DNA of 44,744 nt from positions 1 to 44,744 of the forward strand of contig VGUA01000016.1 in assembly GCA_016874535.1 (NCBI GenBank), given 5' to 3'. Made by a program: the position numbers and the translations under genes. Below, piece after piece: positions 1-44,744 of the stretch. Position 1 is the stretch's first letter; each line of letters begins with the position of its first letter. The notes beneath the pieces were generated by a model. That model was not told the DNA's origin, did no database searches, and saw nothing but the letters and a program-made list of their open reading frames with translations. This DNA comes from Gammaproteobacteria bacterium. GTDB taxonomy: Bacteria; Pseudomonadota; Gammaproteobacteria; Ga0077536.

Positions 1-436
1 GCTGTCCCAGCTTGTCCTCGGTATCCGGATTCTCGACGAGATCTGTCTGGTTGATGATGTCGACCAGATGGTTGGACTCTGCCACACCCCAGAACACCTT
101 GCCGACCCCGGTGCGCAGTTCCCACCCCTCCGCGGCGTGAATCCAGAGCAGTTCGCGGACGTCACCGTGGGTACGGCGATGATCGGATTGATCCACTCGC
201 AGGAAGGGAGTGAACACGATGGTGTCCGCACCGTCATTCGACACCCAGGACCATTCGGGCTGCACGGCGAGCGAGCCTTGTGTCCCATGCTGGCGAGGAT
301 CCGCGGCGGATTGCATGAACACCCTGCCCTCGGCCCCAGCCCAGCCGTTGAGCCTCAACTCCCCGGCACTCGCATGGGTCCCCAGCGCAACGGCCAGGAA
401 GATGGTGCCAGGGGGAACGCCCGGTGCGCGAAAGAA
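1..436 (-). CDS. Outer-membrane beta-barrel-like protein, N-terminal part (runs off window)
   Basis: The minus strand directly after the TPR gene stop has an open frame that runs to the window edge. It begins with a signal-peptide-like stretch (TIFLAVALGTHASA, likely cut before GELRLNG) and continues with alternating strand-like segments, including ELRTGVGKVFWGV and DIINQTDLVENP. I recall similar segments in uncharacterised outer-membrane proteins coded beside polysaccharide-export TPR proteins, but this is memory, not a search. No ATG, GTG or TTG lies in this frame ahead of the signal peptide as far up as about 540. The first ordinary in-frame starts are a TTG just after the predicted cleavage site, then GTG at 322 and ATG at 316, so the true start is unresolved. 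Position 436 marks only where the frame becomes non-TPR sequence. It is probably the last gene of the manC-wecB-TPR operon. The C-terminus is not visible. Confidence 0.55.
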
Positions 437-438
437 AC

Positions 439-2427
439 CTATTTCTTCTGCTCCAGGCCGGCCAGTGTCGATTCGGCTGTCTCGCGCCCGCGGAACCCGT
501 GGTCTCCTGCCAGCGCACGTGCAAGGCTCGCGCGGGCCTGGACTTCGTTGCCGGCGAGCAGATAAGCCATGCCGAGGTGGTAATGCACCATTGGTGTATC
601 CGCAAGCCAGGCCGCCGCTTTCTCGAGGAGCTCAACCGCGCGGGTAGCATCTCCCGACTTGTAGGCCACCCAGCCGCGAGTGTCGAGGAAGGCGGGATTG
701 TTGCGGGCGGCAATGCGGTCCACGAGGTCGCGGGCGCGCGCCATCGCTGCATCGTCCTCGCGGTATTCCACCAGCAACATGGCGAGATTGTTGAGTGCCA
801 GATCCGAGCTCGGATTTTCTTCGAGAACCTTCTCGTACTGCGCGATGGCTTCGTCCAGCTTGCCAGTCGCTTCCAGCTGGCCCGCAAGTGCGGTCACGAG
901 CAAGGCGGAACCACCAGTGGCTTCTATCCCTTTCTCGAGTGTGGCGAGCGCCGCTTCGTCCTCACCCAGCGCGAGTCTGGCTGCGGCCAGATTCCGGTAA
1001 AACACATCAATCCCCGGGTTGATGGCGATGGCGCGCTCGAAGGCCGCCTGTGCCTTGGCCGGCTCCCGCCCAGCGAGCAACAGCTCTCCTGACAGATTGT
1101 GCGCGACGAAATTGTCCGGATCCTGCTCGATGGCTTCGGCCAGACGTTTTTCCGCGAGCTCGGGCTTGCCCATGGCAAGATGGCTGCGAATGAGTTGTGA
1201 CAAGGGCTGGATGGAATCCGGCGCCAGCGCGAGTGCGGACTCGAACTGGGCGAGACTCGCCTCCGGCTTGTTCTCAGCCTGATAGACGAGACCGTCGTAA
1301 TGAAATCCGAGCGGGGATTCCGGCAGCGCGACCTTCAAGCGTTCCGCGATCGCATGAGCCTCCTTCCAGTTCTTCTGGAACATGCGAATCTTGAACAGCC
1401 CCTCCAGTGCGCCCTGATTGTCGGGAGAAACCTCCAGTGCCGCATCGAGGGTGGCAATCGCACCATCGAGATCCTTGTTGGTGGTCTGCAGATTGGCGAG
1501 CTCACCGCGCAATTCCAGCATCCTCGGCGCGCGCTCGATGGCTGACTGCAAGACCTTGACGGCTTCGTCCGCTTTGCCGTCTGCGAGCAGGGCCCGCGCC
1601 AGTGCGCGAATCACGCGCGGCGAATCCGGCGCCGTGTCCAGCGCCGCCCGCAAATCGGTCACGCCGTCCCCGGGTTTGCCCGCATCCACTGCGAGCGTGC
1701 CCCGCAGCAGCAGCGCTTCGGTGGTCTTGGGGGCGGCCGTCAAGACTTCAGTAACGAGTTCGAGTGCGACGGCAGGCTTGCCGGACAAGGCCCGAGCCGC
1801 GGCAAGGCGCGTGAGAGCCTCCAGCGCGATGGGCGTCTGTCGGTTTTTCTCCCGCTTGGCGACTTCCTCGTAAACCTTCGCGGCCTCCTCCGGTTGCCGC
1901 ATCAGGTCATGCAGGCGACCCAGCCCCAGGCGCAAATCCTGTGCCTCGGGAGCGTCGGCAACCAAGGCTTCGAGTCGTGAAACCGCTGCCTCATCCCCGC
2001 GCAGGCGCCGCACGAAGTCGACCAGTGCGAGCCGCGCAGGCACCGCAGCGGAATGTGGCGGGGTGATCACCTTGACCGCCTCCTCCAACGCCGCCAGTGC
2101 CTCATCATGCTCATTGCGGGCTTCGTGGAGGCCCGCAAGCTGCACCCGGTGGGGCAGCACCTTGGGTTCAAGCGTGATCAAGTTCTCGAGCACCTTGCGC
2201 GCTTTGCCCGGCTCACCGTCCTGCTGATGAATGCGCAGAAGCATGCTCTGCAGCGTCACATCACGGGGGGTCTTGTCTGCCGAGGACGCCGGAACTTTGA
2301 GCGCCTCTTCCTTCTGACCTTGTCGCACCAGCAGTGAGGCCACCATCACCGCCGAATTCACATCATCGGGGTGCTTGGTCAGGACTGTTCGGGCTGCGGC
2401 GAGTGCGCGCTCCGCACCGTCTTCCAC
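439..2427 (-). CDS. TPR-repeat protein, C-terminal part of a broken lipoprotein gene
   Basis: This long tetratricopeptide array (about 660 residues from an internal GTG) has repeated units such as ALLLRGTLAVDAGKPGDGV and LALNNLAMLLVEYREDDAA. It ends in EQKK. The reading frame is the same as that of the fragment at 2482-2886, and the two are separated by a TAA at 2482-2484 and 17 further sense codons up to the GTG. The residues across the stop (KTIAEL, stop, AKAPDAPEG) read as ordinary TPR sequence. One intact protein of about 815 residues is therefore the likely ancestor. The size, lipobox and position beside wecB/manC resemble PrsT-like TPR lipoproteins of exosortase/PEP-CTERM polysaccharide loci, but no exosortase gene is in view. 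Whether this half is translated on its own is unknown. I see no convincing ribosome binding site at 2427. Confidence 0.8.
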   Translation of the reverse strand: MEDGAERALAAARTVLTKHPDDVNSAVMVASLLVRQGQKEEALKVPASSADKTPRDVTLQSMLLRIHQQDGEPGKARKVLENLITLEPKVLPHRVQLAGLHEARNEHDEALAALEEAVKVITPPHSAAVPARLALVDFVRRLRGDEAAVSRLEALVADAPEAQDLRLGLGRLHDLMRQPEEAAKVYEEVAKREKNRQTPIALEALTRLAAARALSGKPAVALELVTEVLTAAPKTTEALLLRGTLAVDAGKPGDGVTDLRAALDTAPDSPRVIRALARALLADGKADEAVKVLQSAIERAPRMLELRGELANLQTTNKDLDGAIATLDAALEVSPDNQGALEGLFKIRMFQKNWKEAHAIAERLKVALPESPLGFHYDGLVYQAENKPEASLAQFESALALAPDSIQPLSQLIRSHLAMGKPELAEKRLAEAIEQDPDNFVAHNLSGELLLAGREPAKAQAAFERAIAINPGIDVFYRNLAAARLALGEDEAALATLEKGIEATGGSALLVTALAGQLEATGKLDEAIAQYEKVLEENPSSDLALNNLAMLLVEYREDDAAMARARDLVDRIAARNNPAFLDTRGWVAYKSGDATRAVELLEKAAAWLADTPMVHYHLGMAYLLAGNEVQARASLARALAGDHGFRGRETAESTLAGLEQKK

Positions 2428-2481
2428 GCCCAGCAGGCCTGCAGCAAGTATCGGCCCCTCGGGCGCGTCGGGTGCCTTGGC

Positions 2482-2886
2482 TTAAAGCTCCGCGATTGTC
2501 TTGCGCAAGCCCTCGGCATCACGCTTCACCAGAAGCAGTTGGCCCGTCTTGAAGCGGGCCTCGATGTTGCTCGCGTCGCCTGCGGCAACTGCGCTGAAAT
2601 TCTCGAAGGCCCCTTCCCAGTCCTGCAGCTTCTCCTGCGTTTCTGCCAGTGCGAGTCTGGCTTGCAGATTGCCGCCGTCAGCCTCCACCGCCTTCCGGAA
2701 TGCCGCGAACGCCCTCGGATAATCGGTGTCCGCGTAGGCTGCACGCCCTTCCTCCATGGGCTGCTCCACCGGGGAGCCGCCGCATCCGGTCAGTAACAGG
2801 CATAGAAGCGCATAGACGAATCCCACCCTCGGCATGAGGTTCCGAGCCGTTCCCCGGCTTTGATCAGTGATGATGCTGGTAGACAT
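2482..2886 (-). CDS. TPR lipoprotein, N-terminal part (ends at in-frame TAA)
   Basis: This 134-residue fragment starts at ATG 2886, which has AAGGAG six bases upstream. That favours it over the earlier in-frame codon at 2985, which lies inside wecB. Residues 1-30 form a lipoprotein signal with the lipobox LLTGC followed by GGSP, so the product would be lipidated and probably held in the outer membrane. Two TPR-like units follow (GRAAYADTDYPRAFAAFRKA and QARLALAETQEKLQDWEGAF). Translation ends at TAA 2482-2484, and the same frame then continues as a long TPR array. CAA, AAA or GAA changed to TAA would explain it, CAA to TAA being a simple transition. The gene lies 76 bases after wecB and is likely cotranscribed. 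The truncated product would keep its membrane anchor but lose most of its repeats. Confidence 0.8.
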   Translation of the reverse strand: MSTSIITDQSRGTARNLMPRVGFVYALLCLLLTGCGGSPVEQPMEEGRAAYADTDYPRAFAAFRKAVEADGGNLQARLALAETQEKLQDWEGAFENFSAVAAGDASNIEARFKTGQLLLVKRDAEGLRKTIAEL

Positions 2887-2962
2887 TCGATACTCCTTCA
2901 GCCAACAGTGTCCCCGCTCCGGAGGATGGATGACATCGTCGGTCTCGATTAGTCGGATTGCC

Positions 2963-4081
2963 TCAGGAGGCACGCTCGCCGGCAAGCACCGCCACGATGC
3001 GTTCGGAAGCCGCGCCGTCCCACAACGCAGGCCACGTCAGGGCACCTTGCCGGGTGCGGCCGAGCTGCCGCCGCGCGGCTTCAACGATCCGCTGAGGGTC
3101 CACGCCCACCAGCACGTTGGTACCTTCGGTCAAGGTGACCGGACGCTCGGTATTTTCGCGCAAGGTCAGGCACGGCACGCTCAGCGCCGTACTCTCCTCC
3201 TGTAGCCCGCCACTGTCGGTGAGGATCAGCGCGGCGTCGGACCACAGGTTGAGGAATTCCATGTAGGGCAGCGGTTCGGTGATCGTGATCCTGTCAGGCA
3301 GCACCAGATTGAAACGCGCGAGATTGGCCCGCGTACGCGGATGCAGCGGAAAGACCAGCGGCAGCTCAGCTGCTATCTCGCCCAGCGCGCTCGCGATTCC
3401 TGACAGGGTTTCGGCATGATCCACGTTGGACGGACGATGCAGGGTGACCACCCCATAGCGGCCCAGTGATTGCTTGAGCGGCGCGGTGGCAAAGTTCTCT
3501 CTCGTCATCCGCTGCAATTGCGACAACTGGAAAAACAGGTCGTCGATCATCACATGACCGACGAAGTGCGAGGACTGCTCGGAGCGCCCTTCCCTGCGCA
3601 GGTTTTCAAGACCGCTGGGCTCGGTCACAAAGCAGAGATCAGAGATTGCGTCGGTCACAAGCCGGTTGATTTCCTCGGGCATGCGCCGGTCACCACTGCG
3701 CAAACCGGCTTCTACATGGGCCACGCGGATGCCAAGTTTCTTGGCCACAATCGAGCAGGCCAGCGTGGAATTGACGTCCCCCACCACCATCACGAGATCT
3801 GGCGCAAATTCCTCGCACCAGCTTTCGAACGCCACCATGATGCGAGCCGTCTGTTCGGCATGACTGCCGCCACCGGCACCCATGTGAAAATCGGGCGTGG
3901 GAATTCCCAGCTCTTCGAAGAACACATCGCTCATGCCGTGGTCATAGTGCTGGCCGGTATGCACCAGCCGCCACTCGAAGCGCTCCTCGCGGGCCTTCAG
4001 GGCGCGGAGGATGGGCGCGACTTTCATGAAGTTGGGGCGGGCACCGGCCACCAGCACCACGCGCAGGCGGGGATGGCTCAT
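2963..4081 (-). CDS. wecB: UDP-N-acetylglucosamine 2-epimerase (non-hydrolysing)
   Basis: This enzyme interconverts UDP-GlcNAc and UDP-ManNAc in the cytoplasm and supplies ManNAc-type sugars for surface polysaccharide. The 372 residues match the family's usual length. Visible landmarks are GARPNFMK near the N-terminus, HTGQHYD around residue 41, EAGLRSGD, HRPSNVD, and the C-terminal DSGGLQEE with TERPVT that binds the nucleotide. Its ATG overlaps the manC stop as ATGA (4078-4081), which implies translational coupling. Pairing with manC points to a polysaccharide containing both mannose- and ManNAc-derived residues. No glycosyltransferase is in view, so the polymer cannot be named. The symbol follows the family; the pathway assignment (enterobacterial antigen or other exopolysaccharide) is open. 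Confidence 0.93.
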   Translation of the reverse strand: MSHPRLRVVLVAGARPNFMKVAPILRALKAREERFEWRLVHTGQHYDHGMSDVFFEELGIPTPDFHMGAGGGSHAEQTARIMVAFESWCEEFAPDLVMVVGDVNSTLACSIVAKKLGIRVAHVEAGLRSGDRRMPEEINRLVTDAISDLCFVTEPSGLENLRREGRSEQSSHFVGHVMIDDLFFQLSQLQRMTRENFATAPLKQSLGRYGVVTLHRPSNVDHAETLSGIASALGEIAAELPLVFPLHPRTRANLARFNLVLPDRITITEPLPYMEFLNLWSDAALILTDSGGLQEESTALSVPCLTLRENTERPVTLTEGTNVLVGVDPQRIVEAARRQLGRTRQGALTWPALWDGAASERIVAVLAGERAS

Positions 4082-5535
4082 ACGCGCTGGTACTTGTCCT
4101 CGAAACGCACGATGTCGTCTTCACCCAGATAAGGCCCCGACTGGACTTCGATGATTTCGAGCGGAATCTTGCCCGGGTTTTCCAGGCGATGGGTTTCGCC
4201 CAAGGGAATGTAGGTCGACTGGTTTTCACTCAGCAGGAAGGCTTCTTCCCCACGTGTCACCCTCGCGGTGCCCCTCACCACTATCCAGTGCTCGGCGCGG
4301 TGGTGGTGCATCTGCAGGGACAGGGAGGCTCCCGGCTTGACCATGATGCGTTTCACCTGGAAACGCGCGCCATTGTCGACACCCTCATAGGACCCCCAAG
4401 GACGGAAAACCCGCCGGTGCAGCAGACGCTCATCCCTGCCCTGCGTGGCCAGCCAGTCGACGATGCCCTTGACGTCCTGGGCGCGGGCCCTGGGAGCCAC
4501 CATGACTGCATCCGGCGTCTCCACGATCACGAGATCCTCGCAGCCCACCGCCGCCACCAAGCGGCTTTCGGCAAAAATCAGGTTGTCGCGCGAGTCGATC
4601 GCACAGACGTCACCGCGGGTGACGTTGCCATCGGGCGTGCGCGGCGACACCTCCCACAAGCTGGACCAGGAACCGACGTCCGACCAGCCTGCGTCCAGGC
4701 TGACCACGGCAGTGCGCTCGGGCTGTGCCGCCACCAGCGGCTCCATCACCGCATAGTCGATCGAGTCGGCAGGACAGTTCAGGAAGGCATCCCGCTCGAG
4801 GCGCAGGAACTCGCCATCCTGCCCCGCCGCCTCCGTGGCCTTCTTGCAGGCCGCCAGCATGTCGGGTTGCAAGGTCCCGAGTGCCTCCAGCCATACGCTG
4901 GCCTTGAACAGAAAGATTCCGGAGTTCCAGCGATAGCCGCCATCGGCCAGATAGGCCTCCGCAAGCTCCAGGGCCGGTTTTTCCTTGAAAGCATTGAGGA
5001 CATTGGCCTGCGGTGAGGACGCCTGCCCGGCCAGGGCGGTCCCGAGCTGCAGATAGCCATAGCCGGTCTCTGGCGCAGTCGGGACCACACCGAAGGTGAC
5101 CAGTCTGCCGGCACCCGCGAGTTCCCTCCCCCGCTCCACCGCAGCCATGAAAGCCAGCGGCTCATTGATGAGGTGATCCGCCGGCATCATCAGCAGCAAG
5201 GGATCTGTCCCGGCCGCCCGAGCCGCCAGCGCCGCGCAAGTGATGGCTGGCGCGGTGTTGCGCCCCACGGGCTCCAACAGGATCTTCGCGAACGGCAGGC
5301 CCAACTGGCGGGCCTGCTCGCCCACCAGGAACCGGTGTTCCTCGTTGCAGACCACGACCGGGGGCAGAAAATGGGCGGGAAAGCGCCCTCCCACTGTCAG
5401 ACGACGGAGGGTGCCCTGCAGCAGCGTGACGTCCTCCTCCACCTTGAGGAACTGCTTGGGATAGTGTCCGCGCGAGAGGGGCCAGAGGCGTGTTCCGCCT
5501 CCACCGGCGAGGACGACAGGAAGAATGTCATGCAT
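4078..5535 (-). CDS. manC: Mannose-1-phosphate guanylyltransferase / mannose-6-phosphate isomerase
   Basis: This is a bifunctional type II PMI/GMP enzyme (AlgA/ManC/CpsB family) that makes GDP-mannose. The N-terminal nucleotidyltransferase opens with VVLAGGGGTRLWPLSR and contains KEKP and RWNSGIFLF. The C-terminal cupin isomerase holds RPWGSYE, the metal-binding LQMHHHRAEHW and EVQSGPYLGEDDIVR. From ATG 5535 the protein has 485 residues and starts MHDILPVVLAGG, the usual family start. ATG 5562 is also possible, and neither has a strong ribosome binding site. It is the first gene of the minus-strand polysaccharide operon and overlaps wecB by ATGA. It diverges from gspC. Confidence 0.92.
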   Translation of the reverse strand: MHDILPVVLAGGGGTRLWPLSRGHYPKQFLKVEEDVTLLQGTLRRLTVGGRFPAHFLPPVVVCNEEHRFLVGEQARQLGLPFAKILLEPVGRNTAPAITCAALAARAAGTDPLLLMMPADHLINEPLAFMAAVERGRELAGAGRLVTFGVVPTAPETGYGYLQLGTALAGQASSPQANVLNAFKEKPALELAEAYLADGGYRWNSGIFLFKASVWLEALGTLQPDMLAACKKATEAAGQDGEFLRLERDAFLNCPADSIDYAVMEPLVAAQPERTAVVSLDAGWSDVGSWSSLWEVSPRTPDGNVTRGDVCAIDSRDNLIFAESRLVAAVGCEDLVIVETPDAVMVAPRARAQDVKGIVDWLATQGRDERLLHRRVFRPWGSYEGVDNGARFQVKRIMVKPGASLSLQMHHHRAEHWIVVRGTARVTRGEEAFLLSENQSTYIPLGETHRLENPGKIPLEIIEVQSGPYLGEDDIVRFEDKYQRV

Positions 5536-5628
5536 GGAGTCGTTTGCCTGATGAGTGTTCATGACTGTGTTTCGGTCGCCGTGCCGGATTTCTTTAAGAA
5601 CGCCCGGTCCGGGGTCGCAGTATTCCAT

Positions 5629-5767
5629 GCGGATCGGTGAAAATCATTGATATTTTACGGGCTTGTAACATGTTTCTGATTTGCGCTCTGGCCTTCGGAT
5701 CCGTACCATCGCGGGTATTGCCGGCTGCCTCCCAAGGCACCTGCCCAATCATGGAGAACAAGCTTTC
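5629..5767. promoter_or_regulatory. Divergent promoter region between manC and gspC
   Basis: About 139 bases separate the longest manC reading frame from gspC. The part at 5641-5682 is clearly AT-rich against the surrounding DNA and includes TTGATA at 5647-5652 and the palindrome AACATGTT near 5667-5674. These are candidate promoter or operator elements for one or both directions. No confident -10/-35 pair can be assigned by eye. Confidence 0.4.
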
Positions 5768-6433
5768 GTGAGCTACCGCCTCTCGCCCGAGACCTTGCCC
5801 GGCTGGAGTCCGGTCCTGATGAGCGGCGGCCTGCTGGTGCTCACGCTCGTCCACCACCTCGCAGGCACGGAGGCACTGAACCCGGACACCTCGGTCCCTG
5901 AACCGATGCCCGTTGCTACAGGTCCAGCGGCCCGGCCGGTTAATCTCGAGCGCCTGCGCGAATGGTCCTTGTTCGGCAAATCCGCTGATGCGGAAAGTGA
6001 CGCTGCCATGGCAGGGGCCCCGGATCTTGCGGCTGCAGTGGTCCTGCCGGAGGAAGACGAGAACACCGTGCTGCCGGCCACTGCGCTGGACGTCAAGGTC
6101 CAGGGCATTGCCTATTCGCGGGATCGTTCGCGCGCCTATGCCATCCTTCAAGTCGAGGGTGGCGCGCCACGCGAGTTCCGCCCCGGCGAGCCTCTCAAGG
6201 AAGGCGTGGAGTTGCGGGCCATCCGCCCTCTCGAGGTGGTCATCAAACATCAGGGACGTCTGGAGTCGGCCGCGCTGCCGGTGGCGCCCGGTCCGATGAC
6301 CTCGGAGGAAGAGTCCACAGACATGAGTGCCGGCGCCGGACAGGGCCGGCCAACCCCTTTCAGCATCCTGGGCGGTGATCAACCTCCCGGGAGCTGGCGA
6401 CGCCTCGACTCGCTTCGAGGCGCACCACAATGA
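5768..6433 (+). CDS. gspC: Type II secretion system inner-membrane protein GspC
   Basis: GspC links the inner-membrane platform to the GspD secretin. From GTG 5768 it has 221 residues, with GGAG 11 bases upstream. It has a short cytoplasmic start, one membrane segment (about residues 17-32) and the homology region recognisable from LREWSLFGK and from LDVKVQGIAY through the C-terminal strands. After this region there is only a Ser/Gly/Pro-rich tail of about 50 residues, with no PDZ or coiled-coil domain, so it is a short GspC. It is followed after 36 bases by gspD, and gspE and gspF complete this half of the locus. The more upstream TTG 5681 lacks support. Confidence 0.85.
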   Translation: MSYRLSPETLPGWSPVLMSGGLLVLTLVHHLAGTEALNPDTSVPEPMPVATGPAARPVNLERLREWSLFGKSADAESDAAMAGAPDLAAAVVLPEEDENTVLPATALDVKVQGIAYSRDRSRAYAILQVEGGAPREFRPGEPLKEGVELRAIRPLEVVIKHQGRLESAALPVAPGPMTSEEESTDMSAGAGQGRPTPFSILGGDQPPGSWRRLDSLRGAPQ

Positions 6434-6469
6434 AAATGATAAACGCTGAATATCCACGGAGCCGATCGC

Positions 6470-8419
6470 ATGCCATTGCGACGAACACGATTTCTGTCCT
6501 CGCCCCTCGGTGGGGCGCTGCTGGGCGTCCTCATTGTCACATCATCCGCCGCCTCGGCGCAGGAGGCGGCGGGGGCAGGAATCACCCCGGCGGATGACGG
6601 CAGCAAGGCGGTCACCCTCAATCTCAAGAACGCCGACATCCAAGCCTTCATCACGGCCGTTTCGGAGCTGACCGGCAAGAACTTCATCATCGACCCTCGC
6701 GTGAAAGGTCAGGTCACCGTCGTGTCCTCGGCCCCGACCGACCCGGATGCGCTGTATGAAGTATTTCTCTCCGTGCTCAAGGTGAACGGCTTCGTGGCCG
6801 TGCCCAGCGGCAAGGTCATCAAGATCTTGCCGGACATCAACGGTCGCCAGGAAGGTGGGGTTGGCGTGGTCTCGGAACGGGTCGGGGCCACGGAGCAGGT
6901 CACGACGGCCGTCATCCCCACCACCTACGTGAATGCAGCAGAGCTGGTTCCCGTGCTGCGCCCCCTGTTGCCCCAGGAGGCCCATCTGGCGGCAACCGCC
7001 CGTGCCGACGCGCTGGTGATGGCCGACACGGCCGCCAACGTGAACCGCATCATGCGCATCGTGCGCGAAATCGACAGGGACAACGCGGACTTCATCGAGG
7101 TGATAGCCCTGCGCCATGCCAAGGCCATCCCGCTGGTCGCCACGGTGCAGCAGCTGCTGACTTCCAATCCCGAGAATCCCGGACTCGCGCCGCCCATTGC
7201 GGCGGATGAGCGCTCAAATTCCGTGCTCATCGGGGGCGCGCCGGCGGAAAAGATGCGGATGCGCACCCTGATTCGCGAAATGGATGTGCCGCGGAGTTCG
7301 CGCAACGAGCTAATCGATGTGATCTACTTGCGGTACGCCCTCGCGGAGGAGATCGTGCCGCTGCTGCAATCCATCGGCAATCGGGCCGAAGGCGGTGCCG
7401 GCGGCGAAGGTGGCGGACCTTCAGGCGCCGGGGTGCGGGGCGCATTCGAAATCCAGGCGGATAAATCCACCAACTCTATTATCGTGCTGGCCGAGCCGGA
7501 ACTGATGGAGAAGGTCAGGGCGGTCGTCGAGAAACTGGACATCCGTCGCGCGCAGGTGCTGGTGGAAGGTCTGGTCGCGGAAGTCTCCAACAACAAGTCG
7601 GATGAACTCGGCGTGCAATGGACCACCTCGGTACCGAACCGGGACGGCTTTTACGCGGGCTCACGCTTCCCCGGGCTCGACTCGGGCGGTATTCCCGACC
7701 CCTTCGCCGCCAATTCCGCGCCCAGCCTGCTGACGGGTCTGACGCTCGGCTATTTCTCCGCCGGCGATCTGCGCACGCTGATCCGGGCGTTGAGCGGCGA
7801 CCAGTACACCAACGTGCTCTCCACGCCCACCCTGATGACCCTGGACAACGCCGAAGCCGAAATCGTTGTCGGCCAGAACGTGCCCTTCGTCACGGGGCAG
7901 TTCACCAACAACACCACCACGCCCGACAATCCTTTCCAGACGATCGAACGCCAGGACGTCGGCATCCTGCTGAAAGTAAAGCCCCGCATCAACAATGCGG
8001 ATACGCTGACCCTCGAAATCCAGCAGGAGGTCTCCAGTGTCGACCGCGACACGACGGGCGCGGATCTCGTCACCAACAAGCGCTCTATCAAGACCTCGGT
8101 GCTGGTGGATGACAAGCAGATCATCGTGCTGGGCGGACTCATCAGCGACGAAATGCGCGAGAACGAAACGCGCATCCCCCTCATCGGTGAAATTCCGGGC
8201 ATAGGCGCTCTCTTTCGCAACAGTTCCAGCGATTTCACGAAGACCAATCTGATGGTGTTCCTGCGCCCCTCGATCGTGCGTGACCAGGCAACCAATCGCG
8301 CGCTCACCTCCTCCCGCTACGAAGATATTCGCGGCAAGCAGGAGAAGCAGGATCAGGAGCACCGCTTCTTCCTGCGCGATCCGGGACCGCGCCTGCCCGC
8401 GGATGGTCTGGTCGAGTAG
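6470..8419 (+). CDS. gspD: Type II secretion system secretin GspD
   Basis: This is the outer-membrane secretin that forms the exit channel. The 649 residues begin with a signal peptide probably cut at ASA|QEA. N0 to N3 domains follow; visible landmarks include VTLNLKNADIQAFITAVSE, NFIIDPRVKGQVTV and the repeated KH-like segments with VIALRHAKA and DVIYLRYALAEEI. A Gly-rich loop (GGAGGEGGGPSGAG) interrupts N3. The C-terminal secretin domain contains VLSTPTLMTLDN, VPFVTGQ and VLGGLISDE, and the last part carries LMVFLRPSIVRD. CGGAG lies upstream of the ATG. It is the second gene of gspCDEF. Confidence 0.95.
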   Translation: MPLRRTRFLSSPLGGALLGVLIVTSSAASAQEAAGAGITPADDGSKAVTLNLKNADIQAFITAVSELTGKNFIIDPRVKGQVTVVSSAPTDPDALYEVFLSVLKVNGFVAVPSGKVIKILPDINGRQEGGVGVVSERVGATEQVTTAVIPTTYVNAAELVPVLRPLLPQEAHLAATARADALVMADTAANVNRIMRIVREIDRDNADFIEVIALRHAKAIPLVATVQQLLTSNPENPGLAPPIAADERSNSVLIGGAPAEKMRMRTLIREMDVPRSSRNELIDVIYLRYALAEEIVPLLQSIGNRAEGGAGGEGGGPSGAGVRGAFEIQADKSTNSIIVLAEPELMEKVRAVVEKLDIRRAQVLVEGLVAEVSNNKSDELGVQWTTSVPNRDGFYAGSRFPGLDSGGIPDPFAANSAPSLLTGLTLGYFSAGDLRTLIRALSGDQYTNVLSTPTLMTLDNAEAEIVVGQNVPFVTGQFTNNTTTPDNPFQTIERQDVGILLKVKPRINNADTLTLEIQQEVSSVDRDTTGADLVTNKRSIKTSVLVDDKQIIVLGGLISDEMRENETRIPLIGEIPGIGALFRNSSSDFTKTNLMVFLRPSIVRDQATNRALTSSRYEDIRGKQEKQDQEHRFFLRDPGPRLPADGLVE

Positions 8420-8431
8420 GAGTCGTATCGC

Positions 8432-9895
8432 GTGAAGCTGCCTTTCTCCTATGCACGGCGCCATGGAGTGCTGGTGGACGCCATGCATGGGCAGGCCCTC
8501 TCGGTGCTGGTGACGCCCCGCACGCCTGCGGAAGCCATCCTCGAGGTGCGGCGCATGGCCGCCTGTCCCCTGCACTTGCAGGAGATCACCGAAGCCGAGT
8601 TCGACCGCCAGTTGCAGTCGACCTACGAGGCAGGCGAAAGCGCTTCCGAGCAGATGATGGCGGATCTCGGCAGCGACGCCAGTTTTGCCGATCTGGCAAA
8701 TGTGCTCGGTGAACCCGCGGATCTGCTCGATGCCGATGACGATGCACCGATCATCCGGCTCATCAATGTGCTTTTTTCGGAGGCCATCCGCCAGAACGCG
8801 TCCGACATTCACATCGAACCCTTCGAGACCCGGCTGCTCATCCGCTTGCGGGTCGACGGCGTGCTGCGGGAGGTGATGTCGCCACCAGCCGCCATTGCGC
8901 CGCTGGTCTCCTCGCGCATCAAGATCATGGCCAAGCTCGATATTGCCGAGAAGCGGCTGCCCCAGGACGGCCGCATCTCCATCAAGATTGCCAATCGGCC
9001 GGTGGACGTGCGCGTATCCACCATGCCCTCCGGTCACGGCGAGCGTGTGGTTCTTCGCCTCCTCGACAAACAGGCCGGCCGACTGGCGCTGGAACACATC
9101 GGCATGGATCCCGAAACCACAGCGACCCTGGATGCCATCATCCACAAACCTCACGGCATCTTCCTGGTGACCGGGCCGACGGGTTCGGGCAAGACCACCA
9201 CACTCTACGCGTCACTTGCGCGATTGAACGAGGGCAGTCGCAACATCATGACAGTGGAAGATCCCATCGAGTATTTCATCGAAGGGATCGCCCAGACCCA
9301 GGTCAACACCAAGGTGGACATGAGCTTCGCCCGCGGGCTCCGGGCCATCCTGCGCCAGGATCCGGACGTGGTGATGGTCGGTGAAATCCGCGATCTGGAA
9401 ACCGCACAGATTTCCATCCAGGCGAGTCTCACCGGACATCTGGTGTTCTCCACCCTGCACACCAATACCGCCATCGGCGCCATCACGCGCCTGCGTGACA
9501 TGGGTGCCGAACCTTTCCTGCTGGCTTACAGCCTCGTCGGTGTACTGGCCCAGCGTCTGGTGCGCCTGCTCTGCCCTCACTGCCGCCAGCCCGGTGTGCT
9601 CGAAGTGGCAGCGGCAGCCCGTATGGGCGCGGTCGATCGCGCGGACTCGCCCATCTTCACCGCCCGGGGCTGCGCCCACTGCAACCAATCCGGCTATCGT
9701 GGCCGCACCGCAATCTACGAACTTGTGGTGTTCGACGAGACCCTGCGCCAGATGGTGCACGACGGGGCCAGCGAGGCCGCGCTGGAAAAGCATGCGCGTA
9801 CGCGCTCCATGGGCATCATGGACAATGGTCTGCAAAAGGTGCTTGCCGGCCAGACCTCGCCTGAAGAACTGCTGCGCGTGATGCAGTCCCTCTGA
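8432..9895 (+). CDS. gspE: Type II secretion system ATPase GspE
   Basis: This is the cytoplasmic motor that drives pseudopilus assembly. The 487 residues start at GTG 8432. Its ribosome binding site AGGAG overlaps the gspD stop codon, so translation is probably coupled. Motifs: Walker A GPTGSGKT (residues 248-255), Asp box, Walker B VVMVGE (313-318), His box HLVFSTLHTN, and a zinc-binding tetracysteine at C381, C384, C414 and C417 (CPHC and CAHC). The N-terminal domain (about 1-100) would bind GspL. PilB and other relatives have similar motifs, but the operon context fixes the assignment. Confidence 0.95.
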   Translation: MKLPFSYARRHGVLVDAMHGQALSVLVTPRTPAEAILEVRRMAACPLHLQEITEAEFDRQLQSTYEAGESASEQMMADLGSDASFADLANVLGEPADLLDADDDAPIIRLINVLFSEAIRQNASDIHIEPFETRLLIRLRVDGVLREVMSPPAAIAPLVSSRIKIMAKLDIAEKRLPQDGRISIKIANRPVDVRVSTMPSGHGERVVLRLLDKQAGRLALEHIGMDPETTATLDAIIHKPHGIFLVTGPTGSGKTTTLYASLARLNEGSRNIMTVEDPIEYFIEGIAQTQVNTKVDMSFARGLRAILRQDPDVVMVGEIRDLETAQISIQASLTGHLVFSTLHTNTAIGAITRLRDMGAEPFLLAYSLVGVLAQRLVRLLCPHCRQPGVLEVAAAARMGAVDRADSPIFTARGCAHCNQSGYRGRTAIYELVVFDETLRQMVHDGASEAALEKHARTRSMGIMDNGLQKVLAGQTSPEELLRVMQSL

Positions 9896-9914
9896 AGTCC
9901 GGACCGCATCTCTG

Positions 9915-11129
9915 ATGGCCGCCTTCGACTACACCGCCCTCACGCCGGACGGCACGCAGCAACGCGGCGTGATCGAGGCGGATTCGGAACGCCAGGCGCG
10001 CAAACAGCTCCGCGAACAGAAACTCACTCCTCTCAATGTAAGTCTCGGCAAGAGCCGCACCGGCATGCGCCTGCCGGGACTGCGCTTGGGTGGACCACGT
10101 CTCGGTGGTGAGGAACTCGCCCTGTTCACCCGACTGCTGGGAACCTTGAGCGCCTCCGGACTTCCGCTGGATGACGTGCTCACTGCCATTGCGCGCCAGG
10201 CAGATTCTCGCAGCGTGAACCGGGTTGCACTGGGGATCCGGGCCAGAATCCTGGAGGGACAGTCGCTCGCCGTCGGGATGGAGGAGTTTCCGCAAATCTT
10301 TCCGGAGGACTATCGCGCGACGGTGGGTGCCGGGGAGCGCACCCGGCACCTGCCCATGGTGCTGCAGCGCCTCGCCGGCCATGTCGAAAATCGCGACCGC
10401 ATGAACAAGCGCCTCTGGCTTGCGATGGTCTATCCGGGAGTGTTGAGCGTCACCGCAGTGCTGGTGGTGACGGGCCTGCTCGCCTACGTGGTGCCTGAAG
10501 TCGTGAAAGTGTTCATCGACATGAAGCAGGAATTACCGCTGCTCACGCGGGGACTCATCGCGCTTTCGGCGTTTGCCCGTGATTATGGGCTGGCGTTGCT
10601 GCTCGCGCTGCTTGCCGCCGTGCAAGGCCTGCGCTGGTTCCTGCAGAAGGACAAGCCCCGCTTTCTGTTCCACCGGTTCCTGCTGGCGGTCCCGGTGCTG
10701 GGCAAGCTGCTGGTGAGCAGCGAGACAGCACGCTTTGCACGCATGCTCGCCATCATGCTCGGCAGCAGTGTCGACATGCTCGATGCGCTGGGCATCGCGG
10801 CGAAATCCGTGACCCTGTCGCCACTGCAAAAACACCTGAGGGATGTGATCGAGGAGGTTCGTGAAGGCAGTGCCCTAAGCCGTGCGCTCGTCAAATCCTC
10901 CCTGGTTCCCCCGCTGTTGCCTCATCTCATCGGCAGCGGCGAAGCCTCGGGCAATCTGGTCGAGATGCTGGATACCGGTGCGGAATCCTTCGAATTCAAG
11001 GTCCAGAACCAGCTTTCGCTGCTGCTCGGCCTGCTGGAACCGCTGCTCATCCTTTTGATGGGGGCCATAGTGCTCACCATCGTCATCGCAATCCTGCTGC
11101 CCATCTTCGAGATGAACCAGCTGGTGTGA
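9915..11129 (+). CDS. gspF: Type II secretion system inner-membrane platform protein GspF
   Basis: This polytopic protein of the inner-membrane platform has 404 residues, the normal size. It begins MAAFDYTALTPDGTQQ, typical of GspF. It carries two T2SSF cytoplasmic domains, each with an LLGTLSASGLPLDDVL-like or MLAIMLGSSVDMLDAL helix pair, and three membrane segments near residues 170-195, 215-235 and 370-395. It is the last gene of the plus-strand half. Its stop codon lies a single base from the stop of the convergent gspM, leaving no room for a terminator between them. Confidence 0.95.
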   Translation: MAAFDYTALTPDGTQQRGVIEADSERQARKQLREQKLTPLNVSLGKSRTGMRLPGLRLGGPRLGGEELALFTRLLGTLSASGLPLDDVLTAIARQADSRSVNRVALGIRARILEGQSLAVGMEEFPQIFPEDYRATVGAGERTRHLPMVLQRLAGHVENRDRMNKRLWLAMVYPGVLSVTAVLVVTGLLAYVVPEVVKVFIDMKQELPLLTRGLIALSAFARDYGLALLLALLAAVQGLRWFLQKDKPRFLFHRFLLAVPVLGKLLVSSETARFARMLAIMLGSSVDMLDALGIAAKSVTLSPLQKHLRDVIEEVREGSALSRALVKSSLVPPLLPHLIGSGEASGNLVEMLDTGAESFEFKVQNQLSLLLGLLEPLLILLMGAIVLTIVIAILLPIFEMNQLV

Positions 11130-11130
11130 C

Positions 11131-11628
11131 TCAGGGCGCGCTGGTCGCTACCAGCGTCAGACTTGCGTTGATGCGGCCCGGGGCACTGCCATCGCTGTCC
11201 ACCACCAGCCGCTGGGCCTCCACCCCCGATGCGGTCCTGAGCGCGATCAGCCAGGCCACGAGTGTGTCGAACGGCACACCCCTCACCACCACCGAAGCCT
11301 CCCCCGAGCCATTGGGCACGATGCGCTCGATGCCGGAGGAGAGGCCGCGTGCGCCTGCCGAGGCATTGAGCAATGCCAGCAGGGTCTGGCCTTCTGCCAG
11401 TCGTCCCCGGGGCGCACCGCCCTCGCGCAATGCGGCCGCTTCCTCGCCGAGGCGCTGCAGCGACTGCAACGCCCGGGCCTGCCCGGCAAGCTCATCCTGC
11501 AGTCGGCCGTGGCGCAGCTGCAGTGGTTCCACCACCAACAGGAACAACAACGCCACCAGTGCGGCTGCCGAGGCGAGGCTGACCAGGAGGCGTTCGCGTG
11601 GATTCAGGCCCTGCCACCAGACGTTCAT
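11131..11628 (-). CDS. gspM: Type II secretion system protein GspM
   Basis: This bitopic inner-membrane protein partners GspL in the assembly platform. The 165 residues start MNVWWQGLNPRERLLV, followed by a membrane segment (about 15-33), a coiled-coil-prone stretch (RLQDELAGQARALQSLQRLGEE region) and a small periplasmic ferredoxin-like domain with GEASVVVRGVPFDTLVAWL. It overlaps gspL by ATGA at 11625-11628. It is the last gene of the minus-strand half; no gspN follows. Confidence 0.9.
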   Translation of the reverse strand: MNVWWQGLNPRERLLVSLASAAALVALLFLLVVEPLQLRHGRLQDELAGQARALQSLQRLGEEAAALREGGAPRGRLAEGQTLLALLNASAGARGLSSGIERIVPNGSGEASVVVRGVPFDTLVAWLIALRTASGVEAQRLVVDSDGSAPGRINASLTLVATSAP

Positions 11629-12818
11629 GAACCCTGCTCCTTCCTGCGCACACGGAGATTGCCGACCACGCCGCTTTCGCGGTTCTCCACCGAGAGGATT
11701 TCTATGACCACGGGCGAGTCGGCATCAGCACCGAGCCCTTCGAGGCTCGCGATATCCGGGGCCAGGGTCTGGACACTCATCACGCCGTTCGCGTAGTTGA
11801 CGTTGAGCAGGCGGAACCCGCCTGTCCCCATGTTCGCGGCGAGACCGAGTCCGTGCAGCAGTTCGAGCACCGAGGCTTCCTCTCCACCCAGGGCCCGCAA
11901 TGCGGCTACTGCCTGCGCGGCCTGGACTTCGGCGTTCACAATCCGGGTGATTTCAGGGAAAGTCCCCCGCATGATTTCGGCTTGCGCCTCGCGCAGGGCC
12001 GCGGTTTGCGTCTCGAGCCGCGCATTTCCAACAAGCAGAAAGCCCAGATGGACTGCCAGTGTCAGGGCCAGCAGGCTGGCGGCCCAAACCCACGCCGCCC
12101 GGCGTGCATTGCGCGGTCGCGGGAAATTGTCGGGTAGCCAGTCTATGCCGGCCGATTCGGTGGCTGCCTTGGCGAACAGCCGCCAGGGGCCACTGACCAG
12201 TGATTGACGGGACACTGGCAAGCTCTGGAAGGCCGCGGGCAACGCACCATCGCCAAACTGCACGATGCGCTCCGGGGCAGCTTCCGCGAGCTTGCGCGAG
12301 AGCACTTCAGTAGCCAGTTCACGTTCCACCACAAAGCCCTGTCGCGCCGCAGTCCTGACCAGCAAGCGGTTGTCTTCCAGCAGCACCGACCACTGCCCCG
12401 GCGACCAGGGCAGGGCGAGATAGTCCGGTCTGACTCCGCGCAGCGCGACACGGGCCTCCGCCAGCGGTGCCAGCAAGGCATCAAGCTCGTGCCTGCGCGT
12501 GTAGCCGACGGTCCTTACCCCGGCCTCCTCGGCCGGGCCGCAGGTGACGTAGAGCGCTTCCAGTTCTTCCGTGACATCGTCCTCTATGGCGAACGGCGCG
12601 GCGATCCGAGCCTGTCGCTGCGATTTCGCCGGAATCGCCGCGGGTAGCGTGCCCACGCTGCGACCATCGAGCAACAGGGTCATCTCGCGCGCCGCACAGG
12701 CGTCGATCAAGGACTGGACGCCGCCCCGCGCCGGCGTGCCTGGGGCACCGTCGCGATCCACCTCCGCCCACTCGAATATCGCCCCCGGCAAGGCTCGCGC
12801 AACGAGTGCCGCGGTCAT
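11625..12818 (-). CDS. gspL: Type II secretion system protein GspL
   Basis: GspL connects the GspE motor to the membrane platform. The 397 residues comprise a cytoplasmic actin-like domain (about 1-240, with LLLDGRSVGTLPAAIP and LALPWSPGQWSVLLED), one membrane segment (about 250-270, AAWVWAASLLALTLAVHLGF) and a periplasmic ferredoxin-like C-terminus. The length is normal for the family. It overlaps both neighbours by four bases (ATGA), the pattern of a tightly coupled gspGHIJKLM operon. Confidence 0.9.
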   Translation of the reverse strand: MTAALVARALPGAIFEWAEVDRDGAPGTPARGGVQSLIDACAAREMTLLLDGRSVGTLPAAIPAKSQRQARIAAPFAIEDDVTEELEALYVTCGPAEEAGVRTVGYTRRHELDALLAPLAEARVALRGVRPDYLALPWSPGQWSVLLEDNRLLVRTAARQGFVVERELATEVLSRKLAEAAPERIVQFGDGALPAAFQSLPVSRQSLVSGPWRLFAKAATESAGIDWLPDNFPRPRNARRAAWVWAASLLALTLAVHLGFLLVGNARLETQTAALREAQAEIMRGTFPEITRIVNAEVQAAQAVAALRALGGEEASVLELLHGLGLAANMGTGGFRLLNVNYANGVMSVQTLAPDIASLEGLGADADSPVVIEILSVENRESGVVGNLRVRRKEQGS

Positions 12819-14020
12819 GGCTCGGCATCCGGAAGTGCGAGGACGAGTACCTCCTGCTCGCGGCCGAGGCGTCGTGCCTTGTTCTGGTTGCGGGTGATCA
12901 AGCTCAAGGTTGTGTGCTCGAAACGGGGGCTGCGGACGGTGGTCCTGAGTTCAAAAAAGTCACTGGCAAGCGCAAGGTCGCCTGCCTCCAGTTGCGCGTA
13001 TTGTAGCAACGGATGCTTGCGGAAAGCGTCCAGTGTCATGAATGGCTGGGTTTCGCGGGCCCGGATCAGCACGGTCGCAGTGCTGCTGCTCACGGCGGGC
13101 CCCAGGCTCATGAGCACTTCCTTGGGCGCCGTGTTCACATTCAAAGGGGTCGCATTCGGCAGGCAGACCACGAACGGAGCAAGGCGCTCGAAGATTTCAT
13201 CCGTCATGCCCTTGACGAGGCGCAGCTCATGCACTGAGGCAAAAGGCCGGTTTGCCGTGCGGTAGGCGGGTTTCTGCCGGGAGTAGTAGTCATCCTCCGC
13301 GCCATTGGGAAAACGGGTCTCGGAGTCGGGATCCACCCAGTCGATAATCGCCTGGATGGGTGTTTCATCCAGATCGAGAGCCTTGAACAGCAGGCGGAAC
13401 CGTCGCTCCGCCGCCTCGCCCGGCGCAGCCGGCGTGGGAGACCCTCCGCGCGTTGCCCCCCGCGCGGGCGTGGTAGCACCTTCGTCCTGCGTCTCGCCCT
13501 CGTTCGAGAATTGCCCGGCGTCCTCCGGAGGGAAGCTGGTCCCGGTCTGGAACTCGTCGCCGAGCACTGCCGGTGGATCGTCCATGGCTTCGGCGGTATC
13601 CAGATCCAGGCGGTTTGCGACAGCGCCAGCGCCCGCTGCATTGCCTCCGGCAAACGCGGGATCGGGGGAAAGATTGGTCAGATTGAAAAGCCCCTGTAAA
13701 TCCCGCAGGCCGCCTTCCGCCTCCATGCCCAGATCTTCCGCGCGCAGACGGACCACGGCCCACTCCTCCGTCGTCACGTCCTGCCGCCCCAGCGCGCCAT
13801 CTTTTTCCAGCAGGCGCACCGCATCGCGTTCAAGCCTCGCGGCCATCAGCGCCGCCCGGTCCGCTTCGAGCAGGTTGTTGATCCTGCGCCCTGACAGGTA
13901 CTGATCGGTGGCAAGCACGACCACTGCGGCGGTCATCAGGGACGCCAGCACCATCGCCGTGATGAGGGCGATGCCGCGCTCGGCGGATGGCGAAGTCGAT
14001 CCCGGTCGAGTCTTGCGCAT
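12815..14020 (-). CDS. gspK: Type II secretion system minor pseudopilin GspK
   Basis: This minor pseudopilin at the pseudopilus tip is much larger than the others (401 residues), as usual for GspK. The prepilin peptidase site is ERG|IALITAMVL at about residue 16. Position +5 is Thr rather than Glu, which is normal for GspK. The body contains helix-hairpin-helix-like segments (LRLVKGMTDEIFERLAPFV) and the metal-site region near DWVDPD. An Ala/Gly/Thr-rich insert lies around residues 185-215. I chose ATG 14020, just after the gspJ stop, rather than GTG 14038, which lies inside gspJ. Confidence 0.9.
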   Translation of the reverse strand: MRKTRPGSTSPSAERGIALITAMVLASLMTAAVVVLATDQYLSGRRINNLLEADRAALMAARLERDAVRLLEKDGALGRQDVTTEEWAVVRLRAEDLGMEAEGGLRDLQGLFNLTNLSPDPAFAGGNAAGAGAVANRLDLDTAEAMDDPPAVLGDEFQTGTSFPPEDAGQFSNEGETQDEGATTPARGATRGGSPTPAAPGEAAERRFRLLFKALDLDETPIQAIIDWVDPDSETRFPNGAEDDYYSRQKPAYRTANRPFASVHELRLVKGMTDEIFERLAPFVVCLPNATPLNVNTAPKEVLMSLGPAVSSSTATVLIRARETQPFMTLDAFRKHPLLQYAQLEAGDLALASDFFELRTTVRSPRFEHTTLSLITRNQNKARRLGREQEVLVLALPDAEP

Positions 14021-14024
14021 GAGA

Positions 14025-14642
14025 TTACCCCGCCCCACCCGGACGCAGGATGCGCTCGAGGCTGCGGCCGTCTGCGAAACGCACGAGCACGCCTACCGCG
14101 CGCGGCAAGTCAGTCCGGGAGGCCGGTCCCGCCGCGCCTGCCCAGTCGTCCTGCCAGCTCTCGGCGCCATGAAACCGCAGCTGGACCGACTCCACCCCGG
14201 ACAACAGGGTCCGCTCGCGATAACCAACCGATGAAACGCGGTCAAGCGCGTCCCATTCCCTGCGCAACAAGCGCCCCTCGAGCAGCCGATATTCGACCCG
14301 GCGAAGGTCGGGCAAGCCCCGCGATGGAGCTGGCCAGGGACTGTGGCGCGTGAACGCCAGCAATACTTCCTCACCGGTGCGACGTCGCAGCGCATCCACG
14401 GGATCCCCCAGTTCATCGCGCACGGGTCTCGCCACCAGTTGCTCGAGATCCTGCTGCATCTGGGCCATCCCGCGGACACGGGCATGAAAGACCCCGGTAC
14501 GGTTGTCGAGCAGGGTGCGCGCGGCGAGGAAATTGCGCAGGCCCTCATAGGCGAGCACTGCCATCACGCTGAAGATCGCAATTGCGACCAGCACTTCGAG
14601 CAGAGTGAAGCCCGCGCTCGACCGATGCCGCGTCCACCTCAT
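14025..14642 (-). CDS. gspJ: Type II secretion system minor pseudopilin GspJ
   Basis: This minor pseudopilin of the tip complex has 205 residues and a prepilin peptidase site SSAG|FTLLEVLVAIAIF with Glu at +5 of the mature protein. The family landmark MAQMQQDLEQLVARPVRD is present. It overlaps gspI by ATGA (14639-14642), and its stop lies four bases before the gspK ATG. Confidence 0.92.
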   Translation of the reverse strand: MRWTRHRSSAGFTLLEVLVAIAIFSVMAVLAYEGLRNFLAARTLLDNRTGVFHARVRGMAQMQQDLEQLVARPVRDELGDPVDALRRRTGEEVLLAFTRHSPWPAPSRGLPDLRRVEYRLLEGRLLRREWDALDRVSSVGYRERTLLSGVESVQLRFHGAESWQDDWAGAAGPASRTDLPRAVGVLVRFADGRSLERILRPGGAG

Positions 14643-15046
14643 GGCGCAGGAGCCTCGAGCCGGGCAAGGATGGTGTCCGACGTCGCCGGATCCGCGACTT
14701 CAACCACCACCCGCCGGGCGGTCGACGGTTCGCCTTCGATCACCAGAAACTCCGGCAGCTCTTCCTCGAGCAGGCTGTAGCGTACCCGGAAGGTACGCCC
14801 GTAGAGCAAAGCTTCCCGCGGTTCTGGGGGAGTCCATGGCTGGTTCTCCGGCGCAGGCTGCAGGGTGATTTCAGTGGCGGCATTGCTTGCAACCCAGTGC
14901 GCGAGGATGCGCAGCTCCTGGGCTTCTTCCTGACGGGCGGCGCCGCGGATGCCTACGCTCCCGGCATAGAGCACGGCCGCGAGGACCACGAGGGCAACCA
15001 GCACCTCGACCAGGGTGAATCCCCATGCGCGCTTGCAGGAGTTCAA
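14639..15046 (-). CDS. gspI: Type II secretion system minor pseudopilin GspI
   Basis: This small minor pseudopilin (135 residues) has the processing site AWG|FTLVEVLVALVVLAAV and Glu at mature position +5. A globular strand-rich domain follows (FRVRYSLLEEELPEFLVIE). GspI nucleates the tip complex with J and K. It overlaps gspH by ATGA (15043-15046) and gspJ likewise. Confidence 0.92.
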   Translation of the reverse strand: MNSCKRAWGFTLVEVLVALVVLAAVLYAGSVGIRGAARQEEAQELRILAHWVASNAATEITLQPAPENQPWTPPEPREALLYGRTFRVRYSLLEEELPEFLVIEGEPSTARRVVVEVADPATSDTILARLEAPAP

Positions 15047-15534
15047 TTGAACTCCACGCGGTAGCCGTCATCCTCCGGCAGAAGTCGCGCCCGACGCTCG
15101 CCGGGAAGCAGTCGCAATTCCATGCCGAGAGCCTCCACATTGCCGTCCGGGAAGAAGATCGCCGGCACCCGCGAGCCGAGTGCCGCGCCGTCGTCGCTGC
15201 CGGTGACACGCAAATCCATGCCGGGTGGGAGGCGGCGCACGCGGTACAGGGCATCTGTTCCGGGACGGCGCCATGATCCCTCTTGCCAGCGTTGCAGGCC
15301 GTAGCCTTCCGGCCCGAGGATCAGTGCCACAGGGCGGCTGGTTATCATCGCTTCGTCGGCCGCAACCCGGGTCAGCTGCTGCAACACGCGGGCGGTATCC
15401 CTGAGTGCTGCTCCCCGCCCGCCATCACCCACTGCAAGGCGTACCATGTTGGCCAGAATACCGACCAGCACCACCACCACCATCACCTCGAGCAGGGTGA
15501 AGCCTCGCGGCAGGGACGGTCGTAAGAGGGGCAT
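15043..15534 (-). CDS. gspH: Type II secretion system minor pseudopilin GspH
   Basis: From ATG 15534 this is a 163-residue pseudopilin, MPLLRPSLPRG|FTLLEVMVVVVLVG, with Glu at +5. The frame is open further upstream to 15732, but that part lies inside gspG and has no pseudopilin character, so ATG 15534, 10 bases after the gspG stop, is the better start. The C-terminal domain (VALILGPEGYGLQRW, IFFPDGNVEALGMELRL) matches the GspH fold. Confidence 0.9.
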   Translation of the reverse strand: MPLLRPSLPRGFTLLEVMVVVVLVGILANMVRLAVGDGGRGAALRDTARVLQQLTRVAADEAMITSRPVALILGPEGYGLQRWQEGSWRRPGTDALYRVRRLPPGMDLRVTGSDDGAALGSRVPAIFFPDGNVEALGMELRLLPGERRARLLPEDDGYRVEFN

Positions 15535-15544
15535 CAGGGCGCGC

Positions 15545-15982
15545 TCACTCCTCGTCCCAGTTGCCGAGATCCTTGGCGTTGCCTGTTCCACCCAATGCGC
15601 CGTCCGCGCCCAGCGAGAACAGGTCGTATTCCCCGCGCTGTCCGGGCGAAAGGTACTGGTAGTCAGCGCCCCAGGGGTCCACCGGCAACTTCGCAAGATA
15701 GCCGCCTTCGCGCCAGTTGGCCCCCGAAGCAAGGCTGGCGGGCTTGGTGACCAGTGCCTCCAGTCCCTGCGCCGTGGTCGGATAGGTGAAATTGTCCAGC
15801 TTGTAGAGATCCAGCGCCGCGCCGATCGCGCGGAGATCCTGCTGTGTCTTGATCACTCGGGCCTCGTCGGGCCTGCTCATGATCCTGGGCACCACGATCG
15901 CGGCCAAAATGCCGAGAATCACGACCACGACCATCACCTCTATGAGGGTAAATCCGCGTTGCGGGCGCATGCTGTGTTCCAT
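15545..15982 (-). CDS. gspG: Type II secretion system major pseudopilin GspG
   Basis: This is the main pseudopilus subunit (145 residues). The processing site is PQRG|FTLIEVMVVVVILGILA with Glu at +5. The C-terminal part has the conserved TTAQGLEALV, the DPWGADYQYLSPG loop and the calcium-site region FSLGADGALGG...DLGNW. It is the first gene of the minus-strand half, so this promoter probably drives gspGHIJKLM. ATG 15970 (MRPQRG) is an equally good start by eye. Confidence 0.95.
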   Translation of the reverse strand: MEHSMRPQRGFTLIEVMVVVVILGILAAIVVPRIMSRPDEARVIKTQQDLRAIGAALDLYKLDNFTYPTTAQGLEALVTKPASLASGANWREGGYLAKLPVDPWGADYQYLSPGQRGEYDLFSLGADGALGGTGNAKDLGNWDEE

Positions 15983-16132
15983 GTTGGGACTCGGGAGCCA
16001 TAGCTTACTGGATCATGTCTTTCGCGGATGTGAAAAAACCACGCGGGGACTCTCCGACGGCTCTCTTGCAAGAAGGACGCAGGCCGCTGATCATCCAAGC
16101 CCATCCCGACGCACGATTCAATTGCAGGTCCC
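15983..16132. promoter_or_regulatory. Divergent promoter region between gspG and the MoxR operon
   Basis: These 150 bases separate the start of gspG (minus) from the MoxR gene (plus), so promoters for both operons should lie here. A six-A run occurs at about 16033-16038, and TTCACA on the minus strand (about 16032) is a possible -35 for gspG. I cannot fix a full promoter by eye. Confidence 0.35.
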
Positions 16133-17101
<969 letters not shown>

Positions 17102-17109
17102 GCGCAGCC

Positions 17110-18075
17110 GTGGCGCTGCGTCCCGCGATGCTCGCGCAAATCCACGCGCCCGTGGCGACGTCCCGCACCGTGCCCGATCAAGCCGAGCTCATCGCGCTCG
17201 CCGGGGCGGCACGCAGTCTGGTGGGCTGGCAGCCGTCGCCGCGCGCACGCCAGAAAGGTGAGTACCGCGCCCCACTCAAGGGGCGGGGCATGGAGTATCT
17301 GGAATCCCGCCCGTATCAGGCCGGTGACGACGTGCGCGCGCTCGATTGGCGGTTGACTGCACGTCTCGGCAAGCCCCACACCAAGCTGTTCCGGGAGGAG
17401 CGCGAGCGCCCTGTCTTCCTGGTTGTCGATCTGGGACCGACCATGGCCTTTGCCACCCGGGGCTGTTTCAAACGGGTGCAGGCGGCGCGCGCCGCGGCGC
17501 TGCTCGCCTGGAAAGCCGTCGAGAGTGGAGATCGCATCGGCGGCATCGTGCATGCCGGGAAACACCATCGGGAGCTGGTACCCGCGCGCGGCAAACTTGC
17601 CGCCATGCGTCTCCTGCATCTGCTGGCCGAGAGCGGTGCGGCCGCGCCGGAGAGTCTGGAGGAAAATGGGGACAGTGCCTCGTCGCAAGCATTGGCGTTG
17701 CGACGTCTGCGGCGCCTCGCGCGTCCCGGCAGTCTGGTGTTCGTGATTGGTGATGGCCGCGGCCTTGACGAGGCTGCGTGCAAGGAGTTGGCCGAGCTCA
17801 GGCGGCACTGCGAGCTGGGTTTGCTGCTGGTGCATGACCCGCTGGAAATCAGCCTACCCCCGCTCACCCGTCCGCTGCGGGTGCGACAAGGATTACAGGA
17901 GCATGTGCTGAATGCCCTCCCTGACGCGGCACGCAGCGCCTATGCAGATCGATTCGCTGCACGCGAATCTTCGCTGGCGCGCTTCGCCCGGGAGCACCGT
18001 GCTGCCCTTGCCACCCTGCTCACCACAGCTGCGCCTTTCGAGAGCGTGCAGGCCTTGTTGCGCGCACCCCGATGA
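17110..18075 (+). CDS. DUF58 domain protein of the MoxR/Bat operon
   Basis: This 321-residue protein carries the DUF58 signature, seen as RARQKGEYRAPLKGRGMEYL, the YQAGDDVRALDWRLTAR block and KLFREERERPVFLVVDLG. The last segment begins a VWA-like fold with a degenerate metal site (DLGPTM). Its exact biochemical role is unknown. In this context it is a soluble partner of the MoxR ATPase. GTG 17110 lies eight bases after the MoxR stop; ATG 17128 is an alternative. It overlaps the next gene by ATGA (18072-18075). Confidence 0.9.
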   Translation: MALRPAMLAQIHAPVATSRTVPDQAELIALAGAARSLVGWQPSPRARQKGEYRAPLKGRGMEYLESRPYQAGDDVRALDWRLTARLGKPHTKLFREERERPVFLVVDLGPTMAFATRGCFKRVQAARAAALLAWKAVESGDRIGGIVHAGKHHRELVPARGKLAAMRLLHLLAESGAAAPESLEENGDSASSQALALRRLRRLARPGSLVFVIGDGRGLDEAACKELAELRRHCELGLLLVHDPLEISLPPLTRPLRVRQGLQEHVLNALPDAARSAYADRFAARESSLARFAREHRAALATLLTTAAPFESVQALLRAPR

Positions 18076-18575
18076 ATCCGGCCGAGCTCCCCCTGCGCGA
18101 CGGCGCCCTGCCGCCCCCGCTGATTGCCTGGTGGCCGTTGGCACCCGGCTGGTGGCTGGTGTTGACCGGGCTCGGAATGCTGGTCGGGGGATGCCTGTGG
18201 TGGGGATATCAGCGGCGCCGCACCCGTCTGCGGCGCCTCGCCCTGGCTAGACTGCAGGCGCTCAGGGCGGACCATGCACAAACCGGCGATGCCCATGCGT
18301 TGGCAGGCCAGGCATCCATGCTCTGCCGGCAGATACTGCTCGCATTGCCGCAGGGAACAAGCCTGCGCGCGGTGACCGGCGAGGCCCTGCTCGAAGCTCT
18401 CGACAGTCTGGTCCCGGGTCAGCAGTTCTTCACACAAGGGGCGGGGCGCGCCCTGGTTGCCGCGCCCTACGATCCACGCAGCACACTGGACGCGGAGGCG
18501 ATACTGCAGGGGCTGGAGCAGTGGTTGAATCGGCTCCCACCCCACGCCTTTGCGCTGAGACTCGGCGATGCTTGA
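18072..18575 (+). CDS. DUF4381 membrane protein of the Bat operon
   Basis: This 167-residue protein starts MNPAELPLRD and has the family hallmark PPPLIAWWPLAPGWWLV, then one membrane helix (about 25-45) followed by a basic patch (RRRTRLRRLALARL). The C-terminal part is a small cytoplasmic helical domain. DUF4381 proteins occur almost only in MoxR/Bat operons of proteobacteria. Function is unknown, possibly a membrane adaptor for the VWA proteins. It overlaps both neighbours (4 and 8 bases). Confidence 0.85.
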   Translation: MNPAELPLRDGALPPPLIAWWPLAPGWWLVLTGLGMLVGGCLWWGYQRRRTRLRRLALARLQALRADHAQTGDAHALAGQASMLCRQILLALPQGTSLRAVTGEALLEALDSLVPGQQFFTQGAGRALVAAPYDPRSTLDAEAILQGLEQWLNRLPPHAFALRLGDA

Positions 18576-19554
18576 GTTTGCCTGGCCTTGGTACTTTCTC
18601 GCCCTGCCCCTGCCATGGCTGGTCAGACGCCTGCTGCCCCCTGCATCGGGGCTAGATACGGGCGCATTGCGGGTACCGGATCTGGAAGACTTCCGGCATC
18701 TCGCCGGCGGCGCAGGGGAATCCATCCACGCACAGGCCTTCCCGCTCGTGGCCCTGCTGGGCTGGGGGCTGCTGGTGCTGGCGGCGAGCAATCCGCAGTG
18801 GCTGGGGGAGCCCATCGGAGTGACCGACGCGGGGCGGGATCTCATGCTGGCGGTGGATCTGTCTGAGAGCATGGAGGTCGAAGATTTTCTTCTCGAAGGC
18901 GAACCTGTGGACAGGTTGGTCGCCACCAAGGCCGTGGCCAAGGCCTTCATCGAGCGGCGTGAAGGCGACCGGCTGGGTCTGCTCGTGTTCGGTGAGCAGG
19001 CCTATCTCAATGCGCCGCTCACCCATGACAGGGCCACCGTGGCCAGGCTGCTCGATGAAACGGCCATCGGGCTCGCCGGACGCAGCACTGCAATCGGGGA
19101 CGCCCTGGGGCTCGCAGTCAAGCGGCTGCGCGAGCAGGATGCGGCGCACAAGGTCGTGATTCTGATGACAGATGGCGCCAACACGGCGGGACAGGTCACG
19201 CCCCTGCGCGCCGCCCGGCTCGCGGCGAACGCCGGACTGAAGGTGTACACCATAGGCATAGGGGCGGACGAGATGATGGTGCGCCAGCTGTTCGGGAATA
19301 TTCGCGTCAATCCCTCCACTGATCTGGATGAGAAGACACTGAAGGGTATTGCAGCCGCCACGGGTGGACGCTACTTCAGGGCCCGTGATCTCAAGGCGCT
19401 GGAAGAAATCTACGCCGAGCTGGACCGACTGGAGCCGGTGGCACGCGGCGAGCAGCAGCTGCGCCCGATCCATGCACTTTACCCTTGGCCTTTGGCCCTC
19501 GCGGCACTCTGCGGCGGGGTGTTGCTGTGGCGGCAGTGCCGGGGCACGGCATGA
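18568..19554 (+). CDS. VWA domain membrane protein, BatA-like
   Basis: A von Willebrand factor A domain protein of 328 residues. Membrane helices lie at about 6-22, 57-75 and near the C-terminus (about 302-322). The VWA domain between them has an intact metal-ion-dependent adhesion site, DLSES at 97-101, with the later MTDGAN motif. This is the BatA arrangement of the Bacteroides aerotolerance operon, so the domain is predicted to face the periplasm. Start ATG 18568 overlaps the DUF4381 gene by eight bases, and the stop overlaps the next gene by ATGA. Confidence 0.9.
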   Translation: MLEFAWPWYFLALPLPWLVRRLLPPASGLDTGALRVPDLEDFRHLAGGAGESIHAQAFPLVALLGWGLLVLAASNPQWLGEPIGVTDAGRDLMLAVDLSESMEVEDFLLEGEPVDRLVATKAVAKAFIERREGDRLGLLVFGEQAYLNAPLTHDRATVARLLDETAIGLAGRSTAIGDALGLAVKRLREQDAAHKVVILMTDGANTAGQVTPLRAARLAANAGLKVYTIGIGADEMMVRQLFGNIRVNPSTDLDEKTLKGIAAATGGRYFRARDLKALEEIYAELDRLEPVARGEQQLRPIHALYPWPLALAALCGGVLLWRQCRGTA

Positions 19555-21380
19555 GCGAACTCCTCGCGCAATTCCATTTCCTGCGACCGGGGTGGTTGCT
19601 GCTGCTGTTACCGGTAGTCTGGCTGGGTTGGCAGTGGGCGCGGCATCCCTGGTCCGCATCGTGGTGGTCAGGCCTGTGTGAGGAAGCACTGCTGCCCCAT
19701 GTCGTCCTGCCGCCGGCACAGCCGGCAATCCGGCGGGCCTGGCCGATTTATCTGGCCGGCACGCTTGTCAGTTTGGCGCTCGCCGGCCCGGTGTGGGAAC
19801 GCGCACCCCAACCTGTCTACCGGGATCAGGCCGCGCTCGTGATAATGCTCGATCTGTCGAGCTCCATGCTGACGGCCGATGTGGCACCAAATCGGCTGGA
19901 GCGCGCACGTTTCCGCATCCTCGACCTTCTGGAGCAGCGCCGGGGTGGACAGACCGCACTCATCGCCTACGCGGCGGATGCCTTTGCGGTCACGCCGCTG
20001 ACCACCGACGCCGCCACCCTCCGCGCCCAGCTTTCGGCGCTGGAGCCCGCCATCATGCCGCGCCAGGGCAGCAATGTGCCCGCCGCGCTCGAGGCCGGCA
20101 TGAGTCTCTTGCGCCAGGCGGGTTTCAGCGCGGGCGATCTGCTGCTGATATCCGATGGCGTACCCGAGGGTCAACTCGATGCTGCGGTCGCGCCGGCGCG
20201 GGACTCCGGCTTCCGAATTTCGGTGATCGGCATCGGCACCCGGGCGGGAGGACCGGTGCCCAAGGCCGGCGGAGGGTTCATGACCCGAGGCGATGGCGCC
20301 CTGGTCTTTTCACGACTCGAGGAAGCCGGCCTGCGCGGCCTCGCCGAACGCACGGGCGGTCTCTATCAGGCGACCACCGCCAACGGCGTTGAGGTGCCAG
20401 CCCTGCTGGCCTTCTTCTCGCGCCAGAGCCAGTCCCGCGATGCCGTGGCGTCCGACGAGACCGCCGAACGCTGGCTGGAGCGCGGCCCCTGGCTGCTGCC
20501 CCCCCTGATGCTCGTGGCCGTGTTTGCCTTCCGCCGTGGCGTCCTGCTGGCGTTGCCATTGACCCTGACCGGGCTGCTGCTCATTGCCCCCGGGGAGGCT
20601 CGCGCGGAATGGTTCCGCACTCCGGATCAGCAGGCGAACGAAGCCTTCGCCGCCGGACGTTATGGTGAGGCCGCCGGGCTTTTCACCGACCCGTTGTGGC
20701 AGGCCGCAGCGCGCTATCGGGAGGGACAACACCCTGCGGTACTGGACAGCCTCAAGGGCGAGACCTCGGCCGATGCCCAGTTCATCCGGGGCAACGCGCT
20801 TGCCCGGCTGGGTGAGTACGCGGGCGCGCTGGAAGCCTACGAATCCGCCCTGCAGCAGCGCCCGGAGTTCGCTGACGCGCAAGCCAATCTCGAACTCGTG
20901 AGGGCCGCCCTCGAAGCGCAACAGCAGGCGGAGGAGCAGCAGCGCGAGGAGGAAGAGCGCGAGAAGCAGTCCCCGGAGCAGGACTCTTCGGAAGGTGAAC
21001 AGGGCCAGCAGGGCGACGAAGGCAAGGAGGGGGAGTCCGACCAGGGCGAGTCCGGCAAGGAAGCGGGCGAGGCCGAACAGTCGGATGCCGGCGAGCGCGA
21101 GGCTGGCGAGAATCAGCAGGGACGGCGGCAGCAGTCCCGTGAAGAGGGGAACAAGAACAAGCCTGACAGCAGCGGCTTCGATGAAACCTCTCCGGGTGAG
21201 ATCCTGCCCGGTGAAGATGAGGCCCCGGAAGCCGGCGCGGGAGATGCCGAGCAGGCGCTTGCCACCGAGCAATGGCTGCGCCAGGTCCTTGATGATCCCG
21301 GTGGTCTTCTGCGGCGCAAGTTTCTCCATCAGTATCAGCAGCGGGAAGATAGACGCGAGGAATCCGGCGAACCATGGTGA
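19551..21380 (+). CDS. VWA-TPR fusion membrane protein, BatB/BatC-like
   Basis: A 609-residue protein that joins a BatB-type VWA domain to a BatC-type TPR domain. ATG 19551 overlaps the BatA stop. Membrane helices lie near 12-29, 66-80, about 303-320 and about 325-345. The metal site DLSSS is at 101-105. A signal-like helix and periplasmic TPR units (QANEAFAAGRYGEAAGLF, NALARLGEYAGALEAYESAL) follow. About 110 residues near the C-terminus are low complexity, rich in Glu, Gln, Gly and Ser. The tail then ends in a conserved-looking helix with EQWLRQVLDDPGGLLRRKF. It overlaps batD by seven bases. Confidence 0.9.
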   Translation: MSELLAQFHFLRPGWLLLLLPVVWLGWQWARHPWSASWWSGLCEEALLPHVVLPPAQPAIRRAWPIYLAGTLVSLALAGPVWERAPQPVYRDQAALVIMLDLSSSMLTADVAPNRLERARFRILDLLEQRRGGQTALIAYAADAFAVTPLTTDAATLRAQLSALEPAIMPRQGSNVPAALEAGMSLLRQAGFSAGDLLLISDGVPEGQLDAAVAPARDSGFRISVIGIGTRAGGPVPKAGGGFMTRGDGALVFSRLEEAGLRGLAERTGGLYQATTANGVEVPALLAFFSRQSQSRDAVASDETAERWLERGPWLLPPLMLVAVFAFRRGVLLALPLTLTGLLLIAPGEARAEWFRTPDQQANEAFAAGRYGEAAGLFTDPLWQAAARYREGQHPAVLDSLKGETSADAQFIRGNALARLGEYAGALEAYESALQQRPEFADAQANLELVRAALEAQQQAEEQQREEEEREKQSPEQDSSEGEQGQQGDEGKEGESDQGESGKEAGEAEQSDAGEREAGENQQGRRQQSREEGNKNKPDSSGFDETSPGEILPGEDEAPEAGAGDAEQALATEQWLRQVLDDPGGLLRRKFLHQYQQREDRREESGEPW

Positions 21381-23116
21381 ATCTCCTTCAGACCCTCTCC
21401 CAGTCCAGCACCTGCCGGTTGCGGGTGATGGCCTTGCTGGCACTGTTGTCGTGGGCGGGAATGGCGACTGCGGCAATCACGGTCGAGGTGGATCCGGATC
21501 CGCCGCGGGAAGGCGAGTCGTTTCGCCTCGCTTTCTCGTTCGAAGGCGACATCTCAGAAGCGCCGGACTTCTCGGTGTTGCAGGAGGGTTTCGAGATCCT
21601 CGCACGCAATGAGCGGAATGCCGTGAGCATCGTGAACGGCAAATACACGCGCAAGACCACCTGGGTGCTCGAAGTGCTTCCCCGCGGCACCGGACCGGTG
21701 AAGATCCCCTCGGTGCAGATCGGTGGCGCGCACTCGAAGGCATTCACCCTGCACGCCCGTCCCGACTCCACGGCAACAGGGGAGGAAGTCGAGGCAGAGC
21801 CCTCGACCCCGTACGTACAACAGGAAGTGCGGTACACGGTGCGCCTGTGGCGCCGCTATGAGCTCAGCAACGCGTCCTTGTCGGAGCCTCAGCTCTCGGT
21901 GGATGCGCTCGTCAAGCCTCTGCAGGGGGATCGCCAGTTCGTGCAGGAGCGCAACGGCCGCCGCTATGACGTAGTCGAGCGCAGCTACCTCATCTACCCG
22001 CAGGAGAGCGGAGAGCTCACCATCCAGCCGGTCCGCGTGACGGCCCAAGTGCTGGAGCGGGCTGCCTCGCTGTTCGAGATGCTGGGTCGTGCGGTGAAAA
22101 CCCGGCGGGTGGACTCACCACCGGTCACCCTCACCGTGCGGCCGGTGCCGCAAACCTTCCCTGCAGGCGCCCACTGGCTTCCAGCCCGCCGCGTGCGCCT
22201 CAATGAACTGTGGGCGCCGGAATCGGGGCCCGTAAGGGTCGGCGAACCCCTCTCCCGTACCCTGTCACTGTGGGCAAGCGGTGTCACCAGCGGCCAGCTG
22301 CCGACCCTGGTTTCAGGGACCATCGCCGGGCTGCGCCAGTATCCGGACCAGCCGCAACTCCAGGACACCTTGCAGGCCGGCGAGCAGCACGCGGTCCGGC
22401 AGGAAAAAACCGCTTTCGTTGCGGACCGGGCAGGAGCCCACGAAATTCCCGCCCTTGTCATTCCCTGGTGGAATACCGACACCGATGCACTGGAGTATGC
22501 CGAACTGCCCTCACGCCGCATGGAGGTGGACGTTCAGCCGACCAGCGATACGCCCACACCCCAGGCCCTCCCAGCCAACGCACCGGATTCCGCGGCGGCA
22601 AGCGCAGCAGCGCCTGCGCCAGCTGCCCTCCCTGCGTGGCGCGACTGGCCCGGTTGGTTCGATGTGGCTCTCTTCGCGGTGTTGGGATGGCTCACGACTA
22701 CCTTCTGGCTGCTCAAGCGAACACCCGGGGCGGCGGCCCGTGTCATGCCCGGAGCCGACGCCCCCACCCACATGTCCGCCTCACAGGCTCTAGCACTGGC
22801 CAGGGCGGCCTGTGCTGCGGACGACGCCGCGGCCGCGCAGAAAGCCCTGCTCGCCTGGGCGGCCGAGGTCTGGACGGTAAACCCGCCACAGACTCTGGAG
22901 GCGCTGGCGCGACGGGTGGAAGCGCCTCTGGCAGCCGCGCTGTCCGGACTGGACCGCGCCTGTCATGGCCCGACAACAGGCAGATGGCAGGGCGCGACTC
23001 TGGCCGAAGCCCTGAATGCCTGCGAGAAGCTGGATCCTGACGCCCACCTCTCGCGTCCTGCGGCCACCGACAGCCTGCCGCGACTGTTCCGCCTGTCAGG
23101 CGCGCGGCGCGTCTGA
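21374..23116 (+). CDS. BatD-family protein
   Basis: This 580-residue BatD (oxygen-tolerance) family protein begins with a signal peptide probably cut at MATA|AITVEVDP. Tandem immunoglobulin-like strand domains follow, seen in FRLAFSFEGDISEAPDFSVL, TTWVLEVLPRGTGPVKIP and YVQQEVRYTVRLW. A Pro/Ala-rich linker (about 395-420) leads to a membrane helix (about 428-447, WFDVALFAVLGWLTTTFWLL) and a cytoplasmic C-terminal helical domain. It is the last gene of the MoxR/Bat operon. The molecular role is unproven; the likely one is a periplasmic scaffold for the VWA proteins. Confidence 0.9.
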   Translation: MVNLLQTLSQSSTCRLRVMALLALLSWAGMATAAITVEVDPDPPREGESFRLAFSFEGDISEAPDFSVLQEGFEILARNERNAVSIVNGKYTRKTTWVLEVLPRGTGPVKIPSVQIGGAHSKAFTLHARPDSTATGEEVEAEPSTPYVQQEVRYTVRLWRRYELSNASLSEPQLSVDALVKPLQGDRQFVQERNGRRYDVVERSYLIYPQESGELTIQPVRVTAQVLERAASLFEMLGRAVKTRRVDSPPVTLTVRPVPQTFPAGAHWLPARRVRLNELWAPESGPVRVGEPLSRTLSLWASGVTSGQLPTLVSGTIAGLRQYPDQPQLQDTLQAGEQHAVRQEKTAFVADRAGAHEIPALVIPWWNTDTDALEYAELPSRRMEVDVQPTSDTPTPQALPANAPDSAAASAAAPAPAALPAWRDWPGWFDVALFAVLGWLTTTFWLLKRTPGAAARVMPGADAPTHMSASQALALARAACAADDAAAAQKALLAWAAEVWTVNPPQTLEALARRVEAPLAAALSGLDRACHGPTTGRWQGATLAEALNACEKLDPDAHLSRPAATDSLPRLFRLSGARRV

Positions 23117-23151
23117 AAGCTTCATCACCCCCGGCCGCTAAGCTTGGAATC

Positions 23152-25341
23152 ATGACTACTCCAGCCTCCGTTCTCGCCGTCGACGACAACGCCACCATTC
23201 GGCGCGCCATTGCCATGCGCCTAAGTTCCAAGGGCTACCACGTGGTGACTGCCGAGGATGGGGCGCAGGCACTCGCCGCACTGGATGAGCAGGCGTTCGA
23301 TCTCATGCTGCTCGATCTGCAGATGCCTGGCATGCATGGCGACGACGTCCTGCGCCATGTGGGCGAGCGTTTCAGCAGCACCGAGCTGCCGGTCATCATG
23401 CTGGCGGCCAGCGATGACAGCGGTGTCATCGAGCGCACCCTTGCGCTCGGCGCGAATGACTACATCGTGAAGCCCGGCGAGCTGCCGGTGCTGCTTGCCC
23501 GCATCCGCAGCCAGCTGTCGCGGCGAGATGCGCAGCACCAGGCCGCCGCCCATGTGGAGCCACCGGCCAGCAGTGTTGCACCCGCCTGGGATCCCGACAC
23601 CACGTTGCCCACCGGAGATCAACGCCAGCCCCTGCGGTCGCTGGATGACACCAGCACCTTCCGCTCGGACTTCCTGCTCGACAAGCGTTACGGCCTGCGC
23701 TACGACCACACGCCGATGACCTGCTTCACGCTCAACAGGAATTTCGACATCGTGTTTGCCAACCGCTTCGGCGTGCAGGCGCTTGGCTATCTGGCTTATG
23801 ACCTCCAGGATCAACCGGCCATCAATTTCTATGCCGAGGCTGATCACGCGCTGGCCCTGGAATACCTGCAGGGCGTGCTCGACCAGCCCGAGCGCATACA
23901 TCGCTGGGAGATCCGTCGCCGCAAGCGCAATGGCGACGAAATCTGGATGCGCGAGACGGCGCGATTGCTCGGCAGCGGCGAAGATGCCCTCATCCTCATG
24001 ACCTGCGAGGACATCAACGACACCTACACGCTCGCGGACAAGCTTGCCTATCACGCTGCCCATGATGAACTGACAGGTCTTTCCAACCGCAAGCACCTCG
24101 AGGAGCGACTCTCCCGCGTGCTGGAGAGTGCGCAGGTCGAACACAGCCAGCATGCGCTCGCCCTTTTCGACATCGACCAGTTCAAGATCATCAACGACAC
24201 CGGCGGCTACGTGGCCGGTGACGAACTGCTGAAGAGGGTCGCCAGATTGCTGCAGACAGTGGTGCGACGACGCGATATCGTGGCCCGCATGGGCGCCGAT
24301 GAATTCGCCATCCTCTTCGAGGACTATGCGCTGGAAGATGCGCGTGCCCGGGTGGAAGCCATGCGCGAAGCCCTGCTCGATCTCAAGTTCGAGTGGGACA
24401 GCAGGGTGCACAGCATCTCCGCCAGCGTTGGGCTGGTTGGTATAGATGAGCACTGTGAGAGCGTGACGGCGGCTTTGGGTATGGCGGATGCCGCGTGTTA
24501 CGCGGCCAAGGATGCGGGCCGCAACCGATCGCACGTCTACGACAGCGAGGACGAGAGCGTGGCGGCGCGACGCGGCCAGATGCGCTGGGTCACGCGCATC
24601 AACGATGCCTTGCGCGATGGACGCTTCGAACTCATGGCGCAGGCCATCACCCCGATTACGCCGCGGCCGGGCGCCGGACGTCACTGTGAGCTGTTGCTGC
24701 GCATGCGCGATGAGCAGGGCAATCTGATCCTGCCCGGTGAGTTCCTGCCGGCGGCCGAGCGCTACGACCTTGCAGTGGAAATCGACCGCTGGGTGGTGCG
24801 CCATACCCTCGACTGGCTGCAGGCCAGGCCAGAGGCGCTGGAGGGGCTTGAACTCTGCGGGATCAATCTCTCTGGTCAGGCCTTCGGTGACGAGATGCTC
24901 CTGCGTTTCCTGCTGGATGCGCTGGACCGGCAGCCGCATGCCATCACCAGCAAGCTCTGCTCCGAGGTCACTGAGACCAACGCCATCTCCGACTTGCTGC
25001 ATGCCCAGCGTTTCATCACGGCCCTGCGCAGCCGGGGCTGCCGCTTCGCCATCGATGATTTCGGCAGTGGTTTTTCTTCCTTCGCCTATCTGAAGAATCT
25101 GCCGGTGGACTATGTGAAGATCGACGGGAGTTTCGTGCGCGGCATGGCCAAGGAACCCATCGATCTCGCCATGGTGCGCTCAATCAACGAAATCGGGCAT
25201 GTGATGGGCAAGCAGACCATCGCCGAATTCGTCGAAGACGAGGCAATTCTGGAAGCCCTGCGGGAACTCGGCGTGGACTACGCACAGGGTCACGCCATCT
25301 CGCGCCCGGTGCCCATGCAGCTTTTCCTGGGCCGCGCCTGA
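23152..25341 (+). CDS. REC-PAS-GGDEF-EAL cyclic-di-GMP signalling protein
   Basis: A 729-residue soluble protein with four domains. Receiver (1-125): acidic pocket VDDN, phospho-acceptor D55 and K107, but Ala at 85 where Thr or Ser is usual. PAS: about 182-295. GGDEF: about 296-460, with the signature as GADEF (381-385), an inhibitory site R372-xx-D375, and metal residues in FDID. EAL: about 475-725, with the signature written ELL but every catalytic residue I could align present (E513, N572, E605, D635, D636, K656, E692, Q712). I therefore predict an active c-di-GMP phosphodiesterase, with the GGDEF domain of doubtful cyclase activity and possibly regulatory. No histidine kinase gene is adjacent. 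It lies 35 bases after batD and could be read from that operon. Confidence 0.93.
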   Translation: MTTPASVLAVDDNATIRRAIAMRLSSKGYHVVTAEDGAQALAALDEQAFDLMLLDLQMPGMHGDDVLRHVGERFSSTELPVIMLAASDDSGVIERTLALGANDYIVKPGELPVLLARIRSQLSRRDAQHQAAAHVEPPASSVAPAWDPDTTLPTGDQRQPLRSLDDTSTFRSDFLLDKRYGLRYDHTPMTCFTLNRNFDIVFANRFGVQALGYLAYDLQDQPAINFYAEADHALALEYLQGVLDQPERIHRWEIRRRKRNGDEIWMRETARLLGSGEDALILMTCEDINDTYTLADKLAYHAAHDELTGLSNRKHLEERLSRVLESAQVEHSQHALALFDIDQFKIINDTGGYVAGDELLKRVARLLQTVVRRRDIVARMGADEFAILFEDYALEDARARVEAMREALLDLKFEWDSRVHSISASVGLVGIDEHCESVTAALGMADAACYAAKDAGRNRSHVYDSEDESVAARRGQMRWVTRINDALRDGRFELMAQAITPITPRPGAGRHCELLLRMRDEQGNLILPGEFLPAAERYDLAVEIDRWVVRHTLDWLQARPEALEGLELCGINLSGQAFGDEMLLRFLLDALDRQPHAITSKLCSEVTETNAISDLLHAQRFITALRSRGCRFAIDDFGSGFSSFAYLKNLPVDYVKIDGSFVRGMAKEPIDLAMVRSINEIGHVMGKQTIAEFVEDEAILEALRELGVDYAQGHAISRPVPMQLFLGRA

Positions 25342-25375
25342 TTCCGCGAGCGCGGTCCGTGAAAAGGGTGCCGAC

Positions 25376-28300
25376 TCAAGCTGCGGGCATGCCCCGGCGG
25401 GTGAGCCCCAGCGTGACAGCGAACTCGCCAATTTCCACTGCTTCCACCAAGGATCCGGTTGGAGCCTCGCTGAAGGCGAGTGAAATCGCCAACACCTCGG
25501 CCTGCACATAGGTTTCCAGCGCGCCGACAGCCTCGCGGAACACCGCTGGCGCCTTGATCTCCAAAGCGATGCGTTCGGTCAGCGGCAGATCCAGCGCCTT
25601 GCGCATCTGCTGGATGCGATTGACCAGTTCTCGTGCATAGCCCTGCTGACGCAGCTCATCGGTGATGGCTGTATCAAGAGCGACCGTCACCCTGCCCTCC
25701 TGGGCCACCGACCAGCCTCCGACCTCCTCACTCTGGATTTCGAGATCCTCCGCGTCGAGGGACAACGGCTCGCCTGCCAGATCGAGTACCAACCGGCCAT
25801 CGCGCAGGAAGGTGTTGATGTCCTCCGCGCCGAGGGCTGCGATGAGGCCGGCTGCCGCCTTCATGCGCTTGCCGAGACGTCCACCCAGGCGTTTGAAGTT
25901 GGCCTTGGCACTGCGCCGGACCACGGCGCCTGCATCCTGAATGAATTCGATATCCCGGATGTTGACCTCATCGAGGATGATGTCGCGCACCGTCTCCACC
26001 ACCTCGCTGCGCACGCCACTCAGGCCTTCCACCAGCAGGATGCGCTGCAGGGGTTGGCGCACGTTTATCTTTGCCTTGTTGCGCAGAAGCAGGACCAGCG
26101 AGACCACGGTGCGCGCAAGACCCATGCGGGTTTCGAGCGCGGGATCGACAAGACCTGGATCGTGCAGCGGGAAGTCCGCCATGTGCACGGAGGGGACCTC
26201 CTCGTGGGCAGCCCCTTCACGCAAAGCCCGGAACAGCCAGTCCCCAAAGAAAGGCGCCAGGGGACTCATCATGCGGGCCACGGCATCCAGGCACTCGAAG
26301 GTGGTCTGGTAGGCGCAGAGCTTCTCGTGCCCGTCGCGCTCGCCGTCACTCTTCTTTGCAGCCCAGAAGCGCGGGCGTGAACGCCGGATGTACCAGTTGC
26401 TGAGCTCCTCGATGAACTCTTCGAGTGCGCGGGCGGCGCGGGTGGCATCGTATTCCGCATACGCGACGTCCACTGCGAGGATGGTGGAATGCAGGCGACT
26501 CAGGATCCAGCGATCGAGTTCCGTACGGGCGTGTGGCGGAACCATGTCCTCCGAGTAACGGAAGCCGTCGATGTTGGCGTAGCTTGCGAAGAAGCGGTAG
26601 GAATTCTCCAGGGTGCTGAAGAATTTGTTGCGGGTCTCGGCCAGTCCGCGCTGGGAGAATTTCATGTTGTCCCAGGGCGGCGAGTTCGCCATGAGATACC
26701 AGCGCACCACATCCGCGCCGTGCTCGCCGACGGTCTTGAAGGGGTCGATGGTGTTGCCCTTGGACTTGGACATCTTCTCGCCCTTCTCGTCGAGAATCAG
26801 CCCGTTCACCACGACATGGCGAAAAGCCACGTTGTCCATCACGAGAGTCGCAATGGCATGCAGCGTATAAAACCAGCCGCGGGTCTGGTCCACACCCTCG
26901 CAGATGAAGTCCGCCGGGAAATTGCGCTCGAAGACTTCCTTGTTCTCGAAGGGATAATGCCACTGGGCGAAAGGCATGGCGCCCGAGTCGAACCACACAT
27001 CGAGCACATCGGGCACCCGGCGCATCGTGCCGCCATCGGGCCCCTGCCAGGTCAGGTCATCGACAAACGGCCGATGCAGATCGAGTTCCGCGCCTTGGTC
27101 CAAGGCCTGCCCGCATTTCTCGCGGAGTTCCGCAATGGAGCCAATGACTTCGAAGTGCGTGGACCCCGGAGCGTCGGAAACCCAGATCGGCAACGGCGTG
27201 CCCCAATAGCGCTTGCGGCTAAGCGCCCAGTCCACGTTGTTTTCCAGCCAGTTTCCGAACCGCCCATCGCGGATGGCCGGGGGCTGCCAGTTGATGGTCT
27301 GGTTCAGTGCCACCAAGCGGTCTTTGACTGCCGTGGTGCGGATGAACCAGCTCTCCACCGGATAGCTCATCAAGGGCGTGCCCTTGCGCCAGTCATGAGG
27401 ATAGTTGTGGAGATAGGAATCCTGACGATAGAGCAGACCCCGCGTGGTGAGGTCGCGGTTGACCACACGGTTGGCATCCTTGAACCAGAGCCCCGCCACC
27501 AGCGGTGCGGCTTCGGTGAATTTGCCGTCGGGCCCAACGGGATTGATCATCGGCAGGCCTTCGCGCTGCCCCACCTCATAGTCTTCCGCACCAAATGCCG
27601 GTGCGATGTGCACGATGCCCGTGCCGTCATCCACGGCCACATAATCGGCCGTGACGACGCGCCAGGGATTACCCTCGAGCGCAGCCCCCGTGGGCTCAAA
27701 AAGCGGACTGTACTGGCGCCCGGCAAGCTCGCGCCCGCTCATGCGTTCCAGTATTTCGTATTCACAGCGCAACGCTTCCAGGCGCGCCTCGGCGAGGATC
27801 AGTTGCTCCGTCACGGACTCACTCTTGCTCCGCACTTTCGCGTAACCGATGTCGGGACCCACCGCCAAGGCCACGTTGGACAGCAAGGTCCAGGGCGTGG
27901 TCGTCCAGGCGAGGAAGGAAGTGGCAGGGTCGTCCAGAGTGCGGAAGCGCACGTAGGCGCTGGAGTCGGTCACTTCCTTGTAGCCAAGTGAGACCTCGTG
28001 CGAGGAAAGCACCGTGCCCGTCCCCGGGCTGTACCAGGCAATCTTGTAGCCCTTGTAGAGCAGTCCCCGTTCGTAGATGCGCTTGATCAGCCACCACACC
28101 GACTCGATGTATTCGTTGTGGTAGGTGACATAGGGATTTTCCAGATCCACCCAGTACCCCATCTGGCGGGTAAGGGTGTTCCATTCCGCGGTATAGCGAT
28201 TGACGCTGTTGCGACAGGCCTGGTTGAAGGCTGCGATGCCATAGGTCTCGACCTGAGCCCGGCCATCGAGCCCAAGCTCCTTCTCCACCTCGATCTCGAC

Positions 28301-28579
28301 CGGCAGTCCGTGGGTATCCCAGCCTGCCTTGCGTTCCACCCGATAGCCTTTCAGCGTCTTGTAGCGGCAGAACAGATCCTTGATGGTCCGGCTCAGTACA
28401 TGATGAATGCCGGGACGGCCGTTGGCCGTCGGCGGGCCTTCGTAGAAGGTGAAGTCCGGCCCGCCTGTGCGGTGGCTGATGCAGCGCTCAAAAATCTTCT
28501 CCTGCTCCCAGAACGCGAGGATCTCACGCTCCAGCGCAGGCTGGTTCAGGGCTTTGACTTCGGGGAATGACTGGGTCAT
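25376..28579 (-). CDS. ileS: Isoleucyl-tRNA synthetase, long type 2 (eukaryote-like), GXHH signature
   Basis: Charges tRNA-Ile in the cytoplasm. At 1067 residues it is longer than the usual gammaproteobacterial enzyme (about 940) and matches the type 2, eukaryote-like class in its N-terminal text (LEREILAFWEQEKIF) and CP1 editing domain (FLAWTTTPWTLLSNVAL). The class I HIGH motif reads GIHH (residues 57-60, codons GGC ATT CAT CAT at 28411-28400), that is GXHH instead of HXGH. KMSKS is intact (EKGEKMSKSKGN). The C-terminus has the type 2 anticodon region and no bacterial zinc-finger tail. It is the last gene after cysS and sufE, 64 bases downstream of sufE. No second ileS is in this window. 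Confidence 0.95.
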   Translation of the reverse strand: MTQSFPEVKALNQPALEREILAFWEQEKIFERCISHRTGGPDFTFYEGPPTANGRPGIHHVLSRTIKDLFCRYKTLKGYRVERKAGWDTHGLPVEIEVEKELGLDGRAQVETYGIAAFNQACRNSVNRYTAEWNTLTRQMGYWVDLENPYVTYHNEYIESVWWLIKRIYERGLLYKGYKIAWYSPGTGTVLSSHEVSLGYKEVTDSSAYVRFRTLDDPATSFLAWTTTPWTLLSNVALAVGPDIGYAKVRSKSESVTEQLILAEARLEALRCEYEILERMSGRELAGRQYSPLFEPTGAALEGNPWRVVTADYVAVDDGTGIVHIAPAFGAEDYEVGQREGLPMINPVGPDGKFTEAAPLVAGLWFKDANRVVNRDLTTRGLLYRQDSYLHNYPHDWRKGTPLMSYPVESWFIRTTAVKDRLVALNQTINWQPPAIRDGRFGNWLENNVDWALSRKRYWGTPLPIWVSDAPGSTHFEVIGSIAELREKCGQALDQGAELDLHRPFVDDLTWQGPDGGTMRRVPDVLDVWFDSGAMPFAQWHYPFENKEVFERNFPADFICEGVDQTRGWFYTLHAIATLVMDNVAFRHVVVNGLILDEKGEKMSKSKGNTIDPFKTVGEHGADVVRWYLMANSPPWDNMKFSQRGLAETRNKFFSTLENSYRFFASYANIDGFRYSEDMVPPHARTELDRWILSRLHSTILAVDVAYAEYDATRAARALEEFIEELSNWYIRRSRPRFWAAKKSDGERDGHEKLCAYQTTFECLDAVARMMSPLAPFFGDWLFRALREGAAHEEVPSVHMADFPLHDPGLVDPALETRMGLARTVVSLVLLLRNKAKINVRQPLQRILLVEGLSGVRSEVVETVRDIILDEVNIRDIEFIQDAGAVVRRSAKANFKRLGGRLGKRMKAAAGLIAALGAEDINTFLRDGRLVLDLAGEPLSLDAEDLEIQSEEVGGWSVAQEGRVTVALDTAITDELRQQGYARELVNRIQQMRKALDLPLTERIALEIKAPAVFREAVGALETYVQAEVLAISLAFSEAPTGSLVEAVEIGEFAVTLGLTRRGMPAA

Positions 28580-28643
28580 CGCGGCACTTCACGGGCTGGC
28601 AAAGGGCGCGAGTATAGCCGAGGCACCTGCGCCCCGGGGGCTC

Positions 28644-29114
28644 TCAGGACTTGTGCTGCAGGGCGAGCGCGGCCACGGCCATCTGGCGGATCTGCTGGAC
28701 CATGGCCGAAAGTCCGTTGCTGCGCGTGGGCGACAGATGGTCTTCCAGCTGGATGCGGCGAATGAATTCGGGCGGGGTGGACAGGATGTCTGCCGGTCGG
28801 CGGTCCGAATACACCCTGACCAGCATGGCGATGAGGCCGGCCACGATGGCGGAATCACTGGTGGCATGGATCTGCATCCGGCCGTCCTTCATCTCGGTCA
28901 CGATCCAGACTTGCGACTGGCAGCCCTTCAGGCGGTACTGCTCGGTCTTCCATTCCTCCGGGAAGGGAGGTGCCTGACGACCGAGATCGATGATGTATTG
29001 ATAGCGGTCGCTCCAGTCCTCAAGCAGATCGAAGGTCTCGACTATCTCTTCCTGCGCGGCAAGCAGCTCCGCCGCCGGCGCAAGGCGTTGTTGGCCAGTC
29101 TTGTCTTCACTCAT
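28644..29114 (-). CDS. sufE: SufE-family cysteine desulfuration protein
   Basis: SufE accepts sulfur from a cysteine desulfurase (SufS or CsdA) and passes it on for Fe-S cluster assembly. From ATG 29114 it has 156 residues. The acceptor cysteine is C65 in RLKGCQSQVWI, and the family text FDLLEDWSDRYQYIIDLG is clear. The start overlaps the end of cysS by eight bases (ATGAGTGA), so the upstream in-frame codon at 29159 is not needed. No suf operon or desulfurase is in view, so CsdE is an alternative name. Confidence 0.9.
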   Translation of the reverse strand: MSEDKTGQQRLAPAAELLAAQEEIVETFDLLEDWSDRYQYIIDLGRQAPPFPEEWKTEQYRLKGCQSQVWIVTEMKDGRMQIHATSDSAIVAGLIAMLVRVYSDRRPADILSTPPEFIRRIQLEDHLSPTRSNGLSAMVQQIRQMAVAALALQHKS

Positions 29115-30498
29115 GGGTTCCAGCGCCCTCCACGCGCCATTGCGTGCCCTCTGCGCCATCGAGGATGGCGATGCCCATGGCGGTCAGTTCGGCCCGGACC
29201 TTGTCTGCCGTCGCCCAGTCACGCGCAGCACGGGCCTCGGCGCGCTTTGCAATCAGCGCCTCTACGCGGGCCACATCCACCTGTTGGGGCTGCGCAGTAC
29301 GGAACCAGGCTTCGGGACTGGCTTGCAGCAGTCCGAGCTCGTGGCCACAGGCAAGCAGTTCGCCTTTCAACCGCGCAAAGACGTCGGGATCCTCGCTGCT
29401 GTTGGCCTCCCCGGCCAGTGCCATCATGTGGGCAATCGCCTGCGGCGTGTTCAGGTCGTCATCCATGGCCGCCGTGAAGGCGTTGGGAGCCGTGTGTGTA
29501 GAGGGTTCGATGGCCGCCATGCGCTGCAAGGCGCCATACAGGCGATCGAGCTGGGCCTTGGCCTGGTTGACCAGGTCATCACTCCAGCTGATAGGTTCGC
29601 GGTAGCGGCCCTTGATGAGCGCGAGCCGCAAGGCCTCACCGGGAAATCTCTGCAAGAGATTCTGCACCAGCAGTACGTTGCCCAGCGATTTGGACATCTT
29701 CTCGTGTTCGAGCTCCACAAACCCGTTGTGCACCCAGTAGCGGGCGAACACTTGGCCGGCGTGGGCACAGGTGCTCTGGGCGATCTCGTTCTCATGGTGT
29801 GGAAACTTGAGATCGTTGCCGCCGCCGTGAATGTCTATGGTGATGCCGAGATGGGCTTCGCTCATGGCCGAACATTCGAGGTGCCAGCCCGGGCGACCGT
29901 GGCCCCAGGGACTGTCCCAACCCGGGATGCCTGCCGGTGAGGGTTTCCAGAGCACGAAGTCCGCGGGATCCCGCTTGAAAGGCGCAACCTCCACCCGGGC
30001 CCCGGCAATCATCTCGTCCCGGCTGCGCCCGGACAGGCGACCGTAATCGTCATAGCTCGGCACATTAAACAGGACATGGCCTTCCGCCACGTAGGCGTGG
30101 CCGCCCGCAATGAGCGTCTCGATCATGTGGATCATCTGCGGGATGTGCTCGGTGGCCCGAGGCTGGATCACCGGCGGCAGGACCCCGAGGGCCGCCACAT
30201 CGCGGTGATAGATTTCCGTGTAGCGGGCGGAAATGACCGCAATCGGCACGCCCTCTTTCTGGGCCGCCAGATTGATCTTGTCATCCACGTCCGTGATGTT
30301 GCGGGCGTAGACCACGTTCGGGTAATGCCGCTTGAGCACCCGATAGAGCACGTCGTAAACCACCGCCGCACGCGCATTGCCGATATGCGGCGGGTTGTAC
30401 ACCGTCGGACCACAGGCATACATCGTCACGCGGGCCGGATCGGCCGGGACGAAGATGTCCTTGTGTCGGGTCAGCGAGTTGTAGAGCGCGAGGGCCAT
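29107..30498 (-). CDS. cysS: Cysteinyl-tRNA synthetase
   Basis: Charges tRNA-Cys. The 463 residues match the normal length. Motifs: C29 of the zinc site in YACGPTVY, HIGN (38-41), WHLECSAM and HHENE completing the zinc site, and KMSKS in EHEKMSKSLGN. ATG 30498 is preceded only by a weak GAAG. It lies 98 bases after ahcY, across a long hairpin, and overlaps sufE by eight bases. The cysS-sufE pair puts two consumers of cysteine together. Confidence 0.96.
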   Translation of the reverse strand: MALALYNSLTRHKDIFVPADPARVTMYACGPTVYNPPHIGNARAAVVYDVLYRVLKRHYPNVVYARNITDVDDKINLAAQKEGVPIAVISARYTEIYHRDVAALGVLPPVIQPRATEHIPQMIHMIETLIAGGHAYVAEGHVLFNVPSYDDYGRLSGRSRDEMIAGARVEVAPFKRDPADFVLWKPSPAGIPGWDSPWGHGRPGWHLECSAMSEAHLGITIDIHGGGNDLKFPHHENEIAQSTCAHAGQVFARYWVHNGFVELEHEKMSKSLGNVLLVQNLLQRFPGEALRLALIKGRYREPISWSDDLVNQAKAQLDRLYGALQRMAAIEPSTHTAPNAFTAAMDDDLNTPQAIAHMMALAGEANSSEDPDVFARLKGELLACGHELGLLQASPEAWFRTAQPQQVDVARVEALIAKRAEARAARDWATADKVRAELTAMGIAILDGAEGTQWRVEGAGTHE

Positions 30499-30543
30499 GG
30501 CAACGCTTCAATCTGTCATCCAGCAAACGGGCGGCGGAGGGAC

Positions 30544-30573
30544 CCGGGAAATCCGCCACAGCGGACTTCCCGG
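30544..30573 (-). terminator. Strong stem-loop between ahcY and cysS
   Basis: Two 13-base arms (30544-30556 and 30561-30573) pair with one A/C mismatch around a CACA loop (TGTG on the transcribed strand). This is the strongest hairpin I found in the window. It lies after the ahcY stop and before cysS. No T-run follows in the transcribed direction, so it may be a Rho-assisted terminator, an attenuator or an mRNA-stabilising 3' end of the metK-ahcY message rather than a classic intrinsic terminator. Confidence 0.55.
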
Positions 30574-30580
30574 ACCTCGC

Positions 30581-30606
30581 CCATCAATAGCGGCCATCAA
30601 TAGCGG
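30581..30606. repeat. 13-bp tandem duplication over the ahcY stop codon
   Basis: The 13-base unit CCATCAATAGCGG occurs twice with no gap (30581-30593 and 30594-30606). On the coding strand the second copy holds the last codons of ahcY and its TGA. The first copy repeats them just after the stop, out of use. Confidence 0.9.
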
Positions 30607-32081
30607 TAGTGATCCGGCTTGTAGGGGCCCGCGGACGGGATTCCCATGTAAGCCGACTGCGACTTGCTGAGCGTGTCGAGCTTCACGCCGAGCTTGGCCA
30701 GATGCAGCCGCGCCACCTTCTCGTCGAGCAGCTTGGGCAGGGTGTAGACCCCGACCGGATAGTTCTTCGAATGCTTGAAGAATTCGATCTGCGCGATGGT
30801 CTGGTTGGTGAAGCTGGCGGACATCACGAAGCTCGGATGACCCGTGGCGCAGCCGAGGTTCACCAGGCGGCCTTCCGCCAGCAGGATGATGCCGCGACCG
30901 GCCTTCATCTCTATGCGATGGACCTGCGGCTTGATCTCCAGCCACTTGTACTCGCGGAGCTTCTCGACCTGGATTTCACTGTCGAAGTGGCCGATGTTGC
31001 AGACGATGGCCAGATCCTTCATCTGCTTCATGTGCTGCTCGGTGATGACATCGCAGCAGCCGGTGGTGGTCACGAAGATGTCGCCTATCTTGCAGGCTTC
31101 ATCCATGGTCATGACCTGATAGCCTTCCATCGCGGCCTGCAGCGCGCAGATGGGGTCGATCTCGGTCACGATCACGCGTGCGCCCTGCCCTTTCAGGGAC
31201 TGGCACGAACCCTTGCCGACATCCCCATAGCCGGCCACCACGGCCACCTTGCCGGACAGCATGGTGTCGGTGGCGCGGTTGATCGCGTCCACCAGTGAAT
31301 GGCGGCATCCGTAGAGGTTGTCAAATTTGGATTTGGTCACTGCGTCATTCACGTTCATCGCCGGGAACAGCAGCTCGCCCCGCTGGTGCATCTGGTAGAG
31401 CCGGTGCACACCGGTGGTGGTTTCCTCGGTTACACCCAGGATGCCGGGGGCGATGCGGTGGAAACGCTGGGGGTCGCGCTTCAGGGACTTCTTCAACTGG
31501 TTGAAGAGCGCCTCTTCCTCGGGGTTGCCCGGATTGTTCAGGACCTTGGGATTCTTCTCGGCCTTGTAGCCCAGATGCACGAACAGCGTCGCGTCACCGC
31601 CGTCATCCAGAATCATGTTGGGGCCCTTGCCGTTGCCCCAGTCGAGGATGCGATCGGTGTAATCCCAATACTCCTCCAGGGTCTCGCCCTTGTAGGCGAA
31701 GACGGGCGTGCCCCGCTGCACCAGGGCCGCGGCCGCATGGTCCTGAGTGGAGAAGATATTGCAGCTCGCCCAGCGCACCTTTGCACCCAGCGCCTGCAAG
31801 GTCTCGACCAGCACGGCGGTCTGGATGGTCATGTGCAGGGAGCCCGTGATCAGCGCGCCCTTCAGGGGCTGCTGCTTGCCATACTCGGTACGCATGGCCA
31901 TGAGGCCGGGCATTTCCTGTTCGGCCAGATCGATTTCACGTCGGCCGAAATCGGCCAGCGAGAGATCCGCCACCACGTAATCGGTGTTCTTCTTGGCCGC
32001 CACCCCGAACTTGGTCGGACGGGTACGTGCCGCCTTGCTGGCAGCAATGCGCCTGCCGCCGCTTCTGTCGTCAAATGCCAT
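30597..32081 (-). CDS. ahcY: Adenosylhomocysteinase
   Basis: Splits S-adenosylhomocysteine into adenosine and homocysteine, clearing the product of methyl transfer. It has 494 residues from ATG 32081. Visible are [20 protein letters not shown], the substrate region [15 protein letters not shown] and [13 protein letters not shown], the NAD-binding loop [25 protein letters not shown], and the C-terminal KPDHYRY whose Lys and Tyr reach the neighbouring subunit's NAD. ATG 32087 lies directly against the AAAGGA, so 32081, six bases from it, is the better start. It is 34 bases downstream of metK, forming a SAM/SAH cycle operon. Confidence 0.96.
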
Positions 32082-32087
32082 GGTCAT

Positions 32088-32093
32088 TCCTTT
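32088..32093 (-). promoter_or_regulatory. Ribosome binding site that decides the ahcY start
   Basis: AAAGGA on the minus strand ends directly at ATG 32087 and six bases before ATG 32081. Normal spacing points to 32081. Confidence 0.7.
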
Positions 32094-32115
32094 CGATTGC
32101 TGAAGATGAATTCAT

Positions 32116-33306
32116 TCAATTCGCAGCCCTGCGGAGCGCATCTACAAGATCAGTGCGTTCCCAGGAGAAGCCGCCGTCGGCATCCGGCTTGCGGCCGAAG
32201 TGGCCATAGGCCGCGCTGCGGGCATAGATCGGGCGATTGAGCTGCAGATGGGTACGGATGCCACGGGGCGAGAGATCCATCACTTCTGACAGCACTTTCT
32301 CAAGTTTGTGCGCATCGACCTTGCCGGTGTCGTGAAGGTCGACATACAGCGAGAGCGGCCGCGCCACGCCGATGGCATAGGAGAGCTGGATGGTGCAGCG
32401 TTCGGCGAGCCCCGCGGCCACCACGTTCTTGGCCAGGTAGCGCGCCGCATAGGCCGCGGAGCGATCGACTTTGGAAGGATCCTTGCCCGAGAACGCGCCG
32501 CCCCCGTGCGGGGCAGCCCCACCATAGGTGTCGACGATGATCTTGCGGCCGGTAAGCCCGCAATCGCCGTCGGGCCCGCCAATCACGAATGCGCCGGTGG
32601 GATTGACGTGCCAGACGGTGTCCTTGCTGATCCAGCCTGCGGGCAACGCCTTGGCGACATAGGGCTCGACGATGGAGCGAACATCGTGCGAGGAGAGCTT
32701 GTGGTCGAGATGCTGGGTGGAGACCACGATCTGGGTGGCGCCCACGGGCTTACCGTTCTCATACCGCACGGTCACCTGGCTCTTGGCATCGGGACCGAGC
32801 AGCCGCGTCTCGCCGGTCTTGCGGGCAGTCGCGAGCAGCTGGAGTATCTTGTGGGAGTAGTAGAGCGGTGCGGGCATGAGATCTTCGGTCTCGGTGCACG
32901 CATAGCCGAACATGATGCCCTGATCGCCGGCGCCTTCATCCTTGTCCTGTGCGGCATCCACGCCCTGCGCGATGTCCGCGGATTGGGAATGCAGCAGCAC
33001 CTCGACCTTTGCATGCTCCCAATGGAATCCTTCCTGCTCGTAACCGATGTCGCGGATGGCCATGCGCGCCAGATGCGTCACGAGCTCCGGCGTCACCGTG
33101 TTCGGGCCACGGGTCTCACCCGCGATCACCACCCGATTGGTGGTGGCGAGCGTTTCACAGGCCACTCGGACCTGTGCCGAATCGAGACCGGTCGCGTGCG
33201 CTTCACGAAAATAGGCGTCGACGACTTCGTCGGAAATTCGATCGCAGACCTTGTCGGGATGACCTTCCGAGACCGATTCACTGGTGAACAGATAGGACGC
33301 TCGCAC
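32116..33306 (-). CDS. metK: S-adenosylmethionine synthetase (alphaproteobacteria-like)
   Basis: Makes SAM from methionine and ATP. The 396 residues include GHPDK (15-19), [12 protein letters not shown] and [22 protein letters not shown], all complete. GTG 33306 is the start, with GGAGGA nine bases upstream. Segments such as [31 protein letters not shown] and [19 protein letters not shown] are, from memory, those of alphaproteobacterial MetK and differ from the E. coli or Xanthomonas text in the same places. ahcY follows in the same operon. Confidence 0.96.
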
Positions 33307-33494
33307 GCGAGAATTCCTCCATACAAAGATTGAAAGTCGATACTGGTCGGGTTCTCCGTGCGGCCCATGGATGGTTGTCAGGCAGAGCGGCTACCCCGCG
33401 ACATGGCTCATGCCGCCGGACCACCGTCGGACTGCTGGGCTTCAGCGCTCGATTATGCCCCACTTTGCTGCGCCTGCGTGAATCCCCGCGCGCA
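33307..33494 (-). promoter_or_regulatory. metK leader with candidate promoter and hairpin
   Basis: These 188 bases lie between the quinone oxidoreductase gene and metK. CATAAT (33457-33452) is a plausible -10, with TTCACG (33482-33477) as a weak -35 at 19-base spacing. Downstream, GGCGGC and GCCGCT (33417-33412 and 33391-33386) can pair as a 6-bp stem around a 20-base loop that itself holds CATG-AGC-CATG. I do not recognise a SAM or SAH riboswitch consensus here. The leader of roughly 140 bases is long enough to hold regulatory structure. Confidence 0.4.
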
Positions 33495-34493
33495 TCAGCC
33501 CGAAACCCGGAGCATGATCTTGCCCATGTGAGCGCTGGACTCCATCAGTGCATGGGCGGCCGACGCCTCATGCAGCGCGAAGGTGCGGTAAATGCTCGTC
33601 CGGTAACGACCGCTTGTGATCAGCGGCCAGACCGACTCCTCCACGGTGGCTGCGATGGCTGCCTTCTGATCCCGGCTCTGGGGTCGCAAGGTGGAACCGG
33701 TGATCGTGAGGCGCTTGGTCAACACCGGTGCGAAATTGACCTCGGCCTTGGGGCCCTTGAGGAAAGCGATGAGGGCACAACGTCCATCGGCGGCCAACAA
33801 ATCAAGGTTCTTGGCGACGTAGGGTCCTGCCACCATGTCCAGCACCACGTTCACGCCCTTTGGGGTGAGTTCCTTGACGCCCTCGGCCCAGTCACCTTCC
33901 CGGTAGTTGATGGCATGGTTCGCACCCAGCCCCAAGCAGTACACACGTTTTTCCTCACTGCCGACAGTGGTGATGACGGTGGCGCCTGCCGCCTTGGCGA
34001 GTTGTATTGCCGTGGTCCCGATGCCGCTGCTGCCGCCATGGATGAGACAGGTCTCACCGGCGCGCAGGCCCGCACGTGTGAAAAGGTTGTACTGGACCGT
34101 GAAGCAGGTTTCTGGCAGCGAAGCCGCCTCCTCCGCATTCATTCCGGCAGGCCAAGGCAAACAATGCCGGGCATCAGCGCGGCAGAATTCCGCATAACCG
34201 CCACCGTGAGTCAGGGCCACCACCCGGTCCCCGAGCCGCCAACGCGGGGCGCCTTCACCACAAGCCACGATCTCGCCTGCGACTTCCAGGCCCGGCAAGG
34301 GGCTGGCATCCGGGGGCACGGCGTAGTGGCCGGCGCGTTGCAGACAGTCAGGGCGATTCACGCCCACCGCATGCACACGAATCAGGACCTCACCAGGGCC
34401 AGGCACCGGCACCCCGACTTCGGCCGGTTGCAGGACCTCGGGGCCACCGGGTTGGGTGATCACAATGGCGTTCATCAGCGCAGGCAGAGTCAT
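33495..34493 (-). CDS. NAD(P)H quinone oxidoreductase, PIG3-type zinc-independent dehydrogenase
   Basis: A 332-residue medium-chain dehydrogenase/reductase of the quinone oxidoreductase (PIG3/TP53I3) group. It begins with MNAIVITQPGGPEVLQ, has PGLEVAGEIVACG and VVALTHGGGYAEFC, and the nucleotide-binding loop HGGSSGIGTTAIQLAK. The catalytic zinc cysteines of alcohol dehydrogenases are absent. AAGGA six bases before ATG 34493 supports that start. It is divergent from trxB across an 87-base gap with a palindrome, and upstream of metK on the same strand. Substrate is unknown; a redox-defence role is inferred from family and neighbour. Confidence 0.88.
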   Translation of the reverse strand: MTLPALMNAIVITQPGGPEVLQPAEVGVPVPGPGEVLIRVHAVGVNRPDCLQRAGHYAVPPDASPLPGLEVAGEIVACGEGAPRWRLGDRVVALTHGGGYAEFCRADARHCLPWPAGMNAEEAASLPETCFTVQYNLFTRAGLRAGETCLIHGGSSGIGTTAIQLAKAAGATVITTVGSEEKRVYCLGLGANHAINYREGDWAEGVKELTPKGVNVVLDMVAGPYVAKNLDLLAADGRCALIAFLKGPKAEVNFAPVLTKRLTITGSTLRPQSRDQKAAIAATVEESVWPLITSGRYRTSIYRTFALHEASAAHALMESSAHMGKIMLRVSG

Positions 34494-34540
34494 GGCAAAT
34501 CCTTGGCTTTACGGGCCCGCGCGGGGCGCGGTCGGTTTGG

Positions 34541-34562
34541 TTACACTCGCGGCCGAGTATAA
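34541..34562. promoter_or_regulatory. 22-bp imperfect palindrome in the qor-trxB divergent promoter region
   Basis: TTAC-ACTCG and CGAGT-ATAA form arms of nine bases with one mismatch around CGGC. The right arm runs into TATAAC (34558-34563), a plausible trxB -10, and the opposite strand reads TATACT, a plausible -10 for the oxidoreductase. This layout fits an operator of a dimeric regulator that controls both genes. No regulator gene is adjacent. Confidence 0.5.
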
Positions 34563-35534
<972 letters not shown>

Positions 35535-35542
35535 GGGGAGCA

Positions 35543-35564
35543 CCGCTGCCGTCAGAAGCAGCGG
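35543..35564. terminator. Stem-loop between convergent trxB and dUTPase genes
   Basis: CCGCTGC and GCAGCGG form a perfect 7-bp stem with an 8-base loop in the 54-base gap between two converging genes. It has no T-run, but the position suits a terminator acting in both directions. Confidence 0.55.
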
Positions 35565-35588
35565 GCCATTCCGGACCTCGACGATAAG

Positions 35589-36245
35589 TCAGCCAGCCGC
35601 GTAGCGTTCGGACAGCGCCGTGTAGACCAAGGTGCGGAGGTCGCTGCCGTTGAGTGTCAGCTCTGCAAGGATCTCCACCAGATGGACGTTATCTTCCCGT
35701 CCCTGCCAGAGCTTGCGGTAGGAACCTTCGCGATAGCCGTGATCCTGTCGGAAGAAATTGAGCACGTTCTTGCCGATATAACTGCGGTAGAGCGCATCGA
35801 AATCCTGACCGATGCCGGCCAGCAGGGTCGGCACGATGGGAACCAGGCAATCCTTACGGCTCAGCGCATGTTCAGCCAGGATCTCCACATCGCGCAGGAA
35901 CCCGGATGAAGGCAAGGGCGTACACCACTCCTCGACGATCCGCGCGGCCGCAGCCTCGTAGTCACGGTCCACCGGAATCCGGATGCTGAGCCCAAAATGC
36001 CAGATATCCACAATCTCGAGCATCACCTGCTCCAGATCCCGGTGTGAGGCCTTCCACCACTTCCAGCCGCCGTAGTGATCCATGAGTTCCGCGCATTCAA
36101 TCCAGATTGCGCGGTACCAGGCGCGCTCGCGCGTCATCCAGTCCGGATCGACGCGCGAGTTCATTTCATCCTGCAACGCCAGCATGGCGCTGGTCGCTGC
36201 AATCATCCCGGAGGGGGCGCGCACGCCCTCGGCCGTGGCGCCCAT
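35589..36245 (-). CDS. Dimeric all-alpha dUTP diphosphatase
   Basis: Hydrolyses dUTP to dUMP and pyrophosphate, keeping uracil out of DNA. From ATG 36245 it has 218 residues. It is the all-helical dUTPase/MazG-like type, not the trimeric Dut. Metal-binding motifs are E50-xx-E53 in WIECAELMDHYG and E77-xx-D80 in EIVDIWHFG, with KWWK between. The start lies five bases after the hydrolase stop; the longer upstream frame is only read-through of that gene. It ends the epmA-helicase-hydrolase run on the minus strand. Confidence 0.85.
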   Translation of the reverse strand: MGATAEGVRAPSGMIAATSAMLALQDEMNSRVDPDWMTRERAWYRAIWIECAELMDHYGGWKWWKASHRDLEQVMLEIVDIWHFGLSIRIPVDRDYEAAAARIVEEWCTPLPSSGFLRDVEILAEHALSRKDCLVPIVPTLLAGIGQDFDALYRSYIGKNVLNFFRQDHGYREGSYRKLWQGREDNVHLVEILAELTLNGSDLRTLVYTALSERYAAG

Positions 36246-36250
36246 CGAGC

Positions 36251-37054
36251 TCACTCGGGCGAGAACACGAAGTTGTTGCCCTTGGCCCGCACGCGCACCG
36301 CATGCGGCGGCGGGAAGTGCGCCGGCATGAGCAGCGCGTTCTTCTCGGCACAGTGTTCCATCAGTCCACGCCGGGTCTGGGCGGATTGATCGGGGAAGGT
36401 GCAGAAACCGCTGTTCCACTCGGGGCGCAGCACCTGAGTTGCATGGTGCAAGGTATCGCCGGCGAAGAGCCCACGCTCACCCTTGGATTCGATCTTCAAC
36501 ACGATGCTGCCATTGGTGTGGCCCGGGGCGGGTTCGATGATCAGGCTGTCCTCGAGAGCATGAATCCCCTCGATCATCTGAGCCTGGCTGGCCTGGATGA
36601 TGGGCAGCACGCTGTCTTCGAACACGCCGGTATTGATCTCGGCCTTGGGGAAGCGGTCGTCAGCCGGATTCCACTGGTCGAATTCGGCCTTGGAGAAGAT
36701 GTATTTCGCCTTGGGGAAGGTGGGCACCCAGCGGCCGTCCTTGAGCTGCGTATTCCAGCCGCAGTGGTCGACATGCAGGTGGGTGCACATGACCATGTCG
36801 ACGTCTTCCGGGCGCACGCCGGCGGCGGCGAGCTTGTCGAGATAGGGGGTGTTCAGCTGGTGCGCCAGTTCGAAGGTCGGACGATCCTTGTGGTTGCCGC
36901 AGCAGGTGTCGATGAGGATGGTGTGGTGTGCCGTCTTCACGATCCAGGTATGGATGCTGAGCTTGAGTCCGTTGGTCACCGAATTGATGCAGAACGGATA
37001 GAGCAGGTCGCGGTGTTCTTCCACCACATCCTGCGTCATGGAAGGTACCAGCAC
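36251..37054 (-). CDS. Metallo-beta-lactamase-fold hydrolase, N-terminus lost to a frameshift
   Basis: A 267-residue (as open from GTG 37054) MBL-fold hydrolase. Metal motif HLHVDH, then PGHTNGS, AGDTLHH and the C-terminal PAHFP provide the usual metal ligands. The true start was probably ATG 37131: it has GGGGAG at normal spacing, overlaps the helicase stop, and begins MSKRRIGDIHIDIALE. That frame then closes at a TGA within the hydrolase. The hydrolase frame is open back past GTG 37054 (DGIDDGFPAEVL precedes it) to a stop at 37109-37111, but has no start codon there. Adding one base near 37082-37086 would join the two. The substrate is unknown; lactonase- and glyoxalase-like activities are possible. 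Confidence 0.85.
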   Translation of the reverse strand: MLVPSMTQDVVEEHRDLLYPFCINSVTNGLKLSIHTWIVKTAHHTILIDTCCGNHKDRPTFELAHQLNTPYLDKLAAAGVRPEDVDMVMCTHLHVDHCGWNTQLKDGRWVPTFPKAKYIFSKAEFDQWNPADDRFPKAEINTGVFEDSVLPIIQASQAQMIEGIHALEDSLIIEPAPGHTNGSIVLKIESKGERGLFAGDTLHHATQVLRPEWNSGFCTFPDQSAQTRRGLMEHCAEKNALLMPAHFPPPHAVRVRAKGNNFVFSPE

Positions 37055-37108
37055 TTCGGCCGGGAACCCGTCATCGATGCCATCTCCAGTGCGATATCGA
37101 TATGGATG

Positions 37109-39082
37109 TCACCAATCCTGCGTTTGCTCATGTGTCTCCCCTTCTGTGGTGTTGTAGTGAGGTCGAGTGGATTCTAACGCGAAAAAAGCGGCAACGTCCG
37201 CGAGGTTGCGGGTCTGCGGCATCGGTGGCAGGGCACGCAGAAAAGTCCGGCCATAACCCTTGCTGCGCAGACGCGGATCGCACAGCACCAGCACGCCACG
37301 GTCATTGATGTCGCGAATGAGCCTTCCGGCGCCCTGCTTGAGCGTGAGGGCGGCAACGGGCAACTGGTAATCCCGGAAAGGGTCGCGGCCTTCGTGGGTC
37401 AGCCGCCGGGCGCGCGCCTTGAGCACCGGATCATCGGGTGGAGCAAAGGGCAGTTTGTCGATGATGACGCAAGACAGCGCCTCCCCGCGCACATCCACCC
37501 CCTCCCAGAACGTGGCGGTGCCGATGAGCACCGCATTGCCGAGGCGGCGGAACTCGCTCAACAGGGTGGCGCGAGAGGCCTCGCCCTGCACGAGCACAGG
37601 GTAAGGCAGGCGGGCCCGCAGCGGCGCGGCGTAATACTCGAGTGCGCGATGACTGGTGCAGAGCAGGAAGGCGCGTCCGCGACTCAACGTGATCACTTCC
37701 AGCGCCTGCTCGACGACGGCAGGGAGGAAGCCCGCGTCGCCCGGATTCACGGCAATCGGTGGCAGGTAACACAAGGTCTGGCGCGCGAAGTCGAAAGGAC
37801 TGTCCCAGCTGGCGGCCAGTGCCTCTTCCAGTCCCAGCTCCCGTCTGAAATGACTGAAGTCGCCGTCCACGGCGAGGGTCGCCGAACAGAACACCCAGGT
37901 CGCAGCCGATTGGGCAAGACGCGCGCCGAACTGCTCTGCCACCGTGAGCGGCGTGGCATGCAGGCCGAAGCCGCGTGGCAAAGCTTCCAGCCAGCGCACC
38001 CAGTCGTCGTTGTCACGATCTCCAAATTCCGCGAGACGCGCGCGAATCTCCTCGCAGCGCAGGGCACAGGTTTCCAGCTCCGGGCCACGTTCGGAGGCCT
38101 CTGCCAGCTGTACGCCCAAGGCCTTGAGCGCCTCCGTCAGACTCGACAGGGTCTCGGCCACCAGAGGTTCATCCCGCAGAGGGTCGAATTCGCGTCGCCC
38201 CGGATAGTGCGCAAGGATGGCGGTCAAGGCCTGCAGTTGCCTGTCGAGCGCGCGGGCCGACTCCACCAAGGCCGGCATGTCGGCTGCCTCTTTCTGCTGG
38301 GCAGCCACGCAATCCCGCACCAGATCCCGGATGCGCCGGCCGGACACCGAATGGCCAAAGGCCTGGGCCGCCAGCTCGGGCAGCTGATGCGCCTCATCGG
38401 CGATGATCACCCGCACCGTTGGCAGCAGCTCGCCGAAGCCTTCCTCGCGCAAGGCCATGTCTGCGAACAACAGATGATGGTTGACCACCACGATGTCTGC
38501 GGCGGCCGCTTTGCGTCGCGCGCGGACCACGAAGCAGTCATCGAAGTATGTGCAGCCCTGGCCCAGGCAGTTGTCCACGGTGGACGTCACTTGCGGCCAG
38601 ATGGCTGCCTCCTCCGGGATGCCGGTGACTTCCGCAATGTCGCCCTGCCCGGTGCGGGCGGCCCAGGTCTCGATGCGTGCCAATCGACGCTGATCTTCGG
38701 CCAGCAGACCCGGCTGTCCGCGAGCCAGCGCGAGACGGTGCAGGCAGAGATAGTTCGCACGCCCTTTCAGAAGGGCCCGCTCGGGATTCACGCCCAGTGC
38801 CCGACACACTCTCGGCAGGTCATCTTCGAAGAGCTGGTCCTGCAAGGTACGCGTGGCGGTGCTGACCAGGGTCCGCTGCCCGGAGAGCAGTGCCGGCACC
38901 AGGTAGGCGAAAGTCTTGCCGGTGCCCGTACCCGCCTCGACCAGGAGGTGCATGCGGGTGGCGATGGCATCCGCCACGACGTCCGCCATGGCCTGCTGGG
39001 CGGCCCGCGGTGCGAAGCCCGGATCGAGCTCGGCGAAAGGGCCTTCCGCGCCGAGCAAGCTACTCGCGGCCGACTTAGTCAT
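37109..39082 (-). CDS. DinG/YoaA-type ATP-dependent helicase with Fe-S cysteines
   Basis: An XPD-like superfamily 2 DNA helicase of 657 residues from ATG 39082, which overlaps the epmA stop by eight bases. Walker A GTGTGKT (51-57), four cysteines suited to a 4Fe-4S cluster (C113, C172, C177, C183), DEAH (229-232), and the later motif VI region (LKQGAGRLIRDINDRGVLVLCD) are complete. YoaA in E. coli has this architecture and helps replication and repair; the symbol is left blank because DinG and YoaA cannot be told apart by eye here. Confidence 0.9.
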   Translation of the reverse strand: MTKSAASSLLGAEGPFAELDPGFAPRAAQQAMADVVADAIATRMHLLVEAGTGTGKTFAYLVPALLSGQRTLVSTATRTLQDQLFEDDLPRVCRALGVNPERALLKGRANYLCLHRLALARGQPGLLAEDQRRLARIETWAARTGQGDIAEVTGIPEEAAIWPQVTSTVDNCLGQGCTYFDDCFVVRARRKAAAADIVVVNHHLLFADMALREEGFGELLPTVRVIIADEAHQLPELAAQAFGHSVSGRRIRDLVRDCVAAQQKEAADMPALVESARALDRQLQALTAILAHYPGRREFDPLRDEPLVAETLSSLTEALKALGVQLAEASERGPELETCALRCEEIRARLAEFGDRDNDDWVRWLEALPRGFGLHATPLTVAEQFGARLAQSAATWVFCSATLAVDGDFSHFRRELGLEEALAASWDSPFDFARQTLCYLPPIAVNPGDAGFLPAVVEQALEVITLSRGRAFLLCTSHRALEYYAAPLRARLPYPVLVQGEASRATLLSEFRRLGNAVLIGTATFWEGVDVRGEALSCVIIDKLPFAPPDDPVLKARARRLTHEGRDPFRDYQLPVAALTLKQGAGRLIRDINDRGVLVLCDPRLRSKGYGRTFLRALPPMPQTRNLADVAAFFALESTRPHYNTTEGETHEQTQDW

Positions 39083-40067
39083 GCGAGCCCGCCCTATCAG
39101 AGGCCCCGTCTTCAAAAGCCCCGTCATCAAAGGCGATGACCTGGTGGATGTCATCCACCCCAAGCAGCACCATCAACAGACGCTCCACACCCAGTGCGAC
39201 GCCGGCGCAGGACGGCAGGCCGGCGTCCAGGGCGGCAAGAAAGTGCTCGTCGAGCGGCACCTCCGGCAGTCCCGCCACCCTGCGTCGCGCATTCTCGGCG
39301 AGCTGTCGGGCACGCTGCTCGCCGGCATCCGTCACTTCATGGAAGCCATTGGCGAGTTCGGTCTCGCCGACCACCAGCTCGAAACGCTCAGCCAACCAGG
39401 GCGCGGAAGGATTCGCGCGGGCATAGGCCGCCTGCTCGCGCGGAAAGTCATGGATGAAGAAGGCCCGGTCCACGGGCAGACGCGGCAGCAGCGCACAGCC
39501 ATAGACCCAGTCGAGCAAGAGTGTTCGGTCTGGCAGGGATTCGGGAAACCTTGCGCCCTGCCCGCGCGCAAATTCGGCAACGCTGGCCGTATCCGCCACC
39601 GCCGGGTCGAATCCGAGATGCTGTAGGCAGAGTGCCGACCAGGTCTGTCGCTCAACTGCCAGCGGAAAACCTACCGCGCTCAGCAGGGCAGCGATGTCAT
39701 CCATCAGGCCATGGTGGTCCAGGTCGACCCGATACCATTCCAGCAAAGTGAATTCGGATTGGTGGCGACGGCTCTGCTCTTCCTGCCTGAAGGCATGGCA
39801 GATCTGGAAGATGTCGCCACTGCCCGCCGCCAACAGCCGCTTCATGGCGAATTCAGGGGAAGTCTGCAGCCACCAGTGACGGCCATCTGCCGCGCGCAGG
39901 GTGAAACTGGCGAGTGCGGGATCCGTGCTGCCGGCGAGCGACAGCAGCGGGGTCTCCACTTCGAGCGCTCCCGTGCGCGCGAAGTGGGCGCGGATCTCCG
40001 CCAGCAGGCGGGCCCGGCGCCGCAGATGGGCCCACGGAGCGAGAGGTCGCCAGCGCAGCGGGTTCAA
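39075..40067 (-). CDS. epmA: EF-P beta-lysine ligase EpmA (PoxA/GenX)
   Basis: A class II lysyl-tRNA-synthetase-like enzyme without an anticodon domain that attaches (R)-beta-lysine to EF-P. The 330 residues include motif 1 (HFARTGALEVETPLLS), motif 2 (FQICHAFRQEEQSRRHQSEF, LLEWY) and motif 3 (AGVALGVERLLMVLLG). The start is TTG 40067 with GGAG 11 bases upstream. efp lies just upstream and epmB is divergent, so its partners are adjacent. The coding region overlaps the helicase start. Confidence 0.95.
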   Translation of the reverse strand: MNPLRWRPLAPWAHLRRRARLLAEIRAHFARTGALEVETPLLSLAGSTDPALASFTLRAADGRHWWLQTSPEFAMKRLLAAGSGDIFQICHAFRQEEQSRRHQSEFTLLEWYRVDLDHHGLMDDIAALLSAVGFPLAVERQTWSALCLQHLGFDPAVADTASVAEFARGQGARFPESLPDRTLLLDWVYGCALLPRLPVDRAFFIHDFPREQAAYARANPSAPWLAERFELVVGETELANGFHEVTDAGEQRARQLAENARRRVAGLPEVPLDEHFLAALDAGLPSCAGVALGVERLLMVLLGVDDIHQVIAFDDGAFEDGASDRAGSHD

Positions 40068-40083
40068 GAGCGGGTTTTCTCCG

Positions 40084-40121
40084 GAGGCCGGATCCAGTAA
40101 AAAATCCCTACTCCGGGCCTC
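40084..40121 (-). promoter_or_regulatory. Alternative stem-loops before epmA ribosome binding site
   Basis: In the 56-base efp-epmA gap, two 6-bp stems share bases and exclude each other: one pairs 40116-40121 with 40084-40089, the other pairs 40111-40116 with 40081-40086. The GGAG ahead of epmA's TTG start (40082-40079 on the minus strand) overlaps the second stem. A run of six T lies in the loop. This could tune epmA against efp. Confidence 0.35.
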
Positions 40122-40123
40122 AC

Positions 40124-40696
40124 TTACTCCTCCTTGGCGCGCGAGACGTACTCCCCGGTGCGGGTATCAATCTTGAGCAGGGAGCCTTCTTCGATGAAGA
40201 GCGGCACCTTGACCACTGCACCGGTTTCCATGGTGGCGGGCTTCGTCCCCCCGGTCGCCGTATCACCGCGGATACCCGGGTCGGTCTGGGTGATTTTGAG
40301 AATGACGAAGTTGGGCGGCGTGACGCCAATCGGCTGGCCGTCCCACAGCATGACGCTGCACATTTCCTGGCCCTTGAGCCACTGCCCGGCGTCGCCGACG
40401 ATGGAGTTGCCGGCCTGAATCTGCTCGAAGGATTCGGGATTCATGAAGTGCCAAGCTTCACCATCGTTGTAGAGGAACTGCATCTCCACTTCCACGATGT
40501 CGGCTGCCTCGACCGAGTCACCGGATTTGAAGGTCCGCTCCACCACCCGCCCGGAGCGCAGGTTGCGCAGCTTGACGCGATTGAAGGCCTGGCCCTTGCC
40601 CGGCTTGACCATCTCGTTCTCGACGATGCTGCAGGGATCGCCATCGAGCATGAGCTTGAGGCCGGGTTTGAATTGGTTGGTGCTGTAAGACGCCAT
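40124..40696 (-). CDS. efp: Translation elongation factor P
   Basis: EF-P relieves ribosomes stalled on polyproline. It has 190 residues from ATG 40696 ([20 protein letters not shown]). Lys34 in the KPGKGQAF loop is the residue modified by EpmA and EpmB in E. coli. The C-terminal [10 protein letters not shown] is normal. The open frame continues upstream into the epmB region, but homology starts at MASYS. The ribosome binding site is weak. epmA follows on the same strand. Confidence 0.96.
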
Positions 40697-40729
40697 TAGA
40701 ATGGAACTCGTGTCAGTCAAAGGCCCAGC

Positions 40730-41734
40730 ATGGTAGCGCGATCCCCTTCCCTTGCAGAGCCCGAGGACTGGGTCACGGCACTGCGCGAGTCCTATACCTG
40801 TCCGGAGCAGCTGCTGGCCGACCTGGGGGTGGACCCGGCCGCCGCGGGGCTCGCTGCGGAGGCGGGACAACGTTTCGGCTTCCGGGTGCCGCGGTCGTTC
40901 GTCGCCCGCATGATTCCGGGTGACCCCGACGATCCCCTGTTGCGCCAGGTGCTGCCACGCGTGGAGGAACTGCTGGAGGCAGCGGATTTCGTCGCCGATC
41001 CGGTGGGAGATCTTCTCGCTCAGCGGTCTCCGGCCCTGTTGCACAAGTACCAGGGGCGCTGTCTGCTGATGCTCACCGGGGGCTGTGCCATCAACTGTCG
41101 CTACTGCTTCAGGCGCGAGTTTCCTTATGGCGACGCCGTGGGCACCGCCCGCCTCGATGCTGCTCTGGCCCTGGTGCAGGCAGACCTCAGCCTCACTGAA
41201 ATCATCCTGAGCGGCGGAGATCCGTTACTGTGGGACGATACTCGGCTGGATGCACTCATCGAGCGCCTGGAAGGCATCCCCCAGCTGACCCGCCTGCGCC
41301 TCCATACCCGGCTGCCCGTGGTCCTGCCATCGCGCGTGACCGCCGCACTGTGCGAACGGCTTGCCCGGAGTCGACTGGCCTGCGTGGTGGTGCTGCATGC
41401 CAACCATCCGCAGGAACTCGATGCTGCTGTGGCCGAGGCCTGCGCGCGCCTGCGTGAGCAGGGCGTCACCTTGCTCAACCAGGCGGTGCTCCTGCGCGGA
41501 GTCAATGACGATGCCGATGCCCTGGTGGGCCTTTCGGAGCGGCTCTTTGCCATGGGGGTGTTGCCCTACTACCTGCACTTTCTGGATCGTGTGCGCGGGG
41601 CGAGTCACTTCGAGGTCCCCGAGGCGCGTGCGCTCGCTCTTTACCAAGAGCTGCATGCGCGCCTGCCCGGCTATCTGCTGCCGCGGCTGGCCAGAGAGGA
41701 GGCCGGAGCACCCGGCAAGACGCTGCTCACCTGA
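40730..41734 (+). CDS. epmB: L-lysine 2,3-aminomutase EpmB
   Basis: A radical SAM/PLP enzyme that turns lysine into (R)-beta-lysine for EF-P modification. The 334 residues carry the radical SAM triad CAINCRYC (C119, C123, C126), then [11 protein letters not shown] and [15 protein letters not shown]. The length fits EpmB rather than the longer catabolic KamA. AAAGG six bases before the ATG supports the start. It is divergent from efp with a 33-base gap. Confidence 0.95.
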
Positions 41735-41774
41735 GTGACAGACTCAGCGGGCTGCCCCCGGGCGGAACTGCCGC

Positions 41775-41780
41775 TACAAT
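41775..41780 (+). promoter_or_regulatory. Possible -10 element upstream of the GlcG/HbpS-like gene
   Basis: TACAAT lies about 90 bases before the start codon, after the epmB stop. No clear -35 is seen, so this is a weak call. Confidence 0.25.
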
Positions 41781-41868
41781 GCTGCGGTCGCAAACGGGCT
41801 GGCGGGATAACGGCCACCTTCGGCCTGTCCCCAGCCACAACAGGGCATTCCGCCCCTTAGGAGAAACC

Positions 41869-42378
41869 ATGATCAAGATTCGTCTTTCCGTGCTCGCCGC
41901 GGCCTGCCTGCTCTCGACCAGCGTGATGGCCCAGACCCCGGCCCCGGCCGCCGCTCCCGCGGCTCCCCTGCCCTATGGCACCGGCCTGACCCTGGCTGAA
42001 GCCCATACCTGTGCCGAAGCCGTGCGGGTGGAAGCGGCGCGCAACAGCTGGCTGATGGTGGTGAGCGTGGTGGACAGCGGGGGGCACGAAGTGCTGACCG
42101 AGCGCATGGACAACACACAGTTCGGCTCCGTGGCTCCGGCCGTCGAGAAGGCCCGTGCTGCCGCTGCCTGGCGCAGGCCTACCAAAGTGTTCGAAGAAAT
42201 GATCGCAGCCGGTGGTACCTCACTGCGCGTGCTCGACATTCCTGGAGTCATTGCGATCGACGGCGGCCTGCCCATCGTGCGCAAGGGCCACATCATCGGG
42301 GGTGTGGGCACCTCAGGTGGAACTTCGGCCCAGGACGGCGTGGCCGCTGCAGCGTGCCTGAAGGCGCTGGAGAAGTAA
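41869..42378 (+). CDS. Secreted GlcG/HbpS-family haem-binding-like protein
   Basis: A 169-residue protein with AGGAG before ATG 41869. A signal peptide (MIKIRLSVLAAACLLSTSVMA) is followed by a short Ala/Pro linker and one GlcG/HbpS domain (GLTLAEAHTCAEAV, VVSVVDSGGHEVLTERMD, IPGVIAIDGGLPIV, IGGVGTSGGTSAQDG). The family includes haem-degrading or haem-sensing proteins, but many members have no known ligand. It is 24 bases upstream of the monooxygenase gene and may be cotranscribed with it. Confidence 0.85.
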   Translation: MIKIRLSVLAAACLLSTSVMAQTPAPAAAPAAPLPYGTGLTLAEAHTCAEAVRVEAARNSWLMVVSVVDSGGHEVLTERMDNTQFGSVAPAVEKARAAAAWRRPTKVFEEMIAAGGTSLRVLDIPGVIAIDGGLPIVRKGHIIGGVGTSGGTSAQDGVAAAACLKALEK

Positions 42379-42402
42379 TCGGAACTGAATGAGGAAAAGG
42401 GC

Positions 42403-44022
42403 ATGACTGTAGACATCAAGACTGCACAGGGCACCACCGACTACAACGCCATCGTGGTGGGCGCCGGTTTCGCCGGCCTCTACATGCTGCACCGCCTGCG
42501 CAGCTCGGGCCTCAAGGTGCGGGTTCTGGAAGCCGGCAATGGCGCCGGCGGCACCTGGTTCTGGAACCGTTACCCGGGCGCCCGCTGCGACATCGAGAGC
42601 ACGCAGTATTCCTATCAGTTCTCATCCGAACTGGAACAGGAGTGGAACTGGAGTGAGCGCTACGCGGCGCAGCCGGAGATTCTCAAATACGTCGAGCATG
42701 TCATCGAGCGCTTCAATCTGCGGGACGACATCCAGTTCAATACGCGGGTGGAATCCGCCGTTTTCGACGAAGCCTCGGCCCGCTGGGTGGTGACTCCCAC
42801 TGAAGGCAAGGCGCTCACCGCTCAGTTCTGCATCATGGCGACCGGCTGTCTGTCATCCACCAATCTGCCGCATTTCGAGGGGCTGGAGAGCTTCAAGGGC
42901 GCGACTTACCACACCGGTCAGTGGCCGCAGCAAGGCGTGGATTTCACTGGACTGCGCGTGGCTGTCATCGGGACCGGCTCCTCCGCCGTGCAGTCAATTC
43001 CGATCATCGCCGAGGAGTGCAAGCAGCTGACGGTGTTCCAGCGCACGCCCAACTACTCAATCCCGGCGTACAACGCGCCGCTCACGGACGAAGAGCGCGA
43101 CCGCATCAAGGCCAACTATCCGGCCATCCGCGAGTTCGGCAAGCGCCAATTCCTGGCCTATGACCTGCAGATGAATGAAAAGCTGGCCGCGGATGCAACG
43201 CCGGAGGAAATCCGGGCGGAGTGCGAGAAGCGCTGGCGGCTCGGCGGGCTCTACTTCTATGGCGCGTTCGCGGATCTGCTGCTGGATGAACAGGTCAACC
43301 AGACCATCGCGGATTTCGTGCGCGACAAGATCAAGGAGAAAGTGAAGGATCCGGTGGTGGCCGACCTGCTCACGCCGAAGTCCATCTTCGGCTGCAAGCG
43401 GATCTGCGCCGACACCAACTACTTCGAGACCTTCAACCGCGACAACGTGCTGCTGGTGGACGTGAGCAAGGAGCCCATTGCGGAAATCACGCCCACCGGT
43501 GTTCGGGTCGGTGACAGGGTCTACGAGGTGGACGCCATCGTGTTTGCGACAGGCTTCGACGCCATGACCGGCGCACTCAACCGCATCGACATCCGGGGGC
43601 GCGGCGATTTGGCCCTGCGCGAGAAGTGGGCGGCGGGTCCGCGAACCTATCTGGGGCTGACGACTGCGGGTTTTCCCAACCTGTTCACCATCAGCGGCCC
43701 GGGCAGTCCGTCCGTGCTGACCTGCATGATCACCTCGATAGAGCAGCATGTGGAGTTCATCGGCGACACCATCGATCACCTGCGGGCGAAGCAGCTGCGC
43801 CTTATCGAGGCGACCGAAGACGCCGAGGAGGCCTGGGTGACCCATGTGAACGAAGTCGCGGCAGGTACCCTGCTCAACTCCTGCAACTCGTGGTATCTGG
43901 GAGCCAACATCCCGGGCAAGCGTCGGGTCTTCATGCCCTACGTCGGCTTCCCGCCCTATGTGGAGAAGTGCAACGAGGTGGTCGCGAACGATTACGAGGG
44001 TTTCCGTCTCGGGGCAGCTTGA
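42403..44022 (+). CDS. Flavin-dependent Baeyer-Villiger monooxygenase
   Basis: A 539-residue type I Baeyer-Villiger monooxygenase (cyclohexanone/steroid monooxygenase group). FAD loop GAGFAG (20-25), the fingerprint FKGATYHTGQWP (164-175, FxGxxxHxxxWP), NADPH loop GTGSSA (190-195), and the active-site region CKRICADTNYFETFNRDNV are all present. Such enzymes insert oxygen beside a ketone to give an ester or lactone. The convergent acyl-CoA synthetase could belong to the same pathway. The substrate cannot be read from the sequence. Confidence 0.92.
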   Translation: MTVDIKTAQGTTDYNAIVVGAGFAGLYMLHRLRSSGLKVRVLEAGNGAGGTWFWNRYPGARCDIESTQYSYQFSSELEQEWNWSERYAAQPEILKYVEHVIERFNLRDDIQFNTRVESAVFDEASARWVVTPTEGKALTAQFCIMATGCLSSTNLPHFEGLESFKGATYHTGQWPQQGVDFTGLRVAVIGTGSSAVQSIPIIAEECKQLTVFQRTPNYSIPAYNAPLTDEERDRIKANYPAIREFGKRQFLAYDLQMNEKLAADATPEEIRAECEKRWRLGGLYFYGAFADLLLDEQVNQTIADFVRDKIKEKVKDPVVADLLTPKSIFGCKRICADTNYFETFNRDNVLLVDVSKEPIAEITPTGVRVGDRVYEVDAIVFATGFDAMTGALNRIDIRGRGDLALREKWAAGPRTYLGLTTAGFPNLFTISGPGSPSVLTCMITSIEQHVEFIGDTIDHLRAKQLRLIEATEDAEEAWVTHVNEVAAGTLLNSCNSWYLGANIPGKRRVFMPYVGFPPYVEKCNEVVANDYEGFRLGAA

Positions 44023-44045
44023 GCTCGCTCCCTTCCATCACGTAC

Positions 44046-44080
44046 TGCCGGCTTTCGGGAGAACTCCCCGCAAGCCGGCA
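44046..44080. terminator. Long stem-loop between convergent genes
   Basis: TGCCGGCTT and AAGCCGGCA form a perfect 9-bp outer stem, continued by an inner CGGGAG/CTCCC pairing, in the 76-base gap between the monooxygenase and the acyl-CoA synthetase gene. It suits a terminator for both strands, although no T-run is present. Confidence 0.65.
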
Positions 44081-44098
44081 CGGTCTCGGGCTTGTGGC

Positions 44099-44744
44099 TC
44101 ACACAATGCGGGTCTTCCGCTCCCCCCAATAGCGATCGCGCAGCACCCGCTTGTACAGCTTGCCGGTCGGCAGACGCGGCAGCTCCGCTTCGAAATCCAC
44201 CGAACGCGGACACTTCTGGCGCGCCAGATGCTCGTGGCAGAAGGCGATCAGTTCCTCGGCGAGCGCCTGACCCGCAGTGATCCCGGGCATGACCTGTACG
44301 ACGGCCTTCACCTCTTCCCCCAGATCCTCGTTCGGCACACCGAAGACCGCGGCATCCGCCACCTTGGGGTGGGTGATCAGCAGGTTTTCGCATTCCTGCG
44401 GATAGATGTTCACGCCACCGGAGATGATCATGTAAGTCTTGCGGTCGGTCAGGTACAGGAAACCGTCGGCGTCCACATACCCGACATCGCCCACCGTGCT
44501 CATGCTGCCATCGGACGAGCGCGCCTCGCGGGTCTTGGCTTCATCGTTGTAGTACTCGAAGGGTGTGGCCGTCTTGAACCACACGGTGCCGGCCGTGCCA
44601 ACCGGGCATGGCAGCCCCTCTTCGTCGAGGATGTGCAGCTCGCCCAGCAGCACGCGCCCGACCGTACCGGGATGTGCCAGCCACTCCTCCGGTGTGCAGG
44701 CAGTGAAACCGAGGCCCTCGGTGGCACCGTAATACTCGTGGATG
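44099..44744 (-). CDS. Acyl-CoA synthetase (AMP-forming), C-terminal part (runs off window)
   Basis: The final 215 residues of an adenylate-forming acyl-CoA synthetase. The adenylation core ends with YYGATEG, and the hinge is at DVGYVDADGFLYLTDRKTYMIISGG. The C-terminal domain has the catalytic Lys in LPTGKLYKRVL. The N-terminal half lies beyond 44744. Substrate is unknown; a fatty or steroid-derived acid is a guess from the adjacent monooxygenase. It converges on that gene across a long hairpin. Confidence 0.9.
   Translation of the reverse strand, partial: IHEYYGATEGLGFTACTPEEWLAHPGTVGRVLLGELHILDEEGLPCPVGTAGTVWFKTATPFEYYNDEAKTREARSSDGSMSTVGDVGYVDADGFLYLTDRKTYMIISGGVNIYPQECENLLITHPKVADAAVFGVPNEDLGEEVKAVVQVMPGITAGQALAEELIAFCHEHLARQKCPRSVDFEAELPRLPTGKLYKRVLRDRYWGERKTRIV

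Follow-up and report, generated by a model that had tools for sequence, protein, structure and literature searches.

The name PrsT was given to TPR lipoproteins that share their phylogenetic profile with a PEP-CTERM regulatory site (PMC1569441). A study in Aquincola reports that a prsT insertion mutant forms no flocs and that plasmid-borne prsT restores them (PMC9850573). XrtD / VPLPA-CTERM loci (TIGR04152, TIGR03370) are the second system with which the gene described here can be compared; our literature search found nothing linking XrtD and the TPR protein. As a lead only, we presume a possible likeness to the TPR-plus-barrel polysaccharide exporters of the AlgK/AlgE or PgaA type: in our case too the neighbours of a TPR lipoprotein are sugar-nucleotide genes and what may be an outer-membrane protein, although the partner has neither a Pfam family nor a significant PDB sequence match.

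Here, we describe a minus-strand TPR lipoprotein gene of 815 codons (2886 to 442, with the terminal stop TAG at 441-439) that carries an in-frame stop at codon 135. It lies in a window of 44,744 nt, the whole stretch of DNA that was analysed, which is contig VGUA01000016.1 of a draft genome (97.61% complete, 189 contigs) from an environmental gammaproteobacterium; the nearest contig end is 2.4 kb from the stop. The original prediction, that two open frames in the same phase are parted solely by this TAA and that TPR sequence continues on either side of it, holds: read on the minus strand, 2886-439 passes from the upstream sense codons through the TAA and the downstream sense codons to the terminal TAG without any second lesion, TPR families are recognised on both sides, and the orthologue in the closest relative (genome G003), a single uninterrupted frame, aligns gap-free through codon 135. 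It had also placed the lipobox and ribosome binding site in the upstream part and almost all repeats in the downstream part, and this is what we find, with one significant TPR_19 stretch before the stop and nine after it (Table 1). Because the frame has one internal stop in 815 codons (four other frames have 15-19 and the fifth has 7), G+C at the third codon position is continuous (0.73 before the stop, 0.75 and 0.73 after it) and the uninterrupted G003 gene aligns without gaps, the presence of one gene broken in two is beyond chance. A scan for promoters and terminators found no promoter-like site and about as many terminator-like sites as in shuffled sequence, and a search of the genome for a second copy gave a single match at E 1e-20 among the best 17 of 30 candidates.

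Table 1. Coordinates of the interrupted TPR lipoprotein gene and its neighbours in the window
Feature	Position	Strand	Remarks
N-terminal part of ~390-residue Pfam-less protein	2..373	-	Cut by contig end; remainder at end of contig C55
Downstream open part of TPR gene	439..2481	-	680 sense codons, nearly all TPR repeats, terminal TAG 441-439
GTG, first ATG/GTG/TTG in frame past TAA	2425..2427	-	Best upstream GGAGG match 4/5
In-frame TAA, codon 135	2482..2484	-	Column holds a residue in 15/15 aligned relatives
Upstream open part of TPR gene	2485..2886	-	Lipoprotein signal peptide (lipobox LTGC, Cys35) and a single significant TPR_19 stretch in 134 codons
RBS-like AAGGAG	2893..2898	-	Precedes ATG 2886; closely similar stretch before the G003 ATG
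wecB, UDP-N-acetylglucosamine 2-epimerase	2963..4081	-	Intact; upstream neighbour of TPR gene
manC-type mannose-1-phosphate guanylyltransferase / mannose-6-phosphate isomerase	4078..5628	-	Intact; 4-base overlap with wecB

The best NCBIfam match of the protein, with the stop read as X, is PrsT (TIGR02917). Like PrsT, it has a lipoprotein signal and a long TPR array, and it is encoded in a sugar-nucleotide gene context. The two differ in that its score of 268.1 bits falls below the curated cut-off of 312.2, that its orthologues adjoin XrtD rather than XrtA, and that the copy studied here has a stop at codon 135 in a genome without a detected exosortase. The G003 orthologue reaches 276.2 bits, and the nine orthologues scanned range from 276 to 334 bits, five of them above the cut-off and four below. 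Co-occurrence with EpsH/exosortase and PrsK, which goes with PrsT, is also missing, as PF09721, TIGR04152 and TIGR02916 gave no match in the draft genome. A sequence search of the PDB with the lipoprotein returned general TPR proteins, natural and designed. Judged by its sequence, the protein resembles a divergent PrsT-like protein and cannot be filed as PrsT.

What do the orthologues accompany in other genomes? Of the 58 genomes searched, our own among them, 24 match the read-through protein at E 1e-20, and we took as orthologue-bearing the 17 genomes with a match of at least 350 bits plus G002, where a 60%-identical fragment lies at a contig edge (18/58). XrtD (TIGR04152) occurs in 12 of the 58, and 11 of these 12 have the TPR orthologue (Fisher p 1.4e-6, uncorrected for kinship). 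In ten of the eleven, the orthologue (at least 350 bits) and XrtD share a contig and are 1.8-8.6 kb apart, and this vicinity is the likeness to XrtD / VPLPA-CTERM loci; all ten neighbouring exosortases are XrtD over the cut-off in the NCBIfam classification. In the eleventh (G043) XrtD is not on the contig of the TPR gene, which itself lies at a contig end, and the twelfth XrtD genome (G045) has a weaker homologue 1.8 kb from XrtD. PrsK and the XrtA deacetylase are lacking in G005 although XrtD is present. Seven orthologue-bearing genomes have no detected XrtD: this genome, G003, G002, G011, G018, G022 and G032. In G022, an XrtD fragment (query residues 36-124; G022:C27:11000-13206, L131) that escaped classification lies beside an intact TPR gene, so that either the exosortase is truncated there or the assembly may be at fault.

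The difference from the XrtD / VPLPA-CTERM loci is that XrtD and VPLPA-CTERM substrates were found neither in this genome nor in G003, so that in these two the TPR gene is without an XrtD within the ~10 kb seen in the ten relatives. Our draft genome yielded no exosortase of any kind (PF09721), no XrtD (TIGR04152), no VPLPA-CTERM substrate and no PrsK (TIGR02916); the XrtA deacetylase was matched below the cut-off only, and PEP-CTERM gave one match over it. As the genome is a draft, these absences are not proof. Since XrtD was not detected, the system served by the orthologues elsewhere has apparently been lost already. G003 still has an XrtA locus, on a separate contig of 14.3 kb for which no DNA match was found in our genome among the best 40 of 60 candidates; a control piece of the same length, taken from elsewhere in the G003 contigs, matches at 76%, which tests the sensitivity of the search and not the XrtA locus itself. 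In other genomes without a detected exosortase the TPR gene has fared in different ways. The orthologue of G011 (L017, G011:C27) is missing some 230 residues at its start, and the preceding 1.5 kb shows no homology in any frame, which fits with decay. An 827-residue TPR frame of 295 bits in G057 and the contig-edge fragment in G002 stay open, so exosortase loss does not force decay of the TPR gene.

The gene downstream of the TPR gene is broken between contigs, with its N-terminal third at the end of our contig (C16) and the remainder at the extreme end of C55 (L103, 16450-17249), the two matches meeting at query residue 126. Homologues of this ~390-residue protein (L046:9017-10219; L081-L100) are present in 30 of the 58 genomes, and in 11 of the 18 TPR-bearing genomes, this one included, the match starts less than 400 bases from the end of the TPR match. 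In G005, the gene is found in two overlapping pieces (G005:C35:1871-2656 and 2646-3008), suggesting a frameshift. We suspect that the protein is an outer-membrane barrel; it belongs to no Pfam family, a sequence search of the PDB gave no significant match, and the single-sequence structure model (mean pLDDT 31) was discarded as worthless. Beyond manC, type II secretion genes occupy 5681-15732 of the window in two convergent blocks, gspH, J, K and L on the minus strand and, on the plus strand, what we take from position to be gspC-D-E-F. The plus-strand frame 11126-11707 between the blocks is probably spurious antisense, since the corresponding G003 frame has three stops.

The comparison with close relatives that had been proposed as a check was carried out. 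The gene of G003, the best match outside this genome, is 77% identical and syntenic, and like ours it follows manC-wecB. DNA identity with G003 is about 76% over ~28 kb that begin at the gene after the TPR gene, take in the type II secretion genes and extend to ileS; the search for related contigs gave 13 loci, the only close one being this same contig of G003. In a 16-row alignment, in which the start of the G032 row is cut by a contig end, all 15 relatives are uninterrupted and the stop in the codon-135 column is confined to this genome, early enough (codon 135 of 815) to remove most of the product. The 15 relatives show three kinds of residue at this column, none of them glutamine, and the proposed origin of the stop by a CAA to TAA change therefore finds no support in homology. 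A recurring internal stop in G016, G022, G032 and G035 was considered and rejected, since the stops listed for all four are terminal stops; in G028, a TAG is listed within a weak match (84.6 bits).

How old is the interruption? Against G003, dN/dS is 0.138 before the stop and 0.095 after it, and 18 other gene rows, with values of 0.027-0.348, span both; dS is at least 1 for most rows and accordingly rough. Neither ileS nor the remainder of the window is among these rows, a nineteenth row (the probably antisense frame 11126-11707, 0.467) was dropped, and the one stop listed for moxR is that gene's own terminal one. Protein change has not accelerated: 313 conserved columns after the stop hold 10 private changes in this genome and 10 in G003, and 67 conserved columns before it hold 3 and 2, respectively. 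Relative-rate tests on the part after the stop were balanced with 13 of 14 outgroups, the exception being G004 (34 versus 19, chi-square 4.25, uncorrected for multiple tests). A freely drifting gene should gain about 65 new stops per substitution per site; at the 5% level the lack of a second stop therefore puts the age below ~0.046 substitutions per site, assuming a transition weight of 2 and ignoring indels. A frame that is still open, a normal dN/dS and protein change at an unaltered pace point to a recent stop, and suit a false one equally well.

The explanation that we hold to be probable, with real room for doubt, is that the TAA is an evolutionarily recent nonsense mutation in a PrsT-like TPR lipoprotein gene whose function has been lost after its usual partner system had already gone. 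To judge by the lipobox, the ancestral product would have been an envelope lipoprotein whose long TPR array probably made it a scaffold linking polysaccharide machinery and an outer-membrane partner. With the TAA in place, ribosomes would release a 134-residue lipoprotein fragment, and the 680-codon rest would stay untranslated or be restarted without the signal peptide, and it is from this that we infer loss of function, with relaxed need as its likely cause. Rather unlikely, in our opinion, though the strongest of the competing accounts, is one in which the TAA stems from a mistake in consensus or assembly, or from a minority strain, and the gene is intact in the organism. A lone base-level defect in a clean gene, under purifying selection and without acceleration, is what such an error would look like, and the draft, with its many contigs and an end 2.4 kb away, is of the kind in which it might occur. 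Against this, the stop lies away from the contig ends, and in the 18 other gene rows compared with G003 our genome shows no internal stop, so nothing points to sequence of poor quality overall.

We regard as very improbable a bypass of the stop, by a suppressor tRNA, programmed readthrough or a restart at GTG 2427, that would yield some functional product. The 680 open codons downstream with their normal dN/dS would suit it, as would the position of this GTG 54 bases past the stop, with a 4/5 match to GGAGG upstream; a restarted product would, on the other hand, have neither signal peptide nor lipobox. An alternative code or suppressor was rejected because no UUA anticodon was found among the 40 tRNA genes of the draft genome, all of which have assigned anticodons, though this set is incomplete, as the tRNAs for Trp and Ile are missing from it. 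Nor does the column show the conserved stop that recoding would also leave, as none of the 15 aligned relatives has one there. The stop codons of 24 window genes comprise 21 TGA, two TAG and one TAA, and since this last one ends gspJ, TAA works as a terminator here. That the gene is an old, neutrally decaying pseudogene is scarcely credible, because the age limit of ~0.046 substitutions per site is so small beside a dS of ~1.6 to G003, even if the orthologues' usual partner system is, as far as detected, missing from the genome.

What does the recent nonsense mutation, as we prefer to read the TAA, mean for the cell? The original prediction had suggested that polysaccharide export could be lost or rewired, which our analysis does not establish: the gene adjoins manC and wecB, and prsT is needed for flocs in Aquincola, but the XrtD partner was not detected in the genome. 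Polysaccharide export may or may not be affected, as manC, wecB and the ~390-residue neighbour look intact from their sequences, apart from the contig break in the last. We put forward, tentatively and with more doubt than belief, that the TPR lipoprotein makes up a module with its ~390-residue neighbour, in the service of XrtD systems but able to outlive them. Such a module would have persisted without XrtD beside manC-wecB under purifying selection in the lineage to which G003 and our genome belong, with an exosortase-independent role in the envelope or in polysaccharide, and would here be in the course of being lost after XrtA. It counts against our main reading that the gene does not seem to have been useless without XrtD: purifying selection has apparently acted on it ever since the two genomes parted, and G003 has no XrtD either. 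A single recent nonsense mutation is in itself ordinary, and its context is more useful. An XrtD-associated PrsT-like protein that is apparently under purifying selection where XrtD is not detected suggests a job independent of the exosortase, and G003, with XrtA and an intact gene, set against this genome, with no detected exosortase and a broken gene, provides a natural comparison for the function of PrsT-like proteins.
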